Assembly (NCBI RefSeq): GCF_005518135.1
Contig: NZ_SULI01000001.1
Coordinates: 310,001-374,000 of the forward strand
Reading direction: 5' to 3'
Length of the DNA stretch: 64,000 nucleotides
DNA from: Shimia litoralis
GTDB lineage: Bacteria > Pseudomonadota > Alphaproteobacteria > Rhodobacterales > Rhodobacteraceae
This document shows positions 1 through 64,000 of this stretch, piece by piece. The notes below the pieces were generated by a model. It saw only the letters and a program-made list of their open reading frames with translations. It was not told the DNA's origin and did not search any database. A program made the position numbers and the translations under genes. The stretch's first letter is position 1. Every line of letters begins with the position of its first letter.

Positions 1-170
1 CCAACTGGCTTCGGGATGGGGTTCTGACATTGCCTGCCGCGCTTTTGGGGGCGGCGTGGTTTGGTGCTCCTGGGGTCGTGTATGCGCAATCTGTTGTGGG
101 GGCATTGGTTGGCGTGTTGGCTGCGATTTGGTGTTGGCGCTTTATTGTGGGGATGGGCGTCGCACGCTGA
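1..170 (+). CDS. C-terminal fragment of a MATE-family efflux transporter (5' truncated by the window edge)
   Basis: An open frame (codons starting at base 3) runs from the window edge to a TGA at 168-170 and encodes about 55 residues. They are strongly hydrophobic, beginning NWLRDG and ending in a W-C-W-R-F motif, which resembles the last membrane helix of DinF/NorM-like MATE multidrug transporters of Rhodobacteraceae. The fragment is short, so the family call is a judgement from the pattern of one helix. The 62 bp to the next gene hold no clear terminator. Confidence 0.45.
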   Translation, partial: NWLRDGVLTLPAALLGAAWFGAPGVVYAQSVVGALVGVLAAIWCWRFIVGMGVAR

Positions 171-232
171 GGCGGCTTGACGTCGTGGCGTTTGCGCCCT
201 AGGCCGCTGGCAACCCCTTAGGAGCTTTTGCC

Positions 233-1102
233 ATGCCCACCTTTACAGCGCTGACCACCCTGACCGGAAAAGAAAACGCCGACAAGCTTGGCGATGCCAT
301 GGAGCGCCTTGTTCCTGAACCCACTGGTGTGGGGGTTTTCGAAATCGAAGACGGGTCTGGTTTGTGGGAAATTGGCGGGTATTTCACCGAAGCCCCCGAT
401 GAGGCAGGTCTTGCGCTTTTGGCCGCCATGCACGAGGCCAAGCCGTTTGCGGTTTCCGAATTGCCTGAAACCGACTGGGTCGCCAAGGTAAAGCGCGAAT
501 TGGCGCCTGTCGAAGCGGGCCGGTTCTTTGTCTATGGCAGCCACGATGCGGACAAAATTCCTGTCGGGAGCGAGCCGCTCTTGATTGAAGCCGCAATGGC
601 GTTCGGAACTGGGCACCACGGCACGACGCTTGGATGTCTCAAGGCGCTTGATCGTTTGGCGCATCAAGGGTTTGTGGGGCAGAACGTTGCGGATATCGGA
701 TGTGGGACCGCTGTGCTGGCGATGGGGGCCGCGCGGATCTGGCCAAATGTCGTATTAGCAAGTGATATCGATCAGGTGGCCGTAGATGTAGCCGTGGCCA
801 ACGTCAAGGCGAATGATCTTGTGGGGCGTGTGGACTGCCTTGAGGCGGCAGGATTTGGTCATCCGGTGCTGTCAGCCAAAGCACCGTATGATTTGGTGTT
901 TGCCAATATTCTCAAGGCACCTTTGGTGGATTTGGCACCGGATATGGGGGCGAACATTAGCGGTGCAGGACATGCCATTTTGTCGGGCATTTTGAACGAG
1001 CAAGCCGATGACGTGGTCCGGGCCTATGACGCCGCAGGCTTTGACGTGCATACCCGCGAAGAGATCGGTGAGTGGACAACGTTGACGTTGACAAAACGTT
1101 AA
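233..1102 (+). CDS. prmA: Ribosomal protein L11 methyltransferase PrmA
   Basis: A 289-residue class I SAM-dependent methyltransferase that trimethylates ribosomal protein L11. Visible motifs are FGTGHHGTT (about 124-132), the SAM-binding loop ADIGCGTA (about 153-160) and FANIL (about 222), which corresponds to the N-I-L substrate loop of PrmA. The length matches the family. The ATG at 233 follows an AGGAG ribosome-binding site at 220-224. It stands apart from the ruv cluster and is followed by a small membrane protein gene. Confidence 0.93.
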   Translation: MPTFTALTTLTGKENADKLGDAMERLVPEPTGVGVFEIEDGSGLWEIGGYFTEAPDEAGLALLAAMHEAKPFAVSELPETDWVAKVKRELAPVEAGRFFVYGSHDADKIPVGSEPLLIEAAMAFGTGHHGTTLGCLKALDRLAHQGFVGQNVADIGCGTAVLAMGAARIWPNVVLASDIDQVAVDVAVANVKANDLVGRVDCLEAAGFGHPVLSAKAPYDLVFANILKAPLVDLAPDMGANISGAGHAILSGILNEQADDVVRAYDAAGFDVHTREEIGEWTTLTLTKR

Positions 1103-1197
1103 CAGATTGGGGCAAGTTTGCCTTAATTGGACAGGCTTGCCACAATTTTGCCACAATTAAATGCCATTGTTGTCATGTTTGGTGGGGGCCAAACGTG

Positions 1198-1563
1198 ATG
1201 AAGGTTGCTATGACCGATTCTTATATTGAGTTTCAACAGCGCGTGGCCCGCATTCATGATGCGCAGGCCCCCAAGAGATTTTTTTTCAAATCCAAGAATT
1301 CCTGCACAGTAAATGATCAAGGCCATTTTGTTCTGCGTGGTGCTAAGCGCAGACGCGGTGTGCCATGGACAGGGTTGTTTCTGGTTGCCGTGGCATTCTT
1401 TGGCGTCAAAGGGGCTGTGATGGCCCAGCTTGGAAATGATTTCTATCAAAAACAAGTTGCCCGCCTGATGCCTGCCAGTGCGCTGGAGCGTGCGGGGGCA
1501 TGGACCATGCAGGCAGACCCGATCTCGCGCTGGGTGGCGCTGCGTATCAAATCACTAAGCTGA
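1198..1563 (+). CDS. Conserved small single-pass membrane protein, function unknown
   Basis: About 121 residues, starting at ATG 1198 or ATG 1210. The N-terminal half is basic and soluble (it includes RFFFKSKN), followed by one hydrophobic segment (WTGLFLVAVAFFGVKGAV) and a short C-terminal region ending KSLS. The shape suggests an inner-membrane protein with a cytoplasmic basic head. A stem-loop with a T run lies directly downstream (1580-1622), consistent with a real transcribed gene. I do not recognise a named family; similar small proteins sit beside prmA in Rhodobacteraceae as far as I recall. Confidence 0.6.
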   Translation: MKVAMTDSYIEFQQRVARIHDAQAPKRFFFKSKNSCTVNDQGHFVLRGAKRRRGVPWTGLFLVAVAFFGVKGAVMAQLGNDFYQKQVARLMPASALERAGAWTMQADPISRWVALRIKSLS

Positions 1564-1579
1564 CCCTCCAACTCAGCAA

Positions 1580-1622
1580 AAAAATGCGGCTTTGCTCTCC
1601 CTCGGGCAGGGCCGTATTTTTG
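1580..1622 (+). terminator. Intrinsic terminator of the small membrane protein gene
   Basis: Stem ATGCGGC pairs with GCCGTAT (one G-U pair) around a C-rich loop and is followed by a T5 run. It lies 16 bp after the stop codon at 1563. Confidence 0.65.
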
Positions 1623-1656
1623 TGCAAGGGGCGTGTGCGCGCCTAGAAATCTGGGC

Positions 1657-1696
1657 ACAAAAAAACCGCAGCCTAGGGGAGGGAAGGCCGCGGTTT
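1657..1696 (-). terminator. Intrinsic terminator of the DUF1127 gene (minus strand)
   Basis: AACCGC-A-GCC pairs with GGC-C-GCGGTT (one mismatch). Read on the minus strand the stem is followed by seven T residues, ideal for ending the DUF1127 transcript that stops at 1751. On the plus strand the tail is TTTCTCT, so it may also act weakly in that direction. Confidence 0.65.
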
Positions 1697-1750
1697 CTCT
1701 GATCGACACGAAGTCCAAAAAAACGGGGAGGAGAGTTTTTTGGATGTGTC

Positions 1751-1951
1751 TTAGTGAATTTGGCTAATGCTGCTGCGCGACAGGCCGATATCGTCCAGTT
1801 CGCGGTCGCTAAGCGCGGACAATGCGGCGCGTGTTGCGCGGGCATCGTTCCATGCGACGAAAGACGCAATCATTGATGAAAAGAACTGGCCAATACGGTG
1901 CGTAATGCCAACAGTTTCAAACTGCGCGTGGTGTGTGTCAAATGCGGCCAT
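1751..1951 (-). CDS. DUF1127 domain-containing small protein
   Basis: A 66-residue protein whose last 35 residues carry the DUF1127 signature: an R-x3-A-L-x2-L-S-D-R-E-L-D-D-I-G-L core followed by SRSSI. Small DUF1127 proteins are arginine-rich and in several alphaproteobacteria affect RNA turnover and stress or phosphate and carbon responses; the role here is inferred from the family only. The start at 1951 is set by a GAGGAC Shine-Dalgarno sequence about 7 bases upstream. It is transcribed divergently from ruvC and ends at its own terminator. Confidence 0.8.
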   Translation of the reverse strand: MAAFDTHHAQFETVGITHRIGQFFSSMIASFVAWNDARATRAALSALSDRELDDIGLSRSSISQIH

Positions 1952-2276
1952 ATCAGAAGTCCTCTTGTTTGTTTGTGAGTGGTGGTATGTATCTTGCTTG
2001 AGCCGCAGATAGGCTCGCAAAACGCAACAAACAAGCATGAAAAACCGCATAGGGGCTATGCGGTTTTCGCATAGGTTCCTTGCGGCTAAATGGCGGTCTA
2101 AAAACGCCATCGATTGCGTCGCTTTTAGACGTGGCAGTCGTCGCTTTCAACCCACTTGTGGACGTATTTGGAAGATTTTCACAGTTGCGACGGTTTTGTG
2201 CAAAGCGCTTGGCGTTTGTTCTGGTTTTGTGCTACTGGTTGGGAAACACAATAATTAGCGGCAGGCGGGCAAATTT
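1952..2276. other. 325-bp intergenic region between divergent DUF1127 and ruvC
   Basis: Holds the 5' regions of both genes and one perfect hairpin (2041-2067, listed separately). The short open frames here overlap the hairpin and lack ribosome-binding sites, so I do not call them genes. A terminator-like hairpin between divergent genes is unexpected and may mark a small RNA. Confidence 0.5.
2041..2067 (-). terminator. Perfect 12-bp hairpin, terminator-like, between divergent genes
   Basis: AAAACCGCATAG, loop GGG, then CTATGCGGTTTT: a perfect inverted repeat. On the minus strand it ends in five T residues, on the plus strand in four. Orientation is assigned from the longer T run. Confidence 0.6.
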
Positions 2277-2783
2277 ATGCGAGTTTTGGGGATCGACCCG
2301 GGATTGCGAAACATGGGTTGGGGCGTCATCGACGTCCAAGGTAGCCGACTCAGTCACGTCGCAAACGGTATTTGCCACTCTGTTGGCACCGACTTAGCTG
2401 TACGGCTGTTGTCCCTACATGAACAGTTGACCGATGTTGTGGCGCGCTTTCAACCGGATCATGCGGCGATTGAACAGACGTTTGTCAACAAAGATGGTGC
2501 TGGAACGCTCAAGTTGGGACAAGCACGTGGTATCGCGTTGCTGGTGCCTGCGCAGGCAGGGCTTACCATCGGCGAATATGCCCCCAACAAGATCAAAAAG
2601 ACTGTGGTCGGGGCGGGGCACGCGGAAAAACAGCAAGTTGAATATATGGTCAAATTGCAGTTGCCCGGTGTCAAAATCAACGGGGCTGATGCCTCGGATG
2701 CTCTGGCGATTGCGATTTGTCATGCGCATTACGCTAAGGCCGGCGCCGGCCTTCAGGATGCTTTGAGGAGGGCGAAGGCATGA
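2277..2783 (+). CDS. ruvC: Crossover junction endodeoxyribonuclease RuvC
   Basis: A 168-residue Holliday-junction resolvase that cuts four-way junctions after RuvAB branch migration. The RNase H-like catalytic acids are visible: D7 in GIDPG, E66 in AIEQTF, and D138/D141 in the G-A-D-A-S-D motif. Length is normal. Its stop overlaps the ruvA start by 4 bp (ATGA at 2780), so ruvC and ruvA are translationally coupled. First gene of ruvCAB. Confidence 0.96.
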
Positions 2784-3454
2784 TTGGGAAAATTTCAGGC
2801 CGGATCGAATACCGCACGGCAGATCATGTGCTGATTGATGTACGCGGTGTCGGGTATATCGTATATTGTTCGGATCGCACCATGGCCGCCTTGCCAAGCA
2901 ACGGCGAGGCAGTGGCATTGTATACGGACATGGTCGTGCGCGAAGACCTCATGCAGTTGTTCGGCTTTACGACGTTGTTGGAAAAAGAATGGCATCGTTT
3001 GCTGATGTCGGTTCAGGGCATCGGGGCCAAGGCTTCGCTGGCCATTTTGGGAACCCTTGGCGCAGAAGGTGTCGGTCGTGCGATTACGCTTGGGGATGTC
3101 ACAGCCATCAAGGCTGCCAAAGGCATTGGTCCCAAGACCGCGCAACGGGTGATCATTGAACTTAAGGATAAGGCGCCTGCTGTGATGGCGCTTGGCGGAT
3201 CGCTTGCCCAAGCGGCGGGGGATGTGCCAGCGCTGCCGGAGGATGTGATCGAAGAGATGCCTCAGCCGCCTGTAAAGGTCGCGCCTGCGACCTCAAGTTC
3301 GTCTCAGGCAGAGGCTCTGTCTGCGCTAACCAATCTTGGCTACGGTCCAAGTGAGGCCGCCACGGCGGTGGCGCAGGCGGCGATGGAGGATACAACGGCC
3401 GAGACGTCGACGCTCATCCGCACGGCCCTTCGCCTGCTTGCGCCCAAAGGATAA
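2780..3454 (+). CDS. ruvA: Holliday junction branch migration protein RuvA
   Basis: A 224-residue RuvA, the tetrameric DNA-binding subunit that loads RuvB on Holliday junctions. The N-terminal OB fold starts [10 protein letters not shown]. Two helix-hairpin-helix motifs follow ([13 protein letters not shown] and [18 protein letters not shown]). A Pro/Ala-rich linker leads to the C-terminal RuvB-contacting domain ([11 protein letters not shown]). Overlaps ruvC by 4 bp and precedes ruvB by 3 bp. Confidence 0.96.
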
Positions 3455-3457
3455 GCC

Positions 3458-4483
3458 ATGGACCAGCCAGACCCAACCTTGCGCCCGGAACCCCGTCCCG
3501 AAGATTTTGATCGCGCGCTGCGGCCCCAAGCCCTGGCCGACTTTATTGGCCAAGCCGAGGCGCGGGCAAATCTATCGGTTTTTATTCAATCGGCTCGTCA
3601 ACGGGGCGAAGCGATGGATCATACGTTGTTTCACGGCCCGCCCGGCTTGGGGAAAACCACGTTGGCCCAGATCATCGCGCGCGAACTCGGTGTCGGGTTT
3701 CGTATGACGTCTGGACCTGTGCTGGCCAAGGCGGGGGATCTGGCGGCGATCCTGACCAATCTGGAAGCGCGCGACGTGCTGTTTATTGATGAAATTCACC
3801 GCCTCAATCCCGCAGTGGAAGAGGTGCTCTATCCTGCCATGGAGGACTTCGAGCTTGATTTGGTGATTGGCGAAGGCCCTGCCGCGCGCACCGTACGTAT
3901 CGAACTTCAGCCATTTACCCTTGTGGGGGCCACTACGCGTCTTGGGTTGTTGACCACACCGCTGCGGGATCGTTTTGGCATCCCGACACGGCTGCAGTTT
4001 TATACCGAAGACGAGTTGCACGAGATTGTCACGCGCAATGGTCACAAATTGGGTGTGCCGACGGATGATGGCGGGGCACGCGAAATCGCGCGCCGCTCTC
4101 GGGGGACGCCGCGTATTGCTGGCCGTTTGTTGCGGCGGGTTGTTGATTTTGCCTTGGTTGAAGGTGACGGCAAAGTCACGCAGGCGCTTGCGGATGGGGC
4201 TTTGACGCGCTTGGGGGTGGATCACCTTGGGCTCGATGGGGCAGATCGTCGGTATTTGCGGTTTGTCGCCGAGAATTACGGGGGGGGACCGGTTGGGATC
4301 GACACGATCTCTGCCGCGCTCAGCGAAAGCCGTGACGCCCTTGAAGAAGTCATCGAACCATTCTTGTTGCAGCAGGGGCTGATCCAGCGCACGCCGCGCG
4401 GGCGTATGTTGGCGCAAAAGGCATGGCGGCATCTGGGTCTTGAGGCTCCGCGCCCCAAAGATCAATCCGACCTCTTCAAGTAA
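3458..4483 (+). CDS. ruvB: Holliday junction branch migration ATPase RuvB
   Basis: A 341-residue AAA+ motor of the RuvAB complex. Walker A is GPPGLGKTT (about 60-68), Walker B is LFIDEIHR (about 108-115), and the LRDRFGIP motif includes the arginine finger. The C-terminal winged-helix domain ends LEAPRPK. The ATG follows the ruvA stop directly. Downstream lies the first copy of a structured dispersed repeat. Confidence 0.97.
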
Positions 4484-4505
4484 GCGCTGGCCGGGTTGGA
4501 TGACC

Positions 4506-4556
4506 CCGAGCGCAGCGAGGCCCGGCCCAACGGTCGGCGCGCCGTGCTTGGGCACG
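4506..4556. repeat. Dispersed structured intergenic repeat, copy 1
   Basis: A 26-base block (4506-4531, beginning CCGAGCGCAGCGAGG and ending GGCCCAAC) is identical to 37112-37137. In both copies it is followed by N3-4 plus GGCGC and then a short hairpin. Here the hairpin is CGTGC-TTGG-GCACG (4543-4556). Upstream, GGCCGGG at 4489-4495 can pair with CCCGGCC inside the block. It lies between ruvB and the next plus-strand gene. Confidence 0.7.
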
Positions 4557-4632
4557 TCGCAACGACGGGCGGGAGGGCTTGCAATTTATGAGCTGTCCAT
4601 GAGATCACGCGGCACGCATTCAGGAGGCCGCA

Positions 4633-5268
4633 ATGACACCCGACGAAATTCAGACGTTATTCACACGCAATGACGGCACATATGCCTTTGCGCGTTGGGG
4701 GCGTCCCATTGCGCCGATTGTGTTCGGTGTCGAGGATGAAACGCTATCGCTGGTCAAGGGCGCGGTCGAGGCCGTTGCCACGCTGGCGGGGCATCCCATG
4801 GCCGAAACCGATCCAGAACTCGGCTCGAACCTGATGTTCTTTTTCTTTCGCGAGTGGGATGAACTTTTGGCGGTGCCGGATCTGGATCGCCTTGTGCCCG
4901 ATTTGTCACCTTTGGTGGCGCGCCTGAAACAAGCCGATGCAACACAGTATCGTGCATTTCGGTTTGATGATCACCACGCCATCCAAGCCGCCTTTGTGTT
5001 TATTCGTGTGACCGATCAGGTCTCGGACATACCTGCTGACAGCTTGGCGTTGTCACAGGTTGTGCAGGTGATGTTGATGTGGGGCGATCAGGCATTTGCC
5101 ACAGTGTCGCCATTGGCGGTGCTGCCCGAGACGGGCGCCACCGTTCTGCGACCAGAAATCGCTGGCGTGATTGCCGCAGCTTATGACCGGATGATGCCGG
5201 TTTGCGCGGATGATGCCAGCCATGCCTTGCGCATGTTTGCGCGGTTGCAAGGCGATGCCGGAACCTGA
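4633..5268 (+). CDS. Conserved hypothetical protein
   Basis: A 211-residue acidic protein without signal peptide or membrane helices. It begins MTPDEIQTLF and has the segments TYAFARWGRPIAP and FFFFREWDEL. An AGGAGG-type site (4622-4627) supports the ATG at 4633. The stop overlaps the thpR start (TGATG at 5266-5270), so the two are coupled. I recognise no named family; I take it as a lineage-conserved protein because of its coding quality and operon position. Confidence 0.7.
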   Translation: MTPDEIQTLFTRNDGTYAFARWGRPIAPIVFGVEDETLSLVKGAVEAVATLAGHPMAETDPELGSNLMFFFFREWDELLAVPDLDRLVPDLSPLVARLKQADATQYRAFRFDDHHAIQAAFVFIRVTDQVSDIPADSLALSQVVQVMLMWGDQAFATVSPLAVLPETGATVLRPEIAGVIAAAYDRMMPVCADDASHALRMFARLQGDAGT

Positions 5269-5843
5269 TGCGCGCGTTTCTGGCTTTAGAAGTTCCAGAT
5301 CACGTTGCAGGGGTCCTTGATGGCATCCAGTCCGAGCTGCGTATTGGCCGTGAGGTACCTTCTGAAAACTTCCACATCACCCTGGCCTTTTTGGGCGAAC
5401 AGCCCGAATCTGACGTCCGCGCCCTGCATGATATCCTGACCGAGGGTGCATTGCCTGCCGCCCAGATTGCATTCAACGAACTGTCTTGTATGGGGGGCGC
5501 CGTGCCACGCGTGTTATGTGCCGATGTGCATGCCACGGATGCGTTGCGCACCTTGGCGACATCGGTGCGACGGTCGGTCAGTCTGGCAGGGTTTGACGTG
5601 CCGCGCAGGCGGTTTCGCCCGCATGTGACGCTCAAAAGATTTGGCCGCCACATATCGCCCGAGCAAATTCAACAGATCGCTGGGTTCCTACAGCAAGTCG
5701 GAGGGTATCCTTTGCCATCTTTCGAGCCTCAGCGGCTGGTTCTGTTTGAATCGACCTTGCACCCAGACGGGGCGCAATATGATGCGCTTGCGGCCTATCC
5801 TTTGGGCGCGGCAGGGGATGGGGCTTGCGAGACAGCGACCTAG
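5268..5843 (+). CDS. thpR: RNA 2',3'-cyclic phosphodiesterase ThpR
   Basis: A 191-residue 2H phosphoesterase that opens 2',3'-cyclic RNA ends (formerly 2'-5' RNA ligase). Both H-x-T-x motifs are present: H36-I-T-L and H119-V-T-L. The rest follows the two-lobed fold of the family. Coupled by 1-base stop/start overlap to the preceding hypothetical gene. Confidence 0.9.
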   Translation: MRAFLALEVPDHVAGVLDGIQSELRIGREVPSENFHITLAFLGEQPESDVRALHDILTEGALPAAQIAFNELSCMGGAVPRVLCADVHATDALRTLATSVRRSVSLAGFDVPRRRFRPHVTLKRFGRHISPEQIQQIAGFLQQVGGYPLPSFEPQRLVLFESTLHPDGAQYDALAAYPLGAAGDGACETAT

Positions 5844-5867
5844 GTGATTGTGTGGCGAGAGTGAGAA

Positions 5868-6278
5868 GTGACCAAAAGGGGCTTGGACGTGGCACATATT
5901 TTTCCGATCCGCGTATATTACGAAGACACGGATATGGCGGGCATTGTGTATTACGCAAATTACCTGCGCTATATCGAACGCGCGCGTAGTGATTGGGTCC
6001 GAGAAATCGGCGTGGATCAGAACGCGATGAAATCGGATGCAGGTGTGGTTTTTGCCGTGCGTCGCGTCGAGGCTGATTATCTAAGCCCCGCCCATTTCGA
6101 TGATCAGTTGACTGTTGAGACCAACACGGTGAACGTGACCGCCGCGCGCCTTGTAATGGAGCAATCCGTCAAACGCGGGCAAGAGGTGCTTTTTCAGGCC
6201 ATTGTTACGATCGTTTGCATCAGTGAAACAGGACACCCGACGCGGCTTCCGGCGAATATTCGCTTAATGTTGCATTGA
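5868..6278 (+). CDS. ybgC: Tol-Pal-associated acyl-CoA thioesterase YbgC
   Basis: A 136-residue hotdog-fold thioesterase. The signature YYEDTDMAGIVYYANYLRY (about 17-35) contains the catalytic Asp of the 4-hydroxybenzoyl-CoA thioesterase type. A GTG start at 5868 is preceded by GAGA-type purines; a second GTG at 5889 is possible. Its position just before tolQ is the classic head of the tol-pal operon, where YbgC is thought to act on acyl-CoA or acyl-ACP at the inner membrane. Confidence 0.92.
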   Translation: MTKRGLDVAHIFPIRVYYEDTDMAGIVYYANYLRYIERARSDWVREIGVDQNAMKSDAGVVFAVRRVEADYLSPAHFDDQLTVETNTVNVTAARLVMEQSVKRGQEVLFQAIVTIVCISETGHPTRLPANIRLMLH

Positions 6279-6400
6279 TTCTGGGGCTCTGGGCGGCGAT
6301 TTCGCGCGGATGACGCCAATGTTATGGCTTTCCCCGTGGAACTCGGTTAGTTTTCTTGCAAAACAAGGCCCGAAATGTGGCCGTAACACAGAGCAGGCAA

Positions 6401-7075
6401 ATGGAAGCAACAGTCGATTATTCGATGTGGGCGCTTTTCGCGCGCGCAACCCTTATTGTAAAACTTGTGATGTTGATGCTGGTGGTGGCGTCGTTCTGGT
6501 CGTGGTCGGTGATCATTCAGAAACTCCGGGCCTATCGTCAGGCCCGTGCTGAGGCCGCCGAGTTTGACCGTGCTTTTTGGTCCGGCGAACCTCTGGATGC
6601 CCTGTTCGATGAGATTGGCACCAATCCGGCCGGGCGCTCTGAACGCATTTTTGCGGCTGGTATGATGGAGTGGCGTCGCAGTCACCGTCAGGATGGCGGG
6701 CTTATTGCCAATGCCACAAGCCGGATTGATCGGAGCATGGATGTGGCCATCGCCAAAGAGGCCGAGGCCCTGCAAAAGGGCTTGCCCATTTTGGCGACCG
6801 TAGGATCAACCGCGCCGTTTGTGGGGCTATTCGGGACGGTGTGGGGCATTATGAACGCCTTTATCGAGATCGCCGCCCAGCAAAATACCAATCTGGCGGT
6901 TGTCGCACCAGGTATCGCCGAAGCGTTGATGGCGACGGGGCTGGGGCTTTTGGCCGCGATCCCAGCGGTGATTTTCTATAACAAACTCAGTGCCGACAGC
7001 GACCGGATCATTGCGGGCTACGAGGCCTTTGCAGATGAATTCGCAACCATTCTAAGCCGTCAGTTGGATAGTTAA
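6401..7075 (+). CDS. tolQ: Tol-Pal system proton channel protein TolQ
   Basis: About 224 residues, three membrane helices (near 15-38, 130-155 and 165-190), MotA/TolQ/ExbB family. The region VGSTAPFVGLFGTVWGIM is the family signature lining the proton channel with TolR. ATG 6401 is chosen because GAGCAGG lies just upstream; a TTG at 6356 would add an improbable leader. TolQR uses the proton gradient to drive TolA during outer-membrane constriction at division. Confidence 0.95.
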   Translation: MEATVDYSMWALFARATLIVKLVMLMLVVASFWSWSVIIQKLRAYRQARAEAAEFDRAFWSGEPLDALFDEIGTNPAGRSERIFAAGMMEWRRSHRQDGGLIANATSRIDRSMDVAIAKEAEALQKGLPILATVGSTAPFVGLFGTVWGIMNAFIEIAAQQNTNLAVVAPGIAEALMATGLGLLAAIPAVIFYNKLSADSDRIIAGYEAFADEFATILSRQLDS

Positions 7076-7078
7076 GCC

Positions 7079-7558
7079 ATGGGCGCAGGTGTCATGAAAA
7101 AGAAATCTGGCGGGTCGCGTCGCCGACGCACAACCCACAGCCAGCCTATGGCGGAAATCAACGTCACGCCGTTTGTAGATGTGATGTTGGTTTTGCTGAT
7201 TATTTTTATGGTGGCTGCACCGCTTATGACTGTGGGTGTCGAGGTGCAATTACCCAAGACCGCCGCCAACCCTTTGCCGGGTGAACAGGAAGAACCGCTG
7301 ACTGTTACTTTGGGCGCGGATGGCACGATTGCCATTCAAACCACCCCGACCGCCATCGAACAACTTGTCCCAAAATTGCGCGCCATTGCCGCCGAGCGCG
7401 ACTCGCAGCGGATTTATCTGCGCGCAGACGGGGGGCTTGCGTATGAAAGTGTCGTGCAGGTGATGGGTGCCCTCAACGCAGGTGGATTTACGGATATCGG
7501 TCTGGTGACGGATATTGGCGGGCCTTCGCTGGATGGCAGCGACGGCAGCGACGGCTGA
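7079..7558 (+). CDS. tolR: Tol-Pal system protein TolR
   Basis: A 159-residue ExbD/TolR protein: basic cytoplasmic tail (KKKSGGSRRRR), one membrane helix with the essential Asp in NVTPFVDVMLVLLIIFMV, and a periplasmic domain ending in a Gly/Asp/Ser tail. Three bases separate it from tolQ. It pairs with TolQ to form the stator that energises TolA. Confidence 0.95.
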   Translation: MGAGVMKKKSGGSRRRRTTHSQPMAEINVTPFVDVMLVLLIIFMVAAPLMTVGVEVQLPKTAANPLPGEQEEPLTVTLGADGTIAIQTTPTAIEQLVPKLRAIAAERDSQRIYLRADGGLAYESVVQVMGALNAGGFTDIGLVTDIGGPSLDGSDGSDG

Positions 7559-7565
7559 GGTTACA

Positions 7566-8633
7566 GTGCATATCGGGCATTATATCTCTGGTGCGGGGCA
7601 TGTTGGGCTTATCGGTCTTGTGTTCTTTGGAGGCGTCTTCCAGTCGGATCCGCCACCGTTCGAGGTCACCGGTGTGTCTGTGGTGACCACAGAAGAATTC
7701 GATGCCCTGCGGGCTGGTGAACACTCTCCGCTGCCGAATACAGATGTTGATATTCCCGTGGCACCGAACCTGTCGGATACGGCGCCGGATATGACCTCGA
7801 GTGTGGATCCGGATTTGGATCAGGGCGCGCCGGATGCAACTGAAAATGCGCCCCCAGACGAGACGCCTGACCTGAGCGATTTGACGGCACCACAGCCGTC
7901 TGAGGTGACGGATACCAGCCCGACACTTGCCCCCCCCGAGCCAGAAATGGCGGTGCTGATACCGCGCGATACGACACGTCCCATGGCGCGTCCGGAAACG
8001 CGTGTGGCCCCAGACCCTGTCGCGGCACCAGAGCCGGACACCAAGATCGACGATATTCAACGGGATGCAACAACGCCGGACCAAAGCGCCAGCGAAACGG
8101 TGCAAGACGCCCAAGAGGCGACGGCGCCCGAAGCGGCCACAACCGAGATTGTGACCGAAGCCAAAGAACAGGTTGCGCTTGCGCCCCGCGCATCGGTGCG
8201 TCCGGTGTTGCGCCCGCCCCAGCGTACCCGTGCGGATACATCTAACAAAGCCAAAGCCGGCGCAGATGCTGCCGTCGCAGCAGCCTTGGCAGAAGAGGCG
8301 GCTGCCCCAAGTGGCCCCCCTCTGACACGCGGCGAAAAAGATGCGTTGCGCGTATCGGTGCAAAATTGCTGGGTTGTGGATGTTGGCAGCCAAGCGGCCA
8401 ATGTGACTGTGACTGTTGCGGTCACCCTTGATCAGGAGGGCAAGGTCGCTGGCCCTGTGACCATGCTCGAGGCATCAGGCGGGGATGACCAAGCGATCCA
8501 GACCGCATTTGGGGCTGCACGTCGTGCGGTTTTGCGCTGTCAGCGCGGTGGCTATAAATTGCCGATAGAAAAATATGACCATTGGCGTGAGATCGAAATC
8601 ACGTTTAATCCGGAGAAAATGAGGCTGAAATGA
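7566..8633 (+). CDS. tolA: TolA-like cell envelope protein (TonB/TolA C-terminal domain)
   Basis: About 355 residues. One N-terminal membrane helix ([20 protein letters not shown]) is followed by a long Pro/Ala/Asp/Thr-rich, low-complexity periplasmic linker and a C-terminal TolA-type domain ([10 protein letters not shown] to FNPEKMRLK) with two Cys. I prefer GTG 7566, which follows GAGG and gives a normal short cytoplasmic end; ATG 7515 would overlap tolR by 44 bp. Position between tolR and tolB confirms the role. The linker is Pro/acidic rather than the Ala/Lys helix of enteric TolA. Confidence 0.88.
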
Positions 8634-9946
8634 TGCGATTGTTTGCGACCCTTCTGGCAGGATTGATGGTGTTGGGCCAATTGGCGGCGGCACAGTCTGG
8701 ACCTTTGCGGATTGAAATCACCGAAGGCGTTATCGAGCCTTTGCCCTACGCGGTGCCGGATTTTGTCGCAGAGGATGGCGGCGCCAAGGATTACGGCGCT
8801 CAGCTTGCACGGGTCATCGCAGAGGATTTAAACGGGACAGGATTGTTTCGCGAGATCCCCGCAAAAGCGCATATTAGCCAAATCACCAACTTTGCGTCGC
8901 CCGTGCAATTTGCTGATTGGAAGGCCGTAAACGCACAGGCTTTGGTCACTGGGGCGGTCTCGGTCTCTGGGAACAATCTTGAGGTGAAGTTCCGCGTCTA
9001 TGATGTTTTTGCCGGTCAGGAACTGGGCAACGGCTTGCGCTTTAAGGGCACCACAGAGGGCTGGCGTCGGATGGCCCACAAGGTCGCAGATGCGGTGTAC
9101 AGCCGGATCACTGGCGAGGGGGGCTATTTTGACAGCCGCGTGGTTTTTGTCAGTGAAACTGGGCCTAAGAATGATCGCAAGAAACGATTGGCGATTATGG
9201 ATTATGATGGTGCGGGTCTTCAGTATCTGACGGATAGCAGCACGATTGTGCTGGCCCCGCGGTTTTCCCCAAAGGGCGACAAGGTTCTGTATACGAGTTA
9301 TGAAACCGGCTTTCCGCGCGTGTTCATCTTGGATGTTGGCAGCGTCAAACGTCGCGCCCTTGAAGACCAAGACGGCACAATGAGTTTTGCGCCGCGGTTT
9401 TCACCAGACGGAAAAAGCGTTTTGATGTCGATCACCCAAGGCGGGAACACTGACATTTACCGTATGGATATCAGCAGCGGGCGGCAAACTCAGTTGACCA
9501 ACTCTCCTGGAATTGACACCGCGCCAAGCTATAGTCCCGATGGTTCCAAGATTGTGTTTGAAAGCGATCGCTCTGGCAATCAGCAGCTCTATGTCATGAG
9601 CGCCAAGGGGGGGGAACCCACCCGCATCAGCTTTGGTCAAGGTCGATATGGTACACCTGTTTGGTCGCCCCGTGGCGATTTGATTGCGTTTACAAAACAG
9701 AACAAAGGCCGGTTCCATATCGGTGTCATGCGTACGGATGGTTCGGAAGAGCGTCTTTTGACAGCGTCGTTCTTGGATGAAGGCCCAACATGGGCACCAA
9801 ATGGGCGTGTCATTATGTTCACGCGCGAAACACAGGGGGCCAAGGGGTCGTCATCTTTGTACTCGGTTGACGTATCTGGGCGAAATCTTAAGAAAATACG
9901 GTTGAATGGTGGGGCGTCCGATCCGAGCTGGTCGCCGCTGCAATAG
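8630..9946 (+). CDS. tolB: Tol-Pal system periplasmic beta-propeller TolB
   Basis: A 438-residue protein with a signal peptide (cleavage near AAAQS) and the two TolB domains: an N-terminal alpha/beta domain ([18 protein letters not shown]) and a C-terminal six-bladed propeller. The propeller repeats show as [30 protein letters not shown] and [10 protein letters not shown]. TolB binds Pal and TolA. It overlaps tolA by 4 bp (ATGA). Confidence 0.96.
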
Positions 9947-10021
9947 TGAGACACGTTTCCTTGTAGCAGCAGCTATGTTAGACACGTGAAAACAATTCTC
10001 GACACAGAACGAGGCAAAGGC

Positions 10022-10531
10022 ATGAGCGGATTTACCAAAGCGGCACTTTTGATGGCGGGCCTTGCGTTAAGCGCCTGTTCCAATAACGGTCTTTTGACGG
10101 GCGATGGCAGTAACGGCGCCGCAGGCGCTGGCGATTTTGTCGCCGGAAGCCCGGATGACCCCACATCCATCGCCTATTTTCAGCAGACGGTCGGGGATCG
10201 GGTGTTGTTCCTTGTGGACCAGTCCACCTTGACCGAAGAGGGGCGCAGCTTACTGTTGAGCCAAGCCAACTGGTTGTTGGAAAACACAAGCTTTACAGCC
10301 GTGATCGAAGGTCACGCGGACGAGCAGGGCACGCGGGAATACAACCTTGCCCTTGGGGCGCGTCGGGCGAATGCGGTACAAGAATTCCTTGTGTCGCGTG
10401 GGGTGGCCGCCAATCGGTTACGGACAGTGAGCTTTGGCAAAGAACGCCCGCTTGAAATCTGTTCAGCAGAGGCGTGTTATGCGCAAAATCGTCGGGCTGT
10501 GACAATCCTGACAAGTGGCCTGAGCAGCTAA
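10022..10531 (+). CDS. pal: Peptidoglycan-associated lipoprotein Pal
   Basis: A 169-residue outer-membrane lipoprotein. The signal peptide ends in the lipobox L-S-A-C with lipid-modified C19, followed by a Gly/Asn-rich tether and an OmpA-type peptidoglycan-binding domain (VIEGHADEQGTREYN, then GARRANAV). ATG 10022 is preceded by GAGG-x4-GG purines. Anchors the outer membrane to the wall and partners TolB. Confidence 0.95.
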   Translation: MSGFTKAALLMAGLALSACSNNGLLTGDGSNGAAGAGDFVAGSPDDPTSIAYFQQTVGDRVLFLVDQSTLTEEGRSLLLSQANWLLENTSFTAVIEGHADEQGTREYNLALGARRANAVQEFLVSRGVAANRLRTVSFGKERPLEICSAEACYAQNRRAVTILTSGLSS

Positions 10532-10542
10532 GGAGAGTCCTG

Positions 10543-11388
10543 ATGCGTCTGTTTGCTGTTGCAGTCTTTGTCGTGGCGGGGGCGGTTGCACCGATGGTGC
10601 AGGCCCAGAATGCGGAAACTTTGGCGGATATTCGTCAGCAGTTGAATGTGTTGTATGTCGATATCCAATCCCTGAAACGGGAATTGTCCACAACCGGGGC
10701 GCCTTTGTCGGGTAGCTCGGGTGGTGGGAGCTTGGCACGTCTGGACGCAATCGAAGCCCAAATGCAGCAACTGACCGGCAAAACAGAACGGCTGGAATAT
10801 CGCATTCAGCAAATCGTGGATGATGGCACCAATCGTATTGGGGATCTTGAGTTCCGGTTGGTCGAATTGGAAGGCGGAGACGTCAGCCAATTGGGCGAGA
10901 CGACCACACTTGGTGGCAGTGCAGGGGCATCGCAAGGCACTGGCGCGGGCGTGTTTCCCCCCGCGAGTTCAAATGTCGGCGAACTGGCTGTCGGCGAAGC
11001 CTCGGATTTCCAACGTGCCAAAGATGCCTTGGTTGCCGGAAATTATCGTAGTGCCGCAGATCAGTTTACTGCGTTTTTGTCTGCTTACCCCGGAAGCCCG
11101 CTTGAATCCGAGGCACATCTGCGCCGCGGACAAGCCATCGAGGAACAAGACAACCCAAGTCAGGAAACGCGTGCGCTTGTGGCACGCACCTATCTGGATG
11201 CGTATTCAAGCAATATGAACAGCGACGTCGCTGACGAGGCGCTGTATCATCTGGGGCGCGCGCTGGGACGGTTGGGCAAATCCAATGAAGCCTGCGTGAC
11301 CCTGAACGAAGTCGAAGTGCGCCATCCGGGGTCAGAGTTTGTGCTGCAGGCAAAATCCGAGATGGCCAATCTGGGGTGCAGCCTGTAA
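10543..11388 (+). CDS. cpoB: Cell division coordinator CpoB (YbgF)
   Basis: About 281 residues: signal peptide ending VQAQ, a coiled-coil N-terminal region (LADIRQQLNVLYVDIQSLKREL), a Gly/Ser linker, and C-terminal TPR-like repeats (FQRAKDALVAGNYRSAADQFTAFL onward). An AGGAGAG site at 10531 fixes ATG 10543. Usual last member of the tol-pal group; links peptidoglycan synthesis to Tol constriction in Escherichia coli. Confidence 0.92.
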   Translation: MRLFAVAVFVVAGAVAPMVQAQNAETLADIRQQLNVLYVDIQSLKRELSTTGAPLSGSSGGGSLARLDAIEAQMQQLTGKTERLEYRIQQIVDDGTNRIGDLEFRLVELEGGDVSQLGETTTLGGSAGASQGTGAGVFPPASSNVGELAVGEASDFQRAKDALVAGNYRSAADQFTAFLSAYPGSPLESEAHLRRGQAIEEQDNPSQETRALVARTYLDAYSSNMNSDVADEALYHLGRALGRLGKSNEACVTLNEVEVRHPGSEFVLQAKSEMANLGCSL

Positions 11389-11392
11389 CGCC

Positions 11393-12637
11393 ATGGATGC
11401 CAACGGGCCCCAAGGGACACTTGCACGTTTTCTTGAGCACACTCAGGCACGCCGGATCGGCGTGGCCGTTTCCGGCGGCAGCGATTCACTGGCGTTGCTG
11501 CATCTTGTGTGTGATTGGGCGCTCACACACGGCGTTAAGGTCCATGCTGCAACCGTAGATCACGGTCTGCGTTCCGAAGCACCAAGCGAAGCTGCCTATG
11601 TGGCCCAAATTTGCGAAGGGCTTGGGGTATCCCATACGATTTTGTGTTGGACCGATTGGGATAAAAGCGGCAACTTGCAGGCCGAGGCGCGTGCTGCGCG
11701 TTATCGGCTGTTGGCGGACTGGGCCAAATCCCGAAATCTGGAGAGTGTCTTGCTGGGTCATACCATGGATGACCAGGCAGAAACGCTGCTGATGCGGCTG
11801 GCAAGAGGGGCAGGTGTCGACGGATTGTCTGCGATGGCTGCGCGATTTACGCGCGCTGGACAGACATTTGGCCGCCCGCTGCTGGATGTGCGACGTCAGG
11901 ACTTGCGAAAATTTCTGAACGCACGCGATGTGGCGTGGATCGACGATCCGTCAAATGCGGACCCCGCGTATGATCGGGTCAGGGTGCGTGCTGCGCTCGC
12001 CACGTTGGGCGAGATCGGTCTTGATGCGCCTGTGTTGTCACGCGTCAGCCAAAATTTGGCAGTGTCCCGCGATGCCCTCAGGTGGCAGGTCGCACAAATC
12101 GCCAAAGATACCGTCACCACCGATCGCGGCGACATCATCGTGTCACTTTCTGACATAGCCGCTTATCCCGACGAAATCCTGCGGCGGTTGATGTCAGAGG
12201 CCCTGATGTGGGTATCGGGGGCGTCCTATGTGCCGAGAGGGCGGGCAATGACGCGGCTTGTTGCGGCACTGCGCGCTGGACGTGGAGAGACGCTGCATGG
12301 GTGTCTTTTGCGGATGTCACATGGGAAATGCCGGATCAGTCGAGAATGGGCGGCGGTTGCGCGTGTGGTGTCATGTGGGCCGGTCGCCCAAGAGATTGTA
12401 TGGGACAGGCGTTGGCATGTCACAGGACCATGGCAGGAGGGATTGCAAGTTCGTGCCCTGTCCGAGCAGGGAATATTACAGGTCCCAGACTGGCGAAACT
12501 GCGGCCTGCCTCGACAAAGCCTGTTGGCATCTCCGTCAATATGGTATGGTGAGACTCTGGTTTCGGCACCACTTGCGGGCTGGGAACAGGGCTGGAGGGC
12601 TGAAATTTCACCAGAACGGGCGAATTTTCTCTCTTGA
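11393..12637 (+). CDS. tilS: tRNA(Ile)-lysidine synthase TilS
   Basis: A 414-residue PP-loop ATPase that adds lysine to C34 of the AUA-reading tRNA-Ile. The SGGSDS motif is at about 27-32 and is followed by the helical region with GHTMDDQAETLLMRLARGAGVDGL. The C-terminal part is divergent, as usual for the family. Starts 4 bp after cpoB and precedes ftsH, a common order in alphaproteobacteria. Confidence 0.93.
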   Translation: MDANGPQGTLARFLEHTQARRIGVAVSGGSDSLALLHLVCDWALTHGVKVHAATVDHGLRSEAPSEAAYVAQICEGLGVSHTILCWTDWDKSGNLQAEARAARYRLLADWAKSRNLESVLLGHTMDDQAETLLMRLARGAGVDGLSAMAARFTRAGQTFGRPLLDVRRQDLRKFLNARDVAWIDDPSNADPAYDRVRVRAALATLGEIGLDAPVLSRVSQNLAVSRDALRWQVAQIAKDTVTTDRGDIIVSLSDIAAYPDEILRRLMSEALMWVSGASYVPRGRAMTRLVAALRAGRGETLHGCLLRMSHGKCRISREWAAVARVVSCGPVAQEIVWDRRWHVTGPWQEGLQVRALSEQGILQVPDWRNCGLPRQSLLASPSIWYGETLVSAPLAGWEQGWRAEISPERANFLS

Positions 12638-12661
12638 AGTCCCCGACTTGGCATTATCGCA

Positions 12662-12689
12662 TTGAACCTGCTGTTTTGATGTCTATTTA
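12662..12689 (+). promoter_or_regulatory. Probable sigma70-type promoter of ftsH
   Basis: TTGAAC at 12662-12667, 16-bp spacer, TATTTA at 12684-12689, about 55 bp before the ftsH start. Pattern match only. Confidence 0.45.
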
Positions 12690-12744
12690 TCACCAAAGAC
12701 CGTTGTGATAGCACAACGCCGTTCGTCGATTGGGAGATTTTGCC

Positions 12745-14658
12745 TTGGGCAACGCACGCAACATTGCATTTTGGGTCGTTCTGTTTTTACTGATTTTGGC
12801 CCTGTTTAACCTATTCAGCGGCGGCAACAGCACGCTGCAAAGCCGCGAGATTGGCTATTCTGATTTTGTTGCTGCTGTCGAAGGCGGCTCGGTTCAGAGC
12901 GTCACGCTGGACGGCGAACAAATTCGCTATCGCAGTTCTGACGGAGATTTCGTGACCATTCGTCCAGAAGATGCGGATGTCACAAACCTGCTCCTTGAAA
13001 AAGGCATTCCTGTAAAAGCCGAGGCCCAACAGCAATCTGGCTTTCAGTCCTTTATCCTTGGATTGCTTCCGTTCCTGTTGCTGATTGGGGTCTGGATCTA
13101 TTTCATGAACCGCATGCAAGGCGGCGGCAAAGGCGGTGCGATGGGCTTTGGCAAATCCAAAGCCAAGATGCTGACCGAAAAGCACGGGCGTGTCACATTT
13201 GATGACGTGGCCGGAATCGACGAAGCCAAAGAAGAACTGGAAGAGATCGTAGAGTTTCTGCGCAATCCCCAAAAATTCTCGCGTCTTGGCGGTAAAATTC
13301 CAAAAGGCGCATTGTTGGTGGGCCCTCCGGGGACAGGTAAAACCTTGCTCGCGCGTGCGATTGCTGGCGAAGCTGGCGTGCCGTTTTTCACCATCTCGGG
13401 ATCTGACTTTGTGGAAATGTTCGTCGGGGTCGGTGCAAGCCGCGTCCGTGACATGTTTGAACAAGCCAAGAAAAACGCTCCTTGCATCGTGTTTATCGAT
13501 GAAATCGACGCTGTGGGTCGCCACCGTGGGGCCGGATATGGCGGCGGGAATGATGAACGCGAACAGACTTTGAACCAATTGCTGGTTGAAATGGACGGGT
13601 TTGAGGCCAACGAGGGTGTGATCATTCTCGCGGCAACCAACCGTAAGGATGTGCTGGACCCTGCGTTGCTGCGTCCGGGTCGTTTTGACCGGAACGTGAC
13701 CGTTGGCAATCCAGACATCAAAGGTCGTGAAAAAATCTTGGGTGTGCATGCACGCAAAACGCCGCTTGGCCCTGACGTTGACCTGCGCATTATTGCGCGT
13801 GGCTCTCCTGGGTTCTCGGGGGCTGACCTTGCCAACCTCGTGAACGAAGCCGCCCTGATGGCTGCCCGCATTGGACGACGTTTTGTCACGATGGAAGACT
13901 TCGAGAGCGCCAAAGACAAAGTAATGATGGGCGCCGAGCGCCGCTCGATGGTGCTGACGGCAGATCAAAAAGAGAAAACCGCCTACCACGAGGCGGGGCA
14001 CGCGGTGGTCGGCTTGGCTTTGCCAAAATGTGACCCAGTGTACAAAGCGACGATTATTCCTCGGGGTGGTGCCTTGGGGATGGTTGTGAGCTTGCCTGAA
14101 ATCGACCGTTTGAACTGGCACAAGTCGGAATGCGAGCAAAAGCTGGCGATGACGATGGCCGGGAAAGCTGCCGAAATCCTTAAATACGGCGAAGACGAGG
14201 TCTCCAACGGCCCCGCAGGCGATATTCAACAGGCTTCTGGTTTGGCCCGCGCGATGGTGTTGCGTTGGGGGATGTCGGACAAAGTCGGCAATATTGACTA
14301 TGAACAAGCCCACGAAGGCTACATGGGCAATGGCGCTGGCGGTTTCTCGATCTCGGCACAGACCAAAGAAGTGATCGAAGAAGAAGTCAAACGTCTGATC
14401 GACGATGGCTATGCCGAAGCATACCGTATTCTAAGCGAACGCAAGGACGACTGGGTGCGCCTTGCGGAGGGATTGCTAGAGTATGAAACGCTGACGGGGG
14501 AAGAAATCGCACGTGTGATGAAGGGCGAACCTCCCAGAGCAGACGATGACGACGATAGCGCGGACGCGGGCAATGCCCCAAGCGTCACGGCGCTTCCCAA
14601 GACCAAACCACGCAAGCCCTCAGGCGAGAGTGGGATGGAACCGGAACCCACCGCATGA
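12745..14658 (+). CDS. ftsH: ATP-dependent zinc metalloprotease FtsH
   Basis: A 637-residue membrane protease that degrades misfolded membrane proteins and short-lived regulators. Order: membrane helix, small periplasmic domain, second helix ([15 protein letters not shown]), AAA domain with Walker A GPPGTGKT (about 193-200) and the second-region-of-homology arginines, then the zinc protease site HEAGH (about 416). TTG 12745 is chosen: it follows GGGAG by 8 bp and gives the family-typical N terminus [11 protein letters not shown]. The C terminus is an acidic D-rich tail. Downstream gene overlaps by 4 bp. Confidence 0.96.
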
Positions 14659-15437
14659 CGTCAGAAATGACACAAGACTGGAACCCCGGGACCTATCAAA
14701 GGTTCCGGGGTTTGCGTTTGCAGCCCGCGCTGGACTTGCTGGCTGCGGTGGGTGAGCTACCGAATGGGTCTCTTGTGGATCTGGGGTGTGGCACAGGGGT
14801 GGTCGGTCCGGAACTGGCGGCCAAATTTCCACGACGCCTGATCGTCGGGGTGGACGGGTCACCTGCCATGTTGTCCCAAGCCGCGCGTGTCCCCTGCTAT
14901 GGTGCCCTGCAAGAGGCAGACATTGCCCAGTGGCGCCCTGACGAAACGCCCGCGCTGATCTATTCGAACGCAGCACTTCAGTGGTTGGATGCACATGACA
15001 CGCTCTTGCCGCGCTTGATCGGGTATCTGCCAGCGGGCGGGGTGCTTGCGGTGCAAATGCCCAACCAGACGCTTGCGCCGTCTCACCAAGGGTGGCGTTC
15101 TGCGTTTGAGGGGTTGCATGCAGCGCGGTCTGTGGAGCGCAGTTCGGAAATTTTGACGCCTGCGGCTTATTTCGATCTTTTGTCGCCCTTGGGAGAGTTG
15201 CGGCTTTGGCAAACGGACTATTTTCAACATCTCGAGGCCTCAGAGACCGGGCACCCCGTACGCCATTTTACCCAGAGTACATATGCGCGCCCCTTTCTCG
15301 ACGCAGTCAGCCAAGATGAAACACCAGAGTTGATTGCGGCCTATGAAGACGCTATGGCCAAAGCCTATCCATTGCGGTCGGATGGCTCGGTTGTTTTTGC
15401 CTTCCGGCGGCTGTTTTTCACGCTGCGCCTCTGGTGA
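14655..15437 (+). CDS. Class I SAM methyltransferase, trans-aconitate 2-methyltransferase-like
   Basis: A 260-residue methyltransferase. The SAM site is [15 protein letters not shown] (about 35-49), followed by [10 protein letters not shown] and [10 protein letters not shown]. That last motif and the overall layout resemble Tam, which methylates trans-aconitate, but substrate is not provable here. It overlaps ftsH by 4 bp (ATGA); an internal ATG at 14667 is an alternative start. Confidence 0.75.
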
Positions 15438-15461
15438 GAGGCCATACAGGACACGTTCAAT

Positions 15462-16058
15462 ATGCCTGCTTTGATGCCGACTGATTATTTTGCCGAGGTT
15501 CTTTGGTTGGGGCGCGTCGCGGACAGTGTCGAAAATTTGCGATCAGAGCCGCTCGAAGAGATGGATTTGGATTTTGACGGTGTGGCTGGCGAGTGCCACG
15601 CGGGTTTGACACGCAAGTCCTGTAGTCGCGTGTTGTCCCAGCATCCGCGCGGCACAGAAATCGCCAATTCGCGCCAGATATCGATTCTGTCTGCGGAAGA
15701 GCTGGAGACCATCGCAGATGACCTGGGAATCGAAGAATTTGATCCTGCATGGGTCGGGGCGTCGATGATCTTGCGTGGTATCCCGAATTTCAGCCACATC
15801 CCGCCGTCGTCACGTCTTCAGGCTGATAGTGGTGCAACGATTGTTGTCGACATGGAAAACCGCCCCTGTGTCCTGCCTGCGCGCGTGATCGAGGTCGAAT
15901 CTCCTGGGCACGGACGTGCATTTAAATCAGCAGCCCAAGGCAAACGCGGCGTCGTCGGGTGGGTCGAGCGTGAAGGTCTTGTACGCGTTGGTGATGTGTT
16001 GCGGCTTCATATTCCGGATCAACCGGTATGGTCAGAATTGGCCAATGCACGCGCGTAA
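15462..16058 (+). CDS. MOSC domain-containing protein
   Basis: A 198-residue protein with MOSC features: an N-terminal strand region (EVLWLGRV), the segment ANSRQISILSAEELETIADDLG, and the conserved core FSHIPPSSRLQ followed by N-R-P-C (the Cys of the MOSC fold). MOSC proteins are thought to carry sulfur from a Cys for molybdenum-cofactor-related chemistry; the true partner is unknown. Free-standing between the methyltransferase and fhs. Confidence 0.8.
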   Translation: MPALMPTDYFAEVLWLGRVADSVENLRSEPLEEMDLDFDGVAGECHAGLTRKSCSRVLSQHPRGTEIANSRQISILSAEELETIADDLGIEEFDPAWVGASMILRGIPNFSHIPPSSRLQADSGATIVVDMENRPCVLPARVIEVESPGHGRAFKSAAQGKRGVVGWVEREGLVRVGDVLRLHIPDQPVWSELANARA

Positions 16059-16234
16059 CGCCCAGTCATAAGATTTTGGCCTAGGATCCCGATTATTTCG
16101 TTCGGAAAAGCAATGCCCCGCGAGTTGGACGTTTCAAGGGGTGGAAATGTCGGAAATGCGCCCTTCATTCTGCGCGGCTCAGAGTATGCAGTTACCCAGA
16201 GAGTTATTGAACAGCTACTGGGATAGGGATTGCC

Positions 16235-17911
16235 ATGAGCTTTAAGACCGACATCGAAATCGCCCGCGAAGCGAAGAAACGCCCGATTCAGGAAATCGGC
16301 GCAAAGCTGAGCATCGGAAGCGATGATTTGCTGCCATACGGCCACGACAAAGCCAAAGTGAGCCAAGAGTTTATCAACTCTGTGCAAGGCAATGAAAATG
16401 GCAAGCTGATCCTTGTGACAGCGATCAACCCGACGCCAGCGGGCGAAGGCAAAACCACCACGACTGTTGGTCTTGGTGACGGTTTGAACGCAATTGGCAA
16501 AAAAGCAGCCGTTTGTATTCGTGAAGCAAGCCTTGGCCCATGCTTTGGCATGAAGGGCGGCGCAGCAGGGGGCGGATATGCCCAAGTCGTGCCAATGGAA
16601 GAAATGAACCTGCACTTCACAGGTGACTTCCACGCGATTACCAGCGCCCACAACCTGTTGTCTGCAATGATCGACAACCACATCTATTGGGGCAACGAGC
16701 TCGAGATCGATGAGCGCCGCGTTGTTTGGCGCCGTGTTCTGGACATGAACGACCGTGCATTGCGCGATGTCGTGACATCTCTGGGTGGTGTTTCCAACGG
16801 TTTCCCACGCCAAACCGGATTTGACATCACGGTTGCTTCGGAAGTGATGGCAATCCTGTGTCTGGCAACAGATTTGGAAGATCTTCAAGAACGCCTCGGC
16901 AGCATCATCGTTGCGTACACACGGGCACGTAAACCGATCTATGCGCGTGACATCAAAGCTGATGGCGCAATGACAGTGTTGCTCAAGGATGCGATGCAGC
17001 CAAACATCGTACAGACCCTTGAGAACAACCCTGCGTTTGTACACGGTGGCCCATTCGCCAACATTGCACACGGATGTAACTCGGTAATTGCCACAACCAC
17101 AGCTCTGAAGGTTGCGGACTATGTGGTCACCGAAGCCGGATTTGGTGCGGATTTGGGCGCTGAGAAATTCATGAACATCAAGTGTCGCAAAGCCAACTTG
17201 GCACCCGATTGTGTGGTGCTGGTGGCAACTGTGCGTGCGATGAAAATGAATGGTGGCGTCGCCAAAGGTGATTTGGGTGACGAAAATGTAGACGCCGTCA
17301 ACGAAGGTTGCGCCAACTTGGGTCGCCATATTGGCAACCTGAAGTCCTTCGGTGTGCCTGTTGTGGTTGCGATCAACCATTTTGTCAGCGACACCGACGC
17401 CGAAGTTCAAGCCGTCAAAGATTATGTCGAGACCCAAGGGTCAGAAGCAATTCTCTGCACACACTGGGCGAACGGATCTAAAGGTACAATCGAACTTGCG
17501 ACACGCGTTGCGGAAATCGCTGACTCGGGTGTGTCCCAGTTTGCGCCTCTGTATCGTGATGACTTGTCATTGTTTGAGAAAATCGAGACCGTTGCCAAGC
17601 GCATCTATCGTGCTGACGACGTTCTGGCGGATAAGAAAATTCGCGATCAGCTCAAGGCTTGGGAAGATGCCGGATATGGCAATTTGCCAGTGTGTATGGC
17701 CAAGACGCAATACAGCTTCTCGACCGATCCAAACTTGCGCGGGGCACCTGTGGGCCACAGCATGCCAGTGCGCGAAGTGCGCTTGTCAGCAGGGGCAGGA
17801 TTTGTTGTCGTAATCTGCGGCGAAATCATGACTATGCCCGGTTTGCCACGCACTCCGTCTGCAGAAGCCATCATGCTAAACGACATGGGTAACATTGAAG
17901 GCTTGTTCTAA
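16235..17911 (+). CDS. fhs: Formate--tetrahydrofolate ligase
   Basis: A 558-residue enzyme making 10-formyl-THF from formate, ATP and THF. The P-loop [11 protein letters not shown] is at about 67-77; [15 protein letters not shown] and the [19 protein letters not shown] region are family hallmarks. First gene of a one-carbon cluster with two folD copies. In marine roseobacters this route oxidises one-carbon units from methylated compounds. The 176-bp leader (16059-16234) shows no riboswitch I recognise. Confidence 0.97.
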
Positions 17912-17966
17912 GCCGAAAAATAAGCTTTCTGCGGTCTGAGACATTTTCGGACCGCAGGAGACGATC

Positions 17967-18272
17967 GTGACTATGCTGACACCCCCCAAGGATTGCAGTT
18001 CGATGCAGGAACTGCGCGATCAGATTGATGCGTTGGACAAAGACCTTGTCGCGCTCTTGGCCAGTCGTGCAACCTATATTGATCGAGCGATTGAACTCAA
18101 AGAGATCAATGGCTGGCCGGCGCGCATTCCGGATCGGGTCGAGGACGTAGTTTCCAAAGTACGCCAAGAAGCAGAGGCCAAGGGGCTAGAGCCCGATTTG
18201 GTCGAAAAACTTTGGCGTCAGCTCATCGACTGGTCGATCGCGCGAGAAGCGATCAGAATCGATCTGGATTAA
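17967..18272 (+). CDS. Chorismate mutase, AroQ class
   Basis: A 101-residue all-helical protein with the AroQ pattern: LRDQIDALDKDLVALLASRATYI, then K-E-x-N and R-V-E-x-V. It converts chorismate to prephenate; the isochorismate-pyruvate lyase branch has the same fold and cannot be excluded. GTG 17967 is preceded by GCAGGAG at 17955. It sits between fhs and folD, where an aromatic-pathway enzyme has no obvious metabolic reason. Confidence 0.85.
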   Translation: MTMLTPPKDCSSMQELRDQIDALDKDLVALLASRATYIDRAIELKEINGWPARIPDRVEDVVSKVRQEAEAKGLEPDLVEKLWRQLIDWSIAREAIRIDLD

Positions 18273-18283
18273 AAGGGGCGGCC

Positions 18284-19177
18284 ATGCGTGCTGCATTGAT
18301 TGACGGCAAAGCGATTGGCGCAAAACTGCGTGCAGAGGTGGCCGTGCAGGCCAACAAACTGGCGAATGAAGGCTGGCAACCGAAATTGGTGTCGGTCAGT
18401 GTCGGGGATACGTCTGCTGCGGAACTCTATGTGCGCAATCAGCAAAAACAGGCCAACAGTGCCGGAGTGGATTTTGAGGCGCGCAATTATCCGGCTGAGA
18501 CGTCTCTGGAACAGCTCATCGGAATTTTGCAGGGCTTGAACGGGGATCCGCGAGTCAACGGCATCATTATTCAACGGCCTTTGCCGGATCATATTCCTGT
18601 CAAAGTCCTTCAGAAAGCTGTGCATCCGCTCAAAGACGTTGAGGGTATGCATCCGGCCTCCATTGGCAATATCGTCTATAATGATCTTGCTTTGGGGCCG
18701 TGCACGGCCGTGGCGGCTGTCGAGATACTCAAGACTTTGCCGCTGCAGATGGAAGGGCTGAACGTCACCGTGATCGGTCATTCTGAAATCGTAGGCAAGC
18801 CAATCGCGTTTTTGCTGATGGGGTTGGGTGCGACGGTCACCGTGTGTCATCACATGACGCGCTCGGTGGCGATGCACAGCCGCGCGGCTGATGCGGTGTT
18901 TGTTGCCGTTGGCAAGCCGGGGCTGGTCACGGGTGACATGCTCAAACCCGGTGCTGCATTGATTGATATCGGGATTAACCGGATAGACACACCCGAGGGT
19001 CCGCGCACGGTGGGGGATGCCGATATGGCGTCCTGTGCCGAGGTCGCCGGATGGATCACACCTGTACCTGGCGGTGTCGGCCCTGTGACGGTGGCCACAC
19101 TGATGAAGAACGCGGTTCTCGCGACGCAAATGCAAATGGATCATTATCGGGGCGCCTATGCCCAGACAGATGTTTAG
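18284..19177 (+). CDS. FolD-like protein with altered active site (first of two tandem folD genes)
   Basis: A 297-residue homologue of methylene-THF dehydrogenase/cyclohydrolase. The NADP-binding part is good ([31 protein letters not shown]). Compared with the next gene and with E. coli FolD, the catalytic Lys54 is Gln53 (Y-V-R-N-Q), Asp121 is Glu120 (KDVEG), VQLPLP is IQRPLP and PCTP is PCTA. Cyclohydrolase activity is therefore doubtful; a specialised dehydrogenase or a substrate other than methylene-THF is possible. ATG 18284 follows AAGGGG; 13 bp separate it from folD. Confidence 0.82.
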
Positions 19178-19190
19178 AGAGGAATTCAAC

Positions 19191-20093
19191 ATGACAGCAG
19201 ATATCATTGACGGCAAAGCCTTTGCCGCCACCGTACGCGAAAAAGTCGCAGGTCACGTTGCCCGCCTAAAAGAAGAAAACGACATCACGCCGGGGCTGGC
19301 GGTTGTCTTGGTTGGTGAAGATCCTGCGTCGCAAGTGTATGTGCGCTCGAAAGGTAAGCAAACCGTCGAAGTTGGCATGAATTCTTACGAGCACAAGCTC
19401 GAGGTGGATACATCCGAAGATGACCTGCTGGCGTTGATCGCCAAGCTGAACTCTGACCCAAGTGTTCATGGTATTCTTGTGCAGCTGCCTTTGCCCAAGC
19501 ACCTTGACGAAGATTTGGTCATCAACTCGATTGACCCTGCCAAAGATGTTGACGGTTTTCATATCTCAAATGTGGGTTTGCTTGGCACAGGTCAAAAATC
19601 CATGGTGCCATGTACGCCGTTGGGGTGCCTGATGATGCTGCGGGATTATCACGGATCACTCTCTGGCATGGATGCTGTTGTTGTCGGTCGCTCAAACATT
19701 GTGGGCAAGCCTATGGCGCAACTGCTGCTGGGTGATAGCTGTACCGTGACGATCGCGCATTCGCGTACCAAAGATTTGGCCGATGTGGTGCGTCGTGCAG
19801 ATATCGTGGTGGCGGCTGTTGGACGTCCCGAGATGGTCCCAGGCGATTGGATCAAGAAAGGCGCCACAGTGATTGATGTGGGCATTAACCGGATTGATGC
19901 GCCAGAAAAGGGCGAAGGCAAAACTCGGCTTGTCGGCGATGTGCATTACGAAAGCGCTGCGGCCGTAGCAGGGGCAATTACGCCTGTTCCGGGCGGTGTC
20001 GGCCCGATCACGATTGCCTGCCTGTTGGCCAATACTGTAACGGCCTGCTGTCGCGCCAACGGCTTGGCTGAGCCAGACGGTTTGACGGCATAA
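19191..20093 (+). CDS. folD: Bifunctional methylenetetrahydrofolate dehydrogenase/methenyltetrahydrofolate cyclohydrolase FolD
   Basis: A 300-residue canonical FolD that interconverts methylene-, methenyl- and formyl-THF with NADP. Key residues are all present: Y50 and K54 in YVRSK, Q98 in VQLPLP, D121 in KDVDG, PCTP, and the [17 protein letters not shown] nucleotide loop. AGAGAGGA precedes ATG 19191. With fhs it completes the folate one-carbon module. Confidence 0.96.
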
Positions 20094-20106
20094 TTTCAAG
20101 TCTCAA

Positions 20107-20139
20107 TCGGGCGTACCAAAGCGGTACGCCCGAATTTTT
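20107..20139 (+). terminator. Intrinsic terminator of the fhs-folD cluster
   Basis: Perfect 11-bp stem TCGGGCGTACC / GGTACGCCCGA with loop AAAGC and a following T5 run, 13 bp after the folD stop. Confidence 0.85.
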
Positions 20140-20187
20140 CATCGGATACCAGCGCGTTTCATTTCATCACGCTGTATCTAGAGGAGG

Positions 20188-20625
20188 TCACTTGCCGGAT
20201 ACGTCGACGGGAATCATGCTTCCGGTTAACAGCGCGATATGTCGGGTGCTATCGTCATCTTGCAGCGCATAGACGTCTGCTTGAACAATCACCAAACGAC
20301 GCCCGGGTTTTATTACACGCCCCTTTGCAATCAATAGACGCCCCGACGCCGGAGCCAGCAAATTTATTTTCATTTCGGTTGTGAGCACTTCACACGTCTC
20401 GGGCATCACAGATAGTGCGGCATACCCTGCGGCGGTATCCCCCAAGGAAAATGTCAATGCGGCGTGGCCAAACCCTTGTTGTTGCTTGAATTCTTGTAGT
20501 ATCGGTGCTGTTAAGCTGACCGAGCCAAGCGCAATTTCATCTATTTCGGCGCCGATGGTCTGCATAAAACTTTGGGCAGCAAAGCTCGCATTAATTTTGT
20601 TTTCAATGTTAGGTGACAAGGACAT
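20188..20625 (-). CDS. PaaI-family hotdog thioesterase
   Basis: A 145-residue single-domain hotdog protein. The helix segment QQGFGHAALTFSLGDTAAGYAA carries the H-G-x3-S/T-L-x-D-x-A-type active-site pattern of PaaI thioesterases (here GHAALTFSLGDTA). It would hydrolyse an acyl- or aryl-CoA; the substrate is unknown. AAGGGGAAA lies upstream of the ATG at 20625. Divergent from the LytTR regulator gene with 66 bp between them. Confidence 0.8.
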   Translation of the reverse strand: MSLSPNIENKINASFAAQSFMQTIGAEIDEIALGSVSLTAPILQEFKQQQGFGHAALTFSLGDTAAGYAALSVMPETCEVLTTEMKINLLAPASGRLLIAKGRVIKPGRRLVIVQADVYALQDDDSTRHIALLTGSMIPVDVSGK

Positions 20626-20691
20626 GGTATTTCCCCTTAGCGGCGAGAGTATTTTTTGCAAAGATTTACGGACACGTTAAAAGCGAAACAC

Positions 20692-21558
20692 ATGTCAAAA
20701 CAAGTTCAGCCTGAAGTGAAACACCAGAATCCGGTCGACCCGGTTGCTCATATTTTGAACAGCTTTCGGGAAACCTATGCATCGCTCTTATCTCCGGGCA
20801 CTCTGACAATTTGGGTGGTCAGCACGATCACAGCATCTGTCGCTGGTCCCTTTGGGACATTTTCCAGCATGAGCTTACTGCTGCGCTTTGGGTTTTGGGC
20901 TGCGGTGGTGACACTCTCTATTTTGCTTGGATACTTTGGGCATGCCGTGGCCACGAGCATTGTGGACGCGTCCAATTTTGTCCGGCGAACGGTGTTGGCA
21001 TCCACAATCTCTTCGGGATTGATTGCCGGATTGGTGTATTTTCTGTCGTCACCTGCTGGGCCGTGGGCAAGCGTTGGCCGCCCAGAGTTTACGGTTCTAT
21101 TAAGTTACGTCTTCTTGATCTGTGGATCTGTTGGATGTTTTCGTATTCTTATTCATTCTCTATTGAATAATGCGCAACTGGACGCAGGTGTTCCTGACGT
21201 AGAGCCCGATGCGGTTCTGTCGTCTGCTGTTGTGCCCCCCGCAACGCAACAACCAAGATTGGCGAAACGGTTGCCCGAAGGGGCAAGGGGCGACATCTTG
21301 CGCGTTTCTGTTCAAGACCATTTTGTAGATGTTCTTACAGATCAAGGAACAACCAGCATCCGCATGCGGTTTCGCGATGCGTTGGATGAAATTGACTGCG
21401 TCGAAGGGTGGCGGGTGCATCGGTCACATTGGGTGGCACGTGCGGCTGTTATCGAGGTCCGCAAGGAAAAAGGGCGCATGTTTGTCTGTCTCCGTGATGG
21501 TTCGGAAGTGCCCGTTAGTCGAAATTATCGGGAGCAGCTGGAGCGCGAAGAGTTTTAG
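20692..21558 (+). CDS. Membrane-anchored LytTR-family DNA-binding regulator
   Basis: A 288-residue protein: four predicted membrane helices (about 40-165) followed by a cytoplasmic LytTR DNA-binding domain (ILRVSVQDHFVDVLTDQG to VPVSRNYREQL). The MRFRDALDEI and W-R-V-H-R-S-H-W-V motifs are typical. There is no response-regulator receiver domain, so it probably senses a membrane or small-molecule signal directly. Its stop overlaps the stop region of the convergent phosphoesterase gene by 4 bp. Confidence 0.85.
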   Translation: MSKQVQPEVKHQNPVDPVAHILNSFRETYASLLSPGTLTIWVVSTITASVAGPFGTFSSMSLLLRFGFWAAVVTLSILLGYFGHAVATSIVDASNFVRRTVLASTISSGLIAGLVYFLSSPAGPWASVGRPEFTVLLSYVFLICGSVGCFRILIHSLLNNAQLDAGVPDVEPDAVLSSAVVPPATQQPRLAKRLPEGARGDILRVSVQDHFVDVLTDQGTTSIRMRFRDALDEIDCVEGWRVHRSHWVARAAVIEVRKEKGRMFVCLRDGSEVPVSRNYREQLEREEF

Positions 21559-22229
21559 ACGGCTGTCTCGCGCGGCATGTCGATGATGCGTGGCGTCGGG
21601 CCAGTGACAATGGCCTGTGCTTCGCGGCGCATCAATGCGGATAATGTGCCTTCGTGCCCGGGCCGTGGACGCGTTTGCCCTGCATAGGATGGCAGGATCA
21701 CGCGATCACTGTCGAAGAGGAACGCGGGGCGCGACGTCGAGCGAAGTCGGGTCTGCATTTGGACGCGTGGATGAAAACAGCCCGAGACTTCGCCACTTTG
21801 GGTGCTCATTGCCTGATGTCGAAAGCTCAGCGGTGGCACCGGTAAGACGGCGAGGTGGCTGCCTCCCAACGCGACAGGTCCGGCATCATGGACGCCTTCA
21901 ATCCAGACCCAACGCCGCCCCGCTTGCAAGCGTGATATCCACAAGCGATCCTGTTCGGGAAGTGTGATGCCGGTATCTGGCGTGTCGAAACTATCGCCAA
22001 GGCAAATCACCGTCGCAGCATGCGTTAACTGCAGGTCGGTTTCTAGGCGAATTAATGTGTCGCGGGTTGTGTGTGATGTGTGTCCTTGCGCAGACTGCGG
22101 TCTTGTCTCATCCGAGCTGCCCAATAGAAGGTCAGATACGCATAGAATGCGTGTTTCCGGCCACCATAGCGCCCCGGATCCAAGAGCAAGTAACTGGGCA
22201 CCAGCAAGGGAAAATGACACACCATCCAT
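21555..22229 (-). CDS. PdeM-like metallophosphoesterase with degenerate metal site
   Basis: About 224 residues, matching the ligase-associated DNA damage response endonuclease PdeM along its length (SFSLAGAQLLALGSGALWW, VICLGDSFD, FRHQA, VILPSYAG). Several metal ligands are changed: D-L-H-L-G-K reads D33-L-L-L-G-S, G-N-H-D reads G-V113-H-D, and G-H-x-H-P reads G-C151-F-H-P. It is probably inactive or repurposed. The usual helicase/ligase partners are not in the window. ATG 22229 fits the family start; a TTG lies 18 bp upstream. Confidence 0.75.
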   Translation of the reverse strand: MDGVSFSLAGAQLLALGSGALWWPETRILCVSDLLLGSSDETRPQSAQGHTSHTTRDTLIRLETDLQLTHAATVICLGDSFDTPDTGITLPEQDRLWISRLQAGRRWVWIEGVHDAGPVALGGSHLAVLPVPPLSFRHQAMSTQSGEVSGCFHPRVQMQTRLRSTSRPAFLFDSDRVILPSYAGQTRPRPGHEGTLSALMRREAQAIVTGPTPRIIDMPRETAV

Positions 22230-22347
22230 GGTCCATTGGTGCCGCAAAAGACGCGTGCGAGCAAGAGTATTACAGGACAGTGAGCACTTTCAGGTTGTTT
22301 CGAGCGGCACTGAAAATGTTCTTAAACTGTCAAGACACACGGAAGTA

Positions 22348-22671
22348 TTAAGCTTCTTGCGCAGGTCCACAGAACAAACGGTAGAGCATACCGATGACTT
22401 CGGCGGTGTTTTCATCGGCCAGACTGTAGAAAATGGTTTTCCCTTCTCGCCGCGTTTGCACCAAACCTTCTTCGCGCAGGCGCGCCAACATTTGGCTCAC
22501 GGCAGCCTGACGAATTTCCAGCAGGCTCTCTAGCTCTCCAACTGATTTCTCTCCAGATCCTAAATGGCAGAGGATCATGAGGCGGCCTTCGTGTGCCAGC
22601 GTCTTGAGATAGGCGGCTGCACTTGCGGCGCTTCTTGCCATTTCGGCAGGTGGGGCAGGGGGCTTCTGCAT
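22348..22671 (-). CDS. ArsR-family regulator of the SqrR/BigR persulfide-sensing type
   Basis: A 107-residue winged-helix repressor. The recognition helix region is IRQAAVSQMLARLREEGLV with REGKTIFYSL in the wing. Cys35 (LMILCHLG) and Cys101 (LYRLFCG) occupy the places of the two cysteines that form a polysulfide bridge in SqrR and BigR, and no metal-binding ELCVCDL-type site is seen. Those regulators control sulfide oxidation genes, but no sulfur gene is nearby. Lies 64 bp downstream of the enolase-family gene on the same strand. Confidence 0.82.
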   Translation of the reverse strand: MQKPPAPPAEMARSAASAAAYLKTLAHEGRLMILCHLGSGEKSVGELESLLEIRQAAVSQMLARLREEGLVQTRREGKTIFYSLADENTAEVIGMLYRLFCGPAQEA

Positions 22672-22735
22672 GTTCAAGGTTCGGGGCTCCTCAGTCTTTT
22701 CTAAGATATAGCATGCTGATTTGGAAAGAGCGAGA

Positions 22736-23968
22736 TCACTTGGTCTTAAGTGGAGCCCCCCCAGCAAAATGGTTATCTTGGGCGTAACTGCAGGGTGCAT
22801 CCTGCATTTCCAAATGTAGCCCCGCGCCGCTGTATGGGTGCGCGCGGGCCAAGGCTTCATTCACGTCAATTCCAAGACCCGCCTTGGTAGGGGCAGCAAT
22901 GAAGCCTTCGTCGACGGCAATTGTTCCACCGATCAGATCGCGGTGAAAATCTGTTTCGATGCACTCCACGAGCAGACAGTTGGGTATCGATACGCCCAAT
23001 TGAATATTCGCCGCCCATTCGATTGGTCCCGCATAGAGATGCGGAGCGATCTGTGCGTTGTAAACTTCGGCGATCGCAGCAATCTTTTTTGTTTCCCATA
23101 TTCCGCCAGAGCGCCCCAGAGCGGGTTGCAAAATCGTTGCGGCGCCAAGGCGCAGGGCTTCGGCGAACTCTGCCTTGGTGGTCAGTCGCTCGCCTGTTGC
23201 CACGGGGGTTGTGACCGCGCGAGCCACCTTGGCCATCTCGGCAAGGGCATCTGGCGGTGTGGGTTCCTCGAACCAAAGAGGGGAAAACGGTTCCAACGCG
23301 GTGCCCAATCGAATGGCACCAGCCGTCGAGAATTGCCCATGCGTGCCAAACAGCAAATCGGCGCGATCTGCGATGGCATCACGAATGGCTTGGCAGAATG
23401 CCACGGATTTGGTGATGTCGCGCATTGCGGGCATATGACCGCCGCGCATGGTGTAGGGGCCTGCGGGGTCAAATTTGATCGCCGTATAGCCTTTGTTGAC
23501 CATCGCCAATGCGGCCTCTGCTGCCATGTCAGGAGACGACCAAAAGGTATCGGTATCATGATGGTCTTGCGGATACAGATAGGTATAGGCCCGCAAGCGA
23601 TCATTCATCTTGCCGCCAAGCAAGGCATACACAGGGCGATCACGGTCTTTGCCCAGAATATCCCAGCACGCGATTTCCAGACCGGAGTAGGCGCCCATCA
23701 TGGTCAGGTCGGGGCGCTGGGTGAAACCGGACGAATAGCATTGGCGAAACAGCTTTTCGATATCTTCTGGGTTTGCGTCGAGAAAATACCGATCGAACAC
23801 GTCCCGTATCACGTGGGTCATGGACTGTGGTCCGACCGATGCGGCGTAACACTCGCCCCAGCCGACCACTCCGGTATCTGTCGTCAGCTTGATCAAAATC
23901 CAATATTGCCCGCCCCATCCGGGGGCTGGCGGTGCGGTGACAATGACATCAAGCTCACGAAGCTTCAT
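22736..23968 (-). CDS. Mandelate racemase/muconate lactonizing enzyme (enolase superfamily) protein
   Basis: A 410-residue enolase-superfamily enzyme: capping domain, then a barrel with A-I-K-F-D-P (catalytic Lys strand), W-F-E-E-P (metal Glu), ATGERL (metal Glu) and a late HLYAGPIEW (catalytic His). It most resembles acid-sugar dehydratases. The strand that normally gives the first metal Asp reads L-F-G-T-H-G-Q, seen in one subfamily as I recall. Substrate unknown. No transporter or sugar operon adjoins. Confidence 0.78.
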   Translation of the reverse strand: MKLRELDVIVTAPPAPGWGGQYWILIKLTTDTGVVGWGECYAASVGPQSMTHVIRDVFDRYFLDANPEDIEKLFRQCYSSGFTQRPDLTMMGAYSGLEIACWDILGKDRDRPVYALLGGKMNDRLRAYTYLYPQDHHDTDTFWSSPDMAAEAALAMVNKGYTAIKFDPAGPYTMRGGHMPAMRDITKSVAFCQAIRDAIADRADLLFGTHGQFSTAGAIRLGTALEPFSPLWFEEPTPPDALAEMAKVARAVTTPVATGERLTTKAEFAEALRLGAATILQPALGRSGGIWETKKIAAIAEVYNAQIAPHLYAGPIEWAANIQLGVSIPNCLLVECIETDFHRDLIGGTIAVDEGFIAAPTKAGLGIDVNEALARAHPYSGAGLHLEMQDAPCSYAQDNHFAGGAPLKTK

Positions 23969-24055
23969 GGCGGCTCTCCTGCTGTTTCAAGATACCGTGC
24001 GGTGGACGCACTCTGGTGTCCAGAAAAAATCAGGTGATCTATTGCAAGGGCAAGA

Positions 24056-25288
24056 TTAGTCGCGGCGCACAAACCCCAAGATAAAGATGGCCAGCAGCAG
24101 CACCACATTGATGACCACAAGGCCGGTCAATGCACTTGATGCGGTGGATTGAATCCAACTTGGGAACTCGGATGCTTCGGCGCGGCGAAACGATAGCAGC
24201 GACAAGGCAAAGGATGAAATCGCCAGCGTGTCCAGCCCCGCAATGAAATACAAAAGCTTGGATTGAATTTCGAGTTGCAGTTTTGATTTCTCGTCGCTGA
24301 CGTATTTTACGAAATCCCGAAAATCACACACGGCATTGTGCAGGCTCTCATAGTCTTCTTCGACCTGCCAGCGGTCATCAGTGGCATCATAACAGTTGGC
24401 CAGCCATGGTTTGAGGTTGGCGCGATAATCTGCGCGTTGCTGGCGTGAGATCTGAAGATAAAAGGTCAGTTCGTTCATGGCCGTGTTGAGGGCTTTCAAA
24501 CGCTGCCCTTTCAGATCAGACGTGCGCGTGACAGCGGACTCTAAGACCGAGCTTCGAATGCGACGGGCCTTGAGCCAATTGATTTGAAGGCGAATCATCA
24601 GGGACGTGAAATAGAATTCTTCTGCATGGTCCTGTCGCAAAATTGCCGAATAGCTCCAGCCCCCGAAAATGGCCCATTTTTCGCTTGGGCCGTCATGCTG
24701 GGACACGGCACAGTCGGCAAGCTCCAGTCCCTCAGCGATAAACAGTTCGTCAAGGCGGCTTCTGAATGCGGCGGTGTCTGGCCCGCCAAACACACGATGG
24801 ATTGGGGTTTTCAGATCATGATCAATCTCAATTTTCGCCGACAGGGCGATGCGGGCGACCAAGGCTTTGACCAATGGCTCTGCATGGGGCAAGACGTTTT
24901 GAAAATAGTCCGCCTGAGACAGATCTGTTGCACGGGTAAGGTCGTTAAACTGGGCTGCGTACAACAGGCAGATATCCCCCGTCGCAAGCAAGAATATTTT
25001 GAAAAAACAGCTCGTCGTATGTGGCTCGGGCGATTGAATATGACCGCTTAAATCCCATTCCAACGAGGCATTGCGTCGAAGCGCGCTGAGGCAATCGGAA
25101 AATACATCTCCGGAAAAGACGGTCTCTGTGCCGCCGATATGGACATCATCGCGATTGGCAGAGATTTGCTTGGGGATCATGCCAAGGATCGGGCACTGAA
25201 TATCGATCAATGAATCCACGGTACTCATCAAGGTGACGCGTTGCGGTGTGGAAAGGTGAACTGGATGAATATAATAGCGTGAAAACAT
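24056..25288 (-). CDS. Unknown protein with C-terminal pair of membrane helices (CorA-like layout)
   Basis: A 410-residue protein I do not recognise. A soluble part of about 340 residues, rich in helices (for example IRLQINWLKARRIRSSVLESAV and YADY-like ISRQQRADYRANL), leads into a long helix and two membrane segments (about 347-367 and 385-405) before a short basic end RRD. This order resembles CorA/ZntB transporters, but the G-M-N motif between the helices is absent. Its ATG lies 4 bp after the SET gene stop, so the two are probably co-translated. Confidence 0.6.
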   Translation of the reverse strand: MFSRYYIHPVHLSTPQRVTLMSTVDSLIDIQCPILGMIPKQISANRDDVHIGGTETVFSGDVFSDCLSALRRNASLEWDLSGHIQSPEPHTTSCFFKIFLLATGDICLLYAAQFNDLTRATDLSQADYFQNVLPHAEPLVKALVARIALSAKIEIDHDLKTPIHRVFGGPDTAAFRSRLDELFIAEGLELADCAVSQHDGPSEKWAIFGGWSYSAILRQDHAEEFYFTSLMIRLQINWLKARRIRSSVLESAVTRTSDLKGQRLKALNTAMNELTFYLQISRQQRADYRANLKPWLANCYDATDDRWQVEEDYESLHNAVCDFRDFVKYVSDEKSKLQLEIQSKLLYFIAGLDTLAISSFALSLLSFRRAEASEFPSWIQSTASSALTGLVVINVVLLLAIFILGFVRRD

Positions 25289-25292
25289 ATAG

Positions 25293-25718
25293 TTATGTAA
25301 GTAAATACGCTCCTAAGGGTGATGCAAGGTAGGCCTCGGGTACACCGTGTTCCAAATAATTCAAGGTCAGCTCTTCCTCTTTCGAAATGGCGCGTCGTGC
25401 CTGAATAGCCCACCCATCAGGCACAATGGATAAATTCGGCGTAGAGCTATGATTTATCAAGGCATATAGCGTGGCGAAGGGACGGCATAAGACCAAATTT
25501 CCCCCTATGCCGTTCCACTCGAGCGTGGCGACATCTGGGTGGGAGGCGTAATCGACAACTTGTCCGTCGAGGTGACCCAAAACAGCATTCTGATCGAAAT
25601 CTCGGGCGGCAAAAAGTCCTTGGCCGTGGATTTGGCTTGGGGCTTCGTACACAGTCCGGAGATTGGTGATACGTTGCCCCGTGGGAGGGACAACAAATTC
25701 TGGCGTCGGATCAGTCAT
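25293..25718 (-). CDS. SET-domain protein
   Basis: A 141-residue protein made almost only of a SET methyltransferase-type domain: H-G-Q-G-L-F-A near the N terminus, the knot motif ALINHSSTPNLSI (N-H-x-x-x-P-N) and ARRAISKEEELTLNY (E-L-T-x-N/D-Y). SET proteins methylate lysines of proteins; the bacterial targets are mostly unknown. The C-terminal Cys-rich post-SET zinc site is missing. No clear Shine-Dalgarno before ATG 25718. Confidence 0.8.
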   Translation of the reverse strand: MTDPTPEFVVPPTGQRITNLRTVYEAPSQIHGQGLFAARDFDQNAVLGHLDGQVVDYASHPDVATLEWNGIGGNLVLCRPFATLYALINHSSTPNLSIVPDGWAIQARRAISKEEELTLNYLEHGVPEAYLASPLGAYLLT

Positions 25719-25835
25719 GCCAAAACGGTAGAGATCAAGATGCGCCGAGACAAGATCAAACTGGCAGACATGATGTCGTTTCGGGTGACTTGCACAGTGG
25801 CCCCCGCATGCAATCAACACACGGAGGCGTATGGA

Positions 25836-26924
25836 TTAGGTGTCGAACAAAATCACGTTGCGTTTCGCTGAGCCGGTTTTTGTATCGGCAATCGCGTCGT
25901 TGATTTGATCCAAAGTCCAGCGGCCAGAGATTAACTCGTCTAGTTTGAGGCGGCCTTGTTTGTACAAGTCTACCATCCAAGGGATATCACGCTTGATCAC
26001 CACATCCCCCATCTTTGAACCCTGCATGCCTTGCCCCACCGCCGCCAGAACAACCGGTTCGTAGGTCGATTTTGCGCCAGAATGGGGCATGCCAACCATA
26101 ATGATCTTGCCACCTGGTGCGAGGTATCGCGGGGCCAGATCATACGCAGGGATTGCCCCGACCGTGACGATCACGGCATCCGCGCCACGCCCCATTGCCC
26201 GAAGCGCCTGGACATAGGGTTTCTTGTCTGTGGCCAGAACCCCATCGGTGGCGCCAAACTCTTTGGCGATGGCCAGTTTTTCTTCGCTCATATCCACGGC
26301 CACGATACGGCGTGCACCCGCGATGCGCGCGCCTTGGATGGCGTTCAATCCGACACCCCCTGCACCGATGACAACCACGTCCTGTCCCGCACGAATTTCG
26401 GCGGCATTCACAACGGCTCCGATGCCGGTGATGACACCACAAGCGATCAAACTTGCGGCTTCCATCGGAATGTCTTTCGGAATTTTTACAACTTGGCTTT
26501 GGTCCACCACCACCTTTTCGGCGAACGCGCCACAGGCCATTGCCTGATGCAATTTTCTGCCGTCTGCGGTGGCCAGCGGCCCCTTGTCACCATCATAGGG
26601 GGTTTGGCAAATCACAGGTTTCCCACCGGAACAAGACGGGCAGGTCCCACAGGCGCGGATCAGGGTGACCACAACACTGTCTCCCTCTGCCACGCCCTTG
26701 ACACCAGCGCCGACATTGGTGACCAACCCAGCCGCCTCGTGGCCATAGACTGCGGGCAGGCTGCCACCCCATGCGCCTTCTGCAAAAGAAATATCAGAAT
26801 GGCACACTGCCACCGCCTTGAGCGTCACTTCAATTTCGCCCATTTCAGGGCCGCGCAAGACCACATCTTCGACAGTTAACGGGGCACCAAATTCATGGCA
26901 AACGGCGGCTTTGATTGTCGACAT
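25836..26924 (-). CDS. Zinc-dependent alcohol dehydrogenase
   Basis: A 362-residue medium-chain dehydrogenase. Catalytic zinc ligands sit in AVCHSDISF and Y-G-H-E-A-A-G; the structural zinc site is the four-Cys block C-G-T-C-P-S-C-S then C; the NAD(P) loop is VIGAGGVGLNAIQGA. Similar to class III-like and aryl/allyl alcohol dehydrogenases, but the substrate cannot be read from sequence. First gene of a possible minus-strand unit; the SET gene starts 118 bp downstream. Confidence 0.85.
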   Translation of the reverse strand: MSTIKAAVCHEFGAPLTVEDVVLRGPEMGEIEVTLKAVAVCHSDISFAEGAWGGSLPAVYGHEAAGLVTNVGAGVKGVAEGDSVVVTLIRACGTCPSCSGGKPVICQTPYDGDKGPLATADGRKLHQAMACGAFAEKVVVDQSQVVKIPKDIPMEAASLIACGVITGIGAVVNAAEIRAGQDVVVIGAGGVGLNAIQGARIAGARRIVAVDMSEEKLAIAKEFGATDGVLATDKKPYVQALRAMGRGADAVIVTVGAIPAYDLAPRYLAPGGKIIMVGMPHSGAKSTYEPVVLAAVGQGMQGSKMGDVVIKRDIPWMVDLYKQGRLKLDELISGRWTLDQINDAIADTKTGSAKRNVILFDT

Positions 26925-27009
26925 TCAGATTCTCCAAAGTGTTGACCCAGCGTCGCCTGACGGAGTCACCAGCGCAAGCGTGAAATTGGTTTGACGTTTG
27001 GTAACAACC

Positions 27010-28227
27010 TTAAGTTCGGCGGCGCGAGGTCAGGAAAATCACGGTGGCACACAACATGACCAGCGCTGAAAACAGGAACGGCGCGCCGGGGGCGTAATAG
27101 GGGCCTTCTGTTTCGGAAAAGCGGGCAAAAGCTTGGGTCATCAATATGGGCGAGATGATGGTGGCAAGGGATGTCAGGCTTGCCAGAACGCCTTGAAGTT
27201 CGCCTTGGGCGTCATCGCCCACACGACGTGACATCACGGCCTGCAGCGCAGGAATGCCGATTGCGCCGAGCGCCGTGATCGGGATCATCAAAAGAACCAG
27301 CATTCCGTTTGTCGCCATGCCAAAAAACACCAAAGAGGCAGTTTCGATCCACAACCCCAGCGACACGGTCCCACGCGTGCCAAGCAGTCGGATCGAGGGG
27401 GCGACCAACAACCCTTGGGACAGCGCATAGCACCCCCCGTAGATGGCAAAGGACAGCCCCAGCATGGCGGGGGACCATTGAAATAACTCGGTCGCGTAAT
27501 ATGGCCAGACCGAGACATAGACGATCACGGCCACTTCGTAGAAAAAGAACACGATCAAGAGTTTTGTCAGTTCGGGAAGCTTTCCAATTGCGTAGAGCGC
27601 CCCAAGCGGATTGGCCCGCAGCCAGCTAAAGGGGCGGCGAATGGCATCGGTCACGGTTTCTTTCAGAACAAAATACCCCAACACGGTATTGCTCAACGCC
27701 AATACGGCGGCCACGTAAAACGGGGTGCGCGTGCCGACTTCGGCCAACACGCCGCCCAACAATGGGCCGAGCACAAACCCCACCCCAAAGCCTACGCCGA
27801 TCAAGCCAAAATTACGGGCCTTTTCGTCGGGTTTTGAGATGTCAGCCATATAGGCAGATGCTGTGGCATAGGTGGCAGATGTGACACCTCCTACAAGGCG
27901 TCCGACAAGCAACAGCCAAATGCTGCCTGCAACAGCCATCACCAGATAATCCGCGGCCATCACCAAAAGTGAAATCAACAACACCGGCCGTCGCCCGAAG
28001 CGATCCGAGATGGACCCAATCAGTGGGCCGCACAAAAACTGGGTCACCGCAAAAGCTGTGGTCAGGATACCGCCCCAGATGGCCGCATCCGCAAGCGTGT
28101 TGCCGCTGACCTCTTGGATGAGGTCGGGCATCACAGGCAGAATGAGCCCGAACCCCATTGCGTCAATTGCGACTGTGGTGAGGATAAACAAAATAGGTAA
28201 ACGACGGGACATAAGGCAGATACTCAA
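27010..28227 (-). CDS. TetA-type MFS multidrug/tetracycline efflux transporter
   Basis: A 405-residue, 12-helix major facilitator. Motif A is GSISDRFGRRPVLL between helices 2 and 3, and helix 5 has the antiporter motif GFGVGFVLGPLLGG. Best fit is the TCR/Tet DHA1 family of proton-driven drug exporters. TTG 28227 follows AAGGAT with 8-bp spacing; ATG 28212 lacks a site. Drug specificity is unknown. It lies 120 bp downstream of pcaB. Confidence 0.82.
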   Translation of the reverse strand: MSICLMSRRLPILFILTTVAIDAMGFGLILPVMPDLIQEVSGNTLADAAIWGGILTTAFAVTQFLCGPLIGSISDRFGRRPVLLISLLVMAADYLVMAVAGSIWLLLVGRLVGGVTSATYATASAYMADISKPDEKARNFGLIGVGFGVGFVLGPLLGGVLAEVGTRTPFYVAAVLALSNTVLGYFVLKETVTDAIRRPFSWLRANPLGALYAIGKLPELTKLLIVFFFYEVAVIVYVSVWPYYATELFQWSPAMLGLSFAIYGGCYALSQGLLVAPSIRLLGTRGTVSLGLWIETASLVFFGMATNGMLVLLMIPITALGAIGIPALQAVMSRRVGDDAQGELQGVLASLTSLATIISPILMTQAFARFSETEGPYYAPGAPFLFSALVMLCATVIFLTSRRRT

Positions 28228-28349
28228 ATCGTGATCCTTACCAATAGGGTGCGAAATCGAGTTTGAGAAGAGCCTCGGATGGTTCCCTGACGTGATATGT
28301 GTTTTCGGCAGGAAATGGGGTATCGCCTGCGCATTAGCGCATTAGCGGC

Positions 28350-29705
28350 TTAGCTGGTTCTTGCGGCACGATCCTTGTCAATTGTTGCAACACGATCAGC
28401 AAATGCGCGTGCCGCGTGTGGGGCTTGGCCCATTTGTTGTGCGGTTTCAAAAATGGCATCCAGATCTAAATCTGAATAGGTCGCGGCCACAAGCGTGCGC
28501 AGATGTGTGCGCGTCTCGAGCGCCTGCTGGCACAGCGATTTCGTGCTGGCCTGTGCCTCTGGGCGGCGCATTGTGTCCGCCAAGGCAAAAGACAGGGCCT
28601 CGGCGTGCATCAGCCCCAACGCGTTGTCAATTTGGCGCGCAATGCCTGTTTGGTTCGGCGACAATGTTTCAAGTACGTGTTTGGCCATGGTCAACGCAGA
28701 AGCGGTGCCCAGGCAAATTTGAGGTAGGCACAGCCATTCGCTAAACCATGCTGCGCCGTCGCGCTGATGCTTTTGGACGGCAGCGCCCTGAAGCGTGGCA
28801 TGCAATCCGCGCGCCTGATGAGACAGGGCGACCATTGCAGAAGGGGCCACCGGATTTTGTTTTTGCGGCATAGTAGAGGAGGCGCCGACCGGCCCCAAAT
28901 CAACGGTCGAGACATCAGACATCGCCATGGCAATCAGATCCTCGCCCAGCTTTCCAAGGGCGATGTTTACCCGCACCAGCCAATCCACAATCTTTAGAAT
29001 GGGGGTGCGGTCTGTATGCCAACTGCGGCCCGGATCGCGCAGCCTCAGGGCCTTGGCAAGCTCTGCGCGGACCTGTGGGGCCTTGGGGCCAAGGGCAGAC
29101 GCCGTGCCCGCCGCACCCGAGAGCGACACCATAAGACATTGTGCTTTCAAGTCGGAAATTTCACCCAAAAGGGTTTCCAAAGGCGCGCCCCATTCCGCCG
29201 CTTGAGCGCCAAAGCTTGTCAGGGTTGCGGATTGCCCAAAAGTGCGGGCAACAATCGGTGTCTGCGCATGTGCCCGCGCCAGTTTTCCCAAACGCGTTAA
29301 TGTGGCCGAGAGGTCGGTCTCCAAAATCCCAAGCAGCTGACGCAAGCGCAGCATGAGACCGGTGTCCAGAATATCCTGAGACGTCGCGCCCCAATGGATA
29401 TACTGCGCATGCTCGGGGGCTTCCATGGCTTTGCGAAAGGCCGCCACGAGGGCCGGAATACACACGCCGTTCTGTCCCGTGGCATCCGCCAGCCCCGCCG
29501 GATCAATTTGGGCTTCCATCGAGGCGCGGTGGATGAAAAAGGCGCTGTCTTGAGGGATCATGCCTAGCTCGCCTTGGACCTTGGCCAACGTGCCCTCGAC
29601 AAGCATCAGCGCGCGCACTTCGGCGGTGTCGGTAAACAATCGCCCTGCATCACCTGATGGAAACAGTTTTGAAAAAAGTGGGCTGTCGAACACGGAACCT
29701 GCCAT
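28350..29705 (-). CDS. pcaB: 3-carboxy-cis,cis-muconate cycloisomerase PcaB
   Basis: A 451-residue fumarase/aspartase-superfamily enzyme that lactonises carboxymuconate in the protocatechuate branch. Signature S-S-T-M-P-Q-K-Q-N is at about 277-285, and HWGATSQDILDTG at about 104-116 supplies the second active-site region. ATG 29705 is preceded by AGGAG at a 5-bp gap and follows the upstream stop by 2 bp. The usual neighbours pcaC and pcaGH are missing. Confidence 0.9.
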   Translation of the reverse strand: MAGSVFDSPLFSKLFPSGDAGRLFTDTAEVRALMLVEGTLAKVQGELGMIPQDSAFFIHRASMEAQIDPAGLADATGQNGVCIPALVAAFRKAMEAPEHAQYIHWGATSQDILDTGLMLRLRQLLGILETDLSATLTRLGKLARAHAQTPIVARTFGQSATLTSFGAQAAEWGAPLETLLGEISDLKAQCLMVSLSGAAGTASALGPKAPQVRAELAKALRLRDPGRSWHTDRTPILKIVDWLVRVNIALGKLGEDLIAMAMSDVSTVDLGPVGASSTMPQKQNPVAPSAMVALSHQARGLHATLQGAAVQKHQRDGAAWFSEWLCLPQICLGTASALTMAKHVLETLSPNQTGIARQIDNALGLMHAEALSFALADTMRRPEAQASTKSLCQQALETRTHLRTLVAATYSDLDLDAIFETAQQMGQAPHAARAFADRVATIDKDRAARTS

Positions 29706-29707
29706 GA

Positions 29708-30418
29708 TCACTCCTTGAGTATGGTGTTTATGAGCGCCGCAAGTCCCGTCGGGTCGGAAAAGAAGGGCGAGTGGCTGGTGGGCATCTCGTAGACATCTTT
29801 GGCGGGCCAGTCACGCACCATTTCGGCCTGAAATTCGGTTGGAATCGCATTGTCGTAAAGACATCTGACATAGCTTTTTGCGCAGGTCGTATGCCCAAGC
29901 CCAAGCTTGGCAGGTGTGATCTGGGGCAGGGTGGCTTGGGGGGTTAAATGCGCCAAGGCGAAATCTTCGGTGCCTTCTGGACAGTCTTGATAAAACACCT
30001 CGCGGGTGTGGGCAGGATCAACGGTATAGCTTTTGTTGTCTGCAGCGCGTTTGATCGCCTTGAGAATGGGTTGCCGCGGGGCCAGTTTGCGCATGTCGAC
30101 AAGCGAATGACCTTCGCGCGGGATATAGGCACAGACATAGATGATGCGCGCGATCTTTTCCGGCGCGATATCCGCGGCCAATGTGGCCGGGTATCCGCCC
30201 CAGCTGTGCGCAACAAGAACTGTGTTGTCGCCCAACTGATCGACCACCGACGCCACACAGCTGTCCAAAGTGACCTGATCTAGCGGTGTGGTATCCTTGC
30301 CGTGGCTGGGCATGTCCATGGCGCGCGGGCTGTGTCCCAATGCCGTCAAAGCAGGCAGCATGTCGCGCCAGCACCAAGCCCCGTGAAGCGACCCGTGCAA
30401 AAATAGAATGTCAGACAT
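29708..30418 (-). CDS. Alpha/beta hydrolase, EstC/hydroxynitrile-lyase-like
   Basis: A 236-residue alpha/beta hydrolase. The nucleophile elbow is H-S72-W-G-G, the oxyanion region is F-L-H-G-S-L-H-G-A-W-C-W, and the catalytic His is in TSHSPFFSDP near the C terminus. This compact subgroup includes plant methylesterases and EstC-like bacterial esterases. It lies inside a pca-like gene run between pcaD (8-bp overlap) and pcaB, so an ester or lactone of an aromatic breakdown product is a reasonable guess. Confidence 0.8.
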   Translation of the reverse strand: MSDILFLHGSLHGAWCWRDMLPALTALGHSPRAMDMPSHGKDTTPLDQVTLDSCVASVVDQLGDNTVLVAHSWGGYPATLAADIAPEKIARIIYVCAYIPREGHSLVDMRKLAPRQPILKAIKRAADNKSYTVDPAHTREVFYQDCPEGTEDFALAHLTPQATLPQITPAKLGLGHTTCAKSYVRCLYDNAIPTEFQAEMVRDWPAKDVYEMPTSHSPFFSDPTGLAALINTILKE

Positions 30419-31199
30419 GGCCGATCTCTTTCAAAAAGGTGGTCAGATGGGCTGCATAGGTCTCGGGATCTTCGACACAAGGCAGATGCCCTGCGCGCCG
30501 GATCAGCGCAAATTTGCTGCCGTGGATCAGATCAACCGTTTCACGCACCAGATCAGGCGGAGTGGATCTGTCTTCGCTTGCCGCAATGCCAAGCGTGGGC
30601 AGGCGCAGTCCACTTGTTGGGGTGTAAAAATCGGTGCCCGCAATGGCGGCGGCACATCCGGCATAGCCCTCGACAGATTGGCCAAGCAACACATCGCGCC
30701 AATGGTTTAGGTCCGGCGTGGCGCGAAAGGCTTTGGAGAACCATCGCTCTAGGGTTGGGCCGGTGATGGCTTGCATCCCGTCTTGGCGTACACTGTCAAT
30801 GCGGTCATGCCACATGCTGGCTTGGCCAATCTTGGCCGCCGTGTTGGACAAGACCAAGGCGCGCACCAGATCAAGGCGCTTGACGGCCAGTCCTTGGGCA
30901 ATCATGCCGCCCAGAGACAGCCCGACAAAGACCACACCCTTGAGCTGGAGGTGATCCAAAAGTTGTTCGGTATCACGCACCAACGTACCCATCGAATACG
31001 GTCCGTCCGGGCAAGAGGACTGGCCGTGGCCCCGAATGCTGAAACGGATATATTGAAGTTCTGGCGGCAAATGGGGCAAGAGGGCATCCCACATGTGCAA
31101 ATCCGTGCCCAAGGCGTGGGCGAACACCACTGGTGCCCCTTGCGGATTTCCTGCGACCTCATATTCGAGATCAACGCCTTTTAGGGTGGCAATGCTCAT
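30411..31199 (-). CDS. pcaD: 3-oxoadipate enol-lactonase PcaD
   Basis: A 262-residue alpha/beta hydrolase that opens 3-oxoadipate enol-lactone. It shows FAHALGTDLHMWD, FSIRGHGQSSCPDGPYSM, the nucleophile G-L-S95-L-G-G and a late AGHLPCVEDP His, all characteristic of PcaD. Overlaps the EEP gene by 4 bp upstream and the next hydrolase by 8 bp downstream. Confidence 0.88.
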   Translation of the reverse strand: MSIATLKGVDLEYEVAGNPQGAPVVFAHALGTDLHMWDALLPHLPPELQYIRFSIRGHGQSSCPDGPYSMGTLVRDTEQLLDHLQLKGVVFVGLSLGGMIAQGLAVKRLDLVRALVLSNTAAKIGQASMWHDRIDSVRQDGMQAITGPTLERWFSKAFRATPDLNHWRDVLLGQSVEGYAGCAAAIAGTDFYTPTSGLRLPTLGIAASEDRSTPPDLVRETVDLIHGSKFALIRRAGHLPCVEDPETYAAHLTTFLKEIGHV

Positions 31200-32395
31200 T
31201 CCGGTGTTCCCAGCTTCATGTGCGCCATGATTTGCCCGTGGTCACTGGCCAGTTTGTTGTACGGGGCCTCTGGGTGGCTGCCGTCTGTCAAATGGTCGTT
31301 GAACACACTTAGGTATTCCATCTCGCCAATGCGCTGGGCGTTGTCTGGGTGGAAATGGTGCGACATATAGATTTGGTCGAGGCTTTCATACACACCGCCA
31401 AAGGCTGCTGTGTACACCATATCGCGCAGGGATTTGCGCACAAAGAACTTCTCTGCGCTGGTCAATTGGCGTTCAAGGACTGACGTACGTATCTTTGCCG
31501 CATCGGACTTGGAATAGCGGTCATTGCGATCTTGGGCATCATGGCGCAGCATCCACGAATAGTTGCGAAACGGGGCTTCGCCGCTAATGATTTCGGAACT
31601 GACCGCGTGCTCTGCGTCGTTGAAGTCACCAAGCACCATCACGGGTCGGCCCTGTTCCAGCTCTGCCAAAATTTCGCGACGCAAAACCCACGCTTCGGCC
31701 ATCCGGCGCAGGGCTGCGCGCAGGGACCCCATGGCGCGACCGGCGGCATCATATTGGGTCAGGTCTGCTTCAGGTGCAAAGTCAGCGGCAGCAGGTTTCA
31801 CATATTCGCCAAGCTTGGATTTGAGGTGGCAATTGAACACTGTCACGATCTGGCCCTTGATGGGGATGCGGGCTTTTTGGATCGGGCGCGACAGACGGGT
31901 CACGGTGTAATGTCCGGCATCGCCGCCGCCCAAATCGGACAAGGGGATATGCAGGGGCGTGTCGAGAACCTGAATGATTTCCGGAGGTTCCGCGAACCCG
32001 AACCGAGACAGAATGGCAAGCCCGGGCCGACGCTGCCCCGGTGTGCCAGTGTCATTGGCATTTGGTGCAAACGCAAGGCCCGCATCCGCATAAGGCGTAT
32101 AGCCGAGTTTGCGAAAAATGGCCTTTTTGCGATAAGATTTGTCACGTGTGGGCAGCACCGCATCGTTGCTTTGCTGACCAATGTCATCTGCGGCCTCAAG
32201 CACATTTTCCAGCGCGTCTTGGGTAAAGATTTCCTGAAAGCCGATGATATCTGCATCCATCGAGAAAATCTGATTGGCCATCCAATCCTGTTTCCACGCG
32301 TATTCTTCGGGCGTGTAGGTCATGTATTGATAATATTCCTGATCGGGTCCGATCAGGTTTTTCACGTTAAACGTGGCAATCGTAAAAAGAGTCAT
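31196..32395 (-). CDS. Endonuclease/exonuclease/phosphatase (EEP) family protein
   Basis: A 399-residue EEP-fold phosphodiesterase or phosphatase. Active-site motifs are complete: TFNVKNL (Asn), GFQEIF (Glu), FNCHLKSK (His), VLGDFNDAE (Asp/Asn), LDQIYMS (Asp) and ASDHGQIM (Asp-His). No signal peptide, so it acts in the cytoplasm. Insertions make it longer than ExoIII or APE1, more like the large EEP hydrolases. Its start overlaps the macro-domain gene stop by 4 bp. Confidence 0.82.
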   Translation of the reverse strand: MTLFTIATFNVKNLIGPDQEYYQYMTYTPEEYAWKQDWMANQIFSMDADIIGFQEIFTQDALENVLEAADDIGQQSNDAVLPTRDKSYRKKAIFRKLGYTPYADAGLAFAPNANDTGTPGQRRPGLAILSRFGFAEPPEIIQVLDTPLHIPLSDLGGGDAGHYTVTRLSRPIQKARIPIKGQIVTVFNCHLKSKLGEYVKPAAADFAPEADLTQYDAAGRAMGSLRAALRRMAEAWVLRREILAELEQGRPVMVLGDFNDAEHAVSSEIISGEAPFRNYSWMLRHDAQDRNDRYSKSDAAKIRTSVLERQLTSAEKFFVRKSLRDMVYTAAFGGVYESLDQIYMSHHFHPDNAQRIGEMEYLSVFNDHLTDGSHPEAPYNKLASDHGQIMAHMKLGTPE

Positions 32396-32853
32396 GCGTG
32401 ATCTTTCAAGGCTGGGGGCAATGTGACCAGACAATGATCAAGCCCCGCAAGAGAGGTGTCAATAATAGGTGCAATATCCGGCCAATGGCCGCCTGCAAGG
32501 CCCGCCCCGATCTTGGGGTAGCCTATACGTTGATTTGGAAACTGTTGTGCGATGCGATCAAACGCGTCCTTGAGCGCAACAAGGTCCACCAGTGGTGGCG
32601 TGCCGGACCAGTGGAATTGCGTATATGCGTTGACAATGGTGCATGGTCCGTGTGTTGCGGTCGAAATTTTGCCCAGCTTGGATCGCGCCCCAAATGCGGT
32701 GGCACGATCCGCGACCACGGCCTGTGGAAAGGCGCGGGCAATCTGCGCCGCGATCCCAGCCCCCATCGCATGGAAACAATTGCAGCCATGTACGATCACG
32801 TCCAAGTCCCCGCGACGTGCCATCGCCACAAGATCACCGTCAATCTGTCTCAC
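32392..32853 (-). CDS. Macro-domain protein (ADP-ribose-binding)
   Basis: A 153-residue stand-alone macro domain. Ligand-loop motifs are VIVHGCNCFHAMGAGIA (about 19-35) and YPKIGAGLAGGHW (about 112-124). The H-G-C-N-C-x-H form matches Appr-1''-phosphatase/ADP-ribose hydrolase-like macro proteins. It may remove or sense ADP-ribose derivatives. Coupled by 4-bp overlaps to the dehydratase upstream and the EEP hydrolase downstream. Confidence 0.85.
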   Translation of the reverse strand: MRQIDGDLVAMARRGDLDVIVHGCNCFHAMGAGIAAQIARAFPQAVVADRATAFGARSKLGKISTATHGPCTIVNAYTQFHWSGTPPLVDLVALKDAFDRIAQQFPNQRIGYPKIGAGLAGGHWPDIAPIIDTSLAGLDHCLVTLPPALKDHA

Positions 32854-33824
32854 GACGTGCGGTTAAGAGCAGTCTTGAACATGTCAGGATCGACATTACC
32901 GCCGGTGCACACCGCAATCACCGCATCGCCTTTGGTTTCTTGGCTGTGAAACAGGGCCGCCGCCAGCGCCACAGCCCCCCCCGGTTCGACAACGATTTTC
33001 AAACGCGAAAATGCCAAGGCCATCGCATCAAGGGCTTGGTCTTCGGTGACAACAATGCCCGGTCCACACAGGCGCGATAAAATCGGGAAGGTCAGCTTGC
33101 CGGGTTCTGGCGTGACAATGGCGTCACAAATTCCGCCAGACAGCGTGGTGTTGCGCTCGATTTTGCCGCTGGCCAAAGACCGCGTCGTGTCGTCAAACCC
33201 TTGCGGTTCGCAAGGGCGGGCACGCAGGTCAGGTGCATCGGCCTCGAGTGCAAGGGCGATACCTGACGTCAGGCCGCCCCCCCCGCAACACACCAAGACA
33301 TCTGCGGTCTCGACACCTTCGGCGCGGGCCTGTGCTGCAATTTCAAGACCTGTGGTGCCTTGCCCTGCTATCACTTGCGGATCGTCATAGGGTTTTATCA
33401 ACGTGAGCTGTCTGGCCTCGGAATACTTTTGCCCAATGTCTTCTCGGCTTTCTCCGCCTGCGCGATCATACAGGACCACCTCGGCCCCGAGGGCGCGGGT
33501 GTTGTCGATTTTCATGCGGGGGGCATCTGCTGGCATGATAATGACGGCAGGGACGCCATGGGCCGCCGCAGCCATGGCGACGCCTTGGGCGTGATTGCCT
33601 GACGAAAAGGCAATGACGCCGCGCTTGCGAATGTCAGGATCCAGCGCAGACACGGCGGACCAGCCGCCGCGAAATTTGAAAGATCCGGTATGTTGCAGAC
33701 ATTCGGGTTTCACCAGAACGCGTTTGCCTGCGATGTCATCCAAGAATGGTGATGACAACAAGGGCGTGTGACGTACGTGGCCTTCAAGGCGGCGGGCTGC
33801 TGCGCGGATAAGATCAATGTTCAT
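32850..33824 (-). CDS. PLP-dependent threonine/serine dehydratase-like protein
   Basis: A 324-residue fold-type II PLP enzyme. The Schiff-base Lys50 is in T-G-S-F-K-F-R-G-G, the Asn motif is S-S-G-N-H-A-Q-G, and the phosphate loop is C-C-G-G-G-G-L-T-S-G. There is no C-terminal ACT domain, so it is the catabolic rather than the allosteric type. Threonine, serine or hydroxyaspartate could be substrates. Overlaps both neighbours by 4 bp. Confidence 0.82.
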   Translation of the reverse strand: MNIDLIRAAARRLEGHVRHTPLLSSPFLDDIAGKRVLVKPECLQHTGSFKFRGGWSAVSALDPDIRKRGVIAFSSGNHAQGVAMAAAAHGVPAVIIMPADAPRMKIDNTRALGAEVVLYDRAGGESREDIGQKYSEARQLTLIKPYDDPQVIAGQGTTGLEIAAQARAEGVETADVLVCCGGGGLTSGIALALEADAPDLRARPCEPQGFDDTTRSLASGKIERNTTLSGGICDAIVTPEPGKLTFPILSRLCGPGIVVTEDQALDAMALAFSRLKIVVEPGGAVALAAALFHSQETKGDAVIAVCTGGNVDPDMFKTALNRTS

Positions 33825-34660
33825 GTCTGCGCGCCAAGTAATGCAGTCCAGTCTTTGATCACAGCAACAGACGCGTCTTCGTCCAAGAAGGGGACATGCC
33901 CGCGGTCTGGGATGGTGGCGGCCACCATGTCGGGGCGGCGATTTTGCATATCTTGCAGGGTTTGCGCGCTCATCAAATCGGAATTGGCACCGCGAATGGC
34001 CGCGACAGGCGCCGTAGCCAGTGCATCAAACAAGGGCCACAGATCCATCGCGGGGGCATCTGGATCATAGGATTCCAGCACCGCATCCCGCAATTTGGGG
34101 TCATAGTTGATTTTCAGGCCAGAGGATGTCGGGACAAAGTGCTTTTCAACCTCTTCACGCCATCGCGAGGCTGGGACGTTATCGAAGCCCTGAATGCGGC
34201 TGCCAAAGACCTCGGCGGCCTCATCAAGGGTTTTCCAAATCGGGTTTAGGCCGATAAATCCGAGAATTGTAGCCAGCCCGTCGGTTTCGATGACGGGACC
34301 GATGTCTACGAAACACACACCCGCCACACGATCAGGCACAAGCGCGGCCAGCGTCAGTGCGATCAGGCCGCCCCGTGATGTGCCCAATATTGCGGCGCGA
34401 TCAATCCCCAGATGATCCAGAAGCGCAATGACGTCCTGTGTCTCTTGCGGGATAGAATAGGTGCCATAGTCCTCGGTCCAATCAGATTGGCCGCGTCCGC
34501 GGTAATCCGGGCAAATCACGCGCATGCCCGTAAGATGGGGCATCACATAGTCAAAATCGCTGGCATTGCGGGTCAGCCCCGGCAAACACAAAAGCGCAGG
34601 CCCTTGGCCGTGGTCGGTATAGTGCAACGAAAGGCCATCAGAGGTGGTAAAGCGGGGCAT
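33821..34660 (-). CDS. Alpha/beta hydrolase
   Basis: A 279-residue alpha/beta hydrolase with oxyanion region LCLPGLTRNASDFDYV, nucleophile elbow G-T-S95-R-G-G, and late His in DRGHVPFLDE. A pattern P-D-Y-R-G-R-G-Q-S-D-W follows strand 4. The substrate is unknown. Its ATG directly follows the stop of the dehalogenase gene. Confidence 0.82.
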   Translation of the reverse strand: MPRFTTSDGLSLHYTDHGQGPALLCLPGLTRNASDFDYVMPHLTGMRVICPDYRGRGQSDWTEDYGTYSIPQETQDVIALLDHLGIDRAAILGTSRGGLIALTLAALVPDRVAGVCFVDIGPVIETDGLATILGFIGLNPIWKTLDEAAEVFGSRIQGFDNVPASRWREEVEKHFVPTSSGLKINYDPKLRDAVLESYDPDAPAMDLWPLFDALATAPVAAIRGANSDLMSAQTLQDMQNRRPDMVAATIPDRGHVPFLDEDASVAVIKDWTALLGAQT

Positions 34661-35347
34661 TCAGGCTCCTGTGAGGTCGGGAATTGAAGTGAGGTCTGAC
34701 AAAATCGTATCGGGGGTCCATGGCAGGCGATCCACCGGATCATTGGCACGGTTCACCCATGCGGTTTGAAACCCGTACCCTGCCGCGCCGGCCGCATCCC
34801 ATCCGTTGGATGATACAAACAGAACCTGATCTTTGGTGCAGCCAAACCGTGCGCCAACCAAGTCGTAAACGACCTTGGCCGGTTTGAATATCTTGACGTC
34901 TTCGACGCTCAGGACGCCGTCGAGCAGGTTTCCGATGCCCGCGCTTTCAACGGCTCCGCTCAACATATCCGGAGATCCGTTCGACAAGATTGCGTTGGTG
35001 ATACCTTGCTCTTTGAGCGCGGCCAGCATTTTTGGCACCTCGGGATACGCGGACAGTTCCCAGTACAGCGCCAGCAAGCGGGCTCGAAGTGCTGCATCAT
35101 CCTGAAGACCGCTGGCCTCAAGCGCCCAATCCAACCCGTTTTGGGTGACCTCCCAAAAATCCGTGTGGGCGCCAGTGATGGCCCGTAGCCACGTATATTG
35201 AAGCTGTTTCAGGCGCCAGTTTTCGGCAACTGTGGCCCAGTGCGTGGCAAATGCGGCATTGTCGGAGGTGGCGGCGGCTTCGCGCGCGGCAGCCGCGACA
35301 TCAAACAGCGTGCCATAGGCATCAAAAACACATGTTGTGATCGTCAC
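34661..35347 (-). CDS. Haloacid dehalogenase, type II
   Basis: A 228-residue HAD hydrolase of the L-2-haloacid dehalogenase group. Nucleophile D9 is in VFDAYGTLFD, then LSNGSPDML (Ser), KIFKPAKVVY (Lys) and SSNGWDAAGA (Asn/Trp/Asp); all catalytic positions are kept, so real dehalogenase activity is plausible. GTG 35347 has an excellent AGGAGG site 6 bp upstream. First gene of an eight-gene minus-strand operon. Confidence 0.88.
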   Translation of the reverse strand: MTITTCVFDAYGTLFDVAAAAREAAATSDNAAFATHWATVAENWRLKQLQYTWLRAITGAHTDFWEVTQNGLDWALEASGLQDDAALRARLLALYWELSAYPEVPKMLAALKEQGITNAILSNGSPDMLSGAVESAGIGNLLDGVLSVEDVKIFKPAKVVYDLVGARFGCTKDQVLFVSSNGWDAAGAAGYGFQTAWVNRANDPVDRLPWTPDTILSDLTSIPDLTGA

Positions 35348-35510
35348 TTTCGATCCTCCTTTTGGGCGGCATACTGGCAGGAAGTTCGGCCCTGTCAAAC
35401 GCTCAAATATGCCTGTTTGCGTTTCTCTGGGTCTGCGCTTAGGGTGCGCCGCATCTTTTTTGGCGGGCCATTCGGCTTGCTGGTTTAATAAATCCAGAAT
35501 TGGAAATCGC

Positions 35511-35939
35511 ATGAGCGTAGCAAAATCGGGCGACACCGTCCGCATTCACTATACCGGAACCCTAAGTGATGGATCTGTTTTTGACAGTTCTGAAGGGCGC
35601 GACCCGCTCGAGTTCACCTTGGGGTCAGGTCAGGTCATCGCAGGATTTGACAGCGGTGTGGACGGCATGGCCGTCGGTGAGAAAAAGACAATCGAAATCC
35701 CATCTGATCAGGCCTATGGCCCCGTCCACGAAGAGGCGCGCCAAGAAGTGCCACGCAGCCAGATTCCGGCGGAAATTCCGTTGGAAGTTGGTCTTCAACT
35801 TCAAATGCAGTCCCCGACAGGCCAAGTCGTGCCTGTAACCGTGATCTCGATCTCGGAAGAGGTCGTCATGCTGGATGCGAACCATGCCTTGGCAGGCAAA
35901 GACCTGACTTTTGCGCTGGAACTGGTTTCCATCGGCTGA
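35511..35939 (+). CDS. FKBP-type peptidyl-prolyl cis-trans isomerase
   Basis: A 142-residue SlyD-like FKBP domain protein: VRIHYTGTLSDGSVFDSS, the insert-in-flap region with AYGPVHEEARQEVPRSQIP, then NHALAGKDLTFALEL. It has no His-rich metal tail like that of E. coli SlyD. Cytoplasmic folding helper with chaperone activity in the family. Own terminator follows. Confidence 0.9.
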   Translation: MSVAKSGDTVRIHYTGTLSDGSVFDSSEGRDPLEFTLGSGQVIAGFDSGVDGMAVGEKKTIEIPSDQAYGPVHEEARQEVPRSQIPAEIPLEVGLQLQMQSPTGQVVPVTVISISEEVVMLDANHALAGKDLTFALELVSIG

Positions 35940-35962
35940 GTTCAGCCTCGCATTCAAACACG

Positions 35963-35996
35963 GAAGGCTCGCAGTATTTCTGCGGGCTTTCTTTTT
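35963..35996 (+). terminator. Intrinsic terminator of the FKBP gene
   Basis: AAGGCTCGCAG pairs with CTGCGGGCTTT (two G-U pairs) and is followed by CTTTTT. Confidence 0.75.
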
Positions 35997-36037
35997 GCGC
36001 GGGTCTTGTCATTCTAGCTGCAAAGCGAGGATTCAAT

Positions 36038-37099
36038 ATGCGCACATGGTTGACCGATAGATTTTCTCTCGAGGTGCCGATCATTCAGGCCCCAATGGCG
36101 GGCGTGTCGACGCCGGAGATGGCAGCGGCCGTCAGTGCTGCAGGCGGCCTGGGGTCATTGGGGGTTGGTGCCGCGACGCCTGATGTAGCCCGCGAGATGA
36201 TCGCGCAGGTGCGCAAATTCACCGACAAGCCCTTGAACATAAATGTGTTTTGCCATCTGCCTGCTCAAAGAAATTCCGCAACCGAACGCGCGTGGCTTGA
36301 TGTATTGCGCCCAGAGTTCGACAAATTTGAGGCCACCCCACCTGCGGAGTTGGCTGAAATCTATCAAAGTTATCTGACGGATGACGCGATGCACAGGATG
36401 CTTCTTGACGTGAGGCCCGACGTGGTGAGCTTTCACTTTGGGCTTCCTGATGTGGCCAAGATCAGCGCCCTGAAACACGCGGGCATCGTGCTGCTGGCCT
36501 CTGCAACGTCTCTGCAAGAGGCAGAGGCCTGTGCCCGTGCTGGCGTAGATGCGATTGTGGCTCAGGGGATTGAGGCTGGCGGGCATCGGGGTATTTTTGA
36601 TCTAGACGCTGCCGATCAAGAGCTGACGACGGCAGCTTTGGTCAAGACACTTGTGGATCATTTGGACCTGCCGGTGATTGCCGCCGGTGGGGTCATGAAC
36701 GGTCAAGACGTGGCCCAGATGCTCGCGCTTGGCGCGGCGGGGTGCCAATTGGGTACAGCCTTTGTGGCATGTGATGAATCGGCGGCAGATGCGGCCTATC
36801 GGGCGGCGCTGCATGATCCGGCCTGTCAGCCGCCTGTGTTGACACGGGTTGTGTCAGGTCGTCCGGCGAGATGCCTTGCCAATCAATTTGTGCAGTGGGG
36901 GCAAGACCAAGACATATCATCTGTTCCGGCCTATCCCGTCACCTACGATGCGGGCAAGTCGTTGAATGCGGCGGCCAAGGCACAGGGAAATACGGGCTAT
37001 GGTGCGCAATGGGCTGGAACTGGTGCGATGTCGGCAAAGGCCGGCCCGGCCAAGGAAATTTTGGCAGCGCTGGCATTGGAATTGGCCGCAAACTCCTAG
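36038..37099 (+). CDS. Nitronate monooxygenase family flavoprotein
   Basis: A 353-residue TIM-barrel FMN enzyme of the 2-nitropropane dioxygenase family. Seen: PIIQAPMAGVSTPEMAAAVS at the N terminus, VDAIVAQGIEAGGHRG (about 170-186) with the conserved His, and AAGGVMNGQDVAQMLALGA for FMN phosphate. It oxidises nitronates such as propionate-3-nitronate. GCGAGGA precedes the ATG. Convergent with fabI. Confidence 0.87.
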   Translation: MRTWLTDRFSLEVPIIQAPMAGVSTPEMAAAVSAAGGLGSLGVGAATPDVAREMIAQVRKFTDKPLNINVFCHLPAQRNSATERAWLDVLRPEFDKFEATPPAELAEIYQSYLTDDAMHRMLLDVRPDVVSFHFGLPDVAKISALKHAGIVLLASATSLQEAEACARAGVDAIVAQGIEAGGHRGIFDLDAADQELTTAALVKTLVDHLDLPVIAAGGVMNGQDVAQMLALGAAGCQLGTAFVACDESAADAAYRAALHDPACQPPVLTRVVSGRPARCLANQFVQWGQDQDISSVPAYPVTYDAGKSLNAAAKAQGNTGYGAQWAGTGAMSAKAGPAKEILAALALELAANS

Positions 37100-37111
37100 A
37101 TGGCGCGAACG

Positions 37112-37163
37112 CCGAGCGCAGCGAGGCCCGGCCCAACATTTGGCGCCCCGCGCATGTGCGCGG
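37112..37163. repeat. Dispersed structured intergenic repeat, copy 2
   Basis: Bases 37112-37137 are identical to 4506-4531. After ATTTGGCGCC comes the hairpin CCGCGCA-TG-TGCGCGG (37148-37163), in the same place as the different hairpin of copy 1. It lies between the convergent ends of the nitronate monooxygenase gene and fabI. Confidence 0.7.
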
Positions 37164-37191
37164 CACTCCAAATGGCGGGAGGTTAATGTGT

Positions 37192-37983
37192 TTAGAGGTT
37201 TTCTGACTGCGGCATGCCCAGAACGTGGTATCCGCCATCAACGCGGATAATTTCGCCCGTGGTATAAGCCCCGGCATCAGACGCCAGATATACGGCGGTG
37301 CCACCCACGGCCTCGAGCGTCGCGTTTGACCGCAGAGGCGCATTGGCTTCGGTTTGACGGAAGGTTTTGCGCGCGCCACCAATGGCTGCGCCAGCCAATG
37401 TTTTCATGGGGCCGGGTGAGATCGCATTCACACGAATGCCTTCAGGACCCAGATCATTGGCCAGATACCGAGTGGCCGCTTCAAGCGCTGCTTTGGCCAC
37501 ACCCATCACATTATAAAACGGGGTAACTCTGTTGCTGCCCTGATACGTCAGCGTCAGAATGGTTCCGCCATTATCTTGCATCAGCGGATGCGCCCTGCGG
37601 GCGACTTCGATCAGCGAATACGCGGAAATATCCAGCGAGTTTTTAAAGTTGTCGCGGCTGGTGTCCAGAAAACGTCCGGTCAGTTCATTTTTGTCGGAAT
37701 AGGCGATGGCATGCACCACAAAATCGATGGTGCCCCAACGCTCTTGCAACTGCGCAAATGCGGCATCAAGAGATGCGTCATCGGTGACATCTACATCCAC
37801 CATAAAATCGCTGCCAACTTTTTCCGCCAAAGGCGCAAGGCGCTTGCCAAAGGCATCGCCCTGATAGGTGAACGCAAGTTCCGCACCGGCTTCATGCATG
37901 GCTTTGGCAATGCCCCACGCGATCGAACGCTCGTTGGCCACGCCCATAATCAGGCCGCGTTTGCCCTTCATTTGATCAGACAT
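37192..37983 (-). CDS. fabI: Enoyl-[acyl-carrier-protein] reductase FabI
   Basis: A 263-residue short-chain dehydrogenase-like enoyl-ACP reductase, last step of each fatty-acid elongation round. It has IMGVANERSIAWGIA for NADH, and the Y-N-V-M-G-V-A-K active-site helix, as in E. coli FabI. Third gene of fabA-fabB-fabI, 6 bp after fabB. Confidence 0.95.
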   Translation of the reverse strand: MSDQMKGKRGLIMGVANERSIAWGIAKAMHEAGAELAFTYQGDAFGKRLAPLAEKVGSDFMVDVDVTDDASLDAAFAQLQERWGTIDFVVHAIAYSDKNELTGRFLDTSRDNFKNSLDISAYSLIEVARRAHPLMQDNGGTILTLTYQGSNRVTPFYNVMGVAKAALEAATRYLANDLGPEGIRVNAISPGPMKTLAGAAIGGARKTFRQTEANAPLRSNATLEAVGGTAVYLASDAGAYTTGEIIRVDGGYHVLGMPQSENL

Positions 37984-37989
37984 CTGCGG

Positions 37990-39219
37990 TTATCCTTTGT
38001 ACTTCGACAGGATCATCGAGCCATTTGTGCCGCCAAAGCCAAAGCTGTTGGTCATGACACTGTCGAGTCCTGCATTTTCCACCAATGTAGTGGCAATTTC
38101 ATTTTCGTTGATTGCTGGGTCCAGCGTGTCCACGTTGATGGATGGCGTGATGAAATCATCGTCCAGCATCAACAGACAGAAGATCGCCTCAAGCGCGCCA
38201 GCGGCCCCTTGGGCGTGCCCAGTCATAGACTTGGTTGAACTGATCGGCGGTGTGCTGCCTTCGCCAAATACGCGGCGCACGGCTTCGACTTCACCCACAT
38301 CTCCGACAGGCGTGGATGTGCCGTGGGCGTTGATATAGTCAACCTTGCGGCCTTCGGGCAGGGTTTGCAGGGCCAGACGCATCGCGCGCTCGCCGCCTTC
38401 GCCTGACGGGGCCACCATATCATGGCCGTCAGAGGTTGCCGCAAAGCCGGTGACTTCGGCGTAAATTTTTGCCCCACGGGCAAGCGCATGCTCAAGGTCT
38501 TCTAGAACGACCATGCCGCCACCGCCAGAAATCACAAATCCGTCGCGGTCGGCATCAAATGCGCGTGACGCGGCGGCTGGCGTGTCGTTCTTTTTGGAAG
38601 ACATTGCCCCCATTGCGTCAAACAGACAGGACAATGTCCAGTCCAGCTCTTCGCCGCCACCCGCAAACATCACGTCCTGCTTGCCCATCATGATTTGCTC
38701 TGCCGCATTGCCGATGCAATGCAAAGACGTTGAGCACGCCGAGGTGATGGAATAGTTGATGCCCTTGATCTTAAAGGCTGTGGCCAAGTTCGCAGAAATG
38801 GTCGAACTCATGCACTTGGGCACGGCAAAAGGCCCGATCCGTTTGGTGGCGCCGGTTTTCAACACGGTTTGGTGTGCTGTCAACATTGCCGAGGTCGATG
38901 GCCCGCCAGAGCCCGCCACCAAACCGGTGCGTACGTTCACCACATCGTCTTCAGAGAGATTGGCATCCGCAATCGCCTGCTGCATCGCGATATGCGCGTA
39001 AGCTGCGCCGCCGCCCATGAACCGCAGGGTGCGCTTGTCGACATGCTCTGACACGTCAATCTTCAACGTCCCTGCAATTTGGCTACGAAAGCCATGCTCT
39101 GCCATTTGCGGGCTGGTTTCTATACCGGAAGTCCCTGCTTTCAACGAGGCGCGAACCTCGTCGGCATTGTTTCCGATGGATGACACGATCCCCAGACCGG
39201 TGATGACGACGCGACGCAT
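37990..39219 (-). CDS. fabB: 3-oxoacyl-ACP synthase I FabB
   Basis: A 409-residue condensing enzyme needed for unsaturated fatty-acid elongation. Catalytic Cys162 is in TSACSTSLHC; the two His are in NAHGTSTPVGD and SMTGHAQGAAG. Length and motifs match FabB rather than FabF, in agreement with the neighbouring fabA. Confidence 0.95.
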   Translation of the reverse strand: MRRVVITGLGIVSSIGNNADEVRASLKAGTSGIETSPQMAEHGFRSQIAGTLKIDVSEHVDKRTLRFMGGGAAYAHIAMQQAIADANLSEDDVVNVRTGLVAGSGGPSTSAMLTAHQTVLKTGATKRIGPFAVPKCMSSTISANLATAFKIKGINYSITSACSTSLHCIGNAAEQIMMGKQDVMFAGGGEELDWTLSCLFDAMGAMSSKKNDTPAAASRAFDADRDGFVISGGGGMVVLEDLEHALARGAKIYAEVTGFAATSDGHDMVAPSGEGGERAMRLALQTLPEGRKVDYINAHGTSTPVGDVGEVEAVRRVFGEGSTPPISSTKSMTGHAQGAAGALEAIFCLLMLDDDFITPSINVDTLDPAINENEIATTLVENAGLDSVMTNSFGFGGTNGSMILSKYKG

Positions 39220-39251
39220 GTGCGTTCTCCCTCAATACTGCTTAGTCAAGA

Positions 39252-39761
39252 TCAGGTGGCTGCGGCCAACCCGACTTTCATATCTGACACTTGATAGATC
39301 AACTCGCCATCTGCCTCAACGCGGCCATTGGCGACACCAAGTTTCAGTTTGCGATCGATGACCCGTGTGAAATCCACATAATATGTCAACATCTTGCGGT
39401 CTGGTTTGACCATGCCCTTCAGCTTAACTTCGCCGACGCCCATGGCCATGCCCTGACCGAGCATGCCGCGCCAGCCAAGGTTAAAGCCGGTCAATTGCCA
39501 AAGGCCATCCAGCCCCAGACATCCGGGCATAATCGGGTTGCCTGGGAAGTGGCACTCAAAGAACCAGAGATCAGGTGTGATATCAAATTCGGCAACAACA
39601 TGCCCTTTGCCGAACTCGCCGCCGTCGGCGCTAATGTCGGTAATACGATCCATCATGAGCATCGGGGGCATCGGGAGCTGCGCATTGCCCGGGCCGAAAA
39701 GTTCGCCCTTCGCGCATTTGATAAGTCCCTCTTTGTCAAAGCTGGTTGGATATTCGGCCAT
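39252..39761 (-). CDS. fabA: 3-hydroxydecanoyl-ACP dehydratase/isomerase FabA
   Basis: A 169-residue hotdog dehydratase that introduces the cis double bond in anaerobic-type unsaturated fatty-acid synthesis. The site residues are H71 in [12 protein letters not shown] and D85 in LGLDGLWQL, equivalent to E. coli His70 and Asp84. ATG 39761 has GGGG 9 bp upstream. First gene of fabA-fabB-fabI, divergent from irr. Confidence 0.95.
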
Positions 39762-39897
39762 GTGGACAAGCCCCCTATAGTCACTGTATTTTTTGGCTAA
39801 CTTCCCTCTAGCACCCTGTCTATGTGTCCTGCAAGAGTTGCCATGTCTCGTTGACATGAAGAATGCCGTTATCAACCCAGATTAGACTGCGACTGAA

Positions 39898-39909
39898 TTT
39901 CAATTGAAA
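39898..39909. promoter_or_regulatory. Perfect palindrome in the fabA-irr intergenic region
   Basis: TTTCAATTGAAA, a perfect 12-bp palindrome. Its right half overlaps the putative -35 box (TTGAAA) of irr, so a bound regulator would block that promoter. It is A/T-rich like an iron control element but is not a clean match to the published ICE. Function inferred. Confidence 0.4.
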
Positions 39910-39933
39910 AAGCCCCCTGTCTGGCCTTATATA
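39904..39933 (+). promoter_or_regulatory. Probable irr promoter
   Basis: TTGAAA (39904-39909), 18-bp spacer, TATATA (39928-39933). Transcription would begin near 39940, which favours translation from ATG 39959 rather than GTG 39938. Confidence 0.5.
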
Positions 39934-39958
39934 GTCTGTGAACAAGAAATTGGCTGTT

Positions 39959-40375
39959 ATGACTTCGGAAGCGACACATATTGGTACTGATTGGCTGACG
40001 CAGGCTGGATTGCGTCCGACGCGTCAACGTGTGGCGCTGGCATCTTTGTTGGTCGGTGATGGCATGGATCGGCACGTGACGGCCGAAAGCTTGTACGCGG
40101 ACGTGCAAACGCATGGCGAAAGCGTATCGCTTGCGACAGTATACAACACCTTGCGGGCGTTCTGTGATGCGGGTTTGATGCAGGAAATCACAGTGGATGG
40201 CTCCAAGAGCTATTTTGATACCAATACGCATGATCACCCGCATTTCTTTTGGGAGGATACGCGCGTGTTGACCGATGCCCCCATGGATCAGCTTGAAATT
40301 ATACGCTTGCCGGACGTGCCCGAAGGGGCCGAGGTGTCCAAAGTGGACGTTGTGATCCGCCTTAGACGCAAATAA
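39959..40375 (+). CDS. irr: Iron response regulator Irr (Fur family)
   Basis: A 138-residue Fur-superfamily regulator: winged helix (LRPTRQRVALASLL to SLATVYNTLRAF) and a dimer domain with DGSKSYFDTNTHDHPHFF. The H-D-H-P-H cluster and the lack of the C-terminal Cys pairs of Fur identify Irr, which senses iron through heme supply and controls iron and heme genes in alphaproteobacteria. No heme-regulatory C-P motif is present, as in other Rhodobacteraceae Irr. Divergent from fabA. Confidence 0.9.
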   Translation: MTSEATHIGTDWLTQAGLRPTRQRVALASLLVGDGMDRHVTAESLYADVQTHGESVSLATVYNTLRAFCDAGLMQEITVDGSKSYFDTNTHDHPHFFWEDTRVLTDAPMDQLEIIRLPDVPEGAEVSKVDVVIRLRRK

Positions 40376-40401
40376 ATCGAACAATTTTCAGAGTGTCGTC
40401 A

Positions 40402-40432
40402 CGTCCCACCGGATTGCGGTTGGGCGATTTTT
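40402..40432 (+). terminator. Probable terminator of irr
   Basis: Imperfect stem CGTCCCACCG / CGGTTGGGCG followed by ATTTTT. Confidence 0.5.
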
Positions 40433-40469
40433 CGTGTCAGCATCCGATTGAACTTTGAAAGGGACCATC

Positions 40470-41456
40470 ATGAAAGCAGTTTGTTATCGCGCCTTTGGGG
40501 CTGCACGCGACGTGTTGGCGGTTGAAGACATCGCCACGCCCGAGCCACAGGCTGGCGAAGTATTGGTACGCATTGCTTTCTCCGGGGTGAATCCGTCTGA
40601 TGTGAAATCGCGCAGCGGCACGCGTCCGGGCGTCACAAAACCGGCGTTTCCCGCAATTGTCCCGCACAGCGATGGGGCTGGTGTGATCGAAGCTGTTGGG
40701 GCAGGCGTCGATCCTGCGAAGATCGGCACAAGAGTTTGGATTTGGAACGGTCAATGGCAGCGCGCATTTGGCACTGCGGCCGAATATATAGCACTTCCAG
40801 AAGAACAGGCGGTCGCGTTGCCGGACGGGGTCTCTTTGGAGACAGGGGCGGTGCTGGGCATTCCTGGCCTCACGGCAGCGCATTGCGTGTTTGGTCAAGG
40901 CGACGTTGCCGGAAAAACCGTGTTGGTCAGCGGCGGTGCGGGGACTGTCGGCATTCTTGCCGTACAGCTGGCCAAATGGGGCGGTGCCAAGGTTATTGCG
41001 ACGGGTTCGACACGTGACATGGATCGCATCAAAGCGGCTGGAGCCGACACGGTGCTGGATTATAAAAGCGCGACTTTGGCGGCTGATATTGTCGCGGCAA
41101 ATAACGGTGCGCTTGTTGATCACGCCGTCGAGGTCGAATTTGGTGTGAATATCGATATGCTGGCCGACGTCATGCAGCAATGTGCAACAGTGGCGATTTA
41201 TGGGTCGGCAAAAGACATGACGCCGACGCTGAATTTTGGTCCTTTGTTGTTTAAGGCGCTGACGTTGGATATCGTGCTGATCTATCTGCTGCCGTTGGCA
41301 GAGCGGCAGGCGGCTGTGGCGCGCTTGCATGACGCCCTTGCGGCGCAGGCGCTGTCAGTTGACGTTCAAGAGGTTTTTGATCTGGCCGACGCTGTCAGCG
41401 CCCAAGAGGCCGTTGAGGCTGGTGGGCGATCCGGGGCAATCTTGGTGCGTCCCTGA
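40470..41456 (+). CDS. NADPH:quinone reductase (zeta-crystallin-like)
   Basis: A 328-residue zinc-free medium-chain reductase. It starts MKAVCYRAFG, has FSGVNPSDVKSRSG, and the NADPH loop VSGGAGTVGILAVQLAKWGG. No structural-zinc Cys cluster is seen. Likely reduces quinones or related enones. GAAAGGGA lies before ATG 40470. Convergent with the PLD gene, 6 bp apart. Confidence 0.87.
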   Translation: MKAVCYRAFGAARDVLAVEDIATPEPQAGEVLVRIAFSGVNPSDVKSRSGTRPGVTKPAFPAIVPHSDGAGVIEAVGAGVDPAKIGTRVWIWNGQWQRAFGTAAEYIALPEEQAVALPDGVSLETGAVLGIPGLTAAHCVFGQGDVAGKTVLVSGGAGTVGILAVQLAKWGGAKVIATGSTRDMDRIKAAGADTVLDYKSATLAADIVAANNGALVDHAVEVEFGVNIDMLADVMQQCATVAIYGSAKDMTPTLNFGPLLFKALTLDIVLIYLLPLAERQAAVARLHDALAAQALSVDVQEVFDLADAVSAQEAVEAGGRSGAILVRP

Positions 41457-41462
41457 TTTCAA

Positions 41463-42998
41463 CTAGAGCAGGGACTCAAGACCAAACCAGATTGGCATCT
41501 TAGCGAGGAAATGCTGCCAGAATGTGGCGTTCGGATCTTGGGAAAACCGTTCGGTTTTCCCATGTCCGGTAAAGGTCCAGACAAGATTGCCATTTTGATC
41601 CAGTGTCACGCGGTACGCATACCGTTCAACGCTTTGATGCAGTTCGCGCGTCAGGGATTTGGCATAGGCGGGACTGTGGACAAACAGACCAATTTCGGAA
41701 TTGGTTTTGATCGATCTCGGGTCAAGATTCAGTGACCCGATAAACACGCGATCCTGATCCAACACCGCCAGTTTGGTATGCAGCGTCAGGGGCATTGGCG
41801 TATCATCAATGGTTTCACCAAGGGCCTCAAGCGCATCATGGCGCAATTCAAACAGTTCAACTCCGCCCTGAAGCAATGCCTTGCGGTGGCGCGCGTATCC
41901 GCCATGCACATAGGCATGATTATTTGAGGCCAGCGAATTGGTCACAACGCGCACTTTCAGGCCTTGGGCGACAAGGTCAGTAAAGAAACGCGCGCCATAA
42001 TTCTCGGGGACAAAATACGGGGTGATCAGCGTCACCTGATGTGTACTGCGCCGCATTTCCTGAAACAAGGTTTCTGCCAACACATGCGGCCCGTCCCCGT
42101 TTTTGTTGCGCAGTTTTTCGGGGGTATCCACAATCAACGTGGAGCGCCCCCAGAACGGGCTTATTTTCCCCGTTCGGATATGTTCCAGATAGGGGCTATT
42201 GATTGCATTCTCATACGCGGCGATTTCATCTTGGGTGATGTCATACCGCAGGCTTTGGCCCAATGCCTTGGATGTTGCGATCTCGGTTGGCGCCAAGGCG
42301 TGCATTGGCACGGAATACACATCATTCCAGTAGGTATCAAAGGCTTGATCAAGCTCGATCGCTTCCGGCCCAAATATCAAAACGTCATAGTCAGCAAAGG
42401 CCTCGGAGTCCTTAAGCTCATAGTACTCGTCCGCATAGTTGCGGCCGCCCATAATCGCCATCGAACTGTCGACCACAAAGGTTTTGATGTGCATGCGTCG
42501 GTTCACACGCTTGAAATCAAAGACAAACCCCATGGATTTGGGAGCATGGCGAGACGCAGGGTTGAAGACGCGCAGCGCAATGTTGGGATGCGCATCCAAG
42601 CTGGCAAGCATCGTATCGTCTGCCGTTGTGAACACATCATCAAGCAAAAAACGAACCTTCACGCCGCGATCGGCTGCCGCGAGCAGGCGATTGGCAATCA
42701 GCTTGCCTGCTGTGTCTGGTTTGACCAAAAACGTTGCAATATCAATGGATGTTTCTGCGGCTTCGATCATGCGCAGACGCGCCCCTAAGGCATCCGTCCC
42801 GTTATCAAGCTCAAAATATGCAGTCTTGCTTGGAAGGCCGGCCAATCGTTGGCTGACAGAGGGGTTAAGCGAATGTTCCTGTGTTGCACTCAGCGACAGG
42901 CTTGGTGTGCGGTGCTCATCAAATGGCACGTAGGTGCAGGCCGACGCCAGCCCAAGCGCACAAACCGCCCAGAACGCGCGAAACGTGGTCAGAACCAT
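41463..42998 (-). CDS. Phospholipase D-family (cardiolipin synthase-like) lipoprotein
   Basis: A 511-residue protein with a signal peptide ending in A-S-A-C (lipobox; Cys about residue 20) and two HKD domains: MHIKTFVVDSSMAIMGGRN and LHTKLAVLDQDRVFIGSLN. The paired HKD sites fit a cardiolipin synthase or phosphodiesterase working at the outer face of the membrane. ATG 42998 overlaps the end of the preceding broken gene by 10 bp, so they were probably one operon. Confidence 0.85.
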   Translation of the reverse strand: MVLTTFRAFWAVCALGLASACTYVPFDEHRTPSLSLSATQEHSLNPSVSQRLAGLPSKTAYFELDNGTDALGARLRMIEAAETSIDIATFLVKPDTAGKLIANRLLAAADRGVKVRFLLDDVFTTADDTMLASLDAHPNIALRVFNPASRHAPKSMGFVFDFKRVNRRMHIKTFVVDSSMAIMGGRNYADEYYELKDSEAFADYDVLIFGPEAIELDQAFDTYWNDVYSVPMHALAPTEIATSKALGQSLRYDITQDEIAAYENAINSPYLEHIRTGKISPFWGRSTLIVDTPEKLRNKNGDGPHVLAETLFQEMRRSTHQVTLITPYFVPENYGARFFTDLVAQGLKVRVVTNSLASNNHAYVHGGYARHRKALLQGGVELFELRHDALEALGETIDDTPMPLTLHTKLAVLDQDRVFIGSLNLDPRSIKTNSEIGLFVHSPAYAKSLTRELHQSVERYAYRVTLDQNGNLVWTFTGHGKTERFSQDPNATFWQHFLAKMPIWFGLESLL

Positions 42999-43858
42999 TG
43001 ACCAGGTTCCATCAGCCCGAGGTCGAGCAGCTGGCGTGAATGCCATTCAAACGGAACCGAGTTGTGCCAGCGGAACGTGGAAATATCAAACGTGCTTCCC
43101 GGATTGGTTTTCAATGCCTTTGCCGTTCTAAAAGAACAGATCGCGGTCGTGATATTGTTATGCCATTCACAGCTGTAGGTGTTGTATTCTTGGTCGTTGA
43201 AGGTGAAGTCAGAATTTAGCACCAGCCCGGGTTTGTTTCGAAATAGGGAAATCCGGTCGATTTTGCGTTTGTCTGACGGGATGTGTTCTTCATATCGCCA
43301 ACGCAACCCGCCAAAGAAATCAAGTTGCCGCTCTTTGGGGTGGTTGTGGTTTTGTGGATCAGGACGTGCGAGCGCGTAATAGCCGGATTTATCCATCTGC
43401 GCCTCTTCAAGGGAAACCGCATCCGGGTGGTTTTCCAAGTCGCCCGCATAGAGGTCAATCACATAGGTCAAAATGGCCTCGCGACGCTCTTCCATCTAAA
43501 ATGTGGTCAACTCGCCTACGGTCCGGGTTTCGCAGAAAGGATAGAACAAGTATTCGGCATTATAGCAGTAATACAGCCAGATATTCGGGGCCGTTTTTAT
43601 GATGTGGTTCACCACGTCGATCATGGGTTGACCAGAGACGTTCTCCAGCCTGATCCGATGCACCGTTTGGGCCAAATCATCGTCAAGGTCGAAGGCGTCA
43701 GACATAAACACCAAGACCTGCCGAAACCCCAAATCCTGATGGTGGCGGATGGTTGTCCCGAGCTCTGTGCGGTCCTCGGCAAAAATCAATGCAACAGGGC
43801 CTTTCGCCAAAGCAGCCTTGTTGTTTTGGGTAAACTCTTGAACCGACGCGTATTTCAT
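42989..43858 (-). pseudogene. Glycosyltransferase-2-like gene interrupted by one in-frame TAG codon
   Basis: Two open frames lie in the same reading frame and are separated by a single TAG (43496-43498). The upstream part (43858 to 43499, 120 residues, starting MKYASVQEF and ending GELTTF) runs straight into the downstream part (43495 to 42989, 168 residues, starting MEERREAILTYVIDLYAGDL). As I recall, Rhodobacteraceae proteins of this type continue across the junction. ATG follows the TAG directly, so the second half could still be translated alone. Either a recent point-mutation pseudogene, readthrough, or a sequencing error. Confidence 0.65.
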
Positions 43859-43968
43859 TGCCAAACCCTGTCCTGTTGCGCCCCAAATTCGATGAATTTG
43901 ACCCGCATTGCAAGCTGCCCCTGTTTTGATGTAGTCAGACGTCTTGAAACCGCGACGGAATTGGGCAC

Positions 43969-45288
43969 ATGGCCGAGACAAAAAAGCTTTATATCAAGAC
44001 TTATGGCTGTCAGATGAACGTGTATGACAGTGAACGCATGGCCGAGGCGATGGGGGGCTCGGGGTATGAGGTCACCGAAACACCTGACGATGCTGATATG
44101 ATTCTCTTGAATACGTGCCACATTCGCGAGAAAGCCGCTGAAAAGGTGTACTCTGATTTGGGGCGGCTTAAACCCTTCAAATCTGAGAATCCGAATCTGA
44201 AGATCGGGGTTGCTGGATGTGTCGCGCAAGCCGAAGGCGAAGAGATCATGCGTCGCCAACCGATGGTCGATATCGTGGTGGGGCCACAAAGCTATCATCG
44301 TCTGCCCGAAATGGAAGCCAAAGCACAGGCCGGTGAAAAGGCGTTGGACACGGATTTCCCCGAAGAAGACAAATTCGAAAAGCTCAAATTGCGGCCAAAA
44401 GCCAAGCGTGCCCCGGCTGCCTTCCTGACGGTTCAGGAGGGGTGTGACAAGTTCTGTGCATTCTGCGTGGTGCCTTATACCCGTGGTGCAGAAGTGAGCC
44501 GCCCGGTTGACCGCATTTTGACCGAGGCGCGCGATCTGGTCGAGCGTGGCGTGCGCGAGATCACATTGCTGGGCCAGAATGTGAATGCGTATCACGGCGC
44601 TGGGCCATCAGGCGATATGACGCTGGCCCAACTGATCTGGCAGCTGGACAAGGTTGATGGGCTCGAGCGTATTCGGTTTACCACCAGCCATCCCAACGAC
44701 ATGATGGACGACCTGATCGAGGCACATGGCACTTGTTCAAAGTTGATGCCGTATTTGCATTTGCCGGTTCAGTCAGGCAGCAACAAGATCCTAAAGCGTA
44801 TGAACCGGAGCCATGACCGCGATAGCTATTTGCGCCTGATCGAGCGCATTCGCGAGGCGCGTCCCGATATTTTGCTGTCCGGCGATTTCATCGTAGGATT
44901 TCCTGAAGAAACCGAAGAAGACTTTCAGGACACAATGTCCTTGATCCAAGAAGTTCAATACGGACAGGCCTATAGCTTTAAATATTCGTCCCGGCCGGGG
45001 ACACCGGCCGCCGAGCGCGCGCTTGTCGATGAAGCGGCCGCGACTGACAGGTTGCATCGCCTTCAAGCGTTGATCACGCAACAACAGCGAGACATTCAAA
45101 ACAGCATGGTTGGGCGTGACGTGAGCGTCATGTTCGAAAAGCCGGGCCGGTTTGATGACCAAATGGTTGGCAAGTCTGAATATCTTCATGCGGTTCACGT
45201 GGCGGGGTCCGGTGCCAAAGTCGGCGACATCGCCAAAGTAAGAATCGTTGAGAGTGGCACCAATTCCCTGAAGGGCGAATGCATCTAG
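43969..45288 (+). CDS. miaB: tRNA-2-methylthio-N6-dimethylallyladenosine synthase MiaB
   Basis: A 439-residue radical-SAM methylthiotransferase acting on A37 of tRNAs. The N-terminal UPF0004 domain has C14 (KTYGCQMN), NTCHIRE and GVAGCV; the radical SAM cluster is C-D-K-F-C-A-F-C; a C-terminal TRAM domain closes the protein. Divergent from the split gene with 110 bp between. Confidence 0.96.
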
Positions 45289-45430
45289 GCCATCTTGGTG
45301 ATCCGAAACAATGAATTTGCCAAAGCGGGCGTTGTTCTGATTTCGTTGACAATGACCGGTTTGGCAGACGAATGCGGACGCGTTCGCCATAAATTTGCCA
45401 TATTCTGACACCAGATATAGTGAATTATCC

Positions 45431-45458
45431 TTCACAGGTTCTCTAAACTTGCTACAAT
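45431..45458 (+). promoter_or_regulatory. Possible promoter of the OmpA-like/lipoprotein pair
   Basis: TTCACA (45431-45436), 16-bp spacer, TACAAT (45453-45458). Pattern match only; the 226-bp gap 45289-45514 otherwise shows no gene. Confidence 0.35.
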
Positions 45459-45532
45459 GGCGCATATTATAAAAACCGTGCGCCCATCTAAAGTCGTGGC
45501 TTTGCGCCGGGTATATGGCAGAGGATATTGCT

Positions 45533-46108
45533 GTGTCGGATAAAAAATTTACCAAAGCTCGGGTCGCCTTGGGAGGATTTGCAGCCATTTGCTTGGCGCT
45601 GGTTTCCATCGCGCAGCCCGCAGCCGCACAAACCCAACGTACCGTTCTTGGACAAGAATATGTGCCAACTGTTTGGGTGGACCCCGATGGGTGCGAACAT
45701 TGGGTTATGGATGACGGTGTCGAAGGATACATGACTCCTCACGTAACCCGTCAGGGTATTCCTGTTTGCCGCCGCGGCAATGTCTGTGGGGTTATGAACG
45801 CTGATCAGTTCTTTGCGACCAATCAGTATTCCATTAACTCTGCAAACCGCCAGCGGTTGCAAGAGTTCTTCAAGACGGCAACGGCGTCTGCGTTCATCGT
45901 GACAGGTCACACCGATAGCCGTGCGTCTGACTCATACAACATGAAGCTCAGCTATAATCGCGCCAACTCGGTTGCCAAAGTCGCACGGTCCACAGGCGCG
46001 CGCGTCGTGGATGTTCGTGGATATGGCGAACGTATGCCACGTGCCTCTAACGGTACGTCGTCCGGCATGGCGCAGAATCGCCGTGTTGAAATCATCTGCA
46101 TTCGCTAA
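45533..46108 (+). CDS. OmpA-family protein with N-terminal W-V-D-P...D-D-G-V-E-G-Y module
   Basis: About 191 residues: signal peptide (ending QPAAAQT), then a 33-residue module (VWVDPDGCEHWVM to GIPVC) shared with the next gene, then an OmpA C-terminal peptidoglycan-binding domain (VTGHTDSRASDSYNMKLS, GYGERMP, NRRVEI). Four or more Cys suggest disulfides. GTG 45533 follows GAGG with 8-bp spacing; ATG 45515 would add six residues. Likely attached to the wall in the periplasm. Confidence 0.8.
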   Translation: MSDKKFTKARVALGGFAAICLALVSIAQPAAAQTQRTVLGQEYVPTVWVDPDGCEHWVMDDGVEGYMTPHVTRQGIPVCRRGNVCGVMNADQFFATNQYSINSANRQRLQEFFKTATASAFIVTGHTDSRASDSYNMKLSYNRANSVAKVARSTGARVVDVRGYGERMPRASNGTSSGMAQNRRVEIICIR

Positions 46109-46120
46109 GGGGAACAAGAT

Positions 46121-46417
46121 ATGAAAATCGTTCGAGGGATTCTCTTGGTGGGTGTTGTGGCTGCGATTGCGGCCTGTGACAACAAAGTCGACAAAACTGT
46201 CGACCGCGGGTTTGATACCAAGCACTTGAGCCAGCTTAAGGCCGGGATCTGGGTTGATCCAAATGGGTGTGATCATTGGATCATCGATGATGGTGTCGAA
46301 GGGTACCTTTCTCAACGCCTTGATAAATATGGTAAACCTGTATGTTCAGGCGCGGCACCTCCCGGTGTTGCAACAGGCCCCTTCAAAAAAGGGTCGGCAT
46401 TCAAAGACCAAATCTAA
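46121..46417 (+). CDS. Small lipoprotein sharing the W-V-D-P module
   Basis: A 98-residue lipoprotein: lipobox A-I-A-A-C with Cys19, then IWVDPNGCDHWII to GKPVC (residues 43-75), 19 of 33 positions identical to the module in the upstream OmpA-like protein, both Cys conserved. The last 20 residues are Gly/Lys-rich. Twelve bp separate it from the upstream gene and a terminator follows, so the two form an operon. Unknown function. Confidence 0.78.
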   Translation: MKIVRGILLVGVVAAIAACDNKVDKTVDRGFDTKHLSQLKAGIWVDPNGCDHWIIDDGVEGYLSQRLDKYGKPVCSGAAPPGVATGPFKKGSAFKDQI

Positions 46418-46438
46418 CGCCACACACTTGCATTCATT

Positions 46439-46467
46439 AAGCCGCGCATCTGTTTGCGCGGCTTTTT
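46439..46467 (+). terminator. Intrinsic terminator of the OmpA-like/lipoprotein operon
   Basis: AAGCCGCGCA / TGCGCGGCTT with loop TCTGTT and a T6 run. Confidence 0.9.
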
Positions 46468-46562
46468 TGTGCCGATCACGTGAAATTTGACGGTCAATTG
46501 CTTGCGCACCGGCGCACAAGTTGGCACCATTCAGCATGTTCTCAAACCTGCAGGAGAGTTGA

Positions 46563-47579
46563 TTGGCCCCTGGTGCAATGACCCCGCCGCCCGTATCGGA
46601 AAACAAGACTGAAATATTGGTCGAATTTCCGGATAATAGATTGCTGATCGACCTTTGCGGTGAATACGATCGCAATCTGACCAAAATCGAAAAAAAGCTG
46701 TCTGTTCAGATCATTCGCCGTGGCAATTTGCTTGCCATTCACGGTGAAGAGGCCGCGCAACAAGAGGCGGCAGAGGTGCTCGAGGCATTGTACGCGCGTC
46801 TTGAGGCTGGAAAATCTGTGGAGCACGGGGATATCGACCGAGAGATTCGCATGGGCGACTCGGAAAAGGGCACGGGCATCCGTGCCGGAGATCAGCTTGA
46901 GATGTTCAAGGCAGGGCCTGTTGAAATCAAAACCCGCAAAAAGCTGGTTGAGCCACGCACTGAGGCTCAGAAAGCTTATGTGCAGTCCTTGTTCAAAAAC
47001 GAACTTGCCTTTGGCATTGGTCCTGCGGGAACGGGCAAAACCTATTTGGCTGTTGCCGTCGGGGTGTCGATGTTCTTGGGCGGGCATGTTGATCGGATTA
47101 TTCTGTCGCGACCTGCCGTTGAGGCTGGCGAGAGATTGGGATTCTTGCCAGGGGATATGAAAGAGAAAGTCGACCCGTACATGCAGCCGCTTTATGATGC
47201 GCTAAATGACTTTTTGCCGGGCAAGCAACTGGCCAAGTTGATGGAAGAAAAACGTATCGAGATCGCACCGCTGGCGTTTATGCGGGGGCGTACCCTGTCC
47301 AATGCGTTTGTTGTTCTGGACGAGGCGCAGAATGCGACCACAATGCAGATGAAGATGTTCCTCACGCGTCTGGGTGAGGGGTCGCGTATGGTGATCACCG
47401 GAGACCGCAGTCAAGTCGACTTGCCACGCGGCGTGCCGTCTGGGCTCGCGGATGCCGAGCGACTTCTGAGTGGCATCCAAAAGATCAGCTTCAACTATTT
47501 TACTGCGGACGATGTTGTGCGTCACCCGCTTGTGGCGGCGATTATCAAGGCGTATGACGCGGACACCCCCAGAGGATAG
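46563..47579 (+). CDS. PhoH-family ATPase (YbeZ)
   Basis: A 338-residue PhoH-like ATPase: an N-terminal KH-like RNA-binding part (NRLLIDLCGEYDRNLTKIEKKLSVQI), then Walker A GPAGTGKTYL (about 154-163) and Walker B FVVLDEAQNAT. PhoH/YbeZ works with YbeY in RNA maturation. TTG 46563 is supported by AGGAGAG 6 bp upstream; ATG 46578 is an alternative. ybeY follows 36 bp downstream, then corC and lnt: the standard order. Confidence 0.9.
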   Translation: MAPGAMTPPPVSENKTEILVEFPDNRLLIDLCGEYDRNLTKIEKKLSVQIIRRGNLLAIHGEEAAQQEAAEVLEALYARLEAGKSVEHGDIDREIRMGDSEKGTGIRAGDQLEMFKAGPVEIKTRKKLVEPRTEAQKAYVQSLFKNELAFGIGPAGTGKTYLAVAVGVSMFLGGHVDRIILSRPAVEAGERLGFLPGDMKEKVDPYMQPLYDALNDFLPGKQLAKLMEEKRIEIAPLAFMRGRTLSNAFVVLDEAQNATTMQMKMFLTRLGEGSRMVITGDRSQVDLPRGVPSGLADAERLLSGIQKISFNYFTADDVVRHPLVAAIIKAYDADTPRG

Positions 47580-47615
47580 TGGGGCCACCCGCAACAGGGC
47601 GTTGAAAATTTAAAT

Positions 47616-48128
47616 GTGTGTGACATGCTGACTGATACCGTGTTCGAAGACCCGCGTTGGCAAGATGTCGGCTTGGCCGAGATCGCCGAGGTCTCTGCCT
47701 GTGCAACCCTCAGGTATTTGGATATTGACCCTGATATCTTTGAGATTGCCGTGCTGGCATGTGATGATGCGCGGATCGCAGAACTGAATGCTGACTTTCG
47801 GGAAAAGGACAGTGAAACCAATGTGTTGAGTTGGCCAGCTCAGGAGCGATCTTCGGAACAGGATGGGGGGCAGCCCCACCCGCCCGAGGTCGCATTTGAC
47901 GGCGTTCCAGAGGAACTGGGCGATATCGCGATTTCTTTTGACACCTGTCAAAAAGAGGCGGCCGCATCAGGCAAATCACTGGTGGATCATGCCACCCATT
48001 TGATGGTGCACGGCGTGCTGCATCTGTTGGGGTATGATCATATCCGTGACCAAGATGCCACTTTGATGGAAGGCCTTGAAACAGAGATACTTGGCAAAAT
48101 GGGTATTTGTGACCCATATATGGTGTAA
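47616..48128 (+). CDS. ybeY: Endoribonuclease/rRNA maturation factor YbeY
   Basis: A 170-residue metalloprotein for 16S rRNA 3' processing and ribosome quality control. The zinc motif H-L-M-V-H-G-V-L-H-L-L-G-Y-D-H is at about 127-141. A Ser/Pro/His-rich insertion near residue 75 (SSEQDGGQPHPPEV) makes it slightly longer than average. GTG 47616 or ATG 47625 start. Confidence 0.92.
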   Translation: MCDMLTDTVFEDPRWQDVGLAEIAEVSACATLRYLDIDPDIFEIAVLACDDARIAELNADFREKDSETNVLSWPAQERSSEQDGGQPHPPEVAFDGVPEELGDIAISFDTCQKEAAASGKSLVDHATHLMVHGVLHLLGYDHIRDQDATLMEGLETEILGKMGICDPYMV

Positions 48129-48158
48129 CGGGGATAACCCCCTCACTGGAAAGGTAAA

Positions 48159-49043
48159 ATGGGCGACACAACAGACGGGTCTTCTAACGCAGCGCCAAGC
48201 GCGCAGCCTAAGGCTTCAGCAGACACCCGAAGCGGCTTTTTTAGTCGCATTATTTCGGCCCTCAGCCCTGAAGAGGTGGTTCAAAGCCCTCAGGTCGCCA
48301 CGGTGGATGGTCTCCGACCTCAGACGCATGGGATGATTAACTTGCGGCGCATGCGCGTCGAGGATGTCGCAATTCCCAAAGCAGACATCGTGTCGGTACC
48401 AAGTACGATCACCAAAGATGAATTGGTACAGGTCTTCCGCGACAGCGGTTTGACACGCCTGCCAGTGTATGAAGGAACACTGGATACGCCCATCGGATTT
48501 GCCCATCTCAAGGACTTTGCGCTGCGCCACGGTTTCAACGGGGCGGGCAAGACGTTTTCACTGGATCAGATGCTGCGTCCCTTGTTGTTTGTTCCGCCCT
48601 CCATGCCGATCGGGGTGCTGTTGACCAAGATGCAAACAGAACGCAGGCATATGGCTTTGGTGATTGATGAATACGGTGGTGTGGATGGATTGGTGACCAT
48701 CGAGGATTTGATCGAGCAGGTCATCGGCGAGATCGAAGACGAACATGACATCGACGAAGACAAATACTGGGCCCTCGAGAGACCCGGCTGTTATCTGGCA
48801 CAGGCAAAAACACCTCTTGAAGATTTTGAAGAAGAAATTGGCCGGACATTGACGACGCATGACGACGTCGATGCCGAAGACGTGGATACGTTGGGCGGGT
48901 TGGTGTTTACTCTGACGGGGAATGTCCCAGCACGCGGCGAAGTTGTCTGTCACCCCGACGGGACCGAGTTCGAGATCGTGGATGCAGATCCGCGCCGGAT
49001 TAAGCGTTTGCGTGTGTTGTTGCCAGAGGCCCAGAATGGCTGA
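48159..49043 (+). CDS. CorC/HlyC-family CBS-domain protein
   Basis: A 294-residue cytosolic protein with two CBS domains (VPSTITKDELVQVFRDSGLTRLPVY; RPLLFVPPSMPIGVLLTKMQ with VIDEYGGVDGLVTIEDL) and a C-terminal CorC_HlyC domain ending KRLRVLLP. No membrane helices, so it is the CorC type rather than the CNNM transporter type. It overlaps lnt by 8 bp. Confidence 0.88.
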   Translation: MGDTTDGSSNAAPSAQPKASADTRSGFFSRIISALSPEEVVQSPQVATVDGLRPQTHGMINLRRMRVEDVAIPKADIVSVPSTITKDELVQVFRDSGLTRLPVYEGTLDTPIGFAHLKDFALRHGFNGAGKTFSLDQMLRPLLFVPPSMPIGVLLTKMQTERRHMALVIDEYGGVDGLVTIEDLIEQVIGEIEDEHDIDEDKYWALERPGCYLAQAKTPLEDFEEEIGRTLTTHDDVDAEDVDTLGGLVFTLTGNVPARGEVVCHPDGTEFEIVDADPRRIKRLRVLLPEAQNG

Positions 49044-50526
49044 CCCAGACGGGGCGTTGGTGTGGGTCCCGCAAAAAACGTGGCAGGTCGTTGGCCTGAG
49101 CATGGTCGCGGGCGCGATTGCGGGGCTTGGTCAAGCCCCGTTTGATTTTTCCATTCTGATGTTTGTAGGGCTTGCCGCAGCATTTTTTCTGTGTGCTCGG
49201 GCCACCACGGCGCGCCATTCGTTCTTGATCGGATTGGGGGCTGGCACCGGCTATTTCATGGTGGTGCTGCACTGGATTGTGGAGCCGTTTTTGGTGGATG
49301 TCGCGCGGCACGGCTGGATGGCTCCGTTTGCGTTGGTGTTCCTGTCTGTTGGCTTGGCGCTATTTTGGGCCGCGGCCTTTGGGATCGCCAAAAAACTGTC
49401 TGTGGGCCTTTGGGGGCTGGTGCCGCTGTTGGCGGGTGCCGAAATTTTGCGGGCCTATGTTCTGACCGGCTTTCCCTGGGGGATGCCAGCGTATGCTTTG
49501 GTGAATGGCGTGGTGGGGCAGGTGGCGGCATGGGTCGGACCGCATGGGCTTAACCTGATTGTGTTTGTTGGTGCGGCAGCCGTGGTGGCATCGTCGCGTC
49601 GGATCAAAGCAATTGGGATCGGGATCCTTGCGCTTGCGGTATGGCCGATGTTTCCGTCCACTGATCGCGTCTTGCCGACGGCCCCGACTGTGCGCTTGGT
49701 TCAACCCAATGCGCCTCAGCATCAGAAATGGGACCCTGACTATATGCGGGTCTTTTTTGATCGCGCGCTCTTGGCCACTCGGGCGGGTCCGACGCGTCCT
49801 GACCTTATTGTGTGGCCCGAGACATCGGTGCCTGCGCCACTCAATGACTCGGTGAATACACGCGCCGCGATTGCGGGTGCTGCATCGGGGATTCCGGTTG
49901 TGGTTGGCATCAACAGGTTTGAAGGTCTGCGGGTGTATAACTCGGCGGTGCTGCTGGATGAGACCGGCGAAGTGGAGCAGATCTATGACAAGCATCATCT
50001 GGTGCCCTTTGGAGAATACATGCCGTTCGCAGGGCTGATGTCTCGGTTCGGAATTCATGGTTTGGCTGCAAAAGACGGGGGCGGGTATTCTGCGGGCAAC
50101 GGTGCGGTCGCGATGGATTTGGGGCCTTTGGGAAAGGCGCTCCCTCTGATTTGTTACGAGGTGGTGTTTCCACAGGATGTGACGGGCGTGTCCGAGCGCC
50201 CTGATTTTTTGATGCAAATCACCAATGATGCATGGTTCGGGCAGTTTTCCGGCCCCTATCAACATCTTGCACAAGCACGGATGCGGGCCATCGAAATGGG
50301 GTTGCCGATGGTGAGGGCGGCCAATACCGGGGTATCCGCGATGATTGATGCCAAAGGGCGGATCACGGCGAAACTGGCGTTAAATACCCAAGGATATTTG
50401 GATGCTGCCCTGCCAAAATCCTTTGGCCCGACGTTGTATTCCCGAACCGGGGATTGGGTGATCGGGCTTTTGCTCGTTTTGGTAAACAGTTTGTTGCTGC
50501 TGCGCGCGCGGTGGAAAACACATTGA
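49036..50526 (+). CDS. lnt: Apolipoprotein N-acyltransferase Lnt
   Basis: A 496-residue inner-membrane enzyme that adds the third acyl chain to lipoproteins. Six N-terminal membrane segments are followed by a nitrilase domain with Glu in WPETSVPAP (about 260), Lys in YDKHHLVPFGEYMPF (about 318) and Cys in LICYEVVFPQDV (about 371), the E-K-C triad. ATG 49036 lies inside the end of corC. Confidence 0.95.
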   Translation: MADPDGALVWVPQKTWQVVGLSMVAGAIAGLGQAPFDFSILMFVGLAAAFFLCARATTARHSFLIGLGAGTGYFMVVLHWIVEPFLVDVARHGWMAPFALVFLSVGLALFWAAAFGIAKKLSVGLWGLVPLLAGAEILRAYVLTGFPWGMPAYALVNGVVGQVAAWVGPHGLNLIVFVGAAAVVASSRRIKAIGIGILALAVWPMFPSTDRVLPTAPTVRLVQPNAPQHQKWDPDYMRVFFDRALLATRAGPTRPDLIVWPETSVPAPLNDSVNTRAAIAGAASGIPVVVGINRFEGLRVYNSAVLLDETGEVEQIYDKHHLVPFGEYMPFAGLMSRFGIHGLAAKDGGGYSAGNGAVAMDLGPLGKALPLICYEVVFPQDVTGVSERPDFLMQITNDAWFGQFSGPYQHLAQARMRAIEMGLPMVRAANTGVSAMIDAKGRITAKLALNTQGYLDAALPKSFGPTLYSRTGDWVIGLLLVLVNSLLLLRARWKTH

Positions 50527-50562
50527 CCCATCGCGTTTGGAGGCGTAAGCCCCAATAATCGT

Positions 50563-50612
50563 TTGTCACAACGGCTTCCTGGCGTGGCAACATATAAACA
50601 ATGGAGCATCCC
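50563..50612 (+). ncRNA. SAM/SAH-type riboswitch upstream of metK
   Basis: Stem TTGTCAC (50563-50569) pairs with GTGGCAA (50584-50590). The loop ACGGCTTCCTGGC contains GCTTCC, which can pair with TGGAGC (50602-50607), the Shine-Dalgarno region of metK, forming a pseudoknot. Conserved loop sequence, stem, A-rich linker and SD sequestration match the SAM/SAH riboswitch class described upstream of metK in Rhodobacterales. Ligand binding would hide the ribosome-binding site and lower SAM synthetase output. Confidence 0.88.
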
Positions 50613-51794
50613 ATGAGCAGACAGAATTACACGTTCACCTCAGAGTCCGTTTCTGAGGGGCATCCCGACAAAGTATGTGACCGCATTTCCGACGCGGTTT
50701 TGGATGCATTCCTTGCCGAAGAACCCGAAGCCCGCGTGGCCGCAGAAACCTTTGCGACGACCAATCGTGTTGTGATCGGTGGCGAGGTTGGTCTTTCTGA
50801 CCAAGCAAAATTGACCGAATATATGGGGCGGATTGATGAGATCGCCCGCGCTTGTATCAAAGACATCGGATACGAGCAGGACAAGTTCCACCATGAAACC
50901 GTCGAGATCACCAACCTGTTGCACGAGCAATCCGCGCATATTGCGCAAGGTGTTGATGCGGCTGGTGACAAAGACGAAGGCGCTGGCGACCAAGGTATCA
51001 TGTTCGGGTATGCCACCCGCGAAACAGATGCTCTGATGCCAGCACCGATCCAGTATAGCCATGCGATTTTGCGTCGTTTGGCCGAGGTCCGTAAAAACGG
51101 CACCGAGCCAGCGCTGGGTCCCGATGCGAAATCCCAACTTTCGGTTGTCTATGAAAACGGCAAACCAGTTGGTGTCAGCTCGATCGTTTTGTCGACACAA
51201 CACCTCGATCCGAACCTGACATCCGAAGATGTCCGCGCGATTGTGCAACCGTATATCACGGAAACGTTGCCCGAGGGCTGGTTGACGGATGCCACGCAAT
51301 GGCACGTGAACCCGACGGGCAAGTTTGTGATTGGCGGGCCTGATGGTGATGCCGGTTTGACTGGTCGTAAAATCATCGTGGATACGTATGGCGGCGCAGC
51401 CCCGCATGGCGGCGGCGCATTCTCAGGTAAAGATCCGACAAAAGTGGACCGTTCGGCGGCCTATGTTGCGCGATATCTTGCGAAAAACGTCGTAGCATCA
51501 GGCATGGCCGAAAAATGTACCATCCAGTTGTCGTATGCAATTGGTGTGTCCAAGCCTTTGTCGATTTATGCCGATACGCATGGCACCGGCCAAGTTGCTG
51601 ACGCTGCGATCGAAGCCGCCGTGGATCAGATCATGGACCTGACGCCGCGCGGAATTCGCGAGCATCTGGGCCTGAACAAGCCAATTTATCAGCGCACCGC
51701 AGCCTATGGTCACTTTGGGCGCGCCCCAGAAGCCGACGGTGGCTTTAGCTGGGAACGTACAGATTTGGTGGACGCCTTGAAAAAGGCCGTTTGA
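50613..51794 (+). CDS. metK: S-adenosylmethionine synthetase MetK
   Basis: A 393-residue methionine adenosyltransferase. N-terminal [29 protein letters not shown] (the GAGDQG motif) and [19 protein letters not shown] are diagnostic. ATG 50613 is chosen because GGAG at 50603-50606, inside the riboswitch, is correctly spaced; an ATG at 50601 lies within the switch. Own terminator downstream. Confidence 0.97.
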
Positions 51795-51824
51795 TCGAAA
51801 CAGACTTTCGGGTCACACAAAATC

Positions 51825-51864
51825 AGGGCCAAAGCATCCAACATCGGATTGCTTTGGCCTTTTG
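51825..51864 (+). terminator. Terminator of metK
   Basis: GGCCAAAGCATCC pairs with GGATTGCTTTGGCC (one bulge), followed by TTTT. Confidence 0.75.
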
Positions 51865-51920
51865 CATTTCGTATGGCAGATTGCCCACACCACACCGCTG
51901 AAATTTTTGAAGGATCGATC

Positions 51921-52781
51921 ATGTTACTCGATGTCGCCCTGCCGCTCTCGTTGGCTTTTATCATGTTTTCGCTCGGATATGGGCTGACGTTTTCGGACTT
52001 TGGACGGGTGCTGGCTGTGCCTAAGGCAACCTGTGTTGGTATCCTATCACAGATCGTCGTCGTGCCGCTGGTCGCGTTTAGCTGTTTACAGTTGGTGAGC
52101 TTGCCGCCTGAACTGGCGTTTGGGGTGATGATCTTGGCCTTTTGTCCGGGTGGTGTGACGTCAAATATTTTGACCAAGCTGGCGGGGGGCACGGTAGCTT
52201 TGTCGATTACGCTGACAGCGGTGGTCAGTTTGTTGTCGGTCCTCACGGTGCCAGTGCTGATTGGCTGGGCCTCTGAAACGTTTCTGGGGGCCGCTGCGAT
52301 GGATATCAATGTGACCGCGATTGCACTGTCTATGTTTGCCATCACGGCCGTTCCCGTTGCGTTGGGATTGTTGGTGCGGTTTGTGGCGAGCGATATCGCC
52401 GCGCAAACCGAGTCCACAGTCTCGACCGTCGCGACGGGGTTGTTTGTTGTGGTCTTGCTTGCCGCGCTGGCCACAAATTGGCAGGTTTTCATTAGTAACC
52501 TAAGCCATCTTGGCCCGGTGTTGATCGGGATGAATGTGGTTTTGTTGGTGCTGGGTGTTGGGATTTCGCGGCTTTTGGGTCTGTCAGGCAGCGACGGGAT
52601 TTGTATTTCCATCGAAATGGGGGTGCAGAATGCAGCACTTGGGATCACGGTTGCCGGACTTGTGGCGCAAACTGGTGGCATCCCTGAATTTGCCGTGCCC
52701 GCCGCAGTGTATGGCATCACAATGTATCTGGTGACACTGCCCGCATTGGTTTTGCTCAAGGCGTTTTTTGCTAAAACTTGA
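51921..52781 (+). CDS. Bile acid:sodium symporter (BASS) family transporter
   Basis: A 286-residue, about nine-helix membrane protein. ILAFCPGGVTSNILTKLAGG and EMGVQNAALGITVAG are the two crossed-helix motifs of BASS/ASBT transporters. In bacteria the family moves organic acids or sulfonates with sodium; the substrate here is unknown. AAGGAT precedes ATG 51921. Confidence 0.85.
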   Translation: MLLDVALPLSLAFIMFSLGYGLTFSDFGRVLAVPKATCVGILSQIVVVPLVAFSCLQLVSLPPELAFGVMILAFCPGGVTSNILTKLAGGTVALSITLTAVVSLLSVLTVPVLIGWASETFLGAAAMDINVTAIALSMFAITAVPVALGLLVRFVASDIAAQTESTVSTVATGLFVVVLLAALATNWQVFISNLSHLGPVLIGMNVVLLVLGVGISRLLGLSGSDGICISIEMGVQNAALGITVAGLVAQTGGIPEFAVPAAVYGITMYLVTLPALVLLKAFFAKT

Positions 52782-52833
52782 CCCCGTGCTCTTGAACGGG
52801 CACATGCACTCTGGATTTTGAACAGGCGGAAAC

Positions 52834-53547
52834 ATGACAGACGGTCAACATCCTTCAGGTGCGCCATGGCGCAACTTTTACGGACGCTTCAAGGGCAAGG
52901 GGCTGCGCAAGTCCCAAGAAGGGTATCTTGAAGAAGATTTGGTACAGCTTTCACCCGGGGCTGTCGGCTGGGAAGAAAACCCAGAGCGGCACAATATCGA
53001 TCTGGATGCCCTGTTCGGGGATCGCGATGTCTGGCTTGAGATCGGGTTTGGCGGCGGCGAGCACATGGTGCATCAGGCCACGCAAAACCCAGATGTCGGC
53101 ATCATAGGATGCGAGCCCTATATAAACGGCGTGGCAATGTTGCTGGGTAAAATCCGTGCCGCAAAGGCCGACAATATTCGTGTGCACCCCGGCGATGCAC
53201 GTGACATGTTTGATGTGTTGCCAGAGCAGAGCATCTCGCGGGCGTTTTTGCTGTATCCCGACCCGTGGCCCAAAAAACGCCATCACCGTCGACGATTTGT
53301 GACGCCAGAACATCTTGCGCCTTTGGCGCGCGTGCTCAAACCAGGGGCAATTTTTCGCGTGGCAACTGACATTCCCGACTATGTGCGCCAAACGCTTGAG
53401 CAAGTACCTGCACATGGATTTGAATGGCTTGCGGAAACTCCGGATGATTGGCGCAACAGCTGGGAGGACTGGATTTCGACCCGCTATGAGCAAAAAGCCT
53501 TTCGCGAAGGACGTACTCCGCACTATCTCACGTTTCGCAAAACCTAA
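52834..53547 (+). CDS. trmB: tRNA (guanine-N7-)-methyltransferase TrmB
   Basis: A 237-residue SAM methyltransferase making m7G46 in tRNA. Motifs: WLEIGFGGGEHMVHQA (SAM), IGCEPYINGVAMLL, FLLYPDPWPKKRHHRRRFV (family signature) and TRYEQKAFREGRTPHYLTF at the C terminus. Normal length. Confidence 0.95.
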   Translation: MTDGQHPSGAPWRNFYGRFKGKGLRKSQEGYLEEDLVQLSPGAVGWEENPERHNIDLDALFGDRDVWLEIGFGGGEHMVHQATQNPDVGIIGCEPYINGVAMLLGKIRAAKADNIRVHPGDARDMFDVLPEQSISRAFLLYPDPWPKKRHHRRRFVTPEHLAPLARVLKPGAIFRVATDIPDYVRQTLEQVPAHGFEWLAETPDDWRNSWEDWISTRYEQKAFREGRTPHYLTFRKT

Positions 53548-53743
53548 GAACAACAGCGCTCGGCGTGGGGGGGGATCCCCGCCTGCTGAGGGTGTCAGAT
53601 CGACATTTTGGCGCCATTTCCCAATACTCGGGTTTTAGCGGGCTTTATGCCCCGATGGGCCGGGTCGTCGCAGAGGCAATTCGCGCATTTACGCTTTAAA
53701 ATGGCTGCGCTAACACTTGTATAACCACTCTAGAGGTACTTTC

Positions 53744-55096
53744 ATGTCCGGACACGGTACACCCATTCCAATGACCTCGCATGCTTGCGGTCCGCTTTCG
53801 GGCGAGGCCAATGTCCCAGGTGATAAATCTATCTCTCACCGGTCGCTTATTCTCGGGGCGATGGCTGTTGGCGAGACAAAAATCTCCGGCTTGTTGGAAG
53901 GTGAAGATGTTTTGGACACCGCCAAAGCCATGCGTGCCTTTGGAGCCGAGGTCATCGACCACGGCGAAGGAAAGTGGTCCGTGTTTGGCGTCGGTGTCGG
54001 CGGCTTTGCCGAACCTGATAACGTGATAGATTGCGGAAACTCTGGAACTGGCGTGCGCTTGATCATGGGAGCCATGGCGACCACGGGTATTTCCGCCACG
54101 TTTACCGGTGACGGGTCGCTGAATAAGCGCCCCATGGCACGCATCACGGACCCGATTTCACTGTTTGGTGCACAATCTGTAGGGCGCTCCGGCGGGCGTT
54201 TGCCGATGACCATCGTCGGCGCACCAAACCCCGTTCCTGTGCGCTATGTTGTGCCGATGCCGTCGGCGCAGGTGAAGTCTGCGGTACTATTGGCTGGGTT
54301 GAATGCGCCGGGCCACACCGTTGTGATCGAAAAAGAAGCAACGCGTGATCACACAGAACGCATGCTGGCAGGTTTTGGCGCCGATATCTCGACACAAGAC
54401 ACTGACGAGGGGCGCGTTATCACGTTGGTCGGGCAACCCGAACTGGCACCTCAAACGATTGTTGTGCCGCGTGACCCCTCCAGCGCGGCGTTTCCTGTCT
54501 GTGCGGCGATCATCACGCCCGGATCTGATGTGCTGGTGCCCAATATCGGTCTGAATCCCACACGTGCAGGGTTGTTTACCACGCTGCGTGAAATGGGGGC
54601 GGATCTGACATATGAAAACGAACGGACCGAAGGCGGAGAACCCGTTGCAGATTTGCGCGCGCGCTTTAGCCCGAACCTGCACGGTATCGAAGTTGACCCC
54701 ACACGCGCGGCGAGCATGATCGACGAATATCCTGTGTTGTCTGTCGTGGCCGCAAATGCCCAAGGCGATACCGTGATGCGGGGTGTGAAAGAACTTCGGG
54801 TCAAGGAAAGCGATCGGATCGAAGCCATGGCAAGCGGATTGCGCGCCAACGGCGTGGACGTTGAAGACGGTGATGATTGGTGGATCGTGAAGGGCATGGG
54901 GCAGGGCAATGTTCCCGGCGGTGCCACATGCCAAAGCCATCTGGATCATCGAATTGCAATGTCGTTCCTGATCCTAGGTATGGCCAGCCTTAGCCCTGTA
55001 AGCGTGGATGACGGGGGGCCAATCGCGACGTCGTTCCCTATCTTTGAACCCCTCATGAAGATGTTGGGGGCAGACATCAAAAGAGGCGCTGTTTGA
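53744..55096 (+). CDS. aroA: 3-phosphoshikimate 1-carboxyvinyltransferase AroA (class II EPSP synthase)
   Basis: A 450-residue EPSP synthase of the shikimate pathway. [11 protein letters not shown] gives Lys28. Class II motifs known from the CP4 enzyme are visible: RDHTE, SAQVKSA (about 174) and NPTR (about 270). At the CP4 Ala100 position the loop reads [10 protein letters not shown], with Gly. ATG 53744 follows TAGAGG. The gap 53548-53743 shows no other gene. Cluster aroA-cmk-rpsA is common in proteobacteria. Confidence 0.94.
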
Positions 55097-55629
55097 CACC
55101 ATACCGCAAAGCCCTGATTGCCCTGACATTGGCCACTATGGTGGCCTATGCAGTGTTGATCGGGCTTGGGTCACGATATTTGTTTCTCGGGTCAGAGGGA
55201 TTGCGTCCCTTTGACCTGCGTATTCTCGGATACACGTATGCTGATGCCACCACGTATATTGCGTTGCTGACACCAGATCAGGCGGCGCTCTATGTGGGGC
55301 CGCTTCGGATGCTCGATACAGTGTTCCCAATCTTGTTTGGTCTTTGGATGGGCTGGCTCCAGTGGGGCATCACGCGCAATATTCATCCGTGGTCGCGGGT
55401 GATTATGTTGATCGCACCAGCAGGGTTTGTGATGATGGATTTGGCAGAAAATGCGCTTATTGCCGAGATGGTACAAACCACCGCCGACACGCTGTCCGAA
55501 GAGTTGGTTTTACGGGCCAGCAGTTACACAATTTCAAAGTATGTGACACTTGCAGGTGCTCTACTGGCCCTCGCGGCACTTGGCGTGCGTTGGCTCCGGA
55601 CACGCCCGTTTCCGGCGCGTGCCAGATAA
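55093..55629 (+). CDS. Conserved hypothetical membrane protein
   Basis: About 178 residues with four predicted membrane helices (near 8-28, 72-95, 100-122 and 150-170) and a basic C terminus ([13 protein letters not shown]). A TTG start overlaps the aroA stop (TTGA). The periplasmic loop has [14 protein letters not shown] do not recognise the family. Inserted between aroA and cmk. Confidence 0.65.
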
Positions 55630-55737
55630 GCGCGGCATAAGTGTGGGCACTGAATTTCTTGATCCCCACCTGTCCACGGGGTTGCATGCACGCAAGCGGA
55701 CCGCAATAACCCTGTGACGGCCAAAATGGATGTGAAT

Positions 55738-56346
55738 ATGACTTTTACAATTGCGATCGACGGTCCCGCCGCAGCGGGAAAAGGTACAATCTCCAAGGCG
55801 GTTGCGGCGCATTTTGGTGTGGCGCATCTGGATACCGGATTGTTGTACCGCGCGGTCGGGGCAAAGACATTGCGCGGTGAAGGCGCGATTTCAGCCGCGC
55901 AGACCTTGTGTGCGCAAGATCTTGAGGCCGATACCCTGCGCACGCCGGATGTGGCCAAGGCCGCCAGCAAAGTCGCGGTGATCGCAGAGGTGCGGGCCGC
56001 GTTGGTGGATTTTCAACGCGCGTTTGCCCGCCGCCAAGGGGGCGCCGTGTTGGACGGGCGCGACATTGGCACCGTGATTTGCCCGGATGCCGAGGCCAAG
56101 CTGTTTATCACGGCAAGTGCGGAGGTTCGCGCCGAGCGCAGGTATCTGGAACTGATCGGCAAAGGAACCCAGATTACACGCGATCAGGTTCTGGCAGATG
56201 TGAAGGAACGCGACGCACGCGATATGGATCGTGCCGAGGCGCCTCTTAAACCCGCACAAGATGCCGTCATCGTGGATACCTCAACGCTCGAAATCGATGC
56301 CGCCATCGCGCAAGCGATTGCCGCCATCAATGCGCAACGTTCCTAA
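55738..56346 (+). CDS. cmk: (d)CMP kinase Cmk
   Basis: A 202-residue nucleoside monophosphate kinase. P-loop [17 protein letters not shown] (about 7-23), [11 protein letters not shown], and [18 protein letters not shown] are the cytidylate kinase motifs. ATG 55738 or 55726 are possible starts. Phosphorylates CMP and dCMP. Confidence 0.94.
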
Positions 56347-56349
56347 CAT

Positions 56350-56760
56350 TTAGGCAGGTTCAGATGCTGCCTGTTGCGCGTCGTCATAGTGTCGACGCGC
56401 GTTGTCGATTTCAGACAGGTTACCCAAAGCCCAAAGCGCCAGTTGCTTGACCGGCTCTTTGAACGACTCACCGAGCGGCGTCAGGGCATATTCGACCTTT
56501 GGTGGAATGGTCGGAAAATAGGTGCGACTGACCAGACCGTCCCGTTCTAGTTCGCGCAGTGTCAGGCTTAGCATGCGTTGGGAAATTCCAAGGTTACGCT
56601 TGAGTTCATTAAACCGCAGTTTCCCGTATTGGCTTAGGGACACAACAATCAACACGCTCCACCTATCTCCTACGCGCGACAGGACTTCGTTGATGCGTTT
56701 GCAATCTGGGCATTGGGCAGCAGGGGCCAAGGTGGTTTCCTCCGTGTAACCGGGTCTCAT
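56350..56760 (-). CDS. HxlR-family transcriptional regulator
   Basis: A 136-residue winged-helix protein: CPDCKRINEVLSRVGDRWSVLIV, LRFNELKRNLGISQRMLSLTLRELERDGLV, and YALTPLGESF are classic HxlR features. The Cys in the N-terminal CPDC may sense thiol stress or electrophiles as in other HxlR proteins. Divergent from the nitroreductase gene, its likely target; 95 bp separate them. Confidence 0.9.
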   Translation of the reverse strand: MRPGYTEETTLAPAAQCPDCKRINEVLSRVGDRWSVLIVVSLSQYGKLRFNELKRNLGISQRMLSLTLRELERDGLVSRTYFPTIPPKVEYALTPLGESFKEPVKQLALWALGNLSEIDNARRHYDDAQQAASEPA

Positions 56761-56804
56761 GAATGTGCCTTCTTGTAGCGATATCTGGTGTCACATATAT
56801 CGTC

Positions 56805-56821
56805 GGTATTAAATGTATACC
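56805..56821. promoter_or_regulatory. Candidate HxlR operator
   Basis: Inverted repeat GGTAT-N7-ATACC centred between the divergent HxlR and nitroreductase genes, 35 bp upstream of the nitroreductase start. Assignment by position and symmetry only. Confidence 0.4.
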
Positions 56822-56855
56822 ACTCTTTGAAAAACATCAAACAAGGATAATCCCA

Positions 56856-57497
56856 ATGGCTGCAAGCGCGTTGATCGAAAAACTGAATTGGCGGTACGCC
56901 ACCAAAAAAATGGACCCAGCTTTGGCTGTTCCCCAAGACAAGGTCGAGCAAATCGTCGAAGCGGTACGTATGGCGCCGACGTCCAGCGGTACCCAGCCGT
57001 TCGAGCTATTTGTGATTACAAACCCAGAACTGCGCGCAGAGATTCGCAAGGTCGCGTGGGATCAGGCGCAAATTACCGATGGATCGCATCTCTTGGTGTT
57101 TGCGGCGTGGGATAACTATTCGGATGCACGTATTGACGCGGTCACCGCGCAAATGACCGAAGAACGCGGTGAAATCCCGATGCTCAACAAATATTATGAA
57201 AACCTGAAATCCACCTATTTGCCGCGCGATGAGACGGTGAACCACGATCATGCTGCTCGTCAGGCGTATATTGCATTGGGGTTTGCTTTGGCTGTGGCTG
57301 CTGAACTGGAAGTGGATAGCACCCCGATGGAAGGGTTTGATCCGGCAAAGGTTGACGAAATTTTGGGTCTCCAAGATCGCGGCCTGCGTTCGGTTGTTTT
57401 GTTGCCACTTGGACACCGTCAGGAAGAGGCCGATTGGTTGCTGCCAATGAAAAAGGTCCGCAAGCCTCGCGCTGATTTTGTGACTGAGATCGCGTGA
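56856..57497 (+). CDS. NAD(P)H-dependent nitroreductase (NfsB-like)
   Basis: A 213-residue FMN nitroreductase-fold protein. RYATKKMDPALAVP and MAPTSSGTQPFELFVITN contain FMN contacts, and LLPLGHRQEEADWL is near the C-terminal FMN phosphate site. Reduces nitroaromatics or quinones. AAGGAT fixes ATG 56856. Likely controlled by the divergent HxlR regulator. Confidence 0.87.
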   Translation: MAASALIEKLNWRYATKKMDPALAVPQDKVEQIVEAVRMAPTSSGTQPFELFVITNPELRAEIRKVAWDQAQITDGSHLLVFAAWDNYSDARIDAVTAQMTEERGEIPMLNKYYENLKSTYLPRDETVNHDHAARQAYIALGFALAVAAELEVDSTPMEGFDPAKVDEILGLQDRGLRSVVLLPLGHRQEEADWLLPMKKVRKPRADFVTEIA

Positions 57498-57527
57498 CCC
57501 TGCCAGCAATCGACGGATGATTGATTG

Positions 57528-57562
57528 AAATGCATGCTTGCTGGTCGAGTGTGCATTTTTTT
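57528..57562 (+). terminator. Terminator of the nitroreductase gene
   Basis: AAATGCA / TGCATTT stem followed by a T7 run. Confidence 0.7.
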
Positions 57563-57659
57563 ATGGATTTCACAGCACAACACCTTGAGATGTAATAACG
57601 TAACATGTATTTCCGAATGGCGCGTCATGCGCAGCTGAAGCACCCCAAGGAGATCTGAG

Positions 57660-57902
57660 TTGCCCCGAAATCTGAACACGGCCTTGCCGCGCAAACGTCG
57701 ACGTGGCAATGCGATGACCAATTACGATGCACTGCCGGCCGAATTGCGCGGCTGGCTCTCCCAAGCCGCTCTGCCATGGAGCCCGATTTCAGCACAGCGG
57801 ATATGGTTTCGGGCAGGCGGGGCACGCAATGCCGCCTTGGCATTGGAGCGTTTGGATGCGATCGAACGTGCAACACTGCGCAAAGATCGCCTGATCGGGT
57901 AA
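57660..57902 (+). CDS. Small conserved basic protein (resembles DUF6525 family)
   Basis: An 80-residue protein, basic N terminus (RNLNTALPRKRRRGN) then YDALPAELRGWLSQAALPWSP and a helical end with ALERLDAIERA. The TTG start is supported by the strong site AAGGAGA 6 bp upstream. I recall similar small proteins in Rhodobacteraceae, often near rpsA. No known function. Confidence 0.65.
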   Translation: MPRNLNTALPRKRRRGNAMTNYDALPAELRGWLSQAALPWSPISAQRIWFRAGGARNAALALERLDAIERATLRKDRLIG

Positions 57903-57908
57903 ACAGGG

Positions 57909-57937
57909 TTGTCGTAATCAGGTATTATCGGTATAGA
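57909..57937 (+). promoter_or_regulatory. Probable rpsA promoter
   Basis: TTGTCG (57909-57914), 17-bp spacer, TATAGA (57932-57937). The transcript would have a leader of about 175 nt. Confidence 0.6.
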
Positions 57938-57943
57938 GCGCGG

Positions 57944-58118
57944 GTCGATAAGGCGATCAACGCCATAAAACAATAGAGACGAGCAGGGTCGGACCTCCGG
58001 CCCTCTTTGTTTTATGGATCGTCTGACCAATCTGTCCCGCCTAAGGCGGGCGTAACCCAAGACCGGCGGAGACAACCGCACGGCCAGAAAAAACGCTAGT
58101 AAAGGAACATGAGACCTC
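57944..58118 (+). promoter_or_regulatory. Structured rpsA leader
   Basis: Two hairpins: GGTCGG-ACCT-CCGGCC near 57988-58003 followed by CTCTTTGTTTT, and CCCGCC-TAA-GGCGGG at 58036-58050. The first looks like an attenuator. S1 represses its own translation in enteric bacteria, so a leader control is plausible. Confidence 0.45.
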
Positions 58119-59801
58119 ATGGCTCAAAACGTATCTATGGAGGACTTCGAAGCCCTTCTTGAAGAAAGCTTCGAAATGGACACACCGAACGAAGGTTCGG
58201 TTGTCAAAGGCAAAGTCATCGCGATTGAAGCGGGCCAAGCCATCATCGACGTCGGCTATAAAATGGAAGGCCGCGTTGACCTAAAAGAATTCGCAAACCC
58301 TGGTGAAGCTCCTGAAATCGCTGTTGGCGACGAAGTAGAAGTCTTCCTGCGATCGGCTGAAAACGCCCGCGGCGAAGCGGTTATCTCTCGTGAGATGGCG
58401 CGCCGTGAAGAAGCATGGGATCGCCTGGAAAAAGCATATGCAGACGAAGAGCGTGTCGAAGGCGCAATCTTCGGTCGCGTCAAAGGCGGCTTTACTGTCG
58501 ACCTCGGCGGCGCAGTTGCATTCCTGCCCGGTTCGCAAGTTGACGTCCGTCCCGTACGTGACGCAGGCCCATTGATGGGTCTCAAGCAGCCGTTCCAAGT
58601 TCTGAAAATGGACCGTCGTCGTGGCAACATCGTTGTATCGCGTCGCGCAATCCTCGAAGAATCACGTGCCGAACAGCGCGCTGAAGTCATCGGCAACCTG
58701 TCCGAAGGCCAAGCGGTCGACGGTGTGGTCAAAAACATCACTGAATACGGTGCGTTTGTTGATCTGGGCGGCGTTGACGGCTTGCTGCACGTCACGGACA
58801 TGGCATGGCGCCGTGTGAACCATCCTTCTGAGATTTTGGCGATTGGCGAAACCGTTAAGGTTCAGGTCATCAAGATCAACAAAGAAACTCATCGTATCTC
58901 CTTGGGCATGAAACAGCTGCAAGAAGATCCATGGGATCTGGTTGCTGGCAAGTACCCACTGGAATCGACACACACTGGTCGCGTGACCAACATCACCGAT
59001 TACGGTGCATTCGTTGAGCTCGAGCCTGGCGTTGAAGGTTTGGTGCACGTGTCCGAAATGTCTTGGACCAAGAAAAACGTACACCCAGGCAAAATCGTGT
59101 CGACCTCGCAAGAAGTCGAAGTCATGGTTCTGGAAATCGATGGCGCCAAGCGTCGCGTTTCCCTTGGCCTCAAGCAGACCATGCGCAACCCATGGGAAGT
59201 GTTTGCAGAAACACACCCAGAAGGCACAGAAGTCGAAGGCGAAGTCAAAAACATCACCGAATTCGGTCTGTTTATTGGTCTCGACGGCGAAATCGACGGC
59301 ATGGTTCACCTTTCGGACCTGTCATGGGACGAACGTGGCGAAGATGCGATCCAGAACTATCGCAAAGGCGACATGGTTCAGGCCGTTGTCTCTGAGGTTG
59401 ATGTCGAGAAAGAGCGTATCTCTCTGTCGGTCAAAGCCTTGGGCGGTGACAAGTTCGCAGAAGCTGTTGGCGGCGTGAAGCGCGGTTCGATCATCACTGT
59501 TGAAGTGACTGCGATCGAAGATGGTGGCGTTGAAGTGGAATATGAAGGCATGAAGTCCTTTATCCGCCGCTCCGACCTGTCTCGTGACCGTGCTGAGCAA
59601 CGCCCAGAGCGCTTCTCGGTTGGCAACAAGGTCGACGTTCGCGTGACCAACGTTGACAGCAAAACACGTCGCTTGGGTCTGTCGATCAAAGCACGCGAGA
59701 TTGCTGAAGAGAAAGAAGCCGTCGAACAGTATGGGTCTTCTGACTCAGGCGCATCGTTGGGGGATATCCTCGGCGCAGCACTGAAAACTGGCGACGAATA
59801 A
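58119..59801 (+). CDS. rpsA: 30S ribosomal protein S1
   Basis: A 560-residue S1 protein with six S1 RNA-binding repeats. The full repeats show as V-x-N-I-T-E-Y-G-A-F-V-D-L-G-G-V-D-G-L and its variants at spacing of about 85 residues (TDYGAFVELEPGVEGLVH, TEFGLFIGLDGEIDGMVH). Needed for mRNA binding to the 30S subunit. Codon use is more biased than its neighbours, as expected for a highly expressed gene. Confidence 0.97.
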   Translation: MAQNVSMEDFEALLEESFEMDTPNEGSVVKGKVIAIEAGQAIIDVGYKMEGRVDLKEFANPGEAPEIAVGDEVEVFLRSAENARGEAVISREMARREEAWDRLEKAYADEERVEGAIFGRVKGGFTVDLGGAVAFLPGSQVDVRPVRDAGPLMGLKQPFQVLKMDRRRGNIVVSRRAILEESRAEQRAEVIGNLSEGQAVDGVVKNITEYGAFVDLGGVDGLLHVTDMAWRRVNHPSEILAIGETVKVQVIKINKETHRISLGMKQLQEDPWDLVAGKYPLESTHTGRVTNITDYGAFVELEPGVEGLVHVSEMSWTKKNVHPGKIVSTSQEVEVMVLEIDGAKRRVSLGLKQTMRNPWEVFAETHPEGTEVEGEVKNITEFGLFIGLDGEIDGMVHLSDLSWDERGEDAIQNYRKGDMVQAVVSEVDVEKERISLSVKALGGDKFAEAVGGVKRGSIITVEVTAIEDGGVEVEYEGMKSFIRRSDLSRDRAEQRPERFSVGNKVDVRVTNVDSKTRRLGLSIKAREIAEEKEAVEQYGSSDSGASLGDILGAALKTGDE

Positions 59802-59827
59802 TCACACCTGAAAAGGTATGAGTATTT

Positions 59828-59866
59828 TTCGGCCCCGTGCAGAGATGCACGGGGCCGAATTCGTTT
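59828..59866 (+). terminator. Terminator hairpin of rpsA
   Basis: Perfect 14-bp stem TTCGGCCCCGTGCA / TGCACGGGGCCGAA with loop GAGA, then TTCGTTT. The T run is imperfect but the stem is very stable. Confidence 0.75.
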
Positions 59867-60082
59867 GGCACATTTGGCGGTGTTTCTGGTGGCAGAGAGC
59901 AGGCGAGGTCGCCGGAATGTGGCAAAATCATGGCGCTTTTTCATTCCGAATCAATAGCTTCTCTGCATTGCGGCAATACCGCCGCACCTTCTTGTCCCAG
60001 AGAATTCCAGCGGTTGTCCGCTGATCTAAGGCAAAAATAACCAAAAACGGATCGAATTTCCTGAATCTGACGGTCGTATCTG

Positions 60083-60110
60083 TTTCCGTTTTACGCGATT
60101 TTTCTTATAG
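60083..60110 (+). promoter_or_regulatory. Possible ihfB promoter
   Basis: TTTCCG (60083-60088), 16-bp spacer, TTATAG (60105-60110), about 48 bp before the ihfB start. Confidence 0.35.
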
Positions 60111-60157
60111 TTCCCTTGATGCAAGCGTTAGACATGCACGCCAGGGAGACTTAGCCG

Positions 60158-60439
60158 ATGATCCGTTCGGAACTGATTCAAAAAATTGCTGATGAAAACC
60201 CGCACTTGTACCAGCGGGATGTAGAGCGGATCGTTAATACGATCTTTGACGAGATCACAGAAGCCATGGCCCGAGGCGATCGGGTCGAGCTGCGCGGGTT
60301 TGGCGCGTTCTCGGTCAAGAAGCGAGATGCGCGCATCGGGCGTAACCCTCGGACCGGCGACTCAGTCACCGTCGAGGAAAAGCATGTCCCGTTTTTCAAA
60401 ACCGGCAAGCTGCTTCGTGATCGCTTAAACGGAAAGTAA
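60158..60439 (+). CDS. ihfB: Integration host factor subunit beta
   Basis: A 93-residue HU/IHF DNA-bending protein. [26 protein letters not shown] includes the beta arm with the Pro that inserts into DNA, and the order [11 protein letters not shown] and [12 protein letters not shown] are IhfB-like. AGGGAGA precedes ATG 60158. Follows rpsA as usual. Confidence 0.95.
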
Positions 60440-60442
60440 TTT

Positions 60443-60793
60443 ATGCGTTATATTCGCTATGCGTTTTTGGGCGCTCTGGGCATCGTTCTTATTTCGGTGG
60501 CTCTTGCTAATCGTGGGCATGTCACCCTGACGTTGCTGCCTGCGGCCCTGTCGGATTTGTTTGGGTTGAACCACAGCCTGTCAGTGCCCCTGTTTGTTGT
60601 GATCTTCGCCAGTCTTGTGGTGGGCCTTCTTGTGGGTTTTGTTTGGGAATGGTTGCGCGAGCACAAGCACCGTTCGGGCAAAAGCAAAGTCGAGAAAGAA
60701 CTGACCCAGACCAAGCGTGAGATGCGCCGGATCAAAGGCAAGCAATCAGAAGGCAAAGACGAAGTGCTCGTGTTACTCGAAGACGCGTCTTAA
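60443..60793 (+). CDS. LapA-domain (DUF1049) membrane protein
   Basis: A 116-residue protein with two membrane helices (about 5-23 and 45-68) and a basic cytoplasmic helix tail (KVEKELTQTKREMRRIKGK). The N-R-G-H-V-T-L-T-L-L-P motif between the helices is typical for the LapA family (lipopolysaccharide assembly protein A in E. coli). It starts 3 bp after ihfB. Confidence 0.83.
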   Translation: MRYIRYAFLGALGIVLISVALANRGHVTLTLLPAALSDLFGLNHSLSVPLFVVIFASLVVGLLVGFVWEWLREHKHRSGKSKVEKELTQTKREMRRIKGKQSEGKDEVLVLLEDAS

Positions 60794-60886
60794 GCTTGTT
60801 TGCCTCACCTCGGCTGGAGGTCGCAATTTCGGCAAGATGCAGGCGTCATGGCTTGCATCTTTTGCCCAAAGCACTAGGTCCTAATA

Positions 60887-61552
60887 ATGGACATCAGAGT
60901 TAAGATATGTGGGCTTTCGCGGCCTGAAGAGGTTGACGCAGTCGGGAAGGCTGGCGCGGCTTATGCAGGATTTGTATTTTTCAAAAAATCCCCCCGCAAC
61001 GTCGAGATCGCCCAAGCGCGCGATCTGGCTCTTGCGGCACCCGTGGGCTTGGCCAAGGTTGCGCTGACGGTGAATGCAGATGATGCGTTTCTGGATGCAC
61101 TGATCGAGACCGTTCCGTTGGACATGTTGCAGTTGCACGGGAGTGAAACAGCGGCACGTGTGTCCGAGATCAGAGCGCGCTATGGCCTGCCTGTGATCAA
61201 GGCCGTCGGGATTGCTGAACACAGCGATTTGGAGGCATTGCACACCTATGGGGCGGTTGCGGATCAACTGCTTGTGGATGCAAAGCCGCCCAAAGGTGCT
61301 GTGTTGCCCGGTGGCAATGGTCTGGCGTTTGACTGGCAGTTGGTAAACCGGAAATATTGGCCCTGTCCTTGGATGCTGGCAGGGGGGCTGACCCCGGAAA
61401 ATGTCAGATTGGCCGTCCAGAAGACTGGCGCACGTCAGGTCGATGTCTCTTCTGGGGTCGAAAGTGCCCCTGGTGTGAAAGATATCGGATTGATACGGGC
61501 CTTTATCGCGGCGGCAAAAGGCAATGAAAACGTCCCGCCGGTATTGCGATAG
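60887..61552 (+). CDS. trpF: Phosphoribosylanthranilate isomerase TrpF
   Basis: A 221-residue TIM-barrel isomerase of tryptophan synthesis. V-K-I-C-G-L-S-R (catalytic Cys), [16 protein letters not shown] and [13 protein letters not shown] with D-V-S-S-G-V-E complete the known motif set. Followed 71 bp later by trpB. Confidence 0.95.
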
Positions 61553-61623
61553 GGCCATATTGCTATGGCCATATGCGTGAATCCAACCTAAACACGTCAG
61601 AGATTTCTATCGGAGAGACATCC

Positions 61624-62862
61624 ATGTCCAACGACTTGTTCAACAGCTTCATGTCTGGCCCCGACGAAAAGGGCCGGTTTGGAATTTTCGGGGGGCGGTT
61701 CGTCTCTGAAACTTTGATGCCACTGATCCTTGATCTTGAGGCAGAATACGAAAAAGCCAAAACCGACGACAGCTTTTGGGCGCAAATGGATGACCTGTGG
61801 AAACACTATGTCGGCCGCCCAAGCCCGTTGTATTATGCCGAACGGCTGACCGATGCTCTTGGGGGCGCCAAGATTTATCTTAAGCGTGACGAGCTAAACC
61901 ATACGGGTGCACATAAAATCAACAATGTGCTGGGCCAAATTCTCTTGGCACGCCGTATGGGCAAGACCCGCATCATCGCCGAAACAGGGGCAGGGCAGCA
62001 CGGAGTTGCGACCGCAACTGTCTGCGCGCGCTTTGGTCTTAAGTGTGTTGTCTATATGGGCGCACATGATGTGGAACGTCAGGCGCCGAACGTGTTCCGT
62101 ATGCGCCTGTTGGGGGCCGAAGTGGTGCCTGTTACCTCCGGACGTGGAACGCTCAAGGATGCGATGAATGACGCACTCCGAGATTGGGTGACCAACGTCG
62201 ACAACACGTTCTATTGCATCGGAACCGTGGCTGGGCCGCATCCGTATCCAGCGATGGTGCGTGATTTTCAGTCGATCATCGGCAAGGAAACCCGTGAGCA
62301 ATTGCAAGAACACGAAGGCCAAGGTGTGTTGCCTGATACGCTCATTGCGGCGATCGGCGGCGGATCAAACGCCATGGGCCTGTTCTATCCGTTCCTTGAC
62401 GACAAATCCGTCCGTATTATCGGCGTCGAGGCCGGCGGCAAAGGCGTGAACCAGAAGATGGAGCATTGTGCATCGTTGACAGGTGGGCGCCCCGGCGTAT
62501 TGCATGGCAACCGCACGTATCTTCTGCAGGATGATGATGGACAAATCCTGGAAGGCTTTTCCATCTCTGCCGGTTTGGATTATCCGGGAATTGGCCCCGA
62601 ACACAGCTGGCTGCATGATATCGGGCGTGCAGAATATGTTTCGATCACGGACAAAGAGGCGCTTGCCGCGTTCCAGTTCTGCTGCGAACAAGAAGGCATT
62701 ATCCCTGCGCTGGAGCCAAGCCATGCCTTGGCCCATGTGATGAAAATTGCGCCCGACTTGCCCAAGGATCATATTCTGGTGATGAATATGTGTGGTCGCG
62801 GGGACAAAGACATATTTACCGTCGCGCGCCACCTTGGATTTGACATGCAGGAAAACGACTAA
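61624..62862 (+). CDS. trpB: Tryptophan synthase beta chain TrpB
   Basis: A 412-residue PLP enzyme joining indole and serine. It contains [12 protein letters not shown], the PLP Lys in [10 protein letters not shown] (about 100), [12 protein letters not shown] and [20 protein letters not shown] lies upstream of ATG 61624. A strong terminator follows, and trpA is not next to it. Confidence 0.96.
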
Positions 62863-62885
62863 AGTCACCTGATGCAACCTTTCTG

Positions 62886-62913
62886 AAAACCCGCCGTTAT
62901 GGCGGGTTTTTTT
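62886..62913 (+). terminator. Intrinsic terminator of trpB
   Basis: AAACCCGCC / GGCGGGTTT with loop GTTAT and a long T run. Confidence 0.92.
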
Positions 62914-63001
62914 GTGGGTGGTCACGGGTATAGGACCGAAATTTGTATGACCGTTTCAGATTTCATTTGACTGCCAGTTGCACCGTAGCAATCATCTCTG
63001 A

Positions 63002-64000
63002 ATGGAAAAGATACTCGAACCTGCCCGCGAAATCGATGTCATTCATTCGACCGATGTTCTTGTCGTTGGATCTGGCCCCGGTGGCCTCTCTGCAGCACTG
63101 GCTGCGGCGCGTGCCGGGGTGTCTGTTACGCTGGTCGAACGGTTCGGCTGCTTTGGTGGGAATATCACCGTTGTCGGCGTTGAAGGCATGCACTGGTATC
63201 GCCACGAAGCCACGGTAGAATCCGAAGGCATCGCCAGAGAGTTCGAAGAGGCTGCCAAATCTGCAGGCGCGGCTGTGCCCGAGTCGCAGTCCCTGAGCTA
63301 CGAGATCGACTCAGAAGGCTTTAAGCTGGTAGCGGATCAGATGGTGCAGCAGGCGGGAATTCACGCCATGTTGCACCGCAGTTTCGTGGCCCCAATTATG
63401 GACGGCGACAGCATTCAGGGGATTATCACCGAATCCAAGGCAGGTCGCGAGGCCATCATGGCCAAATACGTGATTGATGCCACTGGGGATGCCGATGTGG
63501 CCCACCGCGCCGGGGCTCCTTGTGTCAAACCCCCCAAAGAAGACCTGATGGCGGCATCTGTGATGTTTCATGTCGCGGGTGTCGACAAGCCACGCTTTAT
63601 TGACGGAGTCAAAGCCGATCCGCAGACCTATGCAGATTGGGGGGGCGGTGGCGAATGGAACATCGAAACCACGGGCAAAGAAGACGAGATGTTTTCACCG
63701 TTCTTGCACAAACCGTTTGCCCAAGCGATCAAGGCCGGGATGATCCCGCCACATTTGAACACCATTGCGGGCACATGGGGGGCGGCGCATGACACCGGCG
63801 AACTGACCTATATGAACCTGATTCATATGGCCCAATGCGATGGCACAGACCCCGATGACCTGACCAAATACGAAATCGAAGGGCGGCGCCAAGCGATGTT
63901 GGCCATCGAGGCGCTTCGTGCGTACACGCCCGGATGTGAAAACATAAGACTGCGAAATTTTGGCATGTCTTTGGGTATTCGTGATACGCGCAAAGTCACC
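63002..64000 (+). CDS. FAD-dependent oxidoreductase (3' truncated by the window edge)
   Basis: An open frame of 333 codons from ATG 63002 to the end of the window without a stop. The N terminus has the dinucleotide-binding fold VLVVGSGPGGLSAALAAARAG followed by VTLVERFGCFGGNIT, and VIDATGDADVAHRAGAP, which are hallmarks of the FAD_oxidored family. Substrate unknown. The gene lies behind the trpB terminator and so is probably a separate transcript. Confidence 0.85.
   Translation, partial: MEKILEPAREIDVIHSTDVLVVGSGPGGLSAALAAARAGVSVTLVERFGCFGGNITVVGVEGMHWYRHEATVESEGIAREFEEAAKSAGAAVPESQSLSYEIDSEGFKLVADQMVQQAGIHAMLHRSFVAPIMDGDSIQGIITESKAGREAIMAKYVIDATGDADVAHRAGAPCVKPPKEDLMAASVMFHVAGVDKPRFIDGVKADPQTYADWGGGGEWNIETTGKEDEMFSPFLHKPFAQAIKAGMIPPHLNTIAGTWGAAHDTGELTYMNLIHMAQCDGTDPDDLTKYEIEGRRQAMLAIEALRAYTPGCENIRLRNFGMSLGIRDTRKVT

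Follow-up and report, generated by a model that had tools for sequence, protein, structure and literature searches.

What joins two neighbouring genes for envelope proteins of different kinds, when both encode the same short segment marked by cysteine and tryptophan residues? The question is raised by a locus of Shimia litoralis at which the gene for an OmpA-like periplasmic protein is followed by that for a small lipoprotein. The joining of the outer membrane to the wall and the control of vesicle release are themselves open to question in this order since, according to the part of the article covered here, Rhodobacter sphaeroides and other Alphaproteobacteria have no known homologues of Lpp or of LpoA/LpoB (PMC10470522). 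The same part describes DalA (RSP_1200) of R. sphaeroides as a wall-binding lipoprotein of the outer membrane with predicted L,D-transpeptidases, Pal and an OmpA-family protein as co-precipitation partners, showing that such wall-binding lipoproteins matter in Rhodobacterales (PMC10470522). DalA was considered as the same gene as the lipoprotein studied here and set aside by size alone, its mass of about 18 kDa in the covered part of that article differing from the 98 residues of the latter. The DNA analysed, hereafter the window, is a stretch of 64,000 nt from S. litoralis (assembly GCF_005518135.1, contig NZ_SULI01000001.1, positions 310,001 to 374,000 of the forward strand). We find that the conserved paired module is real, that it is unrecorded in the libraries and literature searched, and that the proteins carrying it are otherwise of known kinds.

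Gene layout and distribution

As read from the open reading frames of the window, miaB and phoH flank the OmpA-like gene (45533..46108, plus strand, GTG start, 191 aa, with an in-frame alternative ATG start at 45515) and, after a gap of 12 nt, the lipoprotein gene (46121..46417, plus strand, ATG start, 98 aa). A promoter-like site precedes them on the same strand (45431..45458; TTCACA-16-TACAAT with TG before the second hexamer), being a weak candidate from a consensus scan with 10 of 12 matches, a score reached by 4 sites in the stretch against 1.6 expected. The hairpin scan placed an intrinsic terminator-like hairpin with a T run 3′ of the lipoprotein gene (46439..46464, plus strand). Comparable hairpins occur no further than 110 nt past the lipoprotein gene in 74 of 80 related loci, compared with none among 80 coding controls and 12 among 80 shuffled sequences. 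The two genes thus look like one transcription unit, and the operon assumed in the original prediction is supported, not proven, by these hairpins.

Of 551 relatives that were confirmed, the best 80 serve as the related loci; tblastn detected both genes in all 80, together with miaB in 77 and phoH in 79 on the stretch read, and the gene order miaB-phoH-ybeY-corC-lnt is conserved around the pair. Two annotated records place the pair again between miaB and phoH under the product names “OmpA family protein” and “hypothetical protein”. Three loci (L155, L156 and L158) lie on plasmids or megaplasmids: a Ruegeria pomeroyi megaplasmid carries the miaB-OmpA-like-lipoprotein-phoH block, accompanied by ybeY, lnt and a hemolysin-family gene, the same miaB-to-phoH block stands on a plasmid in Thioclava, and in Tritonibacter the pair is found on a 1.2 Mb plasmid, so that housekeeping genes reside on secondary replicons. 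In R. pomeroyi DSS-3 the two genes bear the locus tags SPO_RS19800 and SPO_RS19805.

Across the order, the module was counted in 142 of 196 genomes, with two copies in 129, one in 12 and four in a single genome; all 12 single-module genomes belong to one genus, another genome of which has two copies. Outside the family of the window, draws of 385 genomes from the class and 398 from the phylum yielded marginal partial matches only, with E from 0.005 to 0.01.

The shared module

Module copy 1 extends from W48 to C79 of the OmpA-like protein (45674..45769, plus strand) and copy 2 from W44 to C75 of the lipoprotein (46250..46345, plus strand), both following the pattern W-V-D-P-x-G-C-x-H-W-x2-D-D-G-V-E-G-Y-x8-G-x-P-V-C. 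That the two neighbouring proteins carry the same Cys/Trp module at this place was therefore borne out, as were the 19 identical positions originally claimed (19 of 32 by hand count); the length of 33 residues and the spacer of x7 given at that time are to be corrected to 32 and x8. In a single BLASTP comparison the OmpA-like protein and the lipoprotein match at E 1e-16, a likeness well beyond chance. Searched against its own genome at E up to 10, the lipoprotein matches itself and the OmpA-like gene (E 1.4e-12) and nothing else, and the genome holds two copies of the module.

For the comparison of pairs, 119 stretches were collected and 8 were set aside, leaving 111 pairs, 110 of them distinct (L063 and L192 are duplicates). 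The excluded stretches comprise L060, L065 and L077 with broken OmpA frames, L196 with a short one, L174 and L176, in which the pair could not be assigned by the length rule, and L184 and L185 with a lone lipoprotein. In L060, L065, L077 and L196 the lipoprotein frame is open beside the broken or shortened OmpA-like frame; since three of these four come from metagenome-assembled genomes, a sequencing or assembly error is possible.

The cysteines of both copies (C54 and C79 in the first, C50 and C75 in the second) are kept in aligned relatives. From the module onward, every OmpA-like protein of the 111 pairs has four cysteines and every lipoprotein two, and the Cys-Cys spacing of the two partners is 25/25 in 98 pairs, 26/26 in 12 and 25/26 in one. 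Such counts suggest internal disulfides, which would link residues 54-79 (module) and 85-189 (domain) of the OmpA-like protein and residues 50-75 of the lipoprotein. The module histidine is variable among aligned relatives, where Y, V, A, I, N, S or T also occur, and because it is not invariant a metal site is disfavoured relative to a disulfide. The structure prediction proposed with the original claim was run, and AlphaFold returned three short strands for either copy of the module, with the low block pLDDT of 52-71.

Searches for a known counterpart

The module had been put forward as undescribed, and in this respect the database search suggested at the outset sustains the claim: among the window proteins and the relatives' sets all Pfam-A and NCBIfam models stay below their cut-offs in the module region, the PDB gave no usable match, and no characterised domain found includes the module. 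Neither observation that could have spoken against the original claim, namely membership of a known characterised domain or confinement to this strain, was made, the module being conserved well beyond the strain. The PDB profile searches returned repeat propellers without one passing stretch (best E 5.8e-6) and otherwise matches with E of at least 0.35, and for the lipoprotein model, itself of low confidence, Foldseek had no match below E 1. No paper was recognised as dealing with the module in the open-access full text of one library.

The nearest resemblance is to PF20037 (DUF6440), which matched modules at E up to 1 in 12 of 25 cases, the best at 0.0019 and all consistently below threshold. 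By profile search it recurs in 21 of 32 lipoproteins and, within the wide set, in 6 of 30 (best E 0.0075); against the lipoprotein copy of the window it scores 13.3-14.3 bits with a cut-off of 26.5. A six-frame search of 101 genomes of the order with the same model identified the module, by coordinates, in 13 of the first 15 matches, with 0 of 101 genomes above the cut-off. Phrog_11767 matched all 32 lipoproteins (best E 1.1e-4), and a search of 61 genomes with it at E 0.001 came back empty. The resemblance of the module to PHROG families 11767 and 8801 and to PF20037 is a weak profile likeness, and the libraries name no function for them. PF20037 is an uncharacterised small family; a remote kinship of the module with it and with the PHROG families is possible, judging from these profiles. 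PF20037 and phrog_11767 have no match in five lactococcal phage records. A viral origin was considered and abandoned: the module alignment has no relative among viral contigs, and tblastn against phages gave weak matches (best E 4).

The OmpA-like protein and the lipoprotein

Read by eye, the OmpA-like protein begins with a predicted cleavable signal peptide ending in QPAAA and lacking a lipobox (45533..45628, plus strand). Its residues 93-183 (45809..46081, plus strand) form a peptidoglycan-binding domain of the OmpA family, matching PF00691 over this region only with 45.7 bits at a cut-off of 27.2. D128 and R143 are kept, and the Asp of the GxTD motif with the Arg at +15 is present in all 111 aligned pairs; we take these two residues to be the contacts with diaminopimelate of the stem peptide known from work on Acinetobacter baumannii OmpA. 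The predicted model has an OmpA-like fold, with Foldseek matches to PA0833 (E 8.6e-9), YfiB (1.7e-8) and 3td5 (6.5e-8), the last being a complex of A. baumannii OmpA and the stem peptide. Hence the wall-binding half is like that of OmpA-family proteins (PF00691; YiaD, YfiB, PA0833, Pal, OmpA) in score, fold and the Asp/Arg pair. The protein differs from them in the two-cysteine module ahead of the domain and in the means of anchoring: its 191 residues hold no barrel-sized region, and a lipobox-like motif upstream of the module is missing in 108 of 111 OmpA-like proteins and present in 3. An outer-membrane anchor of its own, barrel or lipid, was accordingly not found, such an anchor being a trait of OmpA or Pal that PF00691 does not demand. 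None of the 25 NCBIfam models listed (of 39) reaches its cut-off on this protein, including that of Pal (TIGR02802, 52.8 bits with a cut-off of 125.35).

The lipoprotein has its lipobox cysteine at position 19. A lipobox-like motif is found by pattern in 109 of the 111 lipoproteins, the remaining two reading LMGC. Residue +2 varies, Asp occupying it in 26 of 109 including that of the window; in Escherichia coli Asp at +2 is a signal for retention in the inner membrane. By score the lipoprotein does not qualify as Omp10 of alphaproteobacteria: NF041251 covers residues 1-49 only and scores 18 with 100 required. Published lists were also consulted. TM1040_3759, a “lipoprotein, putative” in the Rhodobacterales-specific list of the portion of PMC2241609 covered, was considered as a candidate for the lipoprotein and gained no support; the TM1040 megaplasmid is not among the lipoprotein matches. 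The vesicle proteome of Dinoroseobacter shibae is rich in outer-membrane lipoproteins and contains OmpA/MotB proteins, in the portion of that source covered (PMC7901474). The main text of the R. pomeroyi exoproteome contains no mention found of the terms sought for the pair (PMC2953401).

A proposed split tether between outer membrane and wall

Pal unites a lipid anchor and a wall-binding domain in one chain. The reading we prefer, tentatively and at somewhat short of an even chance, is that the present pair divides these two tasks, the outer-membrane lipid anchor and the OmpA-type wall binding, between two chains and works as one functional unit, a split tether from outer membrane to wall in which the modules form the joint. 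The OmpA-like protein would be exported and, having no membrane anchor of its own, would hold the peptidoglycan stem peptide by its OmpA-family domain, while the lipoprotein would supply the lipid anchor, presumably after lipidation and in the outer rather than the inner membrane. Each 32-residue module, a predicted three-stranded meander probably closed by its internal disulfide, would dock on the other, or else the two may sit side by side on one shared partner; membrane and wall would thereby be joined non-covalently. The unbroken conservation of cysteine counts and of Asp/Arg, the agreement of cysteine spacing within 110 of the 111 pairs, the stem-peptide complex among the structural matches and the division of the lipobox between the partners argue for such a tether. 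Against it stand the low confidence of the module model, the Asp at +2 in the lipoprotein of the window and in part of its relatives, and the A-x-A signal-peptide pattern, which in its simple form is missed in 24 of the 111 OmpA-like proteins.

YfiB, both alone and with YfiR, is among the folds nearest to the OmpA-like model, which brings in the idea of a signalling role for the lipoprotein, either in regulating its OmpA-like partner or in reporting the state of the envelope, as in YfiB/YfiR. This we consider very unlikely: the 71.8 bits obtained with the YfiB model NF053585 are suggestive, and they fall below its cut-off of 128; moreover, the OmpA-like protein is itself no lipoprotein, and, by names only, neither a YfiR nor a diguanylate cyclase is annotated between miaB and lnt in R. 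pomeroyi.

Joint behaviour of the two copies

In a tree built from the 62 modules of 31 pairs, one branch with support 97/92 parts all OmpA-side modules from all lipoprotein-side ones, which makes the duplication an old one and upholds the duplicated module of the original prediction. The module tree came with warnings of few columns and long branches (the rows of genomes G400 and G571), and in the lipoprotein tree the bootstrap was unsettled; these warnings weigh on the tether as well. The similarity of modules is practically equal inside one genome (0.455) and across genomes (0.449); gene conversion between the copies was thus not seen and does not explain their coupling.

Coupling of rates was measured on a PhoH plus MiaB tree with 102 of the 111 pairs and 201 branches, 9 pairs having been left out because PhoH or MiaB was too short. 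Between the two modules the residual rates correlate with r 0.757. The corresponding values are 0.410 and 0.418 for the OmpA-like and lipoprotein modules, respectively, with the OmpA domain, 0.518 for a pair of windows within the latter, and -0.24 to 0.12 for comparisons that involve equal-length windows of PhoH or MiaB. This excess speaks for the tether; it is, however, carried largely by few long branches. Without the 5 largest branches r becomes 0.398 for the module pair, 0.290 for the OmpA-like module with the domain and 0.318 for the lipoprotein module with the domain; without the 10 largest the values are 0.284, 0.171 and 0.262. By Spearman on all branches they are 0.310, 0.194 and 0.298, so that the module pair barely exceeds the lipoprotein module with the domain. 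Binding of one common partner could, moreover, couple the rates too.

The weakness of the coupling once long branches are dropped is also what would be expected if a tandem duplication had left two proteins that now work apart, their linkage being merely inherited at a locus of conserved order, miaB-phoH-ybeY-corC-lnt. This explanation is unlikely in our estimate. Evidence against it comes from the absence of conversion noted above, from genomes without the pair and from a pair found elsewhere. The stretch upstream of phoH was read in 20 of 54 module-negative genomes of the order and in 2 with a lone lipoprotein. In 17 of these 22 miaB is within reach, and it was not seen in the other 5. Both genes are absent in 12 of the 17, where 82-222 bp separate the miaB and phoH matches, other sequence lying between in 5; no single partner was detected at the locus in any of the 17.

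One genome (G400) has a second, ectopic pair at another locus (L183:2501-3378), with both genes adjacent and with Y-N-G-x-Q-G-F and I-E-G-T-G-A-F replacing D-D-G-x-E-G-Y. The 6.5 kb around it contain no match to miaB or phoH, and its neighbours, from open reading frames judged by eye, are a LysR-type gene and a short-chain-dehydrogenase-like gene. In the trees of the lipoprotein, the OmpA domain and both modules it groups with the pair of genome G571 (100/100, 100/96, 100/98 and 100/100), and the branch lengths of the modules, 1.81 and 3.63, are far above the 0.45 of the OmpA domain. The ectopic pair is therefore adjacent and jointly diverged away from the miaB-phoH locus, which speaks against neighbourhood by mere inheritance. 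Across the family retention, loss and change of the module copies tend to go hand in hand, as if the two proteins acted as a single unit. The function originally proposed, ligand binding or mutual pairing, is compatible with these data and receives indirect support from the joint absence, the partly coupled rates and the ectopic pair.

Relatives outside the pair

A third set of possible module relatives consists of small lipoproteins, which were counted in 90 of 196 genomes. In the best 30 matches, seed included, they adjoin a YkuD-type L,D-transpeptidase gene at 30 of 30 loci; the seed (L210:868-1161, plus strand; further loci L212-L241) has a neighbour scoring above the YkuD cut-off. These lipoproteins, with the motif D-G-C-Y ... 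P-I-C, are without any NCBIfam match or any Pfam match above cut-off, and in the 23 that were aligned the cysteine spacing equals that of the module. Their profile compared with the wide module alignment at probability 91 and P 1e-6. Among 9807 open reading frames of module-bearing loci it ranked module frames in all of the first 50 places and in 93 of the first 100, where ten column-shuffled profiles gave 0-1 in the first 50. The first link was weak (E 7.6e-4 in one of 398 genomes, with a wider profile), and with close-clade module alignments alone the probabilities are 14 and 47. If the kinship holds, the transpeptidase-linked lipoproteins would be remote relatives of the module. The window genome has no match to this family at E 0.001, and at the loci read no module-bearing OmpA partner stands beside its members.

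Lone module lipoproteins also occur in one genus (L184:4998-5315, the same gene as L087:1369-1686, and L185); in genome G252, judged by eye, such a lipoprotein adjoins a glutamine-synthetase-like gene. Because lone and transpeptidase-linked module lipoproteins exist, pairing of two modules is not obligatory, which counts against the tether. They point to its main rival, in which the modules would not touch one another and would share a single target, for instance peptidoglycan, some other envelope protein or an L,D-transpeptidase, the module being a targeting tag for sites of wall remodelling. Constant proximity to the YkuD-type gene, the profile kinship and the lone lipoproteins favour this arrangement; its starting point in a weak match and the low close-clade probabilities weaken it, and it gives a less direct account of the joint absence and of the ectopic modules diverging together. 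On balance we hold it to be rather doubtful.

Meaning for the Rhodobacterales envelope

With the split tether as the preferred reading, the shared module, its old duplication, the linkage, the terminator, the retained cysteine pairs and peptidoglycan residues, the joint absence and the partly coupled rates are seen directly in the sequences; the export, the lipidation, the outer-membrane location, the disulfides, the docking and the tether itself are predictions built upon them. A broader and more doubtful proposal, conceivable all the same, is that a hitherto unnamed module closed by a disulfide serves Rhodobacterales as a standard part for docking envelope lipoproteins to wall-binding and wall-crosslinking machinery, once as a split tether, the specificity of which would have been re-coded jointly in the ectopic pair, and again in a small lipoprotein beside an L,D-transpeptidase gene. 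The jointly diverged ectopic pair is a natural test of docking specificity. If the kinship with the transpeptidase-linked lipoproteins holds, the presence of the module beside a crosslinking enzyme would tie tethering to wall remodelling, and the conserved two-gene unit with its matched module is a small, testable candidate for the joining of outer membrane and wall.
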